A stretch of 64,000 nucleotides of DNA, taken from positions 1-64,000 of the forward strand of contig JAILPS010000012.1 in assembly GCA_024699325.1 (NCBI GenBank), given 5' to 3'. A program made the translations under genes and the position numbers. Numbering within the stretch: position 1 is the first letter of the stretch; each line of letters begins with the position of its first letter. The stretch is from Lachnospiraceae bacterium (GTDB lineage: Bacteria > Bacillota > Clostridia > Lachnospirales > Lachnospiraceae). Positions 1 to 64,000 of this stretch are shown piece after piece. Below the pieces are notes generated by a model. The model was not told the DNA's origin and did not search any database. It saw only the letters and a list, made by a program, of their open reading frames with translations.

Positions 1-2891
1 ATGATTGTTCCGTCGTAAGCCACATATCCTGCAGGAGCCTTAGTCTCCTTGATGTAATATGTGCCAGGCTCGAATATCTTCTCGCTGGTTGCTGTTCCGT
101 CTGTGCCTGTTGTTAATACTACAGGGTTAGCGTCATTGCAAGCAATACTTGTATAAACCTTAAACTCAGCGCCAGCTAATACTGTTGTTCCGCCAACGTT
201 AGTCTTCTTAACTGTGATTGAAGCCTTCTCAGCTACTGTGGTTGTCTCCTCAGCTGTAGTTGTCTCAACTGTTGTCTCTTCAACCGTTGTCTCCTCAGCT
301 GTAGTTGTTTCCTCAGCTGTGGTCTCTGCCTCAGAAGTTGTCTCCTCTACAGTAGTCTCAGCCTCAGTTGTCTCCTCAGCTGTAGTTGTTTCCTCAACTG
401 TGGTCTCTTCCTCAGTAGTCTCCTCAACTGTGGTCTCTTCCTCAGTAGTCTCCTCTACTGTAGTCTCAGCCTCTGTGGTTTCCTCAGCTGTTGTTGTCTC
501 CTCAGGCTTAGTTGCATTCTCAAAAACAACATCAGATGCAAGCATCGCTGTTGCACTGCCCGTGCTTGGATCAGCAGAGTAATAAGTTGCTGCACCCGGA
601 AGGTAAACATTGCCACTGACAACGGTTACATTAAACACAGCGTAGAACTCCTGTGTGTTAACTTCGTAATCGCCTGTTGTCGTAGAAGCCTTGCCAACCT
701 CAGTGATCTTGAAAATGTTCTCTCCCTCAGTCATGATTGTGACAGGGATCTCAACACTTCCATTTACATTATTTACAACAAAATCCACAAGATTGTTGTT
801 ACCGTCATAAACCTGAACCTGCTCGTACGTTTTTGTATCAGCGTTATATTTTGCAATTGTAAACTCAAACACCTCATTATCTGAAGGTGTCTGACCGTCT
901 ACAGTCTTAGCTACCTCAAGAACGGTAGAACCAGCCTGGCTTAAACCCTGATATACGAAATGGTACTCACCAGCGTTACCAATGTTTGTGTGGCCAGCAT
1001 TTACAACCCAACCTGTTGATGTCTGACCAGCTAAAACTTTAGCTGATGTGTTAGGTGAGAGGTACATACCGCCGGATGTGTTAAGAGTAACAGTACCATT
1101 AACGCTTGCAAGATTCCAAACAATATGTCTGTTTACAATATCTGCCTTGATGTTCTTCTCGTCGCCATATGAATAGCTTTTAGTGTCTGTATCATATTCG
1201 GTGGTGTCGTCATCAAAATATACAGAAATCTTTCCGATTGTCATGCTGTCAGACTCTTCTATAGCTGTATTCTTGAAGTTGAATACAATCAGCTGATTTG
1301 AAAGCATGTTGATTATAACGCCTTTTTCTGCTGCAATATATTTTGTATAGTTATCTGCATCTATGTAAATGGTAGCGCCGTCATCAATGTCGGTTGTGTC
1401 AATGTAGAGCTTTTCATTAATAACCTGAGGTGTGATTGTAGCCTCATGATTAGCCAATGCTTTTGAAACATTTACCATGTGGGAAATCATGGCGTTAGTT
1501 GTGTTGACAAGTTCATCAGTGTCACACTTAACAATTGTAGCATTCTCCTCTGGGCACTCTACTCTTACATTATTAGCGGAATCCTCTGTCTGGTTAAATG
1601 CAACATCCTCTCCTACAAGAACATAAGCCTTAGAAGGTGTCTGCGAACCTATTCTGAATAAGCCGTCAACATTTGCAATAATAAAATTACCTGGAACCTG
1701 AAACTCGCCGTCACCAGACAGATCAGAATCCACATTTGAAGAACTTGTCAGACTGTTAACCGCGAAGTTTGTCTCGCTGTGCTCGCCGTGTGATGCTGTG
1801 TTAGAAACGATACCGTAGTTTACAGCGTCACCAAGTATTGAGAGATAGTCATAATCCTTAGTTGCACTAACCTTGTCAAGATTAATTACAATTTTGTGTG
1901 TATTTACACGATTTGTCTCATCTGTTGTCACTGCAAGGTCTGAGTATGTCAATGTGTAACCTAACACTGTATCACCGTTTTTAAGCGCAACACAGTGAGT
2001 CTGGCTCAAAAGATTGTTGGCATTGACATCCATATCAGCCTTGTAAAGCGTTGCGGTAATAGAAGCCTCATTACCTGTAAAATTATATTGAGTCATGTGG
2101 CCGTTGCCATCAAACCAGCTGTCAACAGGAAGGGCGATTGTATTACTCGTGCCATCAAACTCGAGATGATTAAAATAGAATGTGGAATAACCTGAAGCAT
2201 GCTTAACTTCAACAACAAGATAGAGATAATCATCAGCATCAATTGCGCTTCCCGCATCTGAAAATACGATATCTGTCTCATACTTTGCTGAATAGTTTGT
2301 CTTTCGAAGATTGACAACTGCGCTCTTCTGGTCATCAGCCACTGTAGTTCCAATGAACTCATAGCCGTCCATAGCCTCGTCGGTTGTCGCTGTAAGGAAA
2401 TTATTATAGTTGCTGGTATCAGGATATGAACCGTTCGTGGTATATCTCACTCTGACACCAATAGAATCTGTAGAATTATCTGGAGTATAATCAGTTCTGT
2501 AAACCCAACTATTGTATTCATCACTGCCATAGATGTCTGTAAAAAACTGATTATTTGTAATAGTAGTTGTACCATATGTATTAAAATTGTACAAATCCGA
2601 GATTTCCTGGATAGAATAAGCCTTAGGATTCGAAAAAATTTCAGACTCCTTACCCTGGTCTACCGCAGTAACCACCACAAAATATCTTCCATTAGAAGTT
2701 GAGAATTCTGGATCTGCCTCAACTATATTCTCTTTAGCATAGTCGTAAATGTTTATCGTAGTTGTAAAAGACCCAATCTGATCAGCAAATGCCAAATCAA
2801 GATCGGTGGGTATGATCAACGTAAACACCATAATCATACTCAACAAGAGTGCTGTTGCTTTCCTTCCAAATGCCCAATTCCCGATTTTCAT
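1..2891 (-). CDS. Repeat-rich secreted surface protein with SpaA/Cna_B-type domain and Thr/Glu-rich linker (C-terminus beyond window edge)
   Basis: Read by eye on the minus strand: start ATG at 2891 (MKIGNWAFGRKATALLLSMIMVFTLIIPTDLDLAFADQ..., signal peptide), open to position 1, ending ...EETTTVAEKASITVKKTNVGGTTVLAGAEFKVYTS...GTYYIKETKAPAGYVAYDGTI. Absent from the ORF track because it has no stop in the window. Confidence 0.85.
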   Translation of the reverse strand, partial: MKIGNWAFGRKATALLLSMIMVFTLIIPTDLDLAFADQIGSFTTTINIYDYAKENIVEADPEFSTSNGRYFVVVTAVDQGKESEIFSNPKAYSIQEISDLYNFNTYGTTTITNNQFFTDIYGSDEYNSWVYRTDYTPDNSTDSIGVRVRYTTNGSYPDTSNYNNFLTATTDEAMDGYEFIGTTVADDQKSAVVNLRKTNYSAKYETDIVFSDAGSAIDADDYLYLVVEVKHASGYSTFYFNHLEFDGTSNTIALPVDSWFDGNGHMTQYNFTGNEASITATLYKADMDVNANNLLSQTHCVALKNGDTVLGYTLTYSDLAVTTDETNRVNTHKIVINLDKVSATKDYDYLSILGDAVNYGIVSNTASHGEHSETNFAVNSLTSSSNVDSDLSGDGEFQVPGNFIIANVDGLFRIGSQTPSKAYVLVGEDVAFNQTEDSANNVRVECPEENATIVKCDTDELVNTTNAMISHMVNVSKALANHEATITPQVINEKLYIDTTDIDDGATIYIDADNYTKYIAAEKGVIINMLSNQLIVFNFKNTAIEESDSMTIGKISVYFDDDTTEYDTDTKSYSYGDEKNIKADIVNRHIVWNLASVNGTVTLNTSGGMYLSPNTSAKVLAGQTSTGWVVNAGHTNIGNAGEYHFVYQGLSQAGSTVLEVAKTVDGQTPSDNEVFEFTIAKYNADTKTYEQVQVYDGNNNLVDFVVNNVNGSVEIPVTIMTEGENIFKITEVGKASTTTGDYEVNTQEFYAVFNVTVVSGNVYLPGAATYYSADPSTGSATAMLASDVVFENATKPEETTTAEETTEAETTVEETTEEETTVEETTEEETTVEETTTAEETTEAETTVEETTSEAETTAEETTTAEETTVEETTVETTTAEETTTVAEKASITVKKTNVGGTTVLAGAEFKVYTSIACNDANPVVLTTGTDGTATSEKIFEPGTYYIKETKAPAGYVAYDGTI
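216..510 (-). repeat. Thr/Glu-rich low-complexity linker (ETTVEETTEAETT-type)
   Basis: Tandem degenerate repeats visible in DNA (gtagtctcctcagctgtagttgtctc...) and in the minus-strand translation. Confidence 0.85.
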
Positions 2892-3040
2892 GACTACCCT
2901 CTTCTATTTGTTCGTTTTATATTAACGAAGACTCATAATATTGATACATGTATCTGCTAGTATCCCTATTATGGCACTATACTTTTATTTTTATAACTCT
3001 TAAACTATTTTAATTCAAGTTCAAATTATACGCAAAAAAT

Positions 3041-3072
3041 GAGGAGAATTCGCAAATTTGCGAATCCTCCTC
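3041..3072 (-). terminator. Rho-independent terminator downstream of the LPVTG surface protein
   Basis: Inverted repeat gaggagaattcgcaaatttgcgaatcctcctc; on the minus strand followed by ATTTTTTGCG. Confidence 0.75.
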
Positions 3073-3118
3073 ACGGTGATTAGTCTAAAAATTTAGATTT
3101 TCTTTATTTTTATATTAC

Positions 3119-6100
3119 CTACTCTTTAGGATTGTTTCCCCTTCTACGTCTGTTGTCATACAGACCAATTCCCATGAAAATCAATCCCAAAATTGAAAAT
3201 ACAGATATAGGCCATACAAGCATACCTGTGACTGGAAGGTAACCGTCACCGCCATCGCCGTTGCTTCCGCCGCCACCACCGCTCGTAGTCGTAGTCTCCT
3301 CAGCTGCAGTTGTAGTTTCTGCCTCAGTCGTGGTTTCTGCCTCGGTTGTGGTCTCTGCCTCAGTCGTAGTCTCTGCCTCAGTTGTGGTCTCAGCCTCAGT
3401 TGTGGTTTCAGCCTCAGTCGTGGTCTCTGCCTCGGTTGTGGTCTCAGCTTCAGTCGTGGTCTCAGCCTCGGTTGTAGTTTCTGCCTCGGTTGTAGTTTCG
3501 GCTTCAGTCGTGGTCTCAGCCTCGGTTGTTGTTTCTGCCTCGGTTGTTGTTTCTGCCTCAGTCGTAGTTTCAGCTACTGTAGTCGTTTCTTCTACTGTTG
3601 TGGTCTCCTCCGCTGTTGTGGTCTCCTCCACTGTAGTAGTTTCCTCGGTGGTTGTCTCAACCGCCGTGGTGTTATTCTCAACCACAACCACGTTCGAAGT
3701 TGTAACTGATACATATTCACTGCTTGTAGAAACTGAAACATTGAGAGTTGTCTCAGCAATTGTAATTATGATTGTTCCGTCATATGCCACATATCCTGCA
3801 GGAGCCTGTGTCTCTCTGATGTAATATGTTCCAGGCTCGAATACCTCATCACTGGTCGCTGTGCCATCTGTTCCTGTTGTCAATACTACAGGATTAGCAT
3901 CGTCACAGTTGGCTGATGTGTAAACTGTAAACTGTGCTCCGGATAAAACTTCTGTTCCGCCAATATTAGTCTTCTTAACCGTGATAGAAGCCTTCTGTGC
4001 AACAGTAGTAGTCTCCTCGACTGTAGTTGTCTCAGCTGTTGTTGCTTCCACTGTAGTCTCAGCCTCGGTTGTAGTCTCAGCCTCAGTTGTTGTTTCAGCC
4101 TCAGTCGTGGTCTCAGCTTCGGTTGTGGATTCAGCTTCGGTTGTGGTTTCAGCTTCGGTTGTGGTCTCTGCTTCGGTTGTTGTCTCAGCCTCTGTTGTGG
4201 TCTCAGCCTCAGTCGTAGTTTCAGCTACTGTAGTTGTTTCTTCTACTGTTGTGGTCTCCTCCGCTGTTGTGGTCTCCTCCACTGTAGTAGTCTCCTCGGT
4301 GGTTGTCTCAACCGCCGTGGTGTTATTCTCAACCACAACCACGTTCGAAGCTGTAACTGATACATATTCACTGCTTGTAGAAACTGAAACATTAAGAGTT
4401 GTCTCAGCAATTGTAATTATGATCGTTCCGTCATATGCCACATATCCTGCAGGAGCCTGTGTCTCTCTGATGTAATATGTTCCGGGCTCGAATACCTCAT
4501 CGCTGGTCGCTGTGCCATCTGTTCCTGTTGTCAATACCACAGGATTAGCATCGTCACAGTTGGCTGATGTGTAAACTGTAAACTGAGCACCTGGTAAAAC
4601 TTCTGTTCCGCCAATATTAGTCTTCTTAACCGTGATAGACGCCTTCTGTGCAACAGTCGTAGTCTCCTCGACTGTAGTTGTCTCAGCTGTTGTTGCCTCC
4701 ACTGTAGTCTCAGCCTCGGTTGTAGTCTCTGCCTCGGTTGTGGTCTCAGCTTCGGTAGTAGTTTCAGCCTCGGTTGTGGTTTCTGCCTCGGTTGTGGTCT
4801 CAGCTTCGGTAGTTGTCTCAGCCTCAGTCGTGGTCTCAGCTTCGGTAGTTGTCTCAGCCTCGGTCGTGGTCTCGGCCTCAGTCGTTGTTTCGGCCTCAGT
4901 CGTGGTTTCGGCCTCAGTCGTAGTTTCTTCTACTGTAGTTGTTTCTTCTACTGTTGTAGTCTTCTCCGCTGTAGTTGTCTCCTCGACTGTAGTAGTCTCC
5001 TCAGTTGTTGTCTCTACCTCTGTCGTATTGTTCTCAACCACAACCACATTTGAAGTTGTGACAGAAACATACTCGCTGCTTGTAGAAATACTAACCTCAA
5101 GCGTTGTCTCAGAGATTGTTATAATAATCGTTCCGTCATATGCCACATATCCATCAGGAGCCTGTGTTTCCTTGATGTAATATGTTCCAGGCTCGAAAAT
5201 CTCGTCGCTAATCGCTGTGCCATCTGTTCCCGTTGTCAATACTACAGGATTAGCATCGTCACAGTTAGCTGATGTGTAGATTGTAAACTGTGCTCCGGAA
5301 AGTGTTTCCGTGCCGCCCACATTGGTCTTCATAACCTTGATAGACGCCTTCTGCACTACAGTTGTAGTCTCCTCTGTAGACTCCTCTGTGCTGGTGGCCG
5401 CTGTCTCCTGAGTCGTCTCTTCAGCTGTAGTAGACTCAGCCTCCGTTGTGGTTTCCTCAGCCTCTGTGGTAGTTGTCTCAGCCTCGGTAGTTGTCTCGGC
5501 CTCGGTCGTGGTCTCCTCCTCGGAGTCCTCCTTATTAACGATCGTGCCTCCATCAGAAACGCCTGATGTGGATGTCGCCGTGTAACCTGTATATCCGCTG
5601 ATTTCCTTCACAACATATGTGATGTCGTCGCCGGATGTGTCAGCCTTCGTGAGATTCTTAAATGTTGCCACCCAGGCGCTGTCCTCACCGTCATCGTCCA
5701 CATTTCCATCGAGAACGACTGTGTCAAGCGCCGTGTCGCTTCCGCTAACATATACAGCAAATGTGACGCTTGCCCCGCTAGGTGCCGTGATAGTCGTTCC
5801 ATCCTTGTCCTGCCACTCCTTGGTAGCAGAGACATTGGTGACATTAGCCTCAGTATTCTTAACGGTCATGTAATCGCCGCTGTAATACGTGAAATTATCG
5901 TAGTTAGGAACATTGTTAGAGTCAATACTGAACTTATACAGTGTGGTCTTCATAGCATAACCGTCTGGTGCGGTAAGCTCTCTGACACCGTACCATGTGT
6001 CAGTCGCAAGCGTCCAACCGTCCACATTGCTCTCGCCCTTGATTGTCACAGAGCCATTGGAATCTGTTGTGAAGAGAATAATGTTGTCGTCCGCATCTTT

Positions 6101-9100
6101 AAATGGAACGTACAGACTGTCGTTTTCTGGGCATGTTGCAGGCGAATCCGTTCCGCCGTAAACATAGAGCTGGAACACCGCTCCCTCGAGACGCTTCTGC
6201 ATATCAGTCGAATCGAACTTCAGAAGCTTGATCTCAGGAACTGAGCCTGAACCCTGTGAGGTGTTAAATGAGCCCGCATTGGAAGATGCCTCCTGATAAG
6301 CTCCGTTGGACTCCATGTAAACCTTGTTAGAATATGCCATGTCACCCTGAATGACTCTTGCATCATAGGTTATGGTCACAGCAACGCCGTCCTTAAGTGT
6401 GAAGTACACCTTACCGCCGGCGGGATAATATGAAACCAGACCTGATGCAGGACTGACACTTATAGTATCAAAATTAATAGACAGGTTTGTCGGCTCATCC
6501 ACAACCGTGTAATCTTCGCCGCTGTTAAGTGTCAGACCATCCTCATTGATAACAATCGTGTAGGATGTTATGGCCTCGGTGTTATAGATGTTGCCAGCTG
6601 CAATCTTGGCAGCGCTTGTGGCATCCTCTGTCTTAGAGCCGATAGGATTATAAGTGACTGTCCAGTCGCTGTTTGTTAGTGTTCCCAACTCGCTGCTTAC
6701 CGTGTTGTCAAATGTGTAAGAGCAGTTGTTGGCAAGAATAGTGTCAAACAGATTGCCGGAAGTCTCGCTCACACCATCCTTGTATCTCAGATAGTAAATG
6801 ATTCCATAGTAGCCGTAGAAGTCACCGTTGGCATCCTTAGGAAGATCATCAGAGTTGATTGTAAATACAATCTCTCCTTCGGACGATGTATATGTTGTCA
6901 ATGCTGTGGCATTATTGCCGTAGTTTATAGGTCCATCTAAGAACTGGCGCGTACTATAGCCCGCTACATATGGTGTATTACCATAGTTGTTGTTATAGTT
7001 CTCTGCAAGCTCCAGGAATGTTCCGTCATATGTGTCTGTGAACGTATATGTCTGTCCTGAGCTCAGGTTATAGCCGTCAAACGCTATAGCATATCCGCAG
7101 TAAGTTGTCTCATTACCTGTTGTCCAATCTGTTGCTGTGAACGTGTCAGAAACCTTAAGTTTCTGATAAACACTCGTAAATGCTGTTGCAGATGAGCTGA
7201 CGGTCTCCTCATCATAGTAATTAAACGTCGCAGTGTTGGTGTGGTTAGTATAGTTATCAAGGTCCTCAACCCAGTCCTTGCTGAGAAGCGTTGTATAGGT
7301 AATTGTGATATACTGCTTAGAGCCGGTGCCTGTGATTCCTACAGAAGTGTCATCAGAACCATAGTCATAAAATTTTATATCAAAACCTTCAGTCCAACTG
7401 TCAGACTTCATGCTTATGAGTGAGGCAATATTTGGAGGTGTATTAACAGAGAAAGAACTCTGGACAATACTGTCCTTAAGTGTTGTACTTCCCCATGATA
7501 AATTGAGTCTGTCACTGAGAACCGCCTTGCTAAGTCCCGTCTCTGGCACCTCTATCAGAATAGTCCAGTCTGCGTAGTACTCTCCGTTCTCTGTGTAAAC
7601 CTCTCCCACGCTCTTCGTGATCTTAGGAATACTTGAATCGTCAGAGTTTGAGATGATGGCCTGACCGGTCGTTCCGATGCTGTTGCCGTCGCCGTCGGTT
7701 GCCGTGGCGCTGTTGATCAACTGCTTCGATCCATTTATAGAGGTCACATCAGTCTTAGTCTCATATGTGAAGACATATGTGTAAGCCTCCGTGTCAGAAA
7801 CTGTGTATGTCCACGAATCCGCACCGCCTGCAGATATAGTCTCAGTTCTCACTTCATTGCCGTCAGCATCCTGAACAGACACTGCTATATCGCCTGAATA
7901 CTCTGTCTCAGACTTATAGTTTGTGAGAGCATCATTTACAGTATATCCGTTGACACTGTGGTTTGCTAGTGCGTTAAATGTCACTGTCCACTGTGTGGTC
8001 TGATATGTGTTGCTGCCCTCAGTTACGGTGCTGGTTGAACCGCTCTCCTTATAAATGTTTGTGTATTGATTGTTGTAGAAGGAGATAGGCGTTGACGCGC
8101 TCTCATGAGGATATAAAGTGTTTGTCGCATCATTAAGCTTATCAGTCAGGTCATTGCCATCTGCGTCAGATGTAGAAGACACAGTGATAGAGTTATCGGC
8201 CGTGATAGTTGTCTCATCATAGCTGTACAGATCAATCGGCACGCTGTATGAAACTGTGATAACCTCACCATCTGACATGGTTCCAATATTGTAATCAAAA
8301 CCGTTAGCGGTGATATTGCTTATTATGCTGTCGCTGTCGAGAGTTCCATTCACAGAAGAAGTTATAGTAAACTGACTGCTGTCAAGGAATGTGAAATCTA
8401 TAGCGTTACTGTTAAATGTGTCAGAACCCGCAACATTATAGTTGGTGTTGTTAGATGTAATCTTGACGGAATATACGATAGATGAATCGTCATACATCTT
8501 GTAACCGCTCTTCTCGACACTTACATTGGCCTCATCATCAAAAACCAGGTCAGTCGTAACTCCGTTGCCCCATTCGATGTGGGTCTCTGATCCGTCAAAT
8601 GAGACATTGGCCTCCATCTGGAACATAACGTTGCCGGCCTTATTGAGCAATTCAAAGTTCGGATCAGTATCGTTAAATGTAAAGTACAACACATTATTCT
8701 CAATGTAATAAGTGTTTCCTTTAATCTCATATGTCGTGCCGGAAAACTCAAGAACGATGGTCAGTTCCTTCGGATTACCGCTAGTTCCCAGATCTGCTGC
8801 TACAACACCATCGGGGAATGCATAGTTAACTGTGATCGTTCCGCCGGAGCCCGCCGTTGTAGGGAACTGTACTCCTCCAACTGCCTGAACCTCCTGGTAC
8901 GAAAGCGTCACGTCATAGGTACCTGAGTGAACAATTGCAGGGTCTGACATAGTCTCTCCCTGCTCGTTCGTCAGCGATACATTAACCACGAAATTCTGAA
9001 GGTTAGTATCTTCGTTGGTACCATCTGCTATGGTTATAGTCATGGAACTAAAAACCATAGCGACCACAAGAATATATGTCAGAATATTCTTGTAGAGCCT

Positions 9101-9127
9101 GTTTGCTGAATTCATAAAAATCTTCAT
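3119..9127 (-). CDS. LPXTG-anchored isopeptide-forming adhesin/pilin-like surface protein, three SpaA/Cna_B modules separated by (AETTTE)n repeats
   Basis: 2002 aa ORF; N-terminal signal peptide; repeats of KASI(T/K)VxKTN...FTVYTS...GTYYIRETQAPAGY...VVVENN; C-terminus YLPVTGMLVWPISVFSILGLIFMGIGLYDNRRRRGNNPKE (LPXTG, TM, positive tail). Confidence 0.93.
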   Translation of the reverse strand: MKIFMNSANRLYKNILTYILVVAMVFSSMTITIADGTNEDTNLQNFVVNVSLTNEQGETMSDPAIVHSGTYDVTLSYQEVQAVGGVQFPTTAGSGGTITVNYAFPDGVVAADLGTSGNPKELTIVLEFSGTTYEIKGNTYYIENNVLYFTFNDTDPNFELLNKAGNVMFQMEANVSFDGSETHIEWGNGVTTDLVFDDEANVSVEKSGYKMYDDSSIVYSVKITSNNTNYNVAGSDTFNSNAIDFTFLDSSQFTITSSVNGTLDSDSIISNITANGFDYNIGTMSDGEVITVSYSVPIDLYSYDETTITADNSITVSSTSDADGNDLTDKLNDATNTLYPHESASTPISFYNNQYTNIYKESGSTSTVTEGSNTYQTTQWTVTFNALANHSVNGYTVNDALTNYKSETEYSGDIAVSVQDADGNEVRTETISAGGADSWTYTVSDTEAYTYVFTYETKTDVTSINGSKQLINSATATDGDGNSIGTTGQAIISNSDDSSIPKITKSVGEVYTENGEYYADWTILIEVPETGLSKAVLSDRLNLSWGSTTLKDSIVQSSFSVNTPPNIASLISMKSDSWTEGFDIKFYDYGSDDTSVGITGTGSKQYITITYTTLLSKDWVEDLDNYTNHTNTATFNYYDEETVSSSATAFTSVYQKLKVSDTFTATDWTTGNETTYCGYAIAFDGYNLSSGQTYTFTDTYDGTFLELAENYNNNYGNTPYVAGYSTRQFLDGPINYGNNATALTTYTSSEGEIVFTINSDDLPKDANGDFYGYYGIIYYLRYKDGVSETSGNLFDTILANNCSYTFDNTVSSELGTLTNSDWTVTYNPIGSKTEDATSAAKIAAGNIYNTEAITSYTIVINEDGLTLNSGEDYTVVDEPTNLSINFDTISVSPASGLVSYYPAGGKVYFTLKDGVAVTITYDARVIQGDMAYSNKVYMESNGAYQEASSNAGSFNTSQGSGSVPEIKLLKFDSTDMQKRLEGAVFQLYVYGGTDSPATCPENDSLYVPFKDADDNIILFTTDSNGSVTIKGESNVDGWTLATDTWYGVRELTAPDGYAMKTTLYKFSIDSNNVPNYDNFTYYSGDYMTVKNTEANVTNVSATKEWQDKDGTTITAPSGASVTFAVYVSGSDTALDTVVLDGNVDDDGEDSAWVATFKNLTKADTSGDDITYVVKEISGYTGYTATSTSGVSDGGTIVNKEDSEEETTTEAETTTEAETTTTEAEETTTEAESTTAEETTQETAATSTEESTEETTTVVQKASIKVMKTNVGGTETLSGAQFTIYTSANCDDANPVVLTTGTDGTAISDEIFEPGTYYIKETQAPDGYVAYDGTIIITISETTLEVSISTSSEYVSVTTSNVVVVENNTTEVETTTEETTTVEETTTAEKTTTVEETTTVEETTTEAETTTEAETTTEAETTTEAETTTEAETTTEAETTTEAETTTEAETTTEAETTTEAETTTEAETTTEAETTVEATTAETTTVEETTTVAQKASITVKKTNIGGTEVLPGAQFTVYTSANCDDANPVVLTTGTDGTATSDEVFEPGTYYIRETQAPAGYVAYDGTIIITIAETTLNVSVSTSSEYVSVTASNVVVVENNTTAVETTTEETTTVEETTTAEETTTVEETTTVAETTTEAETTTEAETTTEAETTTEAETTTEAESTTEAETTTEAETTTEAETTTEAETTVEATTAETTTVEETTTVAQKASITVKKTNIGGTEVLSGAQFTVYTSANCDDANPVVLTTGTDGTATSDEVFEPGTYYIRETQAPAGYVAYDGTIIITIAETTLNVSVSTSSEYVSVTTSNVVVVENNTTAVETTTEETTTVEETTTAEETTTVEETTTVAETTTEAETTTEAETTTEAETTTEAETTTEAETTTEAETTTEAETTTEAETTTEAETTTEAETTTEAETTTEAETTTEAETTTEAETTTAAEETTTTSGGGGGSNGDGGDGYLPVTGMLVWPISVFSILGLIFMGIGLYDNRRRRGNNPKE
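3295..3600 (-). repeat. (AETTTE)n 18-nt-period tandem repeat block, C-terminal
   Basis: Repeated 'gtctcagcctcggttgtg'-type units; translation AETTTEAETTTE... Confidence 0.9.
4030..4240 (-). repeat. (AETTTE)n tandem repeat block, middle
   Basis: 18-nt-period repeat; includes one AESTTE variant unit. Confidence 0.88.
4695..4925 (-). repeat. (AETTTE)n tandem repeat block, between SpaA modules 1 and 2
   Basis: 18-nt-period repeat coding ETTTEA. Confidence 0.88.
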
Positions 9128-9232
9128 GAAAACACCTCTTTATCCTCTGAAAATTATATGTAAATCTGTATATCCCCCCACAAACATACATACGTAGATA
9201 GTCTAACATTTTTAGCATATAATGTCAACAAA

Positions 9233-9262
9233 AAGGAGCGGATGTCATAGACATCTGCTCCT
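9233..9262 (-). terminator. Terminator after the 171 aa membrane protein
   Basis: aaggagcggatgtcatagacatctgctcctt, followed on minus strand by TTTTTGTTG. Confidence 0.7.
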
Positions 9263-9268
9263 TAAAAA

Positions 9269-9784
9269 TCAGTCTGTTATGTGAAGAGTTTTGTTGTTGG
9301 ATGTTCCACTTACTCCGCCTGCTGAATCGTAGCTCAACTGCTCGATTATGATATCATAATCTCCCGCCTCGATATCAGCTGGAAGGTCAAGTGTTATCTC
9401 CTTAATCGTTTGGCCTGGAATAATGTAGCCTGACTCATAGATGACCTTGCCGTCTAAGTAAATCTTGTACTCCAACTTCTGCGTGCTGTCGCTTCCGTTG
9501 GAGAATTCAACCTCAGCCTTCTTGGTGTTAAGACTAAAGTAAATGTCTCCCGGCTTCTTATAGCCGACAACATCCTGCACAACGCTTGTCTGCTGCTCGG
9601 GCTTCGTCTCCTTCGTTCCTGAGTTTGGCAAACCACCGTTCTTAGCTAACACAAGCACAATAATTATAACTACAATAATCACCAGCACGATGGCCACAGA
9701 CAATATCTGCATAGCTAACATCTGCTGCTTCTTACTCTTACTTCTCTTGGACTTTATAATCTTATCTGGCATGTTATTATACAC
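9269..9784 (-). CDS. Hypothetical membrane-anchored extracellular protein
   Basis: 171 aa; Lys/Arg-rich N-terminus, one strong TM helix (ILSVAIVLVIIVVIIIVLVLA), extracellular beta-rich domain. Confidence 0.7.
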   Translation of the reverse strand: MYNNMPDKIIKSKRSKSKKQQMLAMQILSVAIVLVIIVVIIIVLVLAKNGGLPNSGTKETKPEQQTSVVQDVVGYKKPGDIYFSLNTKKAEVEFSNGSDSTQKLEYKIYLDGKVIYESGYIIPGQTIKEITLDLPADIEAGDYDIIIEQLSYDSAGGVSGTSNNKTLHITD

Positions 9785-9848
9785 CTTTCATCGTTCTAAT
9801 GACGATTTATAACACAAAAAAAGTGTTTCGTAAAGTCCATAAAAGCAT

Positions 9849-10481
9849 CTAGCTGTAATTATTTGCCTGACATCTTCTGATGTCTGAGAGCACGCGGCTT
9901 ACGTCCTCATAGACAAAACCATGGGCTAAGAGATAGCGCATCTGCCTGCAGTACACGCTCTGATCACTTAAATCCGCGCTCTTACATCTCTTGGTCGCAA
10001 GCTTGAGAAGGGCCTGTTCATCGCTCAGCGCGCTCTCCTCTAAAACCTGCTCCACCACATCCTGGCTGACACCCTTGGCTCTAAGCTCCTGACATATTCT
10101 TCTGCGGCTCTTCGTCTGACTCTTATATGCGATATACGATGTGGCATAATCACAGTCGTCAAGGAAGTGATACTCCTTCAGCTTATCGACTGTGTGTGTT
10201 ATCACACTCTCAGGATAATACCCCTCTCTGAGCTTGCGCGCAAGCTCTGCCACCGTGTAATTCTTGCGGCCTAAGAGGTACTGGCTTCTCTCCACGGCCC
10301 GCTTATATAACACCTCCGTGCAGATCCTGTCAAAGAGCGCATCCTCCAAAACAGCGCCCTCGCTTATGTGAAAACGCCTGAGCTCGCTATAGTAAAGGGG
10401 CATGGATAACTCCTGCCCCTCCATAGTAAACATCACACGAAACTTATATCTGTCAGACTTCTCAATCTGTAATATCTCCAT
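9849..10481 (-). CDS. recX: Regulatory protein RecX
   Basis: ORF 9849..10535; probable start is the internal Met ([16 protein letters not shown]...). RecX-like three-helix repeats ([68 protein letters not shown]); follows recA. Confidence 0.85.
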
Positions 10482-11493
10482 TCTGTGAAACCTCTGTATT
10501 AAGCATTCCGTAGTGCTCACGAACCTTCCTGTCAACCTCAGCCATAATCTCAGGATGCTCTAACAGGAAGAGTTTCGCGTTCTCACGTCCCTGGCCAATC
10601 TTCTCGTTGTTATATGCAAACCATGCGCCGGACTTCACAATAACATTAATGTTGGAAGCAAGATCCAATATATCTCCCACTGTTGAGATACCCTTGCCGT
10701 ACATGATATCGAACTCAGCCTCCTTAAAAGGCGGTGCGACCTTATTCTTGACTACCTTAACTCTGGTTCTGTTTCCTACAACTTCGCCGCCCTGCTTAAT
10801 CTGCTCGCCGCGTCTTACGTCCATGCGGACTGAGGCGTAGAACTTAAGTGCGCGACCACCTGTGGTGGTCTCAGGGTTTCCAAACATAACGCCAATCTTC
10901 TCACGCAGCTGGTTAATAAATATTACGATGCAGTTGGTCTTGCTGACCACAGCTGTGAGCTTGCGAAGCGCCTGGCTCATAAGTCTGGCCTGAAGACCCA
11001 TGTGGCTCTCGCCCATCTCTCCGTCAATCTCAGCCTTCGGAACCAGCGCCGCAACAGAGTCCACGATCACGATATCGATGGCGCCTGAGCGCACCATGGT
11101 CTCGCAGATCTCCAACGCCTGCTCTCCGTTGTCAGGCTGTGAAATATATAAATCATCGATATTAACGCCGATATTCTTCGCATATACAGGATCGAGAGCG
11201 TGCTCAGCATCGATAAATCCAGCGATGCCGCCCTTCTTCTGAACCTCTGCAACCATGTGAAGGGCAACAGTGGTCTTACCTGAAGACTCAGGTCCATATA
11301 TCTCCACGATACGTCCCTTCGGAACACCGCCCACGCCGAGCGCTATATCAAGGCTTAATGAACCTGTTGGAACAGCCTCCACGTTCATCTGTCTGTTCGG
11401 ATCTCCCAGCTTCATAACTGAACCCTTGCCATATGACTTCTCGATCTGGGCAATAGCCGCGTCGAGAGCTCTCTTCTTATCTTCTAACTGCAT
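10462..11493 (-). CDS. recA: Recombinase RecA
   Basis: [24 protein letters not shown]..., [13 protein letters not shown] Walker A; 343 aa. Confidence 0.98.
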
Positions 11494-11504
11494 ATCAACC
11501 TCCT

Positions 11505-11517
11505 GAACATTTGTTCG
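11505..11517 (-). promoter_or_regulatory. LexA/SOS box upstream of recA
   Basis: Minus strand CGAACAAATGTTC (GAAC-N4-GTTC palindrome, Firmicute SOS-box type) between the recA promoter and start codon. Confidence 0.8.
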
Positions 11518-11525
11518 CTTTTAAT

Positions 11526-11554
11526 AATATACTATCACCTGTGGGATTTGTCAA
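11526..11554 (-). promoter_or_regulatory. recA sigma-A-type promoter
   Basis: Minus strand TTGACA-17 nt-TATATT directly upstream of the SOS box. Confidence 0.75.
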
Positions 11555-11641
11555 GCACAAGTTGGGAAATTAAGGGATTAAAAAACTGTGGGAAATGTGG
11601 GAAATTACGAAATGCAAAGTTTCTTCCAAACTTTACAAAAA

Positions 11642-11990
11642 ATGAGGCAGAGCTATAAGCCGGGTTATGTCATCTTGCGATGTGATGATCATCTATCTAG
11701 ACCGCATGTTGCCACACGGCTCAAGCGACTTACCTGAGACCTGACGGGCCGCCAATAGTCTCTATTAGTCTTGCTTCGGATGGGGTTTACATGTGCCCCG
11801 CATGTTACCATGCGGGCGGTAGTCTCTTACACTGCCCTTCCACCCTTACCACTTGCGTGGCGGTATATTTCTGTTGCACTGGCCTTGGAGTTACCTCCAC
11901 CGGACGTTATCCGGCATCCTGCCCTATGAAGCCCGGACTTTCCTCACCTGCCTAAGCAGCCGCGACCATCTGCTCTACCTTCATTACAGC
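11642..11990 (-). ncRNA. rnpB: RNase P RNA, bacterial
   Basis: Minus strand GTAGAGCAGATGGTCGCGGC...GGTGAGGAAAGTCCGGGCTTCATAGGGCAGG...GCCAGTGCAACAGAAA...ATACCGCC...GGTAAGGGTGGAA...ATAACCCGGCTTATAGCTC: conserved RNase P core motifs. Confidence 0.93.
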
Positions 11991-12040
11991 GTTTAGTCTA
12001 ACACCTTTTTGAAATATTGTAAAGAAGCTATATTAAGTTG

Positions 12041-12059
12041 GCGGGGCATAAAGCCCCGC
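12041..12059 (-). terminator. Terminator downstream of addA
   Basis: gcggggcataaagccccgc hairpin just after the addA stop; no strong T tract. Confidence 0.55.
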
Positions 12060-12063
12060 ACAA

Positions 12064-15000
12064 CTAAACATTTACTTCCAGTTCCTGCCCAAGCGAGAAG
12101 GAATATATAAGAGTCTGTGAAACATTCATGTCAAACATTCTGTTTAGAAGAGTCTTATACTGTTCCAGCTGTGCGCGGTACTTCTTAACCAGCCCGTCAG
12201 CTCCTATCTCTCTCGTGGCGTCAGTCTTATAATCCATCAGCACAATATGGTCATCCTCTATGAAGAATGCGTCGATGATTCCTCTGACCAAAATATTGTC
12301 ATCTGCCATAACATCACTGTAGAGCTCATGGGCAGGTATGCCGATTAAGAACTGCTTCTCCTTATAGAGGTTGTTCTTCTTCGCGGCCTCACACATTCTT
12401 GCAGCCAGATTACTCTCAAAAAACTTATAGATAATCTGTCTTCTGACCATGGAGTTTTCAAGCTCGCTAAGCTTGCCGACGGACATCAACTCCTCTATCT
12501 GTGCATCCACGCAGGATGCGATATTATTAAGGTCCACATCCTCAAACCTGATAAGCTCCATGACCTTATGAACCGCGGTTCCTATGTCAGCCGCAGTTAT
12601 GCCGTCCTTAGAGTCACCCCTAGAATGAGAGGATGAACCGTGGTCGTACATATTGTGGGCAAATTCATCGTCCATTGATGCCATCTTGATGTCTGACACG
12701 CTCTCGATTGCCGGGAGGTTAACTAACGCCTCGTGTGGATATCTGAAGCTCAGGATATCCTTAAGTCTCTGATCGAGGGCCTCATACTCAGAATTATCAG
12801 AAGCCTCTTCAGTTTTCTCCACGATTCCAGGAATCCTGTGATAGTCTACCACAACCATTCTGAAACTGTAGGATGAACTGCTAAGTCTCAACTCCTCACT
12901 TGCCATGGAGGAATCTGTAGGAAATGTCTTATCGTCAAACCCTCTTATAACCAGGGCTCCCATAATCCACTCCATATAGTTTTTGGCGCTCGCGATGGCC
13001 TTCGTTGGAAGCCTTCCCTCATCGTCCGGTGCTCCCTTGAAATATTTCTGAAGCTCGTCATCGTCTTCACAGCTTCCGCTAAGTATCAGAAGCTCCTTCG
13101 CTCTGGTCATGCCTACGTAGAGGACGCGAAGTTCCTCCTCGCGGAGCTCATAGCCCATCTTTTTGGCGATGGCCCTCTTTTTGAAGGTCTTCATTTTGAT
13201 GTGATAGTTAGGGTCTCTGTACTCGCATCCCACACCTAAAGTGTTTGAGACAAGGAACATATCCTTCGTGTCCATGTCGTTAAACTGTCTCGTAAGTCCC
13301 GCAAGAATAACCACAGGAAACTCCAGGCCCTTGCTTTTGTGAATGCTCATAAGTCTTACAGCGTTCACGCCTGAGCCGTCGCCGCTGTCCGTCTCCACAT
13401 CCACCTCGTACTTCTTAAGTCTCTCTATATAGCGTATGAAGTTGAATAGTCCCTTGAGGGTAGTATTCTCATAATTCCTTGCGTTAGATATGAGCGCCTT
13501 AATATTTAGCATTCTCCTGTCGCCGCCGGGGAGCGAACTCACATAGTAGTTATAGCCCGATTCCTCGAGAATTCTTATGATGAGCTCGTGGATTGGCAGA
13601 ACAACTGCCAGGTTCCTGTAGCGCTCAAGGTTTTCTAGGAAAGCATTTACCTTAGGCGAATCCTCCCTAAGTGCCATCACGCAGTTGGCAAAACCCTTAA
13701 AGCCCTTCTTCTCGCCTGTGAGTCTGATGTCTGAGAGCTCTCTTGCAGAGAACTCGCCGAAAACATTTCTCATGCTGGCCGCAAGGGGAATATCCTGCAG
13801 AGGATTGTCTACAATCCTCAGATAGTCCAGAATGTTTTGTATCTCTATTGAGGAGAAGAATCCCTTCTCGTTCTCGCAGTAGAGAGGAATTCCGTACTCG
13901 CGAAATGCTCTGACGAAGGCATTCTGTGTTGCGTTTAGGCTTCGGCAGAGTATGGCGATATCGCCGTAGCGAATATCCCTCATGCCGTTGTCAGAATCCT
14001 TTACCTTATAGGGGTTTGAAGGGTTCATAAGCTCAACAACTCTCGCGGCGACCATCTTCGCCTCCTGCTCCTCCTTCGTGACGTCTGTCTTCGGTTCCCT
14101 CACAAGCATCAGCACCTCAGAATCAAGCGCCTCCCTCTGTGGATACTCGGCACCGGCATTTAGCGCAGAGTCGTCGTTGTAATCTATGCCTCCGACCTCC
14201 TGCTTCATGATGAGCCTGAACACGTCGTTGATAAAATCTATGACACCGCTTCGGCTTCTGAAGTTGTCGGACAGCTCGATTTTAATTCTGTCGCCCTCGC
14301 TTGCGTAGGTGTTGTATTTTTTCAGGAAGATGCCCGGATTAGCCTGTCTGAAGCCGTAGATACTCTGCTTAACATCTCCGACCATGAAAATGTTATTCTC
14401 GCCCCTGTGGCATCTGCTAAGGGCGTACATTAAGCTCTCCTGAACGTCGTTACAGTCCTGATATTCGTCGATTAAAACCTCCTGATAGTGCTCTGAGAGC
14501 TCCATCGCCACATCAGAGGGCTCACCGTCCTTATATAATATCTTAAGAGCTCTGTGGGCCACATCGTTAAAATCGCAGATACTCTTCTTGTCCTTCTCCT
14601 CGCCGTACATTTCTCCAAACTTCTTAGTAAGGTCGATAAGTTCGCCGATGGCAGGGGCAATAAGAGAATTCTCCTTCTCTAAGGTCTCATCGGTCATGCC
14701 AGCGTATATTGATTTAATATCTGTGACATTGCCCTTGAGATTGCTTCGTCTGTCCTTAAATGCATCTCCAATCTTCTTGAGATCCGCAGAATCGTTTTTG
14801 CCGTAGCATTTCCAGTTTTCAAACTTAAGCTCGCCGATCTTAACAATCATGTCGTCGAAATCAAGCCCCTCCAGGGATTTGACATTGTCTATGTCGCTTG
14901 AGATAACCGCGATAGCCTTATCTGGAAGGTCTGCCTCTAATGCATCCTTTAACAATATTTCATACTCTGCCACCGTTCCAACTATCTCGTCAGACACATA

Positions 15001-15621
15001 TTCCTTGATAAAATCTCTGTAGTTGGTGTTCTGGCTTCTCACATCTGAAAGCCATGCGTCAGGGTCCGGGAAGCTTCGAGACTTGTTGTAGAGTTTCAGA
15101 ATAACTCCAATAATCTTGTTGTCGTCTATATCTCCCGAGAACATGTCCCTGAAGTTTAAGAACTCTATGTTGCCCTCCTCATACTCCTTCTCGAGCATGC
15201 TTAGGCACACATCATTCTTCATGAGCTCTAACTCGCCGCCATCCCCGACCTTCATTCCGGGGTCCACGCCTATGGTGTAGAAATACTGCTTGACAATCTT
15301 GCCGCAAAGGCTGTCGATTGTACAGATATCTGAGGATGCAATCAGGGATTCCTGAAGTCTGAGACGGCTGTTTGAAGGGTCATGCGAGAGTCTCTCGCGA
15401 AGCTTAAGCCTTATTCTGTCCTTCATCTCCCTGGCAGCCGCATTGGTAAATGTGACAACTAGGAGCCTGTCTATGTCAAATGTTCCATCGCTTATCTTCT
15501 CAACGATGTGCTCCGTGAGAACTGCAGTTTTGCCGCTTCCGGCTCCGGCCGCAACTAAGAGGTTGCCGCTTGTATGGTCTATGATACGCTGCTGATTACT
15601 AGTCCACTTCACCGCTGTCAC
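12064..15621 (-). CDS. addA: ATP-dependent helicase/nuclease subunit A
   Basis: 1185 aa UvrD-like helicase; NLLVAAGAGSGKTAVLTEHIV; C-terminal nuclease motif ILVRGIIDAFFIEDDHIVLMDYKTD; adjacent to addB. Confidence 0.95.
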   Translation of the reverse strand: MTAVKWTSNQQRIIDHTSGNLLVAAGAGSGKTAVLTEHIVEKISDGTFDIDRLLVVTFTNAAAREMKDRIRLKLRERLSHDPSNSRLRLQESLIASSDICTIDSLCGKIVKQYFYTIGVDPGMKVGDGGELELMKNDVCLSMLEKEYEEGNIEFLNFRDMFSGDIDDNKIIGVILKLYNKSRSFPDPDAWLSDVRSQNTNYRDFIKEYVSDEIVGTVAEYEILLKDALEADLPDKAIAVISSDIDNVKSLEGLDFDDMIVKIGELKFENWKCYGKNDSADLKKIGDAFKDRRSNLKGNVTDIKSIYAGMTDETLEKENSLIAPAIGELIDLTKKFGEMYGEEKDKKSICDFNDVAHRALKILYKDGEPSDVAMELSEHYQEVLIDEYQDCNDVQESLMYALSRCHRGENNIFMVGDVKQSIYGFRQANPGIFLKKYNTYASEGDRIKIELSDNFRSRSGVIDFINDVFRLIMKQEVGGIDYNDDSALNAGAEYPQREALDSEVLMLVREPKTDVTKEEQEAKMVAARVVELMNPSNPYKVKDSDNGMRDIRYGDIAILCRSLNATQNAFVRAFREYGIPLYCENEKGFFSSIEIQNILDYLRIVDNPLQDIPLAASMRNVFGEFSARELSDIRLTGEKKGFKGFANCVMALREDSPKVNAFLENLERYRNLAVVLPIHELIIRILEESGYNYYVSSLPGGDRRMLNIKALISNARNYENTTLKGLFNFIRYIERLKKYEVDVETDSGDGSGVNAVRLMSIHKSKGLEFPVVILAGLTRQFNDMDTKDMFLVSNTLGVGCEYRDPNYHIKMKTFKKRAIAKKMGYELREEELRVLYVGMTRAKELLILSGSCEDDDELQKYFKGAPDDEGRLPTKAIASAKNYMEWIMGALVIRGFDDKTFPTDSSMASEELRLSSSSYSFRMVVVDYHRIPGIVEKTEEASDNSEYEALDQRLKDILSFRYPHEALVNLPAIESVSDIKMASMDDEFAHNMYDHGSSSHSRGDSKDGITAADIGTAVHKVMELIRFEDVDLNNIASCVDAQIEELMSVGKLSELENSMVRRQIIYKFFESNLAARMCEAAKKNNLYKEKQFLIGIPAHELYSDVMADDNILVRGIIDAFFIEDDHIVLMDYKTDATREIGADGLVKKYRAQLEQYKTLLNRMFDMNVSQTLIYSFSLGQELEVNV

Positions 15622-18600
15622 CTCCTATATCCTTCGCCAAATCGTCAAGATACTGCTTATAATCTTTTCTGTCTAGTCCGTCAAGCTTCCTGTACTTAAA
15701 GCCCTTAATGGTCTCGTCAAAACCGCAGATGGATTTAAAATCACAGTATTTGCATGAATTCTTATCGCCGTCACTGTAGGGGTTAGTCTCTATTCTGCCG
15801 CTTAGCATGATGTCCACCAACTCCTTGGATTTATTTAGTGCCAGCTTGCAGTAGGCCTCCACCTCGTTGTTAAAATACACATTTTTAGTACCTTTACCGT
15901 TGATTGATCCATCCTTCGTAAGAGACATGGATTTGATGACCTTGGACTTCTCACTGCAGCCCAAATCCTTCTCAAAAGCCTTCAGACCGTCCCGGTTCAT
16001 GACGCCGTCCATTCTAAGCTCGTCCATCTTCCTGTCGTAGATAAGCTGCTTAATCTCCTCCTCGCTCTTATCCTGAAGGTCGCTGGCGCTAATCTCAGGC
16101 ATGGGGTTTGACACATGGAAGTACAGACCGCCGCCCCTTAGCTTATCGGAGTACTTTTTAGCAATCTCCGACAGATAGAGCATGAGCTGTAAACTCAGAC
16201 CGTTATTCAAATCTTTAAAATCAAAGCTCTTAAAGCCCGTCTTATAGTCGATGATTCTGACGGCGCCGTCTGCTTCGCTTACGTCCACGCGGTCGATTTT
16301 GCCCTCAAGGGTAATGTCCGTCTCAGGAAGCTCCATGGGCTTCTCGCCGTTTCTTCCAAACGCCATCTCCGCCTTCACAGGCACAAATGTTCCCCTGACG
16401 ATATGGCTTATCACGGCATCCAGATTGAGGCGCAAAACCTCCTTCATCTTCTGCCTTAGATATCTGTTTCTCTCGCTGTCCTCGAAGAGATTCTCCGCCT
16501 TCTCCTTAAGAGCCTTCTCCAGATTATCAGAGGCCAGTTCATCCTTATCCGCCTCGCTAAGCCCTGCGTAATCCTTCTTCTTCTCCATGAGCTCATCGAT
16601 AATCAACTCGAAGGCTCTGTGGTAAATAATACCTATATCCTGTCTGAGAAGCTCAAACTCCTCCCTTGGTTCAATTCCCAAACCGTAGCGAAGGAAGAAC
16701 GCCATCTGACATGAGGCCAGAAGTTCAAGTCTCGTGACGCTGATCTGCCCATTACTTGTGAAGAGTTCTCTGCATTTGGCGGGGTCTAAATCCAGCACCA
16801 CGCAGCCAAGCTCGCGCCCCGTCTTAATCTTGTCTAAGATAGGCGCGTACTCCTCCTGTTCCCTGTAAAACTGTGTGAGGGCACTCTTCGTCTTCTCGTC
16901 AGTCACCACGTCTCTTGCAAGACACATAAGTCCCTGTCTCGCGCTGTAAATATTGTCCGAAACCCTCGCGCTGTTAAGAATTCCAAAAACACCCTTAACC
17001 TGCTCGGCCACATAGCTTATCTTCTGGTTCTTGCCCTCCTCGGACTGCCCTGAATAGGACATGTAGAGCCTCTGTGTGGGCTTCGTGAACATCCTGTACA
17101 GACACTGCTTGTAGTTAAAATTCTCGCGCTTGGAGCTGTGGGCAAGCTTGATGTTTAGTCCCTCCAAAACATCCCTGTCAGTGTCGTTAAATATTTCGTC
17201 CTGTGACTTCTGCATAGGAAATACGCCGTCGTTCATGCCAACCACAAACACGGCCTTCTTATCCCCCATACGGCTTCTCACAAAATCGCAGATGACCACC
17301 CTGTCGAGAGTCTGTGGAATGACGCCCACCTGCAAGGAGTTAAGTCCCTCCTCCAATATCTGTGAGAACACCGCTATGCTAATCTTCGCGTTGCCAAGAA
17401 TTGTGGCAATCTGCTCGAAAACCCTGTCGATTTCGTCACAGACCTGGGTGTACTCCTGCGCTGTCGAGCTGAGTCCGTTCTCTGTAAGAAACTCCACCCT
17501 CAGATCGCATATCTCCCTGATCTCTATATCCTCTGTGAAGGTCTTAAGAGCCTCTATGTAGTTGGCAACCGTCTTCTTATCCTTGAGATTCTTGTCAAGC
17601 TCCAAAACAGGCTTAAGCAAAACCTCCCTGTTGTAGTTGATATTCTCAAGGCTGGCCTCGTTAAACAGCCTGTTGGTTTTGGTCCACTGTTCTGAAAAAC
17701 GCCTGCGCCCCCTTATGCCAAATGCTCTGGCATAGTTTTCGATGCTGTCGACAAAACCTAACTCCTCTGTAACTCCGCTTCTGAGATAAGCGATTACAGA
17801 ATCCGTCGTGTAGCCGCTGTTTATAACATTTAGCGCGGCGATTATCGCCCTTATGGGCGTGGTGGTGCTTAGTGAGTGGCGATCATCCATAAACACAGGA
17901 ATATTTGCCCCCGTAAACACCCTCTCGATAATCGGGGCGTAGATTTCGCTCTGCGTCACAGCTATGGCGATATCGTTATATCTGTAGTTCTCGGTCCTCG
18001 TAAGGTCAATAATCTGACCTGCAATCAGGTCTATCTCCTCGCCGGGGTTAGAGGCCTCGCTTAAGTAAATGTTATCCGCCCCCTCTACAGACTCCGCCCT
18101 GTCCATCATATCAAAATGATTCCTAAGTTCAAAAAGCTCGCGGTTTTCATACAGGCACACATCCTCGTCCATGACGATGTCGTCTTTTATCTCAACGCCC
18201 ATATTCTGCGCAAGGCGGGCAATCTCGCTTCGCATCTCGAAAGAGGCTGCAAACAGGTCGTTATCCCTAAGCTCGCGGCCTACTGATGCCCTGTCCATGT
18301 TAAGGACGACGTAGACATCGCGGCACGCTCCAAGCATTTGCTCAATTATGGAATACTGAAGGGTGGTAAAAGACCCGAAGCCGTCAAGCACCACCGTGCT
18401 GTTTTTCAGGCTCTCGCTGTTTCTGATGTTTTCGTTTAGCATTATCAGAATCTTCTCGCTGGTTATAAGCCTGTCGCCGAGGAGCCTGTAAAACTCCTGC
18501 GCGATAACGCAGATGTCATGCACCTTATTCTTAAGCTGCGGGCGCCCCTTAATATCCTCTGTAAGCCCCTGCAAAACTGCAGTGTCAATGCTGTACTGCA

Positions 18601-18988
18601 TAAGCTCTGTGAGGGTATTCTTAATCTTCTCAACGAAGCCCGACTTCTCAGTCATGCCCTTAAATGCTGTTAGTTTGTCGTCAACGTTGATTAGCGCCTG
18701 TCTCACAAGCATGATGCGCCCCAAGTCATCGATAACCTCAGGCGTCTTAATGCACAGCTCCTCAAGCACCCTGTAGGCAAGCCTGGTAAGGCTTAAAACG
18801 TCCATGTTAAACAGGACATGGCGGCTGTGGCGCTTCACAATATCCTGCTCCACACTTAGCGTTGCCTGCTCAGGTACGACAAACAGGAAACCCTCCTCAG
18901 GTTTCCTGTCTGCCATTTCAATTATTGTATCATACACAAAAGTGGTCTTGCCTGACTTGGCAGCACCTAAAACAAAATGTAAACCCAT
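15599..18988 (-). CDS. addB: ATP-dependent helicase/nuclease subunit B
   Basis: 1129 aa; LGAAKSGKTTFVYDTI; C-terminal RIIDYKTG nuclease motif and CKYCDFKSICGF Fe-S cluster cysteines. Confidence 0.94.
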   Translation of the reverse strand: MGLHFVLGAAKSGKTTFVYDTIIEMADRKPEEGFLFVVPEQATLSVEQDIVKRHSRHVLFNMDVLSLTRLAYRVLEELCIKTPEVIDDLGRIMLVRQALINVDDKLTAFKGMTEKSGFVEKIKNTLTELMQYSIDTAVLQGLTEDIKGRPQLKNKVHDICVIAQEFYRLLGDRLITSEKILIMLNENIRNSESLKNSTVVLDGFGSFTTLQYSIIEQMLGACRDVYVVLNMDRASVGRELRDNDLFAASFEMRSEIARLAQNMGVEIKDDIVMDEDVCLYENRELFELRNHFDMMDRAESVEGADNIYLSEASNPGEEIDLIAGQIIDLTRTENYRYNDIAIAVTQSEIYAPIIERVFTGANIPVFMDDRHSLSTTTPIRAIIAALNVINSGYTTDSVIAYLRSGVTEELGFVDSIENYARAFGIRGRRRFSEQWTKTNRLFNEASLENINYNREVLLKPVLELDKNLKDKKTVANYIEALKTFTEDIEIREICDLRVEFLTENGLSSTAQEYTQVCDEIDRVFEQIATILGNAKISIAVFSQILEEGLNSLQVGVIPQTLDRVVICDFVRSRMGDKKAVFVVGMNDGVFPMQKSQDEIFNDTDRDVLEGLNIKLAHSSKRENFNYKQCLYRMFTKPTQRLYMSYSGQSEEGKNQKISYVAEQVKGVFGILNSARVSDNIYSARQGLMCLARDVVTDEKTKSALTQFYREQEEYAPILDKIKTGRELGCVVLDLDPAKCRELFTSNGQISVTRLELLASCQMAFFLRYGLGIEPREEFELLRQDIGIIYHRAFELIIDELMEKKKDYAGLSEADKDELASDNLEKALKEKAENLFEDSERNRYLRQKMKEVLRLNLDAVISHIVRGTFVPVKAEMAFGRNGEKPMELPETDITLEGKIDRVDVSEADGAVRIIDYKTGFKSFDFKDLNNGLSLQLMLYLSEIAKKYSDKLRGGGLYFHVSNPMPEISASDLQDKSEEEIKQLIYDRKMDELRMDGVMNRDGLKAFEKDLGCSEKSKVIKSMSLTKDGSINGKGTKNVYFNNEVEAYCKLALNKSKELVDIMLSGRIETNPYSDGDKNSCKYCDFKSICGFDETIKGFKYRKLDGLDRKDYKQYLDDLAKDIGGDSGEVD

Positions 18989-19009
18989 ACATATCCTTTC
19001 TGTGAATCA

Positions 19010-20665
19010 TCACACAGGGAATACGCTTCCTCCCACAAACTCTCTAAGTATCGAATCGTTTGGCACCTGATCAGCAGGTATCGCAAGAAAATAGCTCAAA
19101 AACTTCAGCAGTCTCTTGGCCTCTATGTACTCCTTACTGTTTCTTGGAACAGAGAACAGTAGCGGCTCAACATAGGTTTTGAGAACCGGAAGCTCGTAGC
19201 ACATGGCTGAGTTAAACACCACGTCCGCAGTCTCCTGGAACGGGAAGATGTTCTTCTCCTCTCCCCTCCTCACGCTCTCCCATCTGGCGATGGTCTCCGT
19301 GGCGCTGATGCCTCGTCTGGCGGCGTCCCTTGCCATTCTTCTGAGGAGTCTTCCGTCAGTGGTTGAGACGCGGTTGTGTTCGTCCACGTTGAGCTGCGTC
19401 AGAGCGCTTATGTAGACCTTGAACATATTTTCTGCGGGAAGATTAGGATAGAGTGCCGGATTTAAGCAGTGGATGCCCTCAATGATGAGAATATCATCCT
19501 CGTTAAGCTTGAGGAATTCACCCCTGTACTCCCTGAAGCCCGTCTTAAAATTATATCTCGGCATCTCAATCTGCTCCCCGTTAAGAAGCATATTCATATC
19601 CCTGTTAAATGCTTTGACATCGATGCTGTCGATGTCCTCGAAGTTGTAATCCCCGTTCTCGTCCCTCGGGCAGTCCTCGCGGTTGATAAAATAATCATCC
19701 ACGCCGATTGGATGTGGCTTGTAGCCCTGTGCCCTAAGCTGAATGGACAGCCTGTGGGAGAAGGAAGTCTTGCCCGAAGAGGAAGGCCCCGCGATCATGA
19801 TGAACTTCACATTGCCCCTGTCCTTGATGGCCTTCACAATGTTTGCAAGCTCCTGATTCTGCTGTGTCTCCTGGATGAGCATGATATCGTTGATGGTCCT
19901 GTTTACGATCTTCTCGTTTAGGTCCGCAACGCAGCTGACGTTAAGCGCCGCGCTCCATTTGGACGATTCGATGAGCTTGGCTGTGACCTTATTCTGCGGC
20001 TTGAACTCCTCCAGCTTCCTGGGGGAATTCTTCGTGGGCATCTGTAAAACCAGGCCCTCGCCGTACTGATATAGCTTAAAATACTTCACATACCCTGTGG
20101 ACGGAACCATGTAGCCATAGAAGTAATCGTAGTAGCCGTCGAGCTCATAGAGGTTGATCTTAGAGCTCATGCGGTACTTAAACAGCCTCTCCTTGTCGTG
20201 CATGCCCAGGCTGCCAAACAGCTTGATGGCGTCCTCGACATCCACCGTTCTCTTGCAGATCGGCAGGTTTAGGTCGCACAGACTGTGCATCCTTCTCTCA
20301 ACCTTATCGATAAGCTCTGCATCTAGCGAAAAATCACCGCGAGCTCTTATGTAGTAGCCCTTGCTCACGGAGAAATCCACAAACACATCGCAGGCCTTAC
20401 CGCTTCCAACCACATCGTAAAATGCTTTGAGGAACACAAAAACCGCGCTTCTCCTGTAGGTCTCGTTGCCCACCTTGTCAGCTCCTGTGATGAAGTCAAT
20501 CTCACCGTCACAGTAAATCTTGTGGGACAGTTCTCTGAGTCTTCCATCATGTGTGCACAGGATGATGTCATCCACATAATCCTTCTGAAAATCCTTAGAC
20601 ACCGCCAGATAGGTTGTGCCCTCCTCGTAATCGTAAACCCTTCCATCAATAGTCAGCTTAACCAT
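19010..20665 (-). CDS. Nucleoside (uridine-type) kinase with N-terminal TGS/ThrRS-editing-like domain
   Basis: 551 aa; FIMIAGPSSSGKTSFSHRLSIQL, IGVDDYFINREDCPRDENGDYNFEDIDSID, LIIEGIHCLNP. Confidence 0.88.
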   Translation of the reverse strand: MVKLTIDGRVYDYEEGTTYLAVSKDFQKDYVDDIILCTHDGRLRELSHKIYCDGEIDFITGADKVGNETYRRSAVFVFLKAFYDVVGSGKACDVFVDFSVSKGYYIRARGDFSLDAELIDKVERRMHSLCDLNLPICKRTVDVEDAIKLFGSLGMHDKERLFKYRMSSKINLYELDGYYDYFYGYMVPSTGYVKYFKLYQYGEGLVLQMPTKNSPRKLEEFKPQNKVTAKLIESSKWSAALNVSCVADLNEKIVNRTINDIMLIQETQQNQELANIVKAIKDRGNVKFIMIAGPSSSGKTSFSHRLSIQLRAQGYKPHPIGVDDYFINREDCPRDENGDYNFEDIDSIDVKAFNRDMNMLLNGEQIEMPRYNFKTGFREYRGEFLKLNEDDILIIEGIHCLNPALYPNLPAENMFKVYISALTQLNVDEHNRVSTTDGRLLRRMARDAARRGISATETIARWESVRRGEEKNIFPFQETADVVFNSAMCYELPVLKTYVEPLLFSVPRNSKEYIEAKRLLKFLSYFLAIPADQVPNDSILREFVGGSVFPV

Positions 20666-21341
20666 AGTAATCTCCTAATACATTATCTATAAATCTTATC
20701 CTGTTTAAGTTCTTAACCCCTGCCGGGATGCTCTTGTCGGGAAGTCCGTCAAGCACCCTAAGCGCCAGCTGTCTCTCCTTTAGAATATATCCCTTAAGTG
20801 TCTCGTCCCGCCTCATAAGCGGATGCCTGCCATAATTAAGCTCCGCCTCATTATAGCACTGTGGCATCCCAATATATTGGGATTTGATTAAAAAGTAATA
20901 TTTTTCTTCCTCAAAAACCACCTGCTCATCATTTATGTCATAGCCGCTTTCTAAAAGAAACCTTCTAAAATCATAAATCTCTGACTGAGGTCCTAAAACA
21001 AGCCTGTCAGCGCCTCTAAAAACCTCGGGCTTAGCCTCCATGATGCTTCTAATCAGCGCCCCTCCCATTCCGCATATGGTGATGGCGTCAGCCTCGCCCA
21101 CATTTAGCTTGTCGGCGCCGTCTGAGAGTCTAAGCTCAATCCTGTCAGAAAGCCCTGCACGGCTCACATTATCTGTCGCCTTACCTAAAGGTCCGCTTCT
21201 CACATCCATGGCGATGGCTCTCTCACATATTCCATTTTCCACCATATATATAGGCACAAAGCCGTGGTCGCAGCCTATATCGGCCACGCACACGGCTCTT
21301 TCTACCATAGACGTTACCGTCTGCAATCTTTTTGAAATCAT
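20658..21341 (-). CDS. trmK: tRNA (adenine22-N1)-methyltransferase
   Basis: 227 aa SAM methyltransferase; ISKRLQTVTSMVERAVCVADIGCDHGFVPIYMV, AITICGMGGALIRSIM, LVLGPQSE. Confidence 0.9.
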   Translation of the reverse strand: MISKRLQTVTSMVERAVCVADIGCDHGFVPIYMVENGICERAIAMDVRSGPLGKATDNVSRAGLSDRIELRLSDGADKLNVGEADAITICGMGGALIRSIMEAKPEVFRGADRLVLGPQSEIYDFRRFLLESGYDINDEQVVFEEEKYYFLIKSQYIGMPQCYNEAELNYGRHPLMRRDETLKGYILKERQLALRVLDGLPDKSIPAGVKNLNRIRFIDNVLGDYYG

Positions 21342-21342
21342 A

Positions 21343-23103
21343 TTATTCCAGGGTGATTTTAAGCGTCTCCAGCTTCCTCTTGGCTATGATGATATTCATC
21401 AGCTCACTGGGATCGGCGCTGGCACCCTTCTTCTCCAAACTACTTTTTTTGATACGTTTTACAGCCTCCGTGAAGGCCTTGCTCTTGTCGAGACTGTTCA
21501 TCTCCTTCGGCCTGTCCATCTGGAAGAGCGCGCTCGCCTTCTTATAATCCTCCTCGTCGTTTATAAACGAGCTGATTATCTGTCCTGGGTTGACGCTTCC
21601 CTCCTTCGCCTGCTCGAATATCCTCTCGGCAACCTTCCGGTAGAGCTCGCTTGAGAAGTCCGAAGGGTCGATGATTCCCTCAATTTTGCTGTAGACCTTT
21701 GGCTCCTCGCTGATCCACGTCAGCAGCAGTCTCTCGGTCTTGGCCGCGCCCTCCTCCTTCTCCTTCGTCCTGTTGTTTGCCCGGGGCGCATCGTAGGAGT
21801 TGTTGGCACCAGGCACAATCCTTGAGCCCAACTTATTAACCTTCTTCTTCATATCGGCGTAGTCAATCTTCTCCTGCTTGCACACCGCCTCCATGTAGTT
21901 GGTTCTCTCAATCTCGTCCTCGAATATGAGAAGCATTTTGGCAACCTCGTCCACGAAGTTTGTCTTGTCGGCAGGATCGCTTAGGTTGTATTTCTCCCTG
22001 AGGCATGTCACCTCAAACAGAAATGCATTCTGTGCCGCGTCAATTCGCTTCTGGTATTCCTCAGGGCCTAATGCCTTAATGAATTCGTCCGGGTCCTTAT
22101 ACGGCTTCATGGTTAAAACGCTTATCTCCAGGCCACCCGTTCTGAGTATCGGGATGGCGCGAAGCGCCGCCTTAATTCCCGCGCCGTCGCTGTCAAATGT
22201 CAGCACCACCTTCTTCACATAGCGCCTTATCACGCTGCAGTGGTTAGATGTAAATGCTGTTCCAAGCGCCGCAACCGCGTTGGTAAATCCGGCCTGGTGA
22301 AGGCTTATGACGTCCATGTAGCCCTCGCAGATCAGAAAGTAATCCCTCCTGCTCTTCTTGGCGGCGTGCAGTCCGTAGAGGTTTCTGCTCTTGTCGAATA
22401 TCTTCGTCTCAGGAGAGTTTAGATACTTCGGCTCGCCCTTGCCCATGACACGCCCGCCAAAAGCGATGACCTTATTGTTCACGTCCATTATAGGGTACAT
22501 AACCCTGTTCCAGAATATGTCATACGGTCCCTTCTCCGAGAAGCGGAATATTCCTGAAGCCTTCATGTCCTGGTCAGAATATCCCTTCTTCTTGAGATAG
22601 TTGTAAAGCGAATCAGACGTTGAAGGCGCAAAGCCCAGGCCAAACTGTCTGATGGTCTCAGGGCTCAGTCCTCTGTTGGTCAGATAGTCAAGAGCGTTCT
22701 TGCCGTAAGGGGTGTAGAGCGCCTTGTAATAAAACATGGCCGCATCCTTATGGATGTCTAAGAGCACATGCCTGGTGTTGTTGTTTCTCTTCTCTTCGTC
22801 AGTGAGCTCAGCCTCCGGGAGTGCTACCCCCGCGCGCTCTGCCAAAACCTTAAGTGCCTCAGGGAATGTATAGTTCTCATACTCCATGAGAAATGTTATC
22901 ACATTACCTCCCACGCCGCATCCGAAGCAGTAATACATCTGCTTGTTTGGGGACACTGAAAATGATGGCGACTTCTCACTGTGAAACGGGCAGAGTCCGA
23001 AGTATGAACTGCCCTTCTTCTGAAGTCTCACGTATGAACCAATCACATCCACAATGTTGTTTCTGGTTCTGACTTCCTCAACCAAATCCTCAGGATAATA
23101 CAT
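21343..23103 (-). CDS. dnaG: DNA primase
   Basis: 586 aa; CHC2 zinc motif CPFHSEKSPSFSVSPNKQMYYCFGCGVGGNVI; TOPRIM LICEGYMDVISLHQAGF. Confidence 0.97.
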   Translation of the reverse strand: MYYPEDLVEEVRTRNNIVDVIGSYVRLQKKGSSYFGLCPFHSEKSPSFSVSPNKQMYYCFGCGVGGNVITFLMEYENYTFPEALKVLAERAGVALPEAELTDEEKRNNNTRHVLLDIHKDAAMFYYKALYTPYGKNALDYLTNRGLSPETIRQFGLGFAPSTSDSLYNYLKKKGYSDQDMKASGIFRFSEKGPYDIFWNRVMYPIMDVNNKVIAFGGRVMGKGEPKYLNSPETKIFDKSRNLYGLHAAKKSRRDYFLICEGYMDVISLHQAGFTNAVAALGTAFTSNHCSVIRRYVKKVVLTFDSDGAGIKAALRAIPILRTGGLEISVLTMKPYKDPDEFIKALGPEEYQKRIDAAQNAFLFEVTCLREKYNLSDPADKTNFVDEVAKMLLIFEDEIERTNYMEAVCKQEKIDYADMKKKVNKLGSRIVPGANNSYDAPRANNRTKEKEEGAAKTERLLLTWISEEPKVYSKIEGIIDPSDFSSELYRKVAERIFEQAKEGSVNPGQIISSFINDEEDYKKASALFQMDRPKEMNSLDKSKAFTEAVKRIKKSSLEKKGASADPSELMNIIIAKRKLETLKITLE

Positions 23104-23116
23104 TATCGTTCCTTAT

Positions 23117-24133
23117 CTATTTGCTCCATCCTGCAGGGATGAAGAGTTCTTCAAACTTGTTGGTAGCATAGTAATCCGTCATGCCCGCGATGTAGTCGCC
23201 GACGATGACGCCCTGTGGCGAATTCTCCTTCCAGCCCACCTCGATATACTCCCTGGGCAGAAGTCCGATGTTGTCACAGTAGTACTGATAGAGCATCTTG
23301 ATCATGTTCTCGGCCTTCTTCTCCTGGCCCTTCACAGTGGGATTTACATACACATGCTCAAACATGAACTGTCTAAGCCCCACTACGCACTCGCGAAACT
23401 CCTCAGACATCTGAATCTTGTCTGTGCCAATGCTGTTAAATATCACGTTGTGGATGATATTGTCCATTCTGTCGTGGACATTTTCTCCTAAAACATCTCT
23501 GTAGGCCTTCGGCACGTCCGTATCCTTCAAAACTCCGGCCCTTATGGCGTCGTCGATGTCGTGGCTGATATAGGCGATTTTGTCGGAGAATCTCACAACC
23601 TGTCCCTCAAGAGTTGCAGGCGTATCGCCACTTCCGTGGTTTAATATGCCGTCCCTTACCTCCCAGGTAAGATTGAGTCCCTCGCCGTCCTTCTCGAGCT
23701 TATCCACCACTCTTAGACTCTGCTCTGAGTGCTTAAACCTAAGTCCAAATGTTTTATATATGTCGTTAAGAGCCCGCTCTCCGGCGTGGCCAAAAGGCGT
23801 ATGTCCTAAGTCGTGCCCCAGAGCAATCGCCTCCACCAGGTCCTCATTTAACGCGAGAGCCTTCGCGATGGTCTTGGATATCTGTGCGACCTCTAAGGTG
23901 TGAGTCAGTCTCTCCCTGTAGTGGTCCCCCTCAGGCGCCAAAAAAACCTGTGTCTTATGCTTTAAGCGTCTGAAACTCTTGGAGTGGATAATTCTGTCGC
24001 GGTCGCGCTGAAACTCCGTTCTCACGTCGCTTGGCTCCTCATAGAGCGCTCTGCCCATCGTGTCACGGGCGTGAACAGCATAGGGGCTAAGTATCTTATC
24101 CTCCCTCTCCTCAATCATCTCACGAATATCCAT
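23117..24133 (-). CDS. dgt: dGTP triphosphohydrolase-like HD protein
   Basis: 338 aa; RRLKHKTQVFLAPEGDHYRERLTHTLEV, LGHDLGHTPFGHAGE. Confidence 0.93.
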   Translation of the reverse strand: MDIREMIEEREDKILSPYAVHARDTMGRALYEEPSDVRTEFQRDRDRIIHSKSFRRLKHKTQVFLAPEGDHYRERLTHTLEVAQISKTIAKALALNEDLVEAIALGHDLGHTPFGHAGERALNDIYKTFGLRFKHSEQSLRVVDKLEKDGEGLNLTWEVRDGILNHGSGDTPATLEGQVVRFSDKIAYISHDIDDAIRAGVLKDTDVPKAYRDVLGENVHDRMDNIIHNVIFNSIGTDKIQMSEEFRECVVGLRQFMFEHVYVNPTVKGQEKKAENMIKMLYQYYCDNIGLLPREYIEVGWKENSPQGVIVGDYIAGMTDYYATNKFEELFIPAGWSK

Positions 24134-24149
24134 GGCTTCCTCCGTCTAA

Positions 24150-25136
24150 TCACTGGTAGTTAGGTGTTCCATTTAACTGAAGAATTGCGTAGTTGCCCTT
24201 ATCGGCACCGACCCAGATTACAACACATATATGTCCGTCGCTTAGATACCAGTCAAGCTCGTGCTGCAGATCGTCTGTAAACACAGGATCGTACACATAT
24301 GCCTTCGCAAGGCCCTCATTGTCATAGGTCTCAAACACCTTGTCCTCGCCCCTGATAACCGTGTAGTTGCCCTCTGCGATATCGTTGTAGGCCTTCATGA
24401 CACCGTACATAGTCTCAAGATTCAAAACCGTACCCGTCATTCTGTCCACTGTGAAGTAGTATCTGTACTCCCTCTCCTTCTCGTACCTCAAATCGCCCTT
24501 GTCATGCATGACGGTTCCGGCGAATTCAAATGATACGAACCTTGTCTCATTGAGAGTTGTGCACTTTAAATTAACCCACAGATCCCACATCTGAAATCTC
24601 TCGACATACTTATTCAGACAGTATGGCTCGATAAGCTTGTTAATCTTGTCCGTGGCCGCCTCGTCCCAGCACAGTATGCCGGGGTAATCCTCGATGCAGT
24701 ACTCCACATTGATAGGATTGCCCTCTTCGTCAACCCAGATGTCGTCGTGTGGAGAGTACACCAGCATATAGTCGGTCCACACGCCGTTCTCGTCGATTGG
24801 CATGACCTTGGACAGTCTTCTGTCGATTGCCAAATCTATGTACTCTATGGTCTCATTTTCGTTGTCGTTGCCAAAATGTGAGCTGGTCGGCGTGTCAATA
24901 TCGATTACGATATCTAAACCTTCAGTGGTCTCCACAGTCTCTGTCTCAGGCGCCCCGGTAGTCTCTGCTGCCTGTGCCTCCTCTGTGGTGGACTCAGACT
25001 CTGAAGCGCTGGTGGTTTCTACGGTACTGTTTGGCTGCGCCGTGGTTGGATTAACGTCAACCTGCTCGTAGAGAGCGCATCCGCCAAGCATGGAAACCGT
25101 CAGAGCCATGGACATAATTCTATAAATCTTTCTCAT
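24150..25136 (-). CDS. Putative lipoprotein with Thr/Glu/Ser-rich linker
   Basis: 328 aa; lipobox-like SMLGGCALYEQ; linker TTSASESESTTEEAQAAETTGAPETETVETTE. Confidence 0.7.
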   Translation of the reverse strand: MRKIYRIMSMALTVSMLGGCALYEQVDVNPTTAQPNSTVETTSASESESTTEEAQAAETTGAPETETVETTEGLDIVIDIDTPTSSHFGNDNENETIEYIDLAIDRRLSKVMPIDENGVWTDYMLVYSPHDDIWVDEEGNPINVEYCIEDYPGILCWDEAATDKINKLIEPYCLNKYVERFQMWDLWVNLKCTTLNETRFVSFEFAGTVMHDKGDLRYEKEREYRYYFTVDRMTGTVLNLETMYGVMKAYNDIAEGNYTVIRGEDKVFETYDNEGLAKAYVYDPVFTDDLQHELDWYLSDGHICVVIWVGADKGNYAILQLNGTPNYQ

Positions 25137-25144
25137 AAAAACTC

Positions 25145-26284
25145 CTAAACTAATTCCTTGATCTTCTTAACCAGCACCTTGGCAGCCTCCTCGTGGTTCT
25201 TAGGACCCGGGTGAGCTCTGCTTCCAACTGTCTCATCATTAGTTTCAGGAAGTCTCACATAGTAGACCTCATAATCCTCTGAAGCAGCCTTATATTCGTC
25301 GATTGCCTTCACAATCGGCTCCTCCATAAATGTTCCGAGCATTCCGTATGCCCAGAGTATCTTTGAATTAGGGTTGTGATATCTAAGCTCTGCCAAAAAC
25401 AGCTTGCATTTGTCGATGAATTTTCTCACATCCTCCTCGACAAATGTTCCATCCTCGTTAAGCCTCTGTTTAGTAATGCGCCCTGACACAGGGTCCACGT
25501 ACTCGGGGCTGTTAAACGCTCCACCGTCGTTGGTTCCGAGATTTACAACTATCACATCTGCGGACCATTTAGAAAAATCATACGGCTTATCGGACCCCAT
25601 CTTATGATTGTTATCGCCCCACACCACACCACATAACTTCGAATAGTGGTCAGGAATGCTGCAGTCAGGGTTATTGTCCCAGCCTGTCAGAACTCCCCAG
25701 CCGCTCTGGCTCACAATATGGTAATCCGCATCTAACATATCAGCAGTGATGGTCGCATATTCGTGCACGGAATCGAAAAACATGCTTATCCAGTCCCACT
25801 CGTCGTGCGCCCCGATAACGCCCTCGCCGCTTGTGATGCTGTCTCCTATAAACTCAAGCTTGAGCTTCTTCTCAGGAAGCGGCACGAATTCGCCGTCCGT
25901 AAGTATGCTCCAGATCTTCAGGCCGTGCTCGTCGTCACTGCTCATCGCCTGCACATCCTTAAACAGTCTGATGGTCTTCTCGTTCTCCTTCGTCATATTT
26001 CTGATGACAGGTATGAAGTACCTTCCCTTGGGGAGCATGGTTCTGGAGTTAAACGCCCCGTCAACCGTGGTGCTGACCCAGGGCTCGTAGATATTGTAGG
26101 AGCTCTCCACCTCTATCCACACCTCGCCCGCCTTCACGCGAAACTCTATTCCGCTGGCTGTCCAGAACAGATTCAGAGGATATACATCCCCCGAATATCT
26201 TCCGTAAACTCTAAGGTTTTCTATATCTTTAAGCTCGTATCTGACCAGATTCTCATTGGTTATGGTGATTTCATTATCAAACAT
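25145..26284 (-). CDS. SGNH/GDSL-family esterase (CE2-like carbohydrate esterase)
   Basis: 379 aa; LEFIGDSITSGEGV, VVNLGTND, late SRAHPGPKNHEEAAK; N-terminal beta-rich domain. Confidence 0.8.
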   Translation of the reverse strand: MFDNEITITNENLVRYELKDIENLRVYGRYSGDVYPLNLFWTASGIEFRVKAGEVWIEVESSYNIYEPWVSTTVDGAFNSRTMLPKGRYFIPVIRNMTKENEKTIRLFKDVQAMSSDDEHGLKIWSILTDGEFVPLPEKKLKLEFIGDSITSGEGVIGAHDEWDWISMFFDSVHEYATITADMLDADYHIVSQSGWGVLTGWDNNPDCSIPDHYSKLCGVVWGDNNHKMGSDKPYDFSKWSADVIVVNLGTNDGGAFNSPEYVDPVSGRITKQRLNEDGTFVEEDVRKFIDKCKLFLAELRYHNPNSKILWAYGMLGTFMEEPIVKAIDEYKAASEDYEVYYVRLPETNDETVGSRAHPGPKNHEEAAKVLVKKIKELV

Positions 26285-26317
26285 ATAACACCTCCGAATA
26301 TATGTTTACATTCTATA

Positions 26318-27016
26318 CTAATCTTGGCTTCTATGCAAGTCACTGTTTATATCATATTTGATAAAAATTCTGTCCATCTTGCGCCTCATCGGACCTATCA
26401 GCACGAAGAGGAATATGCAGTTGCTGACCATATATATAACCATGGTCGGAAGCGCTCCAGTCACATAAAACATAAATCTCTCTATGTTAAATGTGTTCTC
26501 CATCCACATGGTTGTCCATATGTCCATGACCAGGGAATACAGGCACCCCGTAATCATGCCGTATATAAGAAGCACCGCCTTACTGTTCATCAGCCTTCTG
26601 CCAAGCAGCCCCGCGCCAAAACCTACCAGTCCCCAGCTAAGCATTTGAAATGCTGTCCAGGGGCCCTGCCCGAAGTAGAAGTTTGACAAAACAGCCGTCA
26701 GACTTCCACACATAAAACCGTAAACCGGCCCCATGTACATTCCGCAGATTATGGTTATCGCGGTGACAGGCTTGAAGCTTGGAAGGGGCGCAAATACAAA
26801 CCTTCCCACAGTGTTTAGCGCAATCAAAACCGCAAGTATAACATTTTTCGTTGTGTCATTCTTCCTCTCAAAGCTTAAGAAAAACGGCACGATGCACAGA
26901 GCGCTGACCGCTATGCACACATACGACCAGGAGCTGTCGTCAAACACAAATGCTCCGGCGAGCACCAGCACTGTGATAAGCCCCAGCCATATTACAATCT
27001 TAATCTTAGTTTTCAT
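26318..27016 (-). CDS. ECF transporter substrate-binding (S) component, predicted corrinoid-specific from context
   Basis: 232 aa, about 6 TM helices; VTAITIICGMYMGPVYGFMCGSLTAVLSNFYFGQGPWTAFQMLSWGLVGFGAGLLGRRL is typical of ECF S components; adjacent to EcfA/EcfT. Confidence 0.85.
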   Translation of the reverse strand: MKTKIKIVIWLGLITVLVLAGAFVFDDSSWSYVCIAVSALCIVPFFLSFERKNDTTKNVILAVLIALNTVGRFVFAPLPSFKPVTAITIICGMYMGPVYGFMCGSLTAVLSNFYFGQGPWTAFQMLSWGLVGFGAGLLGRRLMNSKAVLLIYGMITGCLYSLVMDIWTTMWMENTFNIERFMFYVTGALPTMVIYMVSNCIFLFVLIGPMRRKMDRIFIKYDINSDLHRSQD

Positions 27017-28590
27017 GAATAGGCCTTAATAATTTCGTCGACACTTACGGCATCGACATCCCCCGCGATAAGTCTCGCAGGTGTTGTGTAATAGTTATTC
27101 TCCCTGAAGAATCTGTGCGTTTTTTCAGGCTCAGTTATGCCTCCGTCAAAAAACATGTAGGCTTTGTCCGAGGCCATCTGGGCAAACACTGTGTCGTGTG
27201 TGACAAACAGAATGCATCTGCCCTCCTCCTTAAGCCTCTTAAATATGTCAGCTATAACCTTCTTCATGCCCATGTCAAGTCCCTGTGTGGGCTCGTCAAA
27301 CAGCATGATCTTAGCATTTGACATAAACATTTTGCCCATGGCTGCAAGCGCCCTCTGGCCTCCGCTAAGGTCGTAGGGATGCCTGTCAAGAAGCTCCTCT
27401 ATGCCAAGTTTTCGTGAAATATCAGCTATGACAGCGCTGTCTAACCCCATGTATTCGACATAGCTCTCATAGTCAGCTCTAACGCTGTCCTTAAGAAACG
27501 CAAGCTTCGTGTCCTGTGGAAGATACGCCACGCTGCCCTGCGCACTGACCCTGCCCCTCTGCGGCTTGTTTATGCCACACAGAGTTTTTATAAATGTGCT
27601 CTTGCCGCTTCCGTTGCCGCCAAGCACCGCGAGAGTCTCGCCCGCATTTAGGCTTATGGAGGCACCCCTTACGATAAAGGGAGACTTCCTCTCATAGGCG
27701 TAATATATATCCTTCGCTTTAAGGACCTCCTCGCCGCTAGCCTCATCAGAAGTCTCTCTTAGCACATCCCTGTGCGGTTTTCCTTCGAGATATTTCTTGG
27801 CGCTTAGGACTGTGAACTGCCCATCCCAACCCTCTATGCCAAATCTGTCAACCAGCTTAGCCACAGCAGGAAATGCCTCAAATATCCTCTCATTCTTAAC
27901 CGTGCCAATCGCGTTAGCAGGTTCTCCGTCATAAAAAACTCTGCCATTCTTTAATACTATCAGCCTCGAGGCGTAGCTTAGGCAAAACTCCAGGGCGTGC
28001 TCAACCATAACCACGGTTATTCCAAGCTCAGAATTAAGTCTTCTAAGCATTCCCATAAGCCTGTCAGCGCTCACGGGGTCGAGACTTCCCATGGGCTCAT
28101 CAAGCAGTATGACTCTAGGCCTCATGGTCAAAACAGAGGCCAGGCTGAGTATCTGCTTCTGACCGCCTGAGAGCTTGTCAGTTGGCGAGTTTAGCCACTC
28201 ATCCATGCCAAAATAAGAGCTTATCTCGGAGATTCTCCTCCTTATGCTCCCGCTGTCGAGGTTTAGGTTTTCAGGGCCAAAAGCCAGCTCCTGATAGACT
28301 CTGTCCGTCACAATGGACAGCTCATAGTCCTGCCCCATATAGCCGATCGACAGAGAGTTTTCAGAGGTGAGTTTTTCTCCGGCAAACCACACTTCACCCT
28401 CAGTCTTACCTGCGGGCGAGATCTCTGGCTTTAGGAGTTTTAGAAGCGTTGATTTGCCGCTTCCGCTCTCCCCGCAGACAACCACAAACTCCCCCTCGTT
28501 GATATTAATATTTACATCTGTAAGAGCCCTCGTAAAGCCGTTAATGTTCGGATACGAGAAGCTCAGATTCCTGATCTGTAATATTTCCAT
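27013..28590 (-). CDS. ECF transporter ATPase with two fused ABC domains (A-A')
   Basis: 525 aa; two Walker A (GESGSGKSTLL, GGNGSGKSTFI) and two signatures (LSGGQKQ, LSGGQRA). Confidence 0.95.
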   Translation of the reverse strand: MEILQIRNLSFSYPNINGFTRALTDVNININEGEFVVVCGESGSGKSTLLKLLKPEISPAGKTEGEVWFAGEKLTSENSLSIGYMGQDYELSIVTDRVYQELAFGPENLNLDSGSIRRRISEISSYFGMDEWLNSPTDKLSGGQKQILSLASVLTMRPRVILLDEPMGSLDPVSADRLMGMLRRLNSELGITVVMVEHALEFCLSYASRLIVLKNGRVFYDGEPANAIGTVKNERIFEAFPAVAKLVDRFGIEGWDGQFTVLSAKKYLEGKPHRDVLRETSDEASGEEVLKAKDIYYAYERKSPFIVRGASISLNAGETLAVLGGNGSGKSTFIKTLCGINKPQRGRVSAQGSVAYLPQDTKLAFLKDSVRADYESYVEYMGLDSAVIADISRKLGIEELLDRHPYDLSGGQRALAAMGKMFMSNAKIMLFDEPTQGLDMGMKKVIADIFKRLKEEGRCILFVTHDTVFAQMASDKAYMFFDGGITEPEKTHRFFRENNYYTTPARLIAGDVDAVSVDEIIKAYS

Positions 28591-29429
28591 AGTATACTAT
28601 CCCTAATCTCCACAGCCGTCGGAATTAAAACCAGGACGCTGTAGAGTATGAAGCCTAAATATGTTCTGTCCGTTATATTAATCCAGACCTTCGGATATAT
28701 GGCAAAGCCAAAATCTCCCACGGCGTACATCCAGATTGTCGCCCCTGAGAGAATGACCACCGCTGTTAAAACCGCCGCATCAGAAGCGCCAAAGCGGAAT
28801 CTGTTGTAGAAGGAGCGCCTTCCCCTGCCATAGCCCCTGGCCTTCATGGAATGGCTAAGCTCAATCCCCTGCTCAAAACTCCAGCCCATAATCGCCGAGA
28901 AGCGGTTAAGCATGTCCTTAAGTCTTGTGCGCCCGTTTGCGCTGTCAACCATGGCAAGATCTCTAGACCTCACCCTGATAAGCTTGATAAGCCTGAGCGC
29001 CACGCTGATCACAACGCTTATATTTCCAAATGCTCTGCCAAATATGTAAGATATCTTCTCAAAATCAAAACCGTCCGAAAACACAGCACACCACACAAGC
29101 ACCGCGCTAAGCATTATGCCCGAGCTCACCCCGTAGTAGACAGATTCTAAAGTCACCGCCATAGAATTCATATAAAACAGAGGTGTGACGCCGTTGTGTG
29201 AAAACAGAGGGTTCGTAAGCGCCATGAGAACTATTACCGCACCACAAAACAGCGCAGTTTTAATGACTCTTCCCCTGTCAAATATAGTTGTGATATAAAC
29301 AAATGCGCTTATAAGGCTTATAAGCTCAAGAACTATATTTCTAAAAAACATTCCGGACACTATAACACACAGAAAATAAATTAGACTCACCACGGGATGC
29401 ATGTCAAAAAATGCATATTTTCTGTTCAT
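28563..29429 (-). CDS. ECF transporter transmembrane (T) component
   Basis: 288 aa; IELSHSMKARGYGRGRRSFY matches the EcfT coupling motif; multiple TM helices. Confidence 0.9.
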   Translation of the reverse strand: MNRKYAFFDMHPVVSLIYFLCVIVSGMFFRNIVLELISLISAFVYITTIFDRGRVIKTALFCGAVIVLMALTNPLFSHNGVTPLFYMNSMAVTLESVYYGVSSGIMLSAVLVWCAVFSDGFDFEKISYIFGRAFGNISVVISVALRLIKLIRVRSRDLAMVDSANGRTRLKDMLNRFSAIMGWSFEQGIELSHSMKARGYGRGRRSFYNRFRFGASDAAVLTAVVILSGATIWMYAVGDFGFAIYPKVWINITDRTYLGFILYSVLVLIPTAVEIRDSILWKYYRSGI

Positions 29430-29990
29430 TTAGTCCCCCATATTGTAGTACTGGTCGCCTAAATCCCTGCCCAAATCGCAGGTGTAGCGCCATTCCACCT
29501 CGTCGCCGTCCTCTAAAATATAATCTCCGCAGGCATCCCTTGGAAATATTCCGTTCACCTTATACATCCAGCCGGATATGGGCCCGCAGTCATATTCGTA
29601 CAGATATCCAATCCCCTGCACATATGTGCTTCCGTTATATTCTATGGCGATATCGTTGACGCGGCACACATACTCCAAGAGGTCGTAGACGGATTTGCCC
29701 TTCTCGATCACCACTGTTGTCTTATCAAGAAGCACACCGTCATCCCTCAAAACGCCCGCATTTTTGACGCCGTCGCTTAGGTTTTCGTAATTATCAAAAA
29801 CCGTGGAGTAGTTTATAAGAATGCTCACGCTAATTCCGTCAGTCACGCTCTCTAATGCCTCATTAGAAGCATTTGACGCGTGCTCATCCACAGTCTCAAA
29901 ATCCGTGTTAATTATCAATACCACTATCGCCGCCACCGCCAGTATGGCAATCAGGCAGGCGATAATTCTACTCTTCTTCAACTTTCCCAT
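29430..29990 (-). CDS. DUF4430-type (transcobalamin beta-domain-like) membrane-anchored protein
   Basis: 186 aa; N-terminal TM; VYDLLEYVCRVNDIAIEYNGSTYVQGIGYLYEYDCGPISGWMYKVNGIFPRDACGDYILEDGDEVEWRYTCDLG. Confidence 0.82.
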   Translation of the reverse strand: MGKLKKSRIIACLIAILAVAAIVVLIINTDFETVDEHASNASNEALESVTDGISVSILINYSTVFDNYENLSDGVKNAGVLRDDGVLLDKTTVVIEKGKSVYDLLEYVCRVNDIAIEYNGSTYVQGIGYLYEYDCGPISGWMYKVNGIFPRDACGDYILEDGDEVEWRYTCDLGRDLGDQYYNMGD

Positions 29991-31299
29991 GCTTTTTCAT
30001 ATATACCATTGCCGTTATGCCAAGAATAACGACAGCAAAAACAATATAATAGACCAGATTGCCATTTCCCGCGCTCTCCTCTCCCTCGACGCTTTGGAGC
30101 TGTTCAGTGTTTTCCTCGTAAACAAGCTCAGTCTCTGCAGAGGCCTCAGACTGCACATTCTCTTGTCCATTAGGCACAGTCACAAAAACCTCAGAACTAT
30201 CAGGCTCTGTCTCGTCAGTATCAGCCAGACCGCCATCGTATTTTTCGAAGTTGTAAATGCTTCCCTGGCCATTTAGATATCTGTAATAGGCCATCACCGC
30301 AATCGCTGACTGTATGGTCGCCAGCTCGTTGCTCTTCACACTCTCAGTTATTGCATGCGCAAAACCGCCGTCCTCCATTCTGAAGGATAGGAGGGCATCT
30401 AAAACGCTCACGCCGTTTTTAATAAATCTCTCATCAAATCCCGCGTCCACTCCGACGCAGCTAAGCGCAATAACCACCTGGGCGCAGCTCTCTGCGTTCT
30501 CATATCCGCAGTTCATATAATAGCCTGTGTCCCTCTGCGCTTCAGACAGCCAGCTGATACATCTGTCTACACATGCCTTCACGCGCTCATCGTCCATATG
30601 CGCTGAGAGCGCCGTGACCGTCATGGCCGTGATATCCACGTCAGCCGCACCGCCCATGAGGGCAAAACCGCCGTCTACAAGCTCCATGCCAAGTATGGCA
30701 TCCAACAGCTTATCTATGTAATCGCTGTGGTCATCCCCCACATAATCATCATAGGCATCCATGCTTATAAGAGCGTAGTCAAGTCCGTTTATAAGCATAT
30801 CCTCTACAGCCATGAATTTGTCGTGTTCAAATGTGGCATCGGCGATTAAGTTAATGCTGTTGCCCTCAGCGTCCACGCCCACATGCGTGACATCACCGCC
30901 AAGGGACATTACCGCCAGGCTCATCCTCTCCCACTCTGTGGGGTTTGAGGTGCCAAGCCTTCCCGAGCTGTACCACTTATTCATATATGTGCCAAGCGCA
31001 TCTATATAGCCGTCGCCGCTTTTTCCAAGCCTTCCTGCTATGAAAGCATACCAGTCAGTGTTGGCGCTGCTACCCGCATTTACACAGAACTCCTCACTGC
31101 TCATATAGTCGCCGCCGCACTGTGCGCACTTGTATTCGTACACGCCCTCAACTATCTCGTAGAGTGTGGCCGCACTAATTTCCTGTGCGCTTATCCTCTG
31201 TGGCAGTACAATCGCCAGGGACAGCGCCAAAACAATCGATAATAATCTCTTCATCTTCATATACAACAAGGGGAGGATGTTTAATCCTCCCCGAAGCAT
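29968..31299 (-). CDS. Prenyltransferase/terpenoid-cyclase-like alpha/alpha-toroid surface protein with C-terminal TM anchor
   Basis: 443 aa ORF (probable start MKRLLSIVLALSLAIVLPQRISA near 31254); repeated toroid motifs (GYENAESCAQVVIALSCVGVD, RMEDGGFAHAITESVKSNELATIQSAIAVMAYYRYL); C-terminal NLVYYIVFAVVILGITAMVYMKKHGK. Confidence 0.82.
   Translation of the reverse strand: MLRGGLNILPLLYMKMKRLLSIVLALSLAIVLPQRISAQEISAATLYEIVEGVYEYKCAQCGGDYMSSEEFCVNAGSSANTDWYAFIAGRLGKSGDGYIDALGTYMNKWYSSGRLGTSNPTEWERMSLAVMSLGGDVTHVGVDAEGNSINLIADATFEHDKFMAVEDMLINGLDYALISMDAYDDYVGDDHSDYIDKLLDAILGMELVDGGFALMGGAADVDITAMTVTALSAHMDDERVKACVDRCISWLSEAQRDTGYYMNCGYENAESCAQVVIALSCVGVDAGFDERFIKNGVSVLDALLSFRMEDGGFAHAITESVKSNELATIQSAIAVMAYYRYLNGQGSIYNFEKYDGGLADTDETEPDSSEVFVTVPNGQENVQSEASAETELVYEENTEQLQSVEGEESAGNGNLVYYIVFAVVILGITAMVYMKKHGKVEEE
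31270..31292 (-). promoter_or_regulatory. Intra-operon hairpin between the DUF4430 gene and the toroid gene
   Basis: ggggaggatgtttaatcctcccc perfect 8-bp stem; only a weak T tract follows on the minus strand. Confidence 0.6.
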
Positions 31300-31311
31300 T
31301 TATTAAGCCTC

Positions 31312-32223
31312 TTAATTCTTTTTCTTCTTGCTCTTAGAACCTGTGATTGCAAGAAAAACGATTGCCACAAGAGCAATAGCGCCCACGATAATGAACGGAA
31401 CAAGATTAGTTGTATCACCTGTCACAGATGATGCCGTGGAAGTGATAGTATAGTAAGACTTAAGTCCGCCGTTGGTTGTAAGCGTGAAGCTCACATCGCT
31501 GCTTAAGTCAATCTTATCGCTAAGGCCTTCAACCTTCACATAGTTGGAATTAACACCGCTGACATATGATACCGCAACATCAGAGCCTGATGCATCTGTT
31601 GAGATGACGAATGGATCAGCCTCTGTGCCTGTTCCTGTCATGGCAGCCTTGTCAGCGCCAACATAGTAAGAAGTGATACCTGCGCCGCTTGCACTGTCGT
31701 ATACAGTCTCCTTGCTAAATGTGGTTGTTGTGTCTGCGATTGTGATGCTTGTAAGAATTGGATTGCCGTAGTATGACGCTCCGATATCTGCGCCGCCGTC
31801 CACAGTGTAATCGAATCTGATGACATCGCCGTCTGATAAAACACCGTCTGCATTAGCGCCGAGGTAACTGATACCCCAGTTAGAATATGCATCGCCGTTG
31901 TAGCTCATCATCCAGCCGCCCGGATAAGCGCCTGTAAGACCGTTAATCTCTGTGACATACTTGTCAGCAACACCTGTAATAGAGATGCTCTGAGCGTTAA
32001 ATGCTGCGGTAATAGCCTCAGCATCTGTGCTTCCAGCGGCAACCTCTACAGTGTAGCTCATGATCTTGCCGTCAGAGGATGCGCCTGACACACCTGCATC
32101 ACCAGCTGTGTAATCGTATGCCTCAACTGTGACACTTATAGTGTCATCGGCTACTGCCGTCATAGGCGCCATAAGCCCCATGACCATACCTGCAACGCAG
32201 GCATATGTTGTAAACTTCTTCAT
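31312..32223 (-). CDS. Secreted, C-terminally membrane-anchored protein with DUF4430-like domain
   Basis: ORF 31312..32286, probable start at 32223 (MKKFTTYACVAGMVMGLMAPMTAVADD signal peptide); VTEINGLTGAYPGGWMMSYNGDAYSNWGISYLGANADGVLSDGDVIRFDYTVDGG; C-terminal LVPFIIVGAIALVAIVFLAITGSKSKKKKN. Confidence 0.82.
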   Translation of the reverse strand: MKKFTTYACVAGMVMGLMAPMTAVADDTISVTVEAYDYTAGDAGVSGASSDGKIMSYTVEVAAGSTDAEAITAAFNAQSISITGVADKYVTEINGLTGAYPGGWMMSYNGDAYSNWGISYLGANADGVLSDGDVIRFDYTVDGGADIGASYYGNPILTSITIADTTTTFSKETVYDSASGAGITSYYVGADKAAMTGTGTEADPFVISTDASGSDVAVSYVSGVNSNYVKVEGLSDKIDLSSDVSFTLTTNGGLKSYYTITSTASSVTGDTTNLVPFIIVGAIALVAIVFLAITGSKSKKKKN

Positions 32224-32284
32224 TTCAATTCTCCTTTCTCTCATGCCACTTGTGTGGCAATCTTGCCCAGAAATGAATCTTCTC

Positions 32285-32435
32285 ATAGCGGCAGGTCTCC
32301 TGACTTCGATTTGCGAACCCCTCCTTCTCAGTTTCCCAATGGCTTAGCGGTTCAACTCTGACACAGTAATGGCTGTTGCTCCGGATTCTGACCGGATTCC
32401 CTTTTCACCCGGGCTTCCCCGGACACCGTTATGAC
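32285..32435 (-). promoter_or_regulatory. Cobalamin riboswitch
   Basis: Minus strand ACGGTGTCCGGGGAAGCCCGGGTGAAAAGGGAATCCGGTCAGAATCCGGAGCAACAGCCATTACTGTGTCAG...GAAGTCAGGAGACCTGCCGC: B12-box and cobalamin aptamer core, upstream of the operon. Confidence 0.92.
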
Positions 32436-32464
32436 ATATCTGTATTTTACAGATACTAACGCGA

Positions 32465-32493
32465 ATTATATACGGTTTTATTTAACAAGTCAA
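32465..32493 (-). promoter_or_regulatory. Sigma-A-type promoter of the B12 operon
   Basis: Minus strand TTGACT-17 nt-TATAAT upstream of the riboswitch. Confidence 0.75.
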
Positions 32494-32495
32494 CC

Positions 32496-32690
32496 AAAAA
32501 AGGGCTGAAAAAAAACAGCCTTAAAAACTAAGAGCTCTGCCTCAAAAGAGGTGGAGCTCTACATTTTTATGTCGTTATTATTTTTTGATTTTTGAATAGC
32601 TGTTTCTGCTTTCTCCGCATATCTGTATGTGCCTTGAGTAAGCCTTTAATCTGTCCCTGAAATTACAAAGGCATTCATAATTCCTTTGCT
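32496..32690. mobile_element. IS end remnant related to the IS1182-like element at 34.3-35.0 kb
   Basis: aaaaaagggctgaaaaaaaacagccttaaaaactaagagctctgcctcaaaagaggtggagctctacatttttatgtcgttatta matches 34262-34350 closely. Confidence 0.65.
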
Positions 32691-32729
32691 CGCAGGATCA
32701 TCCAGTGTCACTTCTTTGGCGGGAGTCGT

Positions 32730-33968
32730 TTACTCTGCGTCACTTCCTTCCGGGGAAGTCTCCGGAGCTAACACATCCGACGCATCGTCTGTTACAAGCT
32801 TTACCTGCGCAAGGAACACGTTTTCCTCCGGCTCCTCCCAGTTGAGGGTTACCTCGATGTAATACTTTTCCGCGCCCTCATCGTCTGCATAGGCCATTAT
32901 CACCACGCGGTCATTAACTGCGTCGTCTAAATATCGCAGTGACAGGCACTCACCCGTCAGCTTCATGATATAAATCTGATAATTATCGGAAAACCACAGA
33001 CTCTCCTTTACCTCCTTCATTCTATCCAGCTTCTTCATTACTTCGTCACTCGCACCATGTGCTGTCAGGAATTCCTCCAGCTCATCGGCGCCGCTGAAGA
33101 CTTTTGTCCAGAGGTTGCCTGTCTCTACAAGAGAGTACAGTGAAGAATTATCGGATATATCCACGAATCCGCTCCTGCTTCGCCCGTCATCGCCATCGTG
33201 ATCGTAGGTGAATGCCGCTCCGACAGGGACCATGCCCTGATCGGTATACACCGAGTAGTCTATGTACATATTGTCGTATTCGGGGGCAAAGCCTTCGGCG
33301 TACTCATCCACGGTATACTCGGAGGACGACTTTATATGCATCCATCCGCTTACGCCCTTATCCGAGCTGATATAGATCCAGTTTTTCCTGTCGGTCGCCC
33401 TCATATAACAGATATCGTCTTTACAGAGATACTGCTTATCCGCCCCTGTATCCATACTGCCAAAGACCGGTAGGTCGATGTTCACAACATACGCCGCCTC
33501 GTAATCCTTATAATATATGCCGTCACGGATATCCGCGCCGTCGGTCGTCCACCAGAAGAATGTCATTCCTTCAAACATCGGGTCATAGCCGGATACAGCC
33601 GGTTCTGTTTCGCTGTAATCAGCTGTGGTCTCTTTTTCGCTTGTGGTAGTCTCGGGCTCAGGGATCTCTGTCGTAGTTTCTTCCGGGATGGTCGTCTCCT
33701 CTTCCGATGCGGTGGCAGTCTCCCGGTCGGTCGGTTCGGACGATACATCCTCAATACTGCTTTCGATCTCAGATTCTATATTGGTCTGCTCCTGTGCATT
33801 AGTTACCGCCTCCCGGCTTTCCTCACCCTTATCCGTCACCTGCGGTTTGGCTGAACAGGCACAGCATATCAGTGAAGCAGTCAGAGCGATTGTCAGTCTA
33901 TTCAGCTTCATATTCAGATTCATATTCATTTTCACACTCCTTCCAAGTCTCATTAATTTTTTGTTCAC
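32730..33968 (-). CDS. Putative lipoprotein with TTE-type linker and SH3-like segment
   Basis: 412 aa; lipobox-like ASLICCACSAKPQ; linker EEETTIPEETTTEIPEPETTTSEKETT; KQYLCKDDICYMRATDRKNWIYISSDKGVSGWMHIKSS. Confidence 0.65.
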   Translation of the reverse strand: MNKKLMRLGRSVKMNMNLNMKLNRLTIALTASLICCACSAKPQVTDKGEESREAVTNAQEQTNIESEIESSIEDVSSEPTDRETATASEEETTIPEETTTEIPEPETTTSEKETTADYSETEPAVSGYDPMFEGMTFFWWTTDGADIRDGIYYKDYEAAYVVNIDLPVFGSMDTGADKQYLCKDDICYMRATDRKNWIYISSDKGVSGWMHIKSSSEYTVDEYAEGFAPEYDNMYIDYSVYTDQGMVPVGAAFTYDHDGDDGRSRSGFVDISDNSSLYSLVETGNLWTKVFSGADELEEFLTAHGASDEVMKKLDRMKEVKESLWFSDNYQIYIMKLTGECLSLRYLDDAVNDRVVIMAYADDEGAEKYYIEVTLNWEEPEENVFLAQVKLVTDDASDVLAPETSPEGSDAE

Positions 33969-34268
33969 AGTGCACCCCCTCGTAAGTGTCTAATACCACG
34001 CCATAGCGTATGGTACTGTTCCTGAAACTTAATCGGATTAGCATTTACCGGCTTCCAACCAAAATACACCGTAATCACCAAAGACATAATAACAAATAAG
34101 GTTTTCTTCATAAGCCACCCCTTTCCGTATCTGTTGATACATATTATATCTTAAGCGCGCGAATGTAAACAATCTCATAATAAATATATCCCCCCATCGT
34201 TGTTTTGTCAATACATTTCAACAAAGAGACCGATTATTATCAGAAAATATATGACATAAAACACAAAA

Positions 34269-35014
34269 GGGGGCTGTAAAAAACAGCCTTAAAAACCTAA
34301 GAGCTCTGCCTCAAAAGAGGTGGAGCTCTACATTTTTGTGTCGTTATTATTTTTGATGCAGCTATTTTGCTCATGATATTTATGCTGCGCTTGATAGCCT
34401 ATGCCGTTTATTGTGGTATTTATAAAGATTAAAACCACACGAAATCAGCGTCAGCTCTAAAATTACGGCTTTTTTGCCTCTGCCAAACAACCTTTTGTAA
34501 GAACGGTCCCATTTTATGACACTTGTTTCCGCGAACATGACGATCATATTTGTATATGAACCTCTTGCCGTTTGGACAGATAAGATCACCGTTTTCATCT
34601 CGCTTGAAGTTCGTTATACGATATGGGTTTGTACGGTATTTCTCGTCTTTTGTCTCTTTTTCAAACATGGTAAACTTCATGAACTTTTCTATACCGTGTT
34701 CTTCACAATAGAGATAATTATTATACGATCCATAACCTGCATCTGCTACCGGGTATTTAGGATAATGACCATATAGTGACTTGAATTTTTCCATCAGCGG
34801 AATGAAACAATCCATGTCTGATGCATAATGCGAATGAATATACTGGGTCAGAAACGTCGATTATTTTTTCAATTTCCAGTGGCAATTTCAGCTGACGTGT
34901 TGTATAATAGCTACTGGTATTATTGGGTTTTTGCACGATATCATTATACCAAAAAATCGCTGTAAGCGCTATGCCTACAGCGATTTTTCTTTATGGACTT
35001 TTTTTACAGCCCCC
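34269..35014 (-). mobile_element. Internally deleted IS1182-like insertion sequence
   Basis: Terminal inverted repeats gggggctgtaaaaaa (34269) and ttttttacagccccc (ends 35014) bracket a transposase fragment; about 746 bp. Confidence 0.82.
34380..34860 (-). pseudogene. IS1182-family transposase C-terminal fragment, frameshifted
   Basis: SDMDCFIPLMEKFKSLYGHYPKYPVADAGYGSYNNYLYCEEHGIEKFMKF...ENGDLICPNGKRFIYKYDRHVRGN; the C-terminal ...LISCGFNLYKYHNKRHRL lies in a second overlapping frame. Confidence 0.8.
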
Positions 35015-35037
35015 TTTTTTTATCTTCTGAACATTTT

Positions 35038-37437
35038 TTACTGTTTTATACCCTCTGTTCTTATGAGGAATCTGACTCCGGTGTCCGAATCGTCGGCGCT
35101 TCCGGCAAACGATGTGTACTCTCCCGCATATTCAAACGATGCTTTGAGCTTTTCCGCAATATCCGTCAGCTCTCCGTCCAGCAGTTCCTCTATCTTCTTT
35201 ACCGCCTTCTCGTCAAATTCGTTTATGCCGTCCGCAAGCCTGCGGCTTCCGTCTGCAAGATCGTCACTTCCGTCCTTCAGCTTCTTCGAGCCCTCGTACA
35301 ATTCTCCGATTCCGGATCCAAGTGCAGAGCATCCGTCCTTGAGCTGCAGACTTCCGTCTTCGAGTGCCTTCGCTCCATCCGTCAGTGCAGGCATGGACTC
35401 CTTGACCTTATCAAGTCCTCCACTAAGTGCTGCCGCGCCCTCCTTTAGCTTGCCGACACCCTCTATCAGGGTAGACGACAAACCGCTAAGCTGTTCAAGG
35501 CCTCCGACAACAGCCTCCAGATTGTTTCCTCCATTTCCGAATACAAGCTCATTAACTCCGTCCGCTATAGCCAGATCGGCATTCTTTATCTGCGTAACTC
35601 CCGCATACAGCCTGTCCGTCCCTGACATCACTGCAGAGGCTGCACCCTGAAGGGCTGCCGCGCCCTCACTTATCGCTGTCGCGCCTTGTTTGATACCCTC
35701 GAGTGCTGTCTGAGCCGGCTGTATATCGACCGATGCAAGTCCGGCCGCTGCGCCAAGCTCATACTGCTGGCTGTAGGATATAGCCTCCAATGCCTTCTGC
35801 AGTGCCACTCTCTGCTCCTCGGTGAGATTATCTCCCTGAAGCACGGAATTGATGGCTCCCGCAGCTGCGGCATCGCACGAATATGCAGAGGGTGCATCCT
35901 CAGCGGTCAGTGCCGTCGCTACCGAGCCTACCGCTGCCGGCAGTGCGGCAAGTCCCTTTTCCACAGCATCCGCCGCCTCATATATACCGTATGACTCGGG
36001 ACTAGAGGTATCCGAGCTGACAGCACCTGTCCTGATACCCGCCAGACCCGTATTTATAGCAGCTGCCGCCTCGTAGATGCCGTACTTGTCGGCAGCCGAG
36101 ACATCGTTGCTCTTAAGGCCTGCGAGAACCTGATCAGAGCCTGCAGCAGCTGCGGTTGCGGCCTCGTATATTCCGTATTTATCCGCAGCAGACATATCTC
36201 CGCTCTTCAGGGCCGCTACAGCCGCCCTCATACCGCTCAAAAGGCTTTCGGCCGCTCCGGGAAGTACTGCAACCGAATCCGACAATGTATTTAATCCGCC
36301 GCTCAGCGTTCCTGCGCCGTCGGCCAGGGCATCGATACCCGTCTTCAGCTCATCCGCGCCATTCTTAAGTGCCTCGGTTCCGTCATGCAGACTTACCGCA
36401 CCGTCTGTCAATGCAGCCGCACCGTCCGACGCACTCTTAAGTCCGTCTCGCAGTTCTCCGGCGCCATCGCTCAGCTTTCCGGCACCATCCGCAAGCTCAC
36501 CGCTTCCGTCTACGAGCGCCTTCACGCCATCCTTCATCTCCCCGAGTTTTTCCAAAAGCGACGAAAGATCAAGCTTACCCTCACTGCCCGTACCTATCTC
36601 CTTGAATATCGAGTTGTCGATGAATGTCAATGTAGTGAGAAGCTCGAAATCCGTTACGTCAGCTGATATCTCAACACTGTCCGGGATATCCACATCCCCG
36701 AGCAGCTCCTTCAGCTTATCATTGTCAGACTCCAGATTGCGGGCAAGTCCCGGAACCGCGATCCCGACTGCTATGGAGTGCTCACCGTCGTTTATGACCT
36801 GTCCTCCCGTCACCGTTATGTTCTTTGCCTTCGAGTTGTCAAGCATCATTCCCGATATGGCTGCGAAGGGCATGTAGATAGTCTCCTTCTTTCCGTCGAT
36901 CGTGACCTCCTTTGAAAGATTGTCCGTGTAGTCAAAGCGGATCTTCAGCTTACCGCTCTTCCCCGCGAGCTCCTCGGGTGCGATCTCCTTTCCGTCAAGA
37001 GTGTACGTTATCTTTACAGTTACGGGAAGCTCCTTGTCGGTCGTGCCACTGTAGTAAATATCACTTCCGTCCGCCTTCCAGGACACCTTATCCTCATCAC
37101 CGGATGTGTACTCCTGATCACCCTTCAGGTTCTTTATGTCATTCAGTATCGATACGTCATCTATCACCTCGAGCTCTGAGGGATTGGAAAGCCATTCGCT
37201 TACTATCGTCTTCTTTACATTTCCGTCTGCGGATGCTATGGCATATACCATCTCTGTCTTCCTATCCTCGGCGCCATGCCCCGTAACGGTCTCCGTCACC
37301 TTCTCCTGCGCAGTACAGGTCTCCTTTTCTTCGTTCTTTCCTTCGACCCTGGTGCTGCAGCCCGTGCCGCCGACGACAATGACTGCCGCCATAAGTCCCG
37401 TACCAAGTCTCAACATCATTCTCTTATTTCTGTTCAT
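35038..37437 (-). CDS. Heptad-repeat (X-X-X-Leu-X-X-Gly) lipoprotein, YhgE/Pip-like, partner of MMPL transporter
   Basis: 799 aa; lipobox VVGGTGCSTR; LVDGSGELADGAGKLSDGAGELRDGLKSASDGAAALTDGAVSLHDGTEALKNGADELKTGIDALADGAGTLSGG. Confidence 0.85.
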   Translation of the reverse strand: MNRNKRMMLRLGTGLMAAVIVVGGTGCSTRVEGKNEEKETCTAQEKVTETVTGHGAEDRKTEMVYAIASADGNVKKTIVSEWLSNPSELEVIDDVSILNDIKNLKGDQEYTSGDEDKVSWKADGSDIYYSGTTDKELPVTVKITYTLDGKEIAPEELAGKSGKLKIRFDYTDNLSKEVTIDGKKETIYMPFAAISGMMLDNSKAKNITVTGGQVINDGEHSIAVGIAVPGLARNLESDNDKLKELLGDVDIPDSVEISADVTDFELLTTLTFIDNSIFKEIGTGSEGKLDLSSLLEKLGEMKDGVKALVDGSGELADGAGKLSDGAGELRDGLKSASDGAAALTDGAVSLHDGTEALKNGADELKTGIDALADGAGTLSGGLNTLSDSVAVLPGAAESLLSGMRAAVAALKSGDMSAADKYGIYEAATAAAAGSDQVLAGLKSNDVSAADKYGIYEAAAAINTGLAGIRTGAVSSDTSSPESYGIYEAADAVEKGLAALPAAVGSVATALTAEDAPSAYSCDAAAAGAINSVLQGDNLTEEQRVALQKALEAISYSQQYELGAAAGLASVDIQPAQTALEGIKQGATAISEGAAALQGAASAVMSGTDRLYAGVTQIKNADLAIADGVNELVFGNGGNNLEAVVGGLEQLSGLSSTLIEGVGKLKEGAAALSGGLDKVKESMPALTDGAKALEDGSLQLKDGCSALGSGIGELYEGSKKLKDGSDDLADGSRRLADGINEFDEKAVKKIEELLDGELTDIAEKLKASFEYAGEYTSFAGSADDSDTGVRFLIRTEGIKQ

Positions 37438-39563
37438 ACTTCTCCTCCTGTGACCCCGAGATCACCGCTACCGATATTGTTTTTATGTGACTTCTTCCCG
37501 ATACAGCTCTTCATTCCGAGTGTTGTCCTTATTATGACTCCGTCAAACAGGATGTACATCGCGGGAAGGATGAGCATTACCGTTATACAGCTTATAACCG
37601 CTCCTCTGGCCAGAAGCATGCAGAGCGAGCTGATCAGATCCACATCCGAATAGATGCCGACACCTATGGTTGCCGCAAAGAATCCCAGCGCACTAGTTAT
37701 GATGGATGGTGCCGACGAGGTCAATGCATTTGCCGCGGCCTGTCTGCTGTTATATCCCGCAAGCCTCTCGGTCTTGTATCTGTTCGTCATAAGTATCGCG
37801 TAATCGACTGTCGCACCAAGCTGTATCGTACCTATGACTATCGATGCTATGAATGACTCCACCGTACCGCAGTAGTAGCAAAGTCCAAGGTTTATGTATA
37901 TCGCAAGCTCTATTACCGCAACCAGGATAACCGGCAGGCTGACGGATTTGAGCACGAACATGATCAGCAGGAATATGAGACCGATGCTCACGGTGTTCAC
38001 GACCGCGAAATCCTTATCCGTGATCTTTATAAGGTCCTTCGTGCACGCCGCCTCACCTATCACCATTCCCTCGGGATCGTAGCGCTTGACTATATCCGAA
38101 ATTCCTTCGATCTGGGAGTTCATCTCGTCCGTTGCGACCTCGTAGTCACTCGTGACCAGCATCAGCTGCCACTCATCGCTCTTTAACAGGCCCGTCACCT
38201 CATCGGGCAAAACCTCATCGGGTATCAGCGAGCCGGTCAGCGCATCCATGCCGAGGCATTTTCCCACTCCGGCTGTGCTCTCGACCTCGCCGACCATTGC
38301 CTTTATATCCTTCTTCTCAACATCCGAGCCGATCAGTATCATATGGAGCGATGCCATGTCATAGTTCTCGCTAAGCTCCTTGTTCGCCTGCACGCTCGGC
38401 AGGTAATCGGGTAGCGACGAATCCAGCTTATAGTAGACATCCATATGGTTGTAGCCGTATATCGCCGGTATCCAGAGCAGTATCATCACCACTATGGCTA
38501 CCGGATGATATTTGGTGACAAAGCCCGACAGCTTTTTGAACGAAAGGTTCAACGCCTTATGCGTGGTCACCTCGATTGCGCGGTCAAACAGAAGCAGTGC
38601 AGAAGGAAGCACCGTGACACAGCATATAACTCCGATCACAACACCCTTGGCCATGACTATACCGAGATCAAGACCTAGCGTAAAGGTCATGAAGCACAGG
38701 GCAACGAAACCTGCGACAGTGGTGAGCGAGGATCCGACGACCGAGTTGAGCGTTGCGCTTATCGCCTCGGCCATCGCCTCCTTATGATCGGAATTCTCCT
38801 TTTTCTTTTCCTTATAACTGCCGTACAGGAATATCGAGTAATCCATCGTAACACCCAGCTGCAGCACGGCCGCCAACGCCATCGTTATGAACGATATCTC
38901 GCCCTTCAGCACGTTGGTTCCCATATTGTAGAGGATCGCCATTCCTATGCTCAGCAGGAAAAGCACCGGAACGAGAAATGAATCGAGCGTTACGGACATC
39001 ACGATCAGCGCGAGCACCGCAGCTATCGCAACATATGTAAAGAGCTCGTTCTCAACCATTATCTTCGTGTCGGTTACTATCGCGCTCATACCGCTAAGGA
39101 AGCATTTCTCCCCGGCGACCTTTCGCATCTCCTCTATCGCATCCATCGTCGAATCAGCGGATGTGGTATCCGAAAAGAACACCGCCATCAGCGTGGAATC
39201 CTCCGCATGGTAGAAATCATATATATCCTCCGGAAGTATCTCCTGAGGCACCAGCTCTCCCGCGATGCTGTTGTACCATATCACCTCGGCCACACCGTCT
39301 ATCTGCTCCAGCTCCTTCTGCAGAGCCTCGGCATTGCGGTCATCCATATCCTTGGCAATGAACATCGCATAAGCACCCTTACCGAAATCCTTCAGGAGTA
39401 TATCCTGTCCCTCCATTGTCTCGATATTATCCGGAAGATAATAGAGTATATCGTAATTCACTCTCGTCTTTATCATTCCGATCACGGACGGGATCAGGAG
39501 TATCAGCGATATTATCAATATCGGTATCCTGAATCTCACAACCTTTTCTCCGAAGCCTTTCAT
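37434..39563 (-). CDS. MMPL/RND-family transporter
   Basis: 709 aa; two TM blocks with GVTMDYSIFLYGSYKE and GATVDYAILMTNRYK motifs. Confidence 0.92.
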   Translation of the reverse strand: MKGFGEKVVRFRIPILIISLILLIPSVIGMIKTRVNYDILYYLPDNIETMEGQDILLKDFGKGAYAMFIAKDMDDRNAEALQKELEQIDGVAEVIWYNSIAGELVPQEILPEDIYDFYHAEDSTLMAVFFSDTTSADSTMDAIEEMRKVAGEKCFLSGMSAIVTDTKIMVENELFTYVAIAAVLALIVMSVTLDSFLVPVLFLLSIGMAILYNMGTNVLKGEISFITMALAAVLQLGVTMDYSIFLYGSYKEKKKENSDHKEAMAEAISATLNSVVGSSLTTVAGFVALCFMTFTLGLDLGIVMAKGVVIGVICCVTVLPSALLLFDRAIEVTTHKALNLSFKKLSGFVTKYHPVAIVVMILLWIPAIYGYNHMDVYYKLDSSLPDYLPSVQANKELSENYDMASLHMILIGSDVEKKDIKAMVGEVESTAGVGKCLGMDALTGSLIPDEVLPDEVTGLLKSDEWQLMLVTSDYEVATDEMNSQIEGISDIVKRYDPEGMVIGEAACTKDLIKITDKDFAVVNTVSIGLIFLLIMFVLKSVSLPVILVAVIELAIYINLGLCYYCGTVESFIASIVIGTIQLGATVDYAILMTNRYKTERLAGYNSRQAAANALTSSAPSIITSALGFFAATIGVGIYSDVDLISSLCMLLARGAVISCITVMLILPAMYILFDGVIIRTTLGMKSCIGKKSHKNNIGSGDLGVTGGEV

Positions 39564-39691
39564 ATGTCCTCCTTCTTTATCAGTCAGACAGCTTCACAAC
39601 TGACTAACGGTCATTTTTTTACTTACGCTCGTGATGTTATCACTAAAATGACTTTTGGTCAATATTTATTTTGTAAAGAAAACATAAAAAA

Positions 39692-39711
39692 AAAGCCGCA
39701 CCGACGGCTTT
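39692..39711 (-). terminator. Rho-independent terminator
   Basis: Minus strand AAGCCGTCGGTGCGGCTT followed by TTTTTTT. Confidence 0.65.
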
Positions 39712-39821
39712 GTGTAGTCAGATTAATTATCAAACATTTGTAGCGACGCTTTAATGTTGTCAGTTATTATAAGCTCCTCATCAGTAACATGACATGGCAT
39801 CCCTTAGCTCATGCAAATGTT

Positions 39822-40049
39822 TCACACCCCTCGTGGTTGGCACATCCGGAAAATAACCTGTCCCATATTCACATAGCCAAGCCCCTGCTTATATACGCCT
39901 ACCAGGTCATAGGCAGTTTTCCTTTGAGGATTGGAACTTCTCTCCAAAAACACCCTGACTCCGGGAAGCAAAAGTTCCCTGCATCTGCCCGTATTTTTGA
40001 CGTGAACAACCTCCGTGACACCGCCGATATCCACATGTGCTATAAACAT
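39822..40049 (-). pseudogene. Truncated sfsA (N-terminal fragment)
   Basis: MFIAHVDIGGVTEVVHVKNTGRCRELLLPGVRVFLERSSNPQRKTAYDLVGVYKQGLGYVNM matches the SfsA N-terminal region, then diverges and stops. Confidence 0.7.
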
Positions 40050-40224
40050 ATCACATCATCCATAGGATTATGATAACAAATCCCCTTCGTCAATTATGCT
40101 TTAAGTTAATCTTCTTAGAAAAATTATGATTTGCGCTTTTTATAAACAGCCCGTGCCGCAAAACTGCAATAATCAGAATGATAATACCAACAAGAAGCAT
40201 CACACGATGCGGTCATTTATCGTT

Positions 40225-40827
40225 TCAATTGTCCTTGAATCCCTTCATTATATTCCGTATACCGCCATGCAGAAACGGCTTGTAGGCCTTCAGGTCCACC
40301 GGCTCCCTGTCGACGATCGCATTGTATCCCGTTGCGGATACCATCTCTATTATCATGAACAGCATTATCTCCACATCATGATAAGGTACGGTCTCCTTTT
40401 TAATCTCCTCCTCAAGGAGCTTAAGATAATTGTATCCCGAATCCTCATCACTGCGGCTCAGGCTCTTATGGAATACCGCCCAGCTCACGTTCTTGGTTAT
40501 GAAAGCCGTAAGCTTAGGCTCATTCTCCATACTGTTGAGAATGTCGTCCACGATAGCGATCAGCTTATCCTCGAAGTTCTCCTTCTCCCTGTATCCGGAA
40601 TACTCTATAGCATGGTCGAAAAGCTTCTGTGCACGGTTCACTATGAGCTTCTCCCTGAGGTCATATTTATCCTTGAAATACAGATAAAAGGTTCCCTTGG
40701 CAACCTCCGCCCTCTCAACGATATCAGCTATCGAGGTCTGAGAGAAGCCCTTCGTGGTGAAAAGTTCGAACGCAGTCGAGAACAGGTTGTTTCTCTTATG
40801 TATTTTTTTATCGTCACGCCTTCCCAT
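40225..40827 (-). CDS. TetR/AcrR-family transcriptional regulator
   Basis: 200 aa; NLFSTAFELFTTKGFSQTSIADIVERAEVAKGTFYLYFKDKYDLREKL HTH. Confidence 0.93.
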   Translation of the reverse strand: MGRRDDKKIHKRNNLFSTAFELFTTKGFSQTSIADIVERAEVAKGTFYLYFKDKYDLREKLIVNRAQKLFDHAIEYSGYREKENFEDKLIAIVDDILNSMENEPKLTAFITKNVSWAVFHKSLSRSDEDSGYNYLKLLEEEIKKETVPYHDVEIMLFMIIEMVSATGYNAIVDREPVDLKAYKPFLHGGIRNIMKGFKDN

Positions 40828-40843
40828 TATCCTTATCTCCCAA

Positions 40844-41075
40844 TCATTTACTCCATGTGAACGCAGTCGTGCCCGGTGGATCGCCCTCGGTATCCCATAC
40901 CGCTATCGATCCGTCGGTCGGCACCACCAGAATCTCGACATCGTCATCCTGAACATATCTGACATACCCGACCGTGAACATCTTATGCTTCTCGTCAATG
41001 TCCCTCGGCATGATCCACCGCAACGAGCTTAAGCCGCTCATGCTCCGCATACACATCCTCATATTTCTTTTTCTC
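40844..41075 (-). pseudogene. Unidentified gene remnant, possibly frameshifted
   Basis: RDIDEKHKMFTVGYVRYVQDDDVEILVVPTDGSIAVWDTEGDPPGTTAFTWSK in one frame; AEKKKYEDVYAEHERLKLVAVDHAEGH in an adjacent frame just upstream. Confidence 0.35.
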
Positions 41076-41086
41076 TGCCCACAAAA

Positions 41087-41941
41087 TTAATCATGATAAA
41101 CGTACAGCACTCCAACTGTGTTAGGTCCGCAGTTACATGAAACCGTAGCTGATGCCTCGGTTATAAATATGTTTTCAAAATTACCGCTTGACGCCACGAT
41201 ATCATGAGCTTTCTCAAGCTCCTTAACCGTACATCCGGCATGCGTTATGAATATCGCCTTCTTGTCGATCTTCTCGGCGTTCTTCATTTCCCTGTTCAGG
41301 TATTTAATCTGCGCCTTCTCATAGTTGCCAAACATAATGCTTCTGAGATTGAACTTGCCATCCCTCATCTCAAGCACGGGGTGAAGCGACAGCTTCTGGC
41401 ACATCTTCATGGCCTTCGCGCTAACCCTGTTGTTCTTATACAGATATCTAAGATTCCTCATGACGAAGGAGCAGCTTACATGGTTTCTGAATTCATTCAG
41501 ATAGTCAACTACCTCCTTGGAGCTCTTGCCCTCCTTAACCAGCTCAACCGCCTTAAGGGCGATTAATCCTGTTGCAGAGGAGAGCGTTTTGGAATCCACA
41601 ACGTGAATTCTGTTTTCCATCCCCAAATGCTTGGCCGCAAGCATCGCATGGTCATAGGAATCGCTTATATCCTTGCTTAGACTTATGTGAATAACCTCGT
41701 CATACTCCTTCAGTCTGTCCTTAAACAGGGTTATGAAATCCTCCTCAATAGGGGATTCTGTCACGGGAATGCCGCCTGCGTCCATATACGCGAGCACATT
41801 TCTCGCTGAGATCTCTATAGGGTCGCAGAAGCGTCCGCTGTCAGTTATGATATGGCAGTAGACTACGCCCAGATTGTTTTCGAGCATCTGCTCTTCTGAA
41901 AGATCACTTGTACAGTCACAAGTTACAGTTATTTTGCTCAT
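41087..41941 (-). CDS. DegV family (fatty-acid-binding fold) protein
   Basis: 284 aa; VTCDCTSDLSEEQ..., VIHISLSKDISDSYDHAMLAA, VVDSKTLSSATGLIALKA. Confidence 0.87.
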   Translation of the reverse strand: MSKITVTCDCTSDLSEEQMLENNLGVVYCHIITDSGRFCDPIEISARNVLAYMDAGGIPVTESPIEEDFITLFKDRLKEYDEVIHISLSKDISDSYDHAMLAAKHLGMENRIHVVDSKTLSSATGLIALKAVELVKEGKSSKEVVDYLNEFRNHVSCSFVMRNLRYLYKNNRVSAKAMKMCQKLSLHPVLEMRDGKFNLRSIMFGNYEKAQIKYLNREMKNAEKIDKKAIFITHAGCTVKELEKAHDIVASSGNFENIFITEASATVSCNCGPNTVGVLYVYHD

Positions 41942-41950
41942 GTCTACCCC

Positions 41951-44791
41951 CTATTCCACTTCGTTTTTAATCTTCTCAAGAAGTTCTTTAGCCTGCTCGT
42001 ATTCAAAATCGTCGGCCGCCGCCTTCACCTTCTCAAACATCTCTGTCAGATTCCTTCCATCGTAGGAATACTCTGAAGCAGCATTTACAACACTTTCAAT
42101 CTCGTCGACATCATAGTTTGCGCAGGCCTCGATGGCTTTGTCAACCATCTCCATAAGGCCTTCCTTAAGTATCTCGGGCTTAAGTTCTGCACTGCCCTCA
42201 GCCTTAACTTCAGGCTCCTCCCAAACCTCCTGCTCGATGAGATATGCCTTGCCGGCATCTGCCACATCGCCGTAGAGTTTAAGAAGGTCAGCATTTTCCT
42301 TAATGATGGTGTCATAGTCGTTGCCCTTGCCCGCCAACTCTAACTTCTTGGCAAATTCAGAGAGTTCCCTCGCGCCAATGCTCAGAGATGAGCTCTTTAA
42401 GGCGTGAACCTCTATGACATAATCCTTCCAGTCCTTCGCCTCGAACAGATCGCCTATATGCTTAATCTTGTCAGGCGCCTTCTTGACATACATCTGGAGA
42501 ATGTCCTGATAAGCATTCATATCGCCGCCCGTGTATGTGAGTCCGGTCTCCACATTAAACAGGTTGTTGACGGCAAACATGGAGCTGTTTATGTCGCTCT
42601 TTCGCTTGCCGTTGTTTCTCACCAGCTCCACAGGCTTACATAGCTTCTCCTTCGGAAGCCATGCTCTAAGGATTCTGTCCATGCTTCCAATCTCAATCGG
42701 CTTAGCCAGGAAGTCGTTGAAGCCGTTTTGTAAAAACATCTCCCTTGCGCCGTTTAGAGCGTTAGCCGTGAGGGCGATAATCGGAAGATTCCTGTAGTAC
42801 TCTCCCTCCATGCCCCTGATAAACTGCGTGGCCTCCACACCGTCCATCTCAGGCATCATGTGATCCATGAGCACCAGGTCGAAATCCTTCGAGCGCAGCA
42901 TGTTTATGGCTGACTTTGCATTGTTGACGGTGATGACCTGCATGTTGTAAGGCCTCATAAGACCAACTGCAACCTTGAGATTGATTTCGTTATCGTCAAC
43001 CAGGAGCACTCTGGCCGTAGGCGCAGAAAATGTTATGTTTGCCCCTCTTCTCTCGCTAAGGTTTAACGCCTTGTTATCGTTGTTGAAAATAGACGCCAGA
43101 CTAAGCGCATAGAACGGCTTGTAGATGCACTTCATCTGCGGCAGCAGCTCAATAGGATTAGCTAATTCCTGAATTATTACAACCTGAGCTCTGTCCACTA
43201 AGCTGTTAAAGTAATCCTTGTGCTCTAAGTATTCATCCTTGCCCAGGAAAATGTGGGTAATATTATCGATATCTCTGTCAAGCACATCCCTGATATCCTC
43301 AAAATCCATGAAGAATCTGGTGTTGATGTGCAGATCTTTTTTGATGCTTCCTATGAGTTCCTTATACATGTTGGTGATATTGTCCGTGTATCTGTTCTTA
43401 AGTCCAATATAGCCAACCGCTCTGATATTGTCTGAATCCTTGACCACGATGAATGGATCGTTATTAGAAACCTTAATCGGCAGAGTGAAGCTGAATGTAC
43501 TTCCCTTGCCGTATTCGCTTCTGACATTGATAAAACCGCCCATCTTGGTGACCAATCGCTTACATATCGCAAGACCAAGTCCCGTGCCCTCAACCGCGCG
43601 GTTCTTCTTCGTGTCAACCTGCTGGAAGGATGTGAATAACTTCTCCAGATCCTCCTTATGAATGCCAATTCCTGTATCCTCCACAGAGACATTGAGGTTG
43701 ATGCCGTAGGACTGTCTGCTCTGTGTGATTCTTAGAGTAACCGCGCCCTCGGGCGTGTATTTGATGGAGTTGGTCATGAGATTTACCATAATCTGCTTAA
43801 TTCGCATCTCATCACCGATAAGTCCCACAGGTATCTCCGGGTCCACCAAAACGATAATCTCTAACTTCTTGTTGCCCTTTCTGGTAACCGCCATATTGAT
43901 GACATCATTTAAAACCGAGCCAATGTTGAATTCGCTCTCGATAATCTCCATCATGCCGGATTCGATCTTGGAGAAGTCCAGAATATCATTGATTATAGCT
44001 AAGAGATTCCTTCCTGAACTCTGAATATTAAAACAGTAGTCTGTTATAGAAGGTGTTATGTCGGGTTCTCTAAGTATCAGCTCGCACATACCCACGATAG
44101 AGTTCATAGGAGTTCTGATCTCATGGCTCATATTTGCCAGGAAATCACTCTTCGCCTTGCTGGCGTGTTCAGCCAGATCCAGCGCATCCTCCAACATAAT
44201 CTTCTTCTTTTTGGTGTTTTTGATAATGTCGCCCGCAACAAATCCAAAGATTATTATAAAACACAGCGATATTATTCCCTCAGGGATAGCGTCAGTTTTG
44301 TACACAACATCGCACGCTCTGGCTATCACGGCCGACAACAATCCCCCAACACAGAAAATCGTCGATATAAATGTGAGATACACATCCTCAAAAATCGTTG
44401 TTATGGTGATTGCCAGCACAAATACGCCAAATGTTCCCGCAAACTGATAGTGTGAGTAAGCCACGTTCGTACATATCACAATAATCGGAAACATCAGGGC
44501 ATAGTTTTCAAGGAATTCAAACTTAGGTCTGCTGCTTGCAATCTTCTGGAAAACTATGCCCAGAATAATCGCACCTGCGTTGACCGCGGTCGTGATTCCC
44601 CAATACCTGATAAGCTTCTCCCTGATTGTCTCAGGACCATAGCCCTGACTTCTCGTGGCGTAGAGCATGTAGTTGATACCGCCCTCCACAATCACTATCA
44701 GCAAAAACATACAGATCTGAATAAACATCACGCGGCGTCTGTTCCTGATCTTCAGCTCCAGAGCACTCTCATCGTCCAAAGTATAAGACAT
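41951..44791 (-). CDS. Hybrid sensor histidine kinase with receiver and Hpt domains
   Basis: 946 aa; N-terminal TM helices; KSDFLANMSHEIRTPMNSIVGM; HATPase GTGLGLAICKRLV; REC VLLVDDNEINLKV...DLVLMDHMMPEMDG; Hpt VHALKSSSLSIGARELSEFAKKLE. Confidence 0.95.
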   Translation of the reverse strand: MSYTLDDESALELKIRNRRRVMFIQICMFLLIVIVEGGINYMLYATRSQGYGPETIREKLIRYWGITTAVNAGAIILGIVFQKIASSRPKFEFLENYALMFPIIVICTNVAYSHYQFAGTFGVFVLAITITTIFEDVYLTFISTIFCVGGLLSAVIARACDVVYKTDAIPEGIISLCFIIIFGFVAGDIIKNTKKKKIMLEDALDLAEHASKAKSDFLANMSHEIRTPMNSIVGMCELILREPDITPSITDYCFNIQSSGRNLLAIINDILDFSKIESGMMEIIESEFNIGSVLNDVINMAVTRKGNKKLEIIVLVDPEIPVGLIGDEMRIKQIMVNLMTNSIKYTPEGAVTLRITQSRQSYGINLNVSVEDTGIGIHKEDLEKLFTSFQQVDTKKNRAVEGTGLGLAICKRLVTKMGGFINVRSEYGKGSTFSFTLPIKVSNNDPFIVVKDSDNIRAVGYIGLKNRYTDNITNMYKELIGSIKKDLHINTRFFMDFEDIRDVLDRDIDNITHIFLGKDEYLEHKDYFNSLVDRAQVVIIQELANPIELLPQMKCIYKPFYALSLASIFNNDNKALNLSERRGANITFSAPTARVLLVDDNEINLKVAVGLMRPYNMQVITVNNAKSAINMLRSKDFDLVLMDHMMPEMDGVEATQFIRGMEGEYYRNLPIIALTANALNGAREMFLQNGFNDFLAKPIEIGSMDRILRAWLPKEKLCKPVELVRNNGKRKSDINSSMFAVNNLFNVETGLTYTGGDMNAYQDILQMYVKKAPDKIKHIGDLFEAKDWKDYVIEVHALKSSSLSIGARELSEFAKKLELAGKGNDYDTIIKENADLLKLYGDVADAGKAYLIEQEVWEEPEVKAEGSAELKPEILKEGLMEMVDKAIEACANYDVDEIESVVNAASEYSYDGRNLTEMFEKVKAAADDFEYEQAKELLEKIKNEVE

Positions 44792-44897
44792 ATCATCCTC
44801 CCCTTTTCACGAACACATTTACCTAAATGTATATTTTACTACATATGCATGAGTTTTACAAACAGTATTTTATATTTTTTTAACTTTCACTAAAAAA

Positions 44898-44919
44898 GAG
44901 AGCCACTTAAGCGGCTCTC
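44898..44919 (-). terminator. Terminator downstream of luxS
   Basis: gagagccacttaagcggctctc followed by TTTTTT on the minus strand. Confidence 0.75.
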
Positions 44920-44956
44920 CAATATTTTCAGATATTTGTCAATCGCAAATACAGTA

Positions 44957-45436
44957 TTATTCCGGATATACAAGTCTCTCAGGCCCTATGTTTTTGAGAA
45001 CCTGGGTGAGATATTTTTTAGATAAATACTTGGCCATGTTCAGGTTCTGGTCTAAGTAGTTGCCGCAGTCTCTAGCGCAGGCTCCTGGAATATCTCCCTC
45101 AAATTCGCTCATCCATGTGTACATCTCTGTCATGAGAGGCACTATATCAGCGCTGGCATAATCTCCAACAAGCACGAGATAGAAGCCTGTTCTGCAGCCC
45201 ATAGGTCCGAAGTATATCACTCTGTCCTTATATGTCTCATGATTTCTTAAAAATGTGGCGCCTAAATGCTCAATCGTGTGCATCTCCGCCGTGTTCATGA
45301 CAGGCTCATAGTTTGGTCTGGTCATTCTTATGTCAAATGTTGTCACTATAGTACCATTGACATTGTCCTTGCGGGAAACATATAGTCCCGGAAGAAGGGT
45401 CAGATGATTCACTTTAAAACTTGGTATCTTTTCCAT
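44957..45436 (-). CDS. luxS: S-ribosylhomocysteine lyase LuxS
   Basis: FDIRMTRPNYEPVMNTAEMHTIEHLGATFLRNH..., GPMGCRTGFYLV; start at MEKIPSF. Confidence 0.95.
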   Translation of the reverse strand: MEKIPSFKVNHLTLLPGLYVSRKDNVNGTIVTTFDIRMTRPNYEPVMNTAEMHTIEHLGATFLRNHETYKDRVIYFGPMGCRTGFYLVLVGDYASADIVPLMTEMYTWMSEFEGDIPGACARDCGNYLDQNLNMAKYLSKKYLTQVLKNIGPERLVYPE

Positions 45437-45444
45437 AACGCACC

Positions 45445-46515
45445 TCACTGTTTATTCTTAGCGGCTACTAAGGAATCTAACTCCTCCTTGAGCGTGTTTA
45501 ACAGTTCACTCTCAGGAACCTTTTTGATAATCTCGCCCTTTCTTATGAGAATTCCCTCTCCTATGCCGCCTGCAACGCCAAGATCTGCCTCTCTCGCCTC
45601 ACCGGGGCCGTTGACAACGCAGCCCATAACCGCCAGCTTAATGTCCAAATCGTATTTGCCGGCAACATTTTCCACATCATTTGCCAGCTTGATAAGGTCT
45701 ATCTGTGTTCTTCCGCATGTGGGACATGAGACAATCTCTATGCCGCCCTTTCTAAGTCCCAGAGTTCTAAGGATTATTCTGGCGCTCTTAATCTCCTCCA
45801 CAGGATCACCTGTGAGAGAGACTCTTATGGTGTCGCCAATTCCCTGGCTTAAGATCATGCCCAGGCCGATGCCTGACTTAATATTGCCGCTGGTAACTGT
45901 TCCGGACTCTGTGATGCCAACGTGAAGCGGATATTTGCACACAGGAGCTAAGAGCTCATGTGCCTTCACACACATCAAAACATCGGAGGATTTGATGGAA
46001 ACCACCATATTGTCATAGTCCATGCTCTCGATGAGCGCCACCTTGTCAAGCGCTGAATCAACTAATCCCTGGGCAGTGACACCGCCGTACTTCTCTATGA
46101 GATGCTTCTCGAGAGAACCGCTGTTAACTCCTACTCTTATTGGCACTCCGGCTTCCTTGGCCTTACTTACAACCGCGAACACCTTATCCTGGGAGCCGAT
46201 ATTGCCAGGGTTAATTCTGATCTTGTCAGCGCCGTATTCTATGGCCTCTATGGCCATTCTGTAGTTAAAATGTATGTCCGCAACCACTGGAATGTGCACG
46301 CGCTTCTTAATCTGTCCAAGCGCAACAGCAGCCTCGTGTGTTGGAACTGTACATCTGATTATCTCACAGCCCGCATCCTCAAGTCTTAAAATCTGGTCAA
46401 CTGTGGCCTCGACATCCTCAGTCTTGGTGTTAGTCATGGACTGGATAAGGATTGGGTTGCCCCCTCCTATCACTCTGTCACCTATGTGAATTACCTTCGT
46501 ATTATCTCTAAACAT
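45445..46515 (-). CDS. ispG: 4-hydroxy-3-methylbut-2-enyl diphosphate synthase
   Basis: 356 aa; GGGNPILIQSMTNTKTEDVEATV..., CPTCGRTQIDL, VMGCVVNGPGEA. Confidence 0.97.
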   Translation of the reverse strand: MFRDNTKVIHIGDRVIGGGNPILIQSMTNTKTEDVEATVDQILRLEDAGCEIIRCTVPTHEAAVALGQIKKRVHIPVVADIHFNYRMAIEAIEYGADKIRINPGNIGSQDKVFAVVSKAKEAGVPIRVGVNSGSLEKHLIEKYGGVTAQGLVDSALDKVALIESMDYDNMVVSIKSSDVLMCVKAHELLAPVCKYPLHVGITESGTVTSGNIKSGIGLGMILSQGIGDTIRVSLTGDPVEEIKSARIILRTLGLRKGGIEIVSCPTCGRTQIDLIKLANDVENVAGKYDLDIKLAVMGCVVNGPGEAREADLGVAGGIGEGILIRKGEIIKKVPESELLNTLKEELDSLVAAKNKQ

Positions 46516-46523
46516 AATCTGCC

Positions 46524-47654
46524 CTACATTAATATTTTTCTAAAATCATTAAACAAAACAAATATCATCAGAAGGAGAAGGAATATGATTCCGGCCAGAT
46601 GAACGTAGCCCTCCTTCTTTTTGTCGATTGGTTTGCCTCTGACCGCCTCAATGAACAAAAACATGAGTCTTCCACCGTCAAGCGCGGGGATTGGAAGCAG
46701 ATTCATGACGCCGATATCAGCTGAGAGAAGCACGCTTAAGTTGATAAGGTTCAGGAATATGTACAGCAAACCGTCCTGCTTACTCTGTTCAACTGTGTCG
46801 TTGACAACCTCTGCGATACCTACGGGGCCGCTTAAGTCATTAACCGTAACCTGTCCTGTAAACATCATGCCCAGGCTCTTGACTGTGAGCTTAATCCAGT
46901 ACCACACCTCGTTGAGACTGTATGCCACAGTTTCTAAGGTTCCAACCTTCGTCCTTGCGTAGTTCCACGAGAAGCCAATCATGTATTTTGTGACTGTTTC
47001 AGTCTCCTTCGTCTCCTCATTTTCCACCTCATAGGTGTGAAGAACAGGCGTTATCTCAAATGTCTTCTTCTCGCCGTCCCTCTTAACCACCAGGGTGACT
47101 GGCTGAGTCATATCTATCTCGCCAAATATAAGGGAAATATCTCTCGCGGTCTTAACAGAGTGACCGTTGACTGCGACTATCAGGTCGTCTGTCTGAAGCC
47201 CCGCAGCCTCTGCAGGAAGCCCCTCGATTATTCCTCTGACATATGGTTTGTCAATTCCAGCTATGCCAAGAACAACGATGGACAATATAAATGCCAGTAT
47301 GAAGTTGAAGAATGGTCCCGCAAATATTGTGGCAATCCTAGCCCACACGGACTTCTCAGAAAAAGCTGCCCCTGTGGTCTCCTCGTCATTGCCCTCTAAT
47401 CCTGCGGCCTCCTCCTCTTCGGTGTACATGCCGTTGTCGTCGCCCTTCATAACACAGGCGCCGCCAAACAGAATAAGCCTTATTGTGTATCTAGTGCCCT
47501 TGTGCTTCTTCTCGAAAATCACAGGACCCAGACCTACCATGAACTCTGTAACCCCTATGCCGTTGGCCTTGGCCACTATAAAATGTCCAAACTCATGAAA
47601 TGTGACTATGAGGCCAAGAATCAAAATACATAAAATAACACTATACCACTGCAC
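46524..47654 (-). CDS. rseP: RseP-family site-2 zinc metalloprotease
   Basis: HEFGHFIVAKANGI (HEXXH), PDZ segment, NLLPIPALDGGRLMF. Confidence 0.94.
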   Translation of the reverse strand: MQWYSVILCILILGLIVTFHEFGHFIVAKANGIGVTEFMVGLGPVIFEKKHKGTRYTIRLILFGGACVMKGDDNGMYTEEEEAAGLEGNDEETTGAAFSEKSVWARIATIFAGPFFNFILAFILSIVVLGIAGIDKPYVRGIIEGLPAEAAGLQTDDLIVAVNGHSVKTARDISLIFGEIDMTQPVTLVVKRDGEKKTFEITPVLHTYEVENEETKETETVTKYMIGFSWNYARTKVGTLETVAYSLNEVWYWIKLTVKSLGMMFTGQVTVNDLSGPVGIAEVVNDTVEQSKQDGLLYIFLNLINLSVLLSADIGVMNLLPIPALDGGRLMFLFIEAVRGKPIDKKKEGYVHLAGIIFLLLLMIFVLFNDFRKILM

Positions 47655-47669
47655 TGCAAATCCCCTTTA

Positions 47670-48818
47670 TTAAAAATCTGCCTTGAGCACTTCCATAACC
47701 TTCCTCTGTGTCTCCAGAATCTGCTCCACATCGGGGTCAGGGATGTACTCTATCTTCTCACAGGCATCCTCTATCATGTCAAATATATCAAGATATCCTA
47801 TTCTTCTGTTCAGGAACGCGGCCACTGCCACCTCGTTGGCTGCATTGAAAACGGTGGGCATGTTGCCGCCCGCATTGCCAACCTGGTATGCAAGCTTCAG
47901 TCCTGCAAATGTCTCCATGTCAGGCACCTCAAATGTTATCTGGCTGAGGGTCGTAAAATCAAGCCTCTTGCCGCCTGCAATAGGGAGTCTGTCAGGATAG
48001 AACAGGGCATACTGTATGGGGAGCTTCATGTCCGGAGTTCCAAGCTGAGCCATAACCGCTCCGTCGTCAAACTCCACCATGGAGTGAATGATGGACTGTG
48101 GCTGAACCACAACCTGCACATCCTTATACTCCACGCCAAACAGCCACTTGGCCTCCATGACCTCCAGGCCCTTATTTACCATGGTTGAGGAATCGATTGT
48201 TATCTTGGCTCCCATAGCCCAGTTAGGATGTTTAAGGGCATCCTCAGGCTTAATATTAACCAGCTCTTCCCTCTTCCTGCCCCTGAACGGTCCACCAGAG
48301 GCAGTAAGTAATATCTTACTTATCTGGCTTCTCTTCTCGCCGTTTAAACACTGGAAAATCGCTGAATGCTCGCTGTCCACAGGGAGAATGTTGACTCCCA
48401 TCTCCTTCGCAAGCGGAATGATTATATGCCCTGCGCATACCAGGGTCTCCTTATTTGCCAGAGCGATGTCCTTATGTGCCTTAATGGCGGCGACCGTAGG
48501 CCTTATGCCTATCATTCCCACAATCGCTGTAACCACAACGCTAATCTCATCAAGCGTTGATACCGTGATCAGCCCTTCCATGCCTGAGAGCACAGTGACA
48601 TCTATATCTCTCACTCTGTCTCTGAGAGCACAGGCGTCCGCCTCATCCCACAAAACCGCATAGCTAGGCTTGAATTCTCTAATCTGTTTTTCCAGCATGT
48701 CGACACTTCTGCCCGCTGCGAGTGCCACAATCTTAAAATCCTGTGGATATGCTCTGACCACATCCAGAGTCTGGGTTCCTATGGAACCTGTTGAACCTAA
48801 AACTGTAATATTCTTCAT
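47670..48818 (-). CDS. dxr: 1-deoxy-D-xylulose-5-phosphate reductoisomerase
   Basis: ITVLGSTGSIGTQTLDVV, LPVDSEHSAIFQCL, ASGGPFRG. Confidence 0.97.
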   Translation of the reverse strand: MKNITVLGSTGSIGTQTLDVVRAYPQDFKIVALAAGRSVDMLEKQIREFKPSYAVLWDEADACALRDRVRDIDVTVLSGMEGLITVSTLDEISVVVTAIVGMIGIRPTVAAIKAHKDIALANKETLVCAGHIIIPLAKEMGVNILPVDSEHSAIFQCLNGEKRSQISKILLTASGGPFRGRKREELVNIKPEDALKHPNWAMGAKITIDSSTMVNKGLEVMEAKWLFGVEYKDVQVVVQPQSIIHSMVEFDDGAVMAQLGTPDMKLPIQYALFYPDRLPIAGGKRLDFTTLSQITFEVPDMETFAGLKLAYQVGNAGGNMPTVFNAANEVAVAAFLNRRIGYLDIFDMIEDACEKIEYIPDPDVEQILETQRKVMEVLKADF

Positions 48819-48819
48819 T

Positions 48820-49653
48820 TTACGCCGCCAACAATAATAATGATATAAAATACAGAACTGGGGCTGAGTATGTCATGGAATCGAATCTGTCCATGATGCC
48901 TCCGTGTCCCGGAATTAAATTGCTGTAATCCTTGATGTCGTGATTTCTCTTGACTGCGCTGGCTGCCAGGTCTCCGATAACCGAGAGAACTCCGCCTGCA
49001 AAACACAGCAGTGCGCATGCCGCTGCCGGAGAAACCTTAAAAACATTCATATATTCAGCAAATATATTGCCATATAACAGACCTAAAAGTGTGCATCCCA
49101 CAAGACCGCCGATAAGACCTTCAACAGTCTTCTTAGGGCTTAACTCAGGCGTCATAGGATGCGTCTTCATAATCTTCTTGCAGATGATTCCCACGCAGTA
49201 GGCGCAGGTGTCATTGCCCCAGGATGACAGGAATATTAGCCACACCAGGTAGTTACCCTGTGTGAGACTTCTGAGAAGATATGTGCACGACAGCAAAACT
49301 CCCGGATATATGATGCCAAAAACAGCTTTCATGATATCGTCAGTGTTGTATTTAGGAAATCTGGCCACATATATCGTCATGATAACCAGAAAGCCTAATA
49401 TTATCGAGGCGAAGCCGTAGGTGCTCTCATCAAGCCTTCCCACCATAGCCACAACCACGTAGTATAGCGCAACCGTGGCGTAGCCCACATATGCCGGAGC
49501 CTTCTTATGAACTCCCAGCACGCGATACATTTCAAACATACCACCGATGGACAGTGCGAGGCATAATCCCCACAAAAACCATCCTCCAAGCGAAACGAAG
49601 ATCACCGCTATAATCACGAGAACTATTCCGCTAATCAATCTCTTCACAAACAT
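48820..49653 (-). CDS. cdsA: Phosphatidate cytidylyltransferase
   Basis: 277 aa; SPKKTVEGLIGGLVGC, GDLAASAVKRNHDIKDYSNLIPGHGGIMDRFDS. Confidence 0.95.
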   Translation of the reverse strand: MFVKRLISGIVLVIIAVIFVSLGGWFLWGLCLALSIGGMFEMYRVLGVHKKAPAYVGYATVALYYVVVAMVGRLDESTYGFASIILGFLVIMTIYVARFPKYNTDDIMKAVFGIIYPGVLLSCTYLLRSLTQGNYLVWLIFLSSWGNDTCAYCVGIICKKIMKTHPMTPELSPKKTVEGLIGGLVGCTLLGLLYGNIFAEYMNVFKVSPAAACALLCFAGGVLSVIGDLAASAVKRNHDIKDYSNLIPGHGGIMDRFDSMTYSAPVLYFISLLLLAA

Positions 49654-49662
49654 CCAAAACTC

Positions 49663-50382
49663 CTATTTGACTGCGCCAAATCTTCTGTCGCGTCCATTGT
49701 AATATTCGATAGCCTTCTTAAGCTCTTCCATGCCAAAATCAGGCCACAATATGTCTGTAAAATAAAACTCTGCGTAGGCAAGCTGCCATATGAGCCAGTT
49801 GGACAGCCTCTGCTCCCCGCTGGTTCTGATCATCAGGTCTGGGTCAGGCACGCCTGCCGTGTCTAAGTTAGAGCTTATGGTATCCTCCGTGATATCTCCA
49901 GTCTCTAACTCTCCGCCCTTAACCTTCGCCGCGATTTTTCTCACGGCTCTGGTAATCTCATCCCTGCCGCCATAGTTTATGGCGAATATAAATGTCATGG
50001 TGGTGTTGTTCTTCGTGACCTCCTCGATCTCCTCGATGGCCTCCTGAATGTCAGGCGCAAACCTACTTCTCTCACCAATCATGAGAACTCGCACGTTCTT
50101 CTTCTTGGCCACTCCCATGAGTTTCTTAATGTAGACGCGGAATATCTTCATGAGGGCGTTTACCTCCTCGTCAGGTCTCTTCCAGTTCTCTGTCGAGAAG
50201 CCGTAGACCGTCAGATACTTAACACCTAAATCCGCGCAGTTATATACACACTGCTCCACGGCCTTCGCGCCCTCGGCGTGGCCCATATTTCTGGGAAGTC
50301 CGCGCTTCTTGGCCCACCTGCCGTTGCCGTCTAAGATTATCGCAATGTGGTTTGGTACTCTGTTACTCTCTTCCATAAACAC
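49663..50382 (-). CDS. uppS: Isoprenyl transferase (undecaprenyl diphosphate synthase)
   Basis: HIAIILDGNGRWAKKRGLPRNMGH..., DLMIRTSGEQRLSNWLIWQLAYAEFYF. Confidence 0.96.
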   Translation of the reverse strand: MFMEESNRVPNHIAIILDGNGRWAKKRGLPRNMGHAEGAKAVEQCVYNCADLGVKYLTVYGFSTENWKRPDEEVNALMKIFRVYIKKLMGVAKKKNVRVLMIGERSRFAPDIQEAIEEIEEVTKNNTTMTFIFAINYGGRDEITRAVRKIAAKVKGGELETGDITEDTISSNLDTAGVPDPDLMIRTSGEQRLSNWLIWQLAYAEFYFTDILWPDFGMEELKKAIEYYNGRDRRFGAVK

Positions 50383-50450
50383 TCCTATGATACAACATTT
50401 TCTCTGCCCATTGTATTAATTCTCCGTAAAATTACAGGAAATTAATACAA

Positions 50451-50472
50451 TAGGCAGGGTGACCCCTGCCTA
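50451..50472 (-). terminator. Hairpin terminator after frr
   Basis: taggcagggtgacccctgccta inverted repeat in the frr-uppS gap. Confidence 0.6.
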
Positions 50473-50490
50473 TCAATATTAAAACTTTGA

Positions 50491-51045
50491 TTAAACAGTC
50501 ATGATCTCCTTGGTCTTATTCTCAGCAACCTTATCGAGAGTCTCGATATATTTGTCTGTGAGCTTCTGAACCTTATCTGTTACTGTCTTGAGCTCATCCT
50601 CTGTGATCTCGCTATTCTTCTCCTGCTTCTTGAAGCTGTCCATAGCGTCACGGCGGATATTTCTGATGGCAACCTTGGAATCCTCAGCCTTCTTCTTCAC
50701 ATCCTTGGCCAGATCCTTACGGCGCTCCTCTGTGAGCTCAGGGAACACAAGGCGGATAACCTTGCCGTCGTTGTTAGGATTGATGCCTATATCGGACATG
50801 TTGATGGCCTTCTCGATAGCCTTAATCAGCGACTTCTCCCATGGAGCAATCTGGATGATTCTGGGCTCCGGAACGGAGATGTTTGCCACTGACTGAAGTG
50901 GTGTTGGTGAACCGTAGTACTCCACCTGGAGTCTGTCTAATATGTGCGGGTTAGCACGTCCAGCTCTGATAGTGGCATACTCCTCTTCGAGGTTGTTCAC
51001 AGTCTTCTTCATCTTCTCTTCGTAGTTTTTTAACTGCTCGTCCAT
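50491..51045 (-). CDS. frr: Ribosome recycling factor
   Basis: 184 aa; TIRAGRANPHILDRLQVEYYGSPTPLQSVANISVPEPR. Confidence 0.98.
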   Translation of the reverse strand: MDEQLKNYEEKMKKTVNNLEEEYATIRAGRANPHILDRLQVEYYGSPTPLQSVANISVPEPRIIQIAPWEKSLIKAIEKAINMSDIGINPNNDGKVIRLVFPELTEERRKDLAKDVKKKAEDSKVAIRNIRRDAMDSFKKQEKNSEITEDELKTVTDKVQKLTDKYIETLDKVAENKTKEIMTV

Positions 51046-51064
51046 GTTAAACCTCCCTTATTAT

Positions 51065-51841
51065 TTATCCGATGCAGATAGTTCCGTCGAAGCTCTCAGA
51101 GAGCTTCTTAACCTCTGCTTCATTCTTAAGATCAACGCCCACAAACGCCTTCATAGCGATTGAGATGGAGTTTTCCTTCCTGAGATCAAAAACTGCCAGG
51201 CTCTTGTGGTTGTCATAACACATCTGTGTAGCTGTAAGGTCTATAACCTTGAGCTGCTCGTCCAAAACGCGCTCCATGGTGATAACATCATAGCGCTTAG
51301 CGTCAGGATTGATTGCAGGGTCGCTGTCGTACACGCCGTCGATTGACTTCGCAAGCAGTATCACATCTGCCTCCATTTCGATTGCTCGAAGGGCGATACC
51401 TGTGTCTGTTGAGAAGTATGGATGACCTGTGCCGCCGGCAAAGAATACCACCTTGCCCTGTGCAAAGCTCTCGTTAGCTGCATCCTTAGAGAACAGCTTG
51501 GTCATGGTTCCAACTGCAAATGGTGTGTAGATCTCTGTCTTTATGCCTGCTGCTCTGAAGATCTCAGACACATAAATGCAGTTCATGACAGTTGCAAGCA
51601 TGCCAATCTGATCGGCATGTGTGCGCTCGATGTCGTCAGAGGTGCGGCCCCTCCAGAAGTTGCCGCCGCCTATGATAACGCCTATCTCAACGCCTGAGTC
51701 CACAGCCTCCTTGACCTGTCTGGCCACGTCCCTTACTGTGTCCTCATTGAAGCCAAAATTCTTCTTTTTCCCCTCGGCGTCTGTGTAATTACAGCCGATA
51801 GCCTCGCCGGAAAGCTTAAGAAATACTCTCTTCTTATCCAT
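51065..51841 (-). CDS. pyrH: UMP kinase
   Basis: VFLKLSGEAIG..., VIGGGNFWRGR, DRTHADQIGMLATVMN-like motif. Confidence 0.97.
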   Translation of the reverse strand: MDKKRVFLKLSGEAIGCNYTDAEGKKKNFGFNEDTVRDVARQVKEAVDSGVEIGVIIGGGNFWRGRTSDDIERTHADQIGMLATVMNCIYVSEIFRAAGIKTEIYTPFAVGTMTKLFSKDAANESFAQGKVVFFAGGTGHPYFSTDTGIALRAIEMEADVILLAKSIDGVYDSDPAINPDAKRYDVITMERVLDEQLKVIDLTATQMCYDNHKSLAVFDLRKENSISIAMKAFVGVDLKNEAEVKKLSESFDGTICIG

Positions 51842-51850
51842 AAAAACCTC

Positions 51851-53206
51851 TTATTTATTCTCTGCAGCCTTGCCTGACTTTCTTACAAGGAAGAGTGAGC
51901 AAAGCAGAGCGACTACGTACAGTGCACATGTTACATAGAGAACTATCTGATAGCCCTCAGGGTTAACCTTCGCGCCGTCGTGATCTACCCATGTTCCGAA
52001 GTGATTTACGATGAATGTAGCCATCTGGTTACCTGTGAGACCTGCGATTGCCCATGCTGACAGTGTAAGACCGTGGATAGCTGAAATATTGCTCATACCA
52101 TAGTGATCTGACAGAAGTGTAGGAACGTTGGAGAAACCGCCGCCGTAGCCTGCATTTACCATGAAGATCAGGGCAAGAACGATAACGATGAGAAGTACAT
52201 TGCCCTCGCCGTTAGCGATACCGCCTGTCACGATTGTAAGAGCTGTAAGAGCTATAGATATGATGAAAATCATCTTGTAGATTGTGTTTCTGTCCTTCAT
52301 GTAATCAGCCCATGCAGAGAAACCTAAACGTCCGCCTGCGTTGAAGATAGCTGAAACTGTTGAGATGACACCTGCCATTCCAACTAAGCCGATACACTTA
52401 ACGATTGCCTTCTCCTGAGAGATGAGAGCCAGACCACATGTGATATTTAAGTAGAACATTACCCAGATACCAACGTAGTTTAAGATTGGCTTAGACTTGA
52501 TAACGTCGATCATGCCCTTGCCCTTCTCGGTCTTCTGAGGCTCAACCCAGCCAGCTGGCTTCTTGAGAAGCAGATGGCCTATAAACATCATTACGAAATA
52601 AATTGCTGCGAGGATCATGAACATCTTCCATACGCCTGAACCGTCGCTCACGCCATCAGCTGAATAAACTGAGAGACCTGTGAGCATGCTTGTCATGATA
52701 GGTGAAGCGATAGCCTTCGCAGCACCAAAACCTGCAACTGATAAACCTGTTGCGAGACCCTTCTGATCAGGGAACCACAGCATGAGTGTCTTGACCGGTG
52801 ACAGATAACCTGTACCTAAGCCGATACCCATGATGAAACCGTATGAAACGTAGATACCTACTAACGCTACTACACTGCCTTTATGGTCGCCACCGTACTT
52901 GATGAAGAAACCTGTGAGGAACATACCAAGCGCGAAGCAGATGGTACCGATAAGTGATGATCTGTGAATGTTCTTCTCAACTGAGTTGCCGAGAAATGCG
53001 GCGCTCATGCCGAGGAAGAAGATGGCAAATGAGAATGCCCACTCTGTTGCTGCCTTGGAGAAGCCGATGTAATCAGCGATCTCCTGGCTGAAGATTGACC
53101 AGCAGTATACAGTACCGATACTGCAGTGTAACAGTAATGCAGGGATGGCGCCGCGAATCCACTTATTCTCTCTCCAGCCACCCTGACTTGTCTTAGAACT
53201 ACCCAT
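51851..53206 (-). CDS. OFA-family MFS transporter (oxalate/formate antiporter-like)
   Basis: 451 aa, 12 TM; GTVYCWSIFSQEIADYIGFSKAATEWAFSFAIFFLGMSAAFLG; IGLGTGYLSPVKTLMLWFPDQKGLATGLSVAGFGAAK. Confidence 0.9.
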   Translation of the reverse strand: MGSSKTSQGGWRENKWIRGAIPALLLHCSIGTVYCWSIFSQEIADYIGFSKAATEWAFSFAIFFLGMSAAFLGNSVEKNIHRSSLIGTICFALGMFLTGFFIKYGGDHKGSVVALVGIYVSYGFIMGIGLGTGYLSPVKTLMLWFPDQKGLATGLSVAGFGAAKAIASPIMTSMLTGLSVYSADGVSDGSGVWKMFMILAAIYFVMMFIGHLLLKKPAGWVEPQKTEKGKGMIDVIKSKPILNYVGIWVMFYLNITCGLALISQEKAIVKCIGLVGMAGVISTVSAIFNAGGRLGFSAWADYMKDRNTIYKMIFIISIALTALTIVTGGIANGEGNVLLIVIVLALIFMVNAGYGGGFSNVPTLLSDHYGMSNISAIHGLTLSAWAIAGLTGNQMATFIVNHFGTWVDHDGAKVNPEGYQIVLYVTCALYVVALLCSLFLVRKSGKAAENK

Positions 53207-53223
53207 GATTTAGAATCCTCCAA

Positions 53224-55629
53224 TTATTTCATAACAATATTTACAAGCTTGCCGGGAACATAAATCTCCTTGATGATTGTTCCTGTAAGTCTTGCTGAAA
53301 CTGCTTCCTTCGCAAGTGCGATAGCGCTGTCCTTATCGATGTCAGCAGGTGCGTCGATCACGGCGCGGGTCTTGCCGTTAATCTGAGCTACGAGCTTGAT
53401 TGTCGCCTCGACGGTCTTGTCGTCGTCGTGCTCAGGCCACTGTGCGTTATAGAGTCTGCCCTCAAATCCGGCGATGTTCCATAACTCCTCCGTGATGTGT
53501 GGCGCAACAGGATTTAAGAGGATTATAAATGTCTTAAACTCTGCCTTGGTTATTCTGCCAGCCTTATAGAAGTCATTTACAAGACTCATCATGGCTGCGA
53601 TTGCAGTATTAAACTTCATGGCCTCGAAGTCAGATGACACCTTCTTGATGGTCTGGTGCATCTTAACCTCTAACTCCTCTGAGAAGCCCTCTCCGTCAAC
53701 GATCATGTCCTGAAGCTTCCATACTCTCTCGAGGAATCTTCTACATCCCTTAACGCCCTCCTCGCTCCAGCTTGCAGCTAAATCGAAGGCGCCGATGAAC
53801 ATCTCGTATGTACGAAGCGTATCTGCTCCAAATTCGTTGACAACGTCGTCCGGATTGACAACATTGCCACGGCTCTTGGACATCTTCTCACCGTTAGAAC
53901 CTAAAATCATTCCGTGTGATGTTCTCTTGCTGTAAGGCTCAGCACATGGAACGATTCCCTGGTCATATAAGAACTTATGCCAGAAACGTGAATACAGGAG
54001 GTGGAGTGTTGTGTGCTCCATACCGCCGTTGTACCAGTCAACAGGCATCCAGTACTTCAAAGCCTCAGGGCTTGCAAGCGCGTTGTCGTTGTCAGGATCT
54101 GTGTATCTTAAGAAATACCATGAAGAACCTGCCCACTGTGGCATGGTGTCTGTCTCACGCTTGGCAGGTCCGCCACAGCATGGACACTTGACATTAACCC
54201 AGTCTTCCATGGCTGCGAGAGGTGACTCGCCGTTGTCTGTAGGCATGTAGCTCTCAACCTCAGGAAGCACCAGAGGAAGATCCTCCTCCTTGAGCGGAAC
54301 GTAACCGCACTTATCGCAGTGGATAATCGGGATTGGCTCGCCCCAGTATCTCTGGCGTGAGAATACCCAGTCACGAAGCTTGAAATTCTTCTTGGAACGT
54401 CCGATGCCCTTCTCCTCGAGATAGTCAATCATGGTTCTCTTGGCAGTTGCAAAATCCATGCCGTTTAAGAAGTCTGAGTTGACCATGGTACCTGTCTTAG
54501 CCTCAAATACCTCTTCCTGAACATCCCTGCCGCCTGCGACAACCTCGATGATTGGCATGTTGAACTTCTTGGCAAACTCCCAGTCACGAGAATCGTGGGC
54601 AGGAACCGCCATGATAGCGCCTGTTCCGTATGTCATGAGAACATAGTCTGAAATCCAGATAGGAATCTCCTTACCTGTCACAGGATTTACAGCTGTAAGA
54701 CCATCGATGCAAACGCCGGTCTTATCCTTGGCGAGCTCACTTCTCTCGAAGTCGCTCTTCTTGGCAGCCTCATCCCTGTAGGCCATAATCTCGTCATAAT
54801 TCTTAATGTCAGCCTTAAACTTGTCAATGTATGGATGCTCAGGAGACATTACCATATATGTGACACCGAAGAGTGTGTCAGGTCTTGTTGTGTAAACTGT
54901 GAGCTTCTCGTCCTTGCCGGCCAGTGTGAAATCAACCTCGGCGCCCTCGCTTCTTCCAATCCAGTTCTTCTGTGAAACCTTAACTCTCTCGATATAGTCA
55001 ACGCCGTCTAAATCGTCGATAAGCTTGTCAGCGTACTCTGTGATCTTGAGCATCCACTGGCTCTTAACCTTGCGGACAACAGGAGCACCGCATCTCTCGC
55101 AGACGCCGTTTACAACCTCCTCGTTGGCCAGACCAACCTTACATGATGTACACCAGTTGATGGGCATCTCAGTCTTGTAGGCAAGGCCTGCGTTAAACAG
55201 CTTAAGGAAAATCCACTGTGTCCAGTGGTAATAATTAGGATCTGTTGTGTTGATCTCTCTGTCCCAGTCAAATGAGAAGCCAAGTGACTGAAGCTGCTCC
55301 TTGAAACGTGCAACATTGTTCTTCGTTACAAGTCTTGGATGGATCTTATTCTTAATAGCAAAATTCTCTGTAGGAAGGCCAAATGCGTCCCATCCCATAG
55401 GATAGAGAACATTGTATCCCTGCATTCTTCTCTTTCTTGACACGATATCAAGAGCTGTGTAAGGTCTTGGATGACCAACGTGAAGTCCCTGTCCTGACGG
55501 ATACGGGAACTCTACAAGTGCATAAAACTTTGGCTTTGTGAAGTCGTTCGTTGCTGCAAATGCTTTCTCATCCAGCCAGGTCTTCTGCCACTTAGGCTCG
55601 ATGACCTTCGGATTATATGACTGACTCAT
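53224..55629 (-). CDS. leuS: Leucyl-tRNA synthetase
   Basis: 801 aa; [39 protein letters not shown]. Confidence 0.98.
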
Positions 55630-55768
55630 ACAATTTGCCTCCTGTTATAATTTAAAAATGTACGTAAAAACACAACCTTAATGATAACACAAGGCATAGA
55701 TTTGTCAAGATAAAATGCACACGCGGGGCTGTTTATGTGGAGTGTGTTTTTACATTTAAACAACAAAA

Positions 55769-55792
55769 CAGGGGACGATAAATCGTCCCCTG
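55769..55792 (-). terminator. Terminator after guaB
   Basis: caggggacgataaatcgtcccctg followed by TTTTGTTGTTT on the minus strand. Confidence 0.8.
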
Positions 55793-55806
55793 AAAAATGT
55801 GTAATA

Positions 55807-57273
<1,467 letters not shown>

Positions 57274-57284
57274 TTAGAATTTAT

Positions 57285-57316
57285 TATAATTTAGGTGCAG
57301 ATATAAAACCTGCACC
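57285..57316 (-). promoter_or_regulatory. Inverted repeat plus TATAAT upstream of guaB (candidate operator/promoter)
   Basis: Minus strand GGTGCAGGTTTTATATCTGCACC followed by TAAATTATAATAAATTCTAAAAGGAG. Confidence 0.45.
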
Positions 57317-57489
57317 CCATATATTTTGAATTATTGCACACGATTTTAACAAATAAAGCCCCCAATGTCAAACCATATTTTAAACAAATTTTTAAAAATG
57401 ATGGTGGTCCACATATGCGATATGCCTAATGGCCGGAAAATGCGGGATTATTTGCGAAACACATGCCAATTCATAAACTGTGCAAATGC

Positions 57490-58713
57490 TTACACGCTCA
57501 TGCCGGAATATATCTTCACGATATTGACTAACACATCCACCACCCTGTCCATTCTCTCTGCGGTGATGCATTCGTATTCTCCGTGGAAGTTAAAACCGCC
57601 CGTTCCGAGGTTTGGACATGGAAGTCCCTCGTATGAGAGTCTCGCGCCGTCCGTGCCGCCTCTCACGGGAATGCTCACAGGCTCAATTCCTGCCTCTCTC
57701 ATGGCCTGCTCTGCCACTCTGATAAGGTGCATGTGGGGCTCGATTTTTTCAAGCATATTGTAGTACTGATCCCTCTGGCTGACACTTACCGTGCCCTCGC
57801 CGTATTTGTCGTTAAGCCTTCCAGCAATCTCTGTAAGCAGCCTCTTCCTGGCCTCAAACTTCTCCCTGTCGTGGTCTCTTACAATGTATGAAAGCCTCGC
57901 CTGGGAGACACTTCCCTCCATGCCTGTAAGGTGGAAGAAGCCCTCTCTGTCCTCTGTGTGCTCAGGCCTCTCTCCCGCAGGAAGCGCCATGTGAAACTCC
58001 ATGGCAACATTTTGCGCGTTGATCATGGTATCCTTGGCAGAGCCCGGATGAACGCTTAAGCCCTTAACCATTACCGTCGCCGCAGAGGCATTAAAATTCT
58101 CATACTCTATCTCGTCGATATCACCGCCGTCCACAGTGTATGCATATTTCGCGCCAAAGCCTGCAACGTCGAAGAAGTCTGCGCCCTCTCCAATCTCCTC
58201 GTCCGGCGTGAAGCCAATGCTTATCGGTCCGTGGGGAATATTTTCTGTGATAATTCTCTCAAGCGCGGTCATAATCTCCGCGTCGCCGCTCTTGTCATCT
58301 GCGCCGAGAAGCGTTGTGCCGTCGCTGGTTATAACAGTCTCGCCCTTAAACCTCTCCATAAAAGGAAACATAGCCGGGTCAAGCACTCTGCCGCTTGGAA
58401 GCGCTATAGGGCCACCCTGATAGTTTTCGTGGAGGATGGGCTTGACATTAAGTCCGCTAGCGTCAGGCGCCGTGTCCATGTGGGCGATAAAACCTATGGG
58501 CGTTCTGTCCTCATACCCGACCGTTGCCGGAAGAAAACCGTAGACATAGCATTTGTCCGTGACATGCACATTAGTTAGCCCCAACTCTTTTAGCTGTTTT
58601 TCAAGCAGTCTTGCCAGGTCAAACTCCCCCGCAAAGCTGGGATGTGTTCCCGTGGTCTCATCAGATGTGGTGTGTATCTTCACATAATCCAACAATCTCT
58701 CATAAGCTCTCAT
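57490..58713 (-). CDS. pepT: Peptidase T
   Basis: 407 aa; GFIAHMDTAPDASG, DDKSGDAEIMTAL, PVRGGTDGARLSYEGLPCPNLGTGGFNFHGE. Confidence 0.95.
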   Translation of the reverse strand: MRAYERLLDYVKIHTTSDETTGTHPSFAGEFDLARLLEKQLKELGLTNVHVTDKCYVYGFLPATVGYEDRTPIGFIAHMDTAPDASGLNVKPILHENYQGGPIALPSGRVLDPAMFPFMERFKGETVITSDGTTLLGADDKSGDAEIMTALERIITENIPHGPISIGFTPDEEIGEGADFFDVAGFGAKYAYTVDGGDIDEIEYENFNASAATVMVKGLSVHPGSAKDTMINAQNVAMEFHMALPAGERPEHTEDREGFFHLTGMEGSVSQARLSYIVRDHDREKFEARKRLLTEIAGRLNDKYGEGTVSVSQRDQYYNMLEKIEPHMHLIRVAEQAMREAGIEPVSIPVRGGTDGARLSYEGLPCPNLGTGGFNFHGEYECITAERMDRVVDVLVNIVKIYSGMSV

Positions 58714-58733
58714 AATCTACCTCTTATAACTAA

Positions 58734-58757
58734 AGGGGCCGCATAAATGCTGCCCCT
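58734..58757 (-). terminator. Terminator-like hairpin after the 169 aa membrane protein gene
   Basis: aggggccgcataaatgctgcccct imperfect stem. Confidence 0.5.
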
Positions 58758-58762
58758 GATGA

Positions 58763-59272
58763 TTAACAATTGATATAAACCTTTCTAGGTGAAGTGTACT
58801 TCATGGCGCCTAAAAGCTTCTCGTTCGGCTCAAACAGAACAATCTGTCTGCCCTCCTTGCCAGAGTAGATAAACGCGTAAACTACAGCGCCATCCATGTG
58901 TGATGTGTAGTCTACAATCTTCGCGCCGCTCTTAGGATTCTCAAGCATCGGCTTAATCTGCGAGCTGTTCTTGAGCGCAATCACCTCAATCTTATCCATG
59001 GGATACTCGCCGGCCTTCTTCCTTGAAGATCTGTTGAAGATTTTGTCCACATTAAGCTGATCGCCAAGGTATGTGTATTCATACTCAACATTGAGCTTAG
59101 GGAAAACCCAGACATATACAAGAATCAGAGCCACAAATATCAAAAGGAATATCCAGTTGATTAAACCTAATAAAAATGAGACAACCGCAAGCACAATAGT
59201 GCCAATCTTCAGAATCGGAGCGTATGCCGGAGTCTGTCTCGCAATCAATACCTCTACAAATGTGTCAGCCAT
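58763..59272 (-). CDS. Small membrane protein of unknown function (DUF6106-like)
   Basis: 169 aa with two TM helices and MKYTSPRKVYINC C-terminus. Confidence 0.65.
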   Translation of the reverse strand: MADTFVEVLIARQTPAYAPILKIGTIVLAVVSFLLGLINWIFLLIFVALILVYVWVFPKLNVEYEYTYLGDQLNVDKIFNRSSRKKAGEYPMDKIEVIALKNSSQIKPMLENPKSGAKIVDYTSHMDGAVVYAFIYSGKEGRQIVLFEPNEKLLGAMKYTSPRKVYINC

Positions 59273-59291
59273 AAATTCACCTCAATACTAA

Positions 59292-59319
59292 GAATGGGAA
59301 CGTTTTGCCGTTCCCATTC
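59292..59319 (-). terminator. Hairpin downstream of groEL
   Basis: gaatgggaacgttttgccgttcccattc perfect stem. Confidence 0.6.
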
Positions 59320-59355
59320 AATTATATAGATTTTTCTGATAATTGCAAGTATTTA

Positions 59356-60990
<1,635 letters not shown>

Positions 60991-60994
60991 TTAA

Positions 60995-61282
60995 TTATTT
61001 CTCTAAGATAGCAAGAATATCGTTCTGCTTAACAATGATGTACTCCTGACCTTCAACCTTGATCTCTGTGCCGGCGTACTTAGAGTAGAATACCTGATCG
61101 CCAGGCTTAACCTGCATCTTGACTTCCTTGCCGTCTACAACACCACCGGGTCCTACTGCAACAACCTCTGCCTGCTGTGGCTTCTCCTTGGCTGAACCTG
61201 TGAGAACGATGCCAGACTTGGTTGTCTCCTCAGCCTCAAGCTGCTTAAGTACGACTCTGTCGCTTAATGGTACTAACTTCAT
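60995..61282 (-). CDS. groS: Co-chaperonin GroES
   Basis: 95 aa; MKLVPLSDRVVLKQLEAEETTKSGIVL. Confidence 0.98.
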   Translation of the reverse strand: MKLVPLSDRVVLKQLEAEETTKSGIVLTGSAKEKPQQAEVVAVGPGGVVDGKEVKMQVKPGDQVFYSKYAGTEIKVEGQEYIIVKQNDILAILEK

Positions 61283-61331
61283 AATAAAGCCTCCTTCTTT
61301 AACACAAATTGTGTGTGTCTTTGATGTTTTG

Positions 61332-61359
61332 TTAGCACTCTCTTTGTTTGAGTGCTTAA
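61332..61359 (-). promoter_or_regulatory. CIRCE element (HrcA operator) upstream of groESL
   Basis: TTAGCACTC-N9-GAGTGCTTAA; near-consensus TTAGCACTC-N9-GAGTGCTAA. Confidence 0.92.
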
Positions 61360-61411
61360 AATGTTTTATAATTTTATCCCACCCCCATAAGGAAGTGGGA
61401 TTATTAACTGA

Positions 61412-61627
61412 TTATTCTGTCACTGTCTCAGCCTGGACATCATCTAAAGATATCTCGCTGTATGATCTCTCTGCTGTCTCTGTCTCCTCAGAGTCAACCT
61501 CCTCGAATTCATCGTCAAGTTCTGCGCTGAAACTCTCGCACTGCTTCTTATATGCCACATATGCAGCTGCACATGCGCCAACTACTGCTCCGCCAACAAG
61601 GACCTTAAGTATCTTACTGTCTGACAT
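61412..61627 (-). CDS. Small acidic membrane-anchored hypothetical protein
   Basis: 71 aa; one TM (KVLVGGAVVGACAAAYVAYKK) and acidic tail. Confidence 0.55.
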   Translation of the reverse strand: MSDSKILKVLVGGAVVGACAAAYVAYKKQCESFSAELDDEFEEVDSEETETAERSYSEISLDDVQAETVTE

Positions 61628-61734
61628 GCCTAACTCCTTTCAAAACCCTACCTTTGAAAACGTTACTTATTGTAATACCATTTTTCAAAAAAGAAAAGGG
61701 GTATTTTTAAAAAAATGATAAAACTTTGCAAAAA

Positions 61735-62469
61735 CTAATCATAAATCTTGTTGCTCTTCTTCTCCTCAGGCGGAACTATGCTGTTAAGCTTCGTCATAGC
61801 CCTGACAACAGCGGTCTTGGCCTCCTTCCAAGGAGCGTCGTGATAGTTGTAATCAAACTTGTTGATAAACCACTGCACATCGTCCTCAACTCTTCGCATA
61901 TTTTCAAGATAAATGTCTGTAGTAACCTTCACGAATTCGTCAAGCATTTTGCCGCTCATTTCGCCGGAAGCGTCCTGTAAGAGTCTTCCGAAATGTCCTG
62001 TGCAGAAGCCCTTGCACTTCTTATACTTCTCCCTGAACTTATCGTCCGTCTTATACAGATACAGTATGGTGTAGATATATCTGTCGTAGAGATCCTTCAC
62101 TCTGTCGCACACGAAGCATGTGGACTGAAGATTCTTCACATAGTCAACCACAGGTGAGCCCTTCTTAAACAGACCGCCCTTCAGAGGATTCTTAGCAAGC
62201 GCCTCAATCTCTCTGTTGGTCTTCTCCATGTGAGTCTTCATCATGAGAGCTAACCCCAGCCTGTTCTCCTTATCGTAGAGCATTTGCATATGGTTCTTGC
62301 AAAAACCCAGCTTGTCGGTCTGCAGTCTGAAGCGGTCATCCATGTAGCTTGGTCCAAGCGTAAATGATATGGCGTCCGCCTCGATATCTCTGTACATCAG
62401 GCACACAGGGCACTCGCAGTCCTTCTCAAACGCATCATTTACAGGTATCGCATATATTTTCTCAGCCAT
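61735..62469 (-). CDS. Cysteine-motif protein of unknown function (DUF6062-like)
   Basis: 244 aa; CECPVCLMYRDIEADAISFTLGPSYMDDRFR..., STCFVCDRV, CKGFCTGHF. Confidence 0.65.
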   Translation of the reverse strand: MAEKIYAIPVNDAFEKDCECPVCLMYRDIEADAISFTLGPSYMDDRFRLQTDKLGFCKNHMQMLYDKENRLGLALMMKTHMEKTNREIEALAKNPLKGGLFKKGSPVVDYVKNLQSTCFVCDRVKDLYDRYIYTILYLYKTDDKFREKYKKCKGFCTGHFGRLLQDASGEMSGKMLDEFVKVTTDIYLENMRRVEDDVQWFINKFDYNYHDAPWKEAKTAVVRAMTKLNSIVPPEEKKSNKIYD

Positions 62470-62488
62470 AAAACCCCCGTTTTAAAAT

Positions 62489-62518
62489 ATCCGCCCCACC
62501 TGGAAATATGGAGCGGAT
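62489..62518 (-). terminator. Hairpin downstream of glnS
   Basis: atccgccccacctggaaatatggagcggat; T-rich on the minus-strand 3' side. Confidence 0.6.
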
Positions 62519-62525
62519 AACATCA

Positions 62526-64000
62526 TCAGATCTTAAATGAACTCTTGAGTGAAACAATTCTGTTAAATACAGGCTTGCCAGGCTCAGAATCCTTACAGTC
62601 AACACAGAAATAGCCGTTTCTCACGAACTGGAAGCTGTCAAATGCCACCGCGTCCTTAAGGCTTGGCTCGATTGCGCAGTCCTTAAGCACTGTGAGAGAA
62701 TGTGGATTAAGGTTAAGTGTGCCGTCCTCGTTGAGTTTGCCCTTCTCCTCGTCGACGATATTCTCGTAGAGTCTAACCTCAGCTCTGAGAGCTGTAGGAG
62801 CATTGACCCACTGAACTGTACCCTTGACCTTGCGCGTGTCGCAGTTGCCGCCGCGTGTAGCAGGGTCGTAGGTTGCATGTACAACGGTCACGTTGCCGTC
62901 TGCATCCTTCTCGCAGCCTGTGCAGGTCACGAAGTAGGCGTTCATGAGGCGGACCTCATTGCCCGGGAACAGTCTGAAATACTTCTTCACAGGCTCCTCC
63001 ATGAAATCCTCGCTCTCTATGAAGAGCTCTCTTGAGAATGGAACCATTCTGCTTCCAAGCTCAGGATTCTCCTGGTTGTTGCTGACCTCTAAGTACTCTG
63101 TCTCTCCCTCAGGATAGTTGTCAATGATGAGCCTGATAGGATTAAGTATCGCGCTCACTCTCTTGTTCTTGAGCTTCAGATCCTCGCGGATACAATACTC
63201 AAGCATAGCGTAGTCGACTGAGCTGTCGCTTTTGGAAACTCCGCACAGCTCGATGAACTTCTGGATGGATGAAGGTGTGAAACCGCGGCGTCTAAGCGCT
63301 GCTATGGTCACAAGTCTCGGATCATCCCAGCCGTCCACAATGCCGTCCTCAACCAGCTTCTTGATATATCTCTTACCTGTGACAACATTTGTGAGATATA
63401 ACTTCGCAAACTCTATCTGTCTAGGCGGCTCGCTAAACTCGCACTCCCTGACTACCCAGTCGTAGAGAGGTCTGTGGTCCTCAAACTCCAGCGTACAGAT
63501 GGAATGTGTGATATGCTCAACAGCATCCTCGATAGGATGTGCGAAATCGTACATAGGATAGATGCACCACTTGTCGCCTGTTCTGTGATGTGTCATGTGG
63601 GCAACTCTGTAGATTACAGGGTCTCTCATGTTGATGTTAGGTGAGGCCATGTCAATCTTGGCGCGAAGAACCTTAGAACCGTCCTCGTATTTGCCATTCT
63701 TCATGTCCTCGAACATCTGAAGGTTCTCCTCCACGCTTCTGTCGCGGTACGGGCTGTTCTTGCCAGGCTCCGTGAGAGTTCCTCTGTAAGCTCTGATCTC
63801 CTCAGCGCTTAAATCGTCCACATATGCCTTGCCCTTCTTGATAAGGAACACTGCACATTCATACATTTTGTCAAAATAATCAGACGCGAAGAAGAGTCTG
63901 TCCTCGAAGTCGGCACCCAGCCACTTCACATCAGCTGTGATGGACTCAACGAACTCTGTCTTCTCCTTGGTAGGATTAGTGTCGTCGAATCTGAAGTTGA
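62526..64000 (-). CDS. glnS: Glutaminyl-tRNA synthetase (N-terminus beyond window)
   Basis: Minus-strand frame open to the window edge ([47 protein letters not shown]...), [27 protein letters not shown]. Confidence 0.96.

Follow-up and report, generated by a model that had tools for sequence, protein, structure and literature searches.

A cobalamin-riboswitch operon encoding toroid and SLBB surface proteins and a CbrT-like ECF transporter in a Lachnospiraceae bacterium

The riboswitch and the genes that follow it

We analysed a window of 64,000 nucleotides from a Lachnospiraceae bacterium, a Gram-positive of gut type (assembly GCA_024699325.1, contig JAILPS010000012.1, positions 1 to 64,000). 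On its minus strand a cobalamin riboswitch is followed by six near-contiguous genes in the order SLBB1, TOR (toroid), SLBB2, EcfT, EcfA-A' and EcfS:

32465..32493 (-): sigma-70-type promoter TTGACT-17-TATAAT, a consensus match only (11/12 bases)
32273..32445 (-): cobalamin riboswitch aptamer, RF00174, 83.8 bits, model positions 1-189 of 189
32223..32272 (-): expression platform, a GCCAC/GTGGC hairpin and then the Shine-Dalgarno sequence AAAGGAG
31312..32223 (-): SLBB1, 303 aa; signal peptide, SLBB/DUF4430-like domain, C-terminal TM anchor with a Lys tail
29968..31299 (-): TOR, 443 aa; signal peptide, alpha/alpha toroid at about residues 40-350, C-terminal TM anchor
29430..29990 (-): SLBB2, 186 aa; N-terminal TM anchor, DUF4430 (transcobalamin-C-like beta-grasp) domain
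28563..29429 (-): EcfT transmembrane coupling component, 288 aa; several TM segments, KARG motif
27013..28590 (-): EcfA-EcfA' fused ATPases, 525 aa; two Walker A/B, two LSGGQ
26318..27016 (-): EcfS, CbrT-like substrate-binding S component, 232 aa; ECF S families in Pfam
25145..26284 (-): GDSL/CE2-like esterase, starting 33 bp downstream of EcfS

The promoter, the riboswitch and the six tightly packed or overlapping genes had been described in an earlier note on this DNA, and all were recovered here. The promoter was the best of 9 matches, against a shuffle mean of 10.1 at the 9/12 threshold. The aptamer contains the B12 box GUCAGGAGACCUGCC, scored far above the RF00174 gathering score of 31.5 bits, and was the only match to this model found in the host genome (32445-32273(-)). 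The folding energy of the leader RNA was ordinary (z -1.75), so the riboswitch call rests on the covariance model. We found no intrinsic terminator between the aptamer and the SLBB1 ATG, from which we infer that the operon is controlled at the level of translation. This ATG, at 32223, lies directly after AAAGGAG; a longer ORF start at 32286 falls within the aptamer.

The intergenic gaps from SLBB1 to EcfS are +12, -23, 0, -28 and -4 bp. A dedicated EcfT, two ATPases and an S component thus lie within one operon, as is characteristic of group I ECF transporters. The fused ATPases gave two ABC_tran stretches and a match to ECF_ATPase_1 at 274 bits. EcfT had no above-cut-off match to the curated families of Pfam and NCBIfam; its position in the operon is conserved among relatives. 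Hydrophobic N-terminal and/or C-terminal anchors were found on SLBB1, TOR and SLBB2, in agreement with the signal peptides and/or TM anchors first noted for these three extracytoplasmic proteins. Since the GDSL/CE2-like gene begins so soon after EcfS, the transcript may extend further than the earlier note stated, and the esterase is possibly co-transcribed with the operon; a role for it in the uptake system is doubtful. In the genus relative L146, a GDSL/CE2-like gene likewise lies downstream of SLBB1-TOR.

The S component, its relatives and the host

A comparison of the S component with CbrT had been proposed at the outset, and CbrT proved to be its nearest solved relative. Searched against solved S components, the EcfS family profile matched CbrT at 2.3e-17, followed by the HmpT-type 4hzu_S at 1e-4; neither RibU nor FolT was matched up to E = 1. 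EcfS itself had a sole significant match in the PDB, 6fnp_A (CbrT), at 4.5e-5. By sequence, EcfS therefore belongs with CbrT. Specificity for another vitamin, with the riboswitch association being secondary, would fit the top Pfam name, PF07155 'ECF-type riboflavin transporter' (45.6 bits), and the best NCBIfam match, a sub-threshold folate-family one. These names, however, denote broad families, the profile singles out CbrT, and the cobalamin riboswitch recurs at related loci. We regard this reading as very improbable.

The association was conserved among relatives. Across 120 genomes of the family, EcfS homologues had a same-strand DUF4430 gene within 8 kb in 25/28 cases and an upstream riboswitch in 13/28, while the weaker S-component paralogues gave 0/17. 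Among 80 named loci, a toroid was present at 74, EcfT at 67, EcfA-A' at 66 and EcfS at 56; the B12 box occurred on the operon strand at 36 of the 80 and on the opposite strand at none. A second arrangement, riboswitch-DUF4430-S component, carried a CbrT-family S component at all 13 of its loci, and A-A'-S fusions also occur. The recurrence of gene order, riboswitch and anchors in many genera is far beyond chance. The link to the ECF transporter is not obligatory, since one genus relative keeps riboswitch-SLBB1-TOR and no EcfS homologue was found in it.

Riboswitch and CbrT-like S component together fix the likely ligand. In the host, MetH is present, and neither CbiC nor CobS was found; its presumed auxotrophy is judged on CbiC and CobS only. 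CbiC was present in 4/27 operon-bearing genomes versus 60/93 others (Fisher p=5e-6, 120 genomes). The host also has a FecCD-type ABC locus, which could be a B12 importer. Three points would fit a substrate other than cobalamin itself, whether cobalt or a precursor or variant of the corrinoid such as cobinamide or pseudo-cobamides: CbrT also carries cobinamide (PMC5997447), the passages of Burroughs et al. 2007 on such systems allow for precursors (PMC1796856), and EcfA and EcfT resemble the CbiO/CbiQ cobalt transporters. Free cobalt or cobinamide would, however, be of little use to a host that lacks CbiC and CobS, the latter of which completes cobinamide. The S component is moreover CbrT-like, and Pfam and NCBIfam searches of the window proteins gave no match to CbiM. 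We therefore consider such a substrate unlikely.

The surface proteins and transcobalamin

Two of the extracytoplasmic proteins had been proposed to be DUF4430-like. This held directly for SLBB2, which matched PF14478 (DUF4430) at 59.1 bits (6.1e-16, cut-off 23.8), as did 19/19 members of its family. SLBB1 reached 20.8 bits, below the cut-off, and its assignment is supported through a linking sequence, G070, one segment of which matches SLBB1 at 43.9 bits and PF14478 at 45.7 bits. In a PDB sequence search, a short-DUF4430 profile retrieved the C-terminal domain of human transcobalamin-1 (2.5e-4); the SLBB2 profile alone had no match among PDB sequences.

The likeness to transcobalamin proposed in the earlier note was thus borne out for the DUF4430 profile, but not for TOR alone. 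TOR gave weak Prenyltrans/SQHop cyclase matches in Pfam. Its AF2 model (pLDDT 83.4, core above 90) matched toroid folds, with GH105 and drimenyl diphosphate synthase outranking transcobalamin (rank 17, TM about 0.41). On the evidence of this model, TOR on its own is a generic alpha/alpha toroid, no closer to transcobalamin than to GH105 hydrolases or terpene cyclases, and its fold is therefore no proof of a B12 role. PF01122, the eukaryotic cobalamin-binding family, was absent from the window proteins at E up to 1. That TOR is a class II terpene/squalene-type cyclase was suggested by profile matches to squalene-hopene cyclase and by a DxD.TA motif that aligns with the catalytic DXDD. The final Asp of DXDD is, however, replaced by I/M/L/V/T in 80/80 relatives, and TOR carries a signal peptide and a C-terminal anchor. 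With DXDD missing we rejected this candidate, which is scarcely credible.

Relatives with both domains in one ORF occur as SLBB-toroid (26) and toroid-SLBB (10). An AF2 model of one natural toroid-SLBB2 fusion, built from a 4-row alignment and poor (pLDDT 54.8), had transcobalamin/haptocorrin as its top 8 PDB matches, and its separate domains also put transcobalamin first. Against the human TC beta domain 5no0 it gave a TMt of 0.74, a score of little weight given the quality of the model.

The ECF part might import cobalamin while the toroid and SLBB proteins, merely placed under B12 control, serve another purpose at the surface, such as adhesion, attachment to the cell wall or to glycans, or catalysis that does not depend on B12. 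This would accord with the generic toroid fold, which also matches GH105/GH76 hydrolases and cyclases, with the esterase as the next gene, and with some relatives being very large surface ORFs (1300-3350 aa) that contain Cadherin-like domains. Yet two independent arrangements, both under cobalamin riboswitches, place SLBB beside S components of the CbrT type; SLBB-toroid fusions exist in both orders, and the DUF4430 profile matches transcobalamin. Such a role appears quite unlikely.

Surface B12 capture handing over to an ECF importer, as originally suggested, is largely supported by the CbrT match, the riboswitch and the conserved association, with the generic fold of TOR alone as a caveat. 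We consider it very probable that the locus is a B12-repressed corrinoid uptake operon, in which surface capture of corrinoids, with binding by the surface proteins being predicted, feeds a dedicated ECF importer. At low cobalamin levels in the cell, the riboswitch would leave the SLBB1 ribosome site free and the operon would be expressed. The membrane-anchored SLBB1, toroid and SLBB2 would form a split transcobalamin-like clamp on the outer side of the membrane, where the cavity of the toroid and the beta-grasp domain of SLBB1, SLBB2 or both would grip the corrinoid. The CbrT-like S component would then take it over and be toppled by the operon's own EcfT/EcfA-A' motor, releasing the cofactor inside, probably for use chiefly by methionine synthase MetH. 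More tentatively, the three proteins could constitute a tripartite non-covalent transcobalamin, a committed B12 receptor that attaches to the S component and loads it directly; it might then be the Gram-positive counterpart, and the likely evolutionary source, of animal intrinsic factor. We hold this to be a real but lesser possibility.

Relation to known systems

The basic idea has precedents. Burroughs et al. 2007 (PMC1796856) predicted that SLBB and toroid proteins in CbiO/CbiQ operons act as B12 scavengers in non-synthesisers, and Rodionov 2009, as cited in PMC5997447, is another. We found no experimental test of the 2007 prediction in the literature. As described in that paper's passages on Gram-positive systems, these share with our operon an ECF-type ATPase and T component and a secreted or anchored SLBB protein, in many cases accompanied by a toroid and another SLBB paralogue. 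They differ in that our operon has the toroid and the two SLBBs as three separate proteins, and the same passages make no mention of the riboswitch and CbrT-like S component shown here. What is new is that the link to the riboswitch and to CbrT is backed by counts, that the surface part is split into three proteins, and that A-A'-S fusions exist.

The Lactobacillus delbrueckii cobalamin transporter ECF-CbrT (PDB 6FNP), encoded in an nrdJ-cbrS-cbrT-pduO cluster (PMC5997447), shares the CbrT-family S component and cobalamin import, the latter predicted for the window. It uses a common group II ECF module, whereas our operon has a dedicated group I module and a toroid partner. CbrT/CbrU/CbrV (CbrTUV) are predicted, annotated ECF importers with an accessory lipoprotein, and a RAST-type name reads 'Additional lipoprotein component of putative cobalamin ECF transporter' (PMC9963975). 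Animal transcobalamin, haptocorrin and intrinsic factor likewise combine an alpha/alpha toroid with a beta-grasp domain of CATH 2.170.130.30, which also includes bacterial 3u7z (PMC13385337). They are single soluble chains, whereas the pieces in the window are separate, membrane-anchored and without a PF01122 match. Under riboswitch control, the Bacteroides lipoproteins BtuG/BtuH/BtuJ likewise capture B12 at the surface and supply it to a transporter, capture being predicted for the window; they differ in having unrelated folds (DUF4465 jelly roll etc.), an outer-membrane location and BtuBCDF transport (PMC6143338, PMC13398666).

The operon makes a strong testable case for what was predicted in 2007, namely that a human-type domain pair serves Gram-positive gut bacteria in capturing B12; the second part of that prediction is that animals acquired the pair from such bacteria. 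The operon is also relevant to the competition for the vitamin that B12-dependent Clostridia face from Bacteroides and the host. The fused toroid-SLBB proteins of relatives are ready single-chain targets for binding and structural work. The system is widespread: one genome scan returned at least 573 SLBB2 relatives, which rules out regarding it as a rarity.

Riboswitch and layout of the operon

The earlier note had described a promoter, a cobalamin riboswitch and six packed minus-strand genes, and this layout was borne out, with gaps ranging from +12 to -28 bp.

Elements upstream of the operon
32493-32465, minus strand: promoter-like TTGACT-17-TATAAT, consensus match
32445-32273, minus strand: complete cobalamin riboswitch (RF00174, 83.8 bits)

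The near-contiguous genes follow in the order SLBB1, toroid, SLBB2, EcfT, fused EcfA-A' and EcfS, at intergenic distances of +12, -23, 0, -28 and -4 bp; the SLBB1 start codon was revised to 32223. No intrinsic terminator was found in the leader separating the aptamer from the start codon, which makes control at the level of translation more probable. No further cobalamin riboswitch was found in the host genome (2.44 Mb, 98% complete). Directly 3' of EcfS lie a GDSL/CE2-like esterase and a lipoprotein gene (24150-26284, minus strand), into which the transcript possibly extends. The same gene pair also lies downstream of SLBB1 and toroid in L146, a locus of a same-genus relative. Elsewhere the window carries a class A bacterial RNase P RNA (11640-11981, minus strand, 295 bits) and a short ORF that reads like a transposase fragment (34429-34815, minus strand).

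The ECF importer and a second DUF4430 arrangement

EcfA-A' contains two ABC domains. As a single sequence, EcfS matched only one S component of solved structure, CbrT (6fnp_A, 4.5e-5). A 33-row profile of its relatives again placed CbrT nearest (2.3e-17), agreeing with the importer suspected in the earlier note, ahead of the HmpT-type S component 4hzu_S (1e-4). The riboflavin (Pfam) and folate (NCBIfam) labels on EcfS denote broad families and do not test specificity. CbrT itself has been proven by experiment (PMC5997447). We predict with high confidence that corrinoid is imported through this operon. The host genome also encodes a FecCD-type permease together with its ATPase and a binding protein (contig C21, 28956-29864). 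This locus lacks a cobalamin riboswitch and could import iron, heme or, as a second system, B12.

At six loci, EcfA, EcfA' and the S component form a single chain of 818-983 aa. Such a fusion would bind the S component to its motor for good, which is awkward for S-component dissociation models.

EcfA-EcfA'-S fusions
L036:11310-13952
L037:4269-6764
L038:3585-6479
L047:4973-7429
L048:11158-14109
L050:12803-15337

A cobalamin riboswitch lies within 1.5 kb upstream of 24 of 88 DUF4430 matches, with about 0.03 expected by chance (our own arithmetic). In all 13 riboswitch loci examined (L147-L159), an S component stands directly 3' of a short DUF4430 gene. These two-gene units, without an ECF motor of their own, are of group II type, and the arrangement is independent of the window-type operon.

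Riboswitch, short DUF4430 and CbrT-family S component (examples)
L149:1808-2790
L151:7870-8767

Their S-component profile matched CbrT at 9e-19; their DUF4430 profile matched the bacterial structure 3u7z at 2.7e-30 and, more distantly, human transcobalamin-1 (2.5e-4). They match the published L. delbrueckii cluster nrdJ-cbrS-cbrT-pduO (PMC5997447); on our reading, cbrS would be its DUF4430 gene.

Surface proteins and their fusions

SLBB2 is a clear DUF4430 match in Pfam. SLBB1 falls slightly under the cut-off, and a relative's segment links it (43.9 bits) to DUF4430 (45.7 bits). All three proteins carry N- and/or C-terminal hydrophobic anchors, from which we infer that the SLBB and toroid parts face outside. 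The toroid was modelled with AF2 (80 rows, pLDDT 83) as an alpha/alpha toroid. In the PDB the model matched GH105 hydrolases and drimenyl diphosphate synthase as well as squalene cyclases and, at rank 17, transcobalamin, all with similar TM-scores; the likeness to transcobalamin drawn in the earlier note therefore held for the fold, which fits the alpha domain, but is not diagnostic. A class II cyclase was rejected, the DXDD motif being missing in 80/80 relatives.

Fused ORFs occur in the order SLBB-toroid (26) and toroid-SLBB (10). In the toroid-first fusion L053, the domains are joined by a double transmembrane segment, the expected product of joining the window toroid's C-terminus to the SLBB2 N-terminus. 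The first eight PDB matches of its poor-quality model were transcobalamin and haptocorrin, with a TMt of 0.74 to the human transcobalamin beta domain. We consider it probable that the surface proteins capture corrinoid in the manner of transcobalamin; any pairing of the toroid with one given SLBB, or transfer of the corrinoid to EcfS, is a guess.

An SLBB-toroid-SLBB ORF (L129:5837-9013) is a natural covalent form of the three surface proteins. Giant surface ORFs of about 990-3350 aa also carry toroid domains (L034, L036, L047, L055, L056, L057); SLBB is present in most of them, and Cadherin-like domains occur in some.

Precedents, recurrence and B12 auxotrophy

Gram-positive SLBB and toroid proteins, paired SLBB paralogues and CbiO/CbiQ operons were already described, and B12 scavenging and transfer to animals proposed, by Burroughs et al. 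2007 (PMC1796856). A genome report names CbrV-CbrU-CbrT (PMC6722938), and a proteomics table lists an 'Additional lipoprotein component of putative cobalamin ECF transporter' (PMC9963975). Our literature search, with most subscription journals outside its reach, found no experimental work on these surface proteins; the window operon thus joins a class of systems that is already known, mainly from prediction.

SLBB2 has at least 573 relatives in the named genomes scanned, in genera including Clostridium, Desulfosporosinus, Sporosarcina, Eubacterium, Emergencia and Lactonifactor. Among the best 80 of these loci, the neighbourhood held the toroid in 74, EcfT in 67, EcfA-A' in 66 and EcfS in 56; 36 loci had a B12 box on the operon's strand, and none had one on the opposite strand. 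The toroid is found again in 22 of 120 genomes of the host family, Lachnospiraceae; strong EcfS homologues there have a same-strand DUF4430 within 8 kb in 25/28 cases and an upstream riboswitch in 13/28, against 0/17 for weaker S-component matches. L146 keeps riboswitch, SLBB1 and toroid, followed by a sigma-factor-like ORF and a GDSL gene. This locus lacks SLBB2 and the ECF genes, and a search of its 97% complete genome (G121) gave no EcfS homologue, so the surface proteins may also work with a different importer.

The host has the B12-dependent methionine synthase MetH, and a search of its genome for CbiC and CobS found neither. In the family, CbiC is present in 4/27 operon-bearing versus 60/93 other genomes (Fisher p 5e-6, uncorrected for phylogeny), so the operon accompanies B12 auxotrophy.
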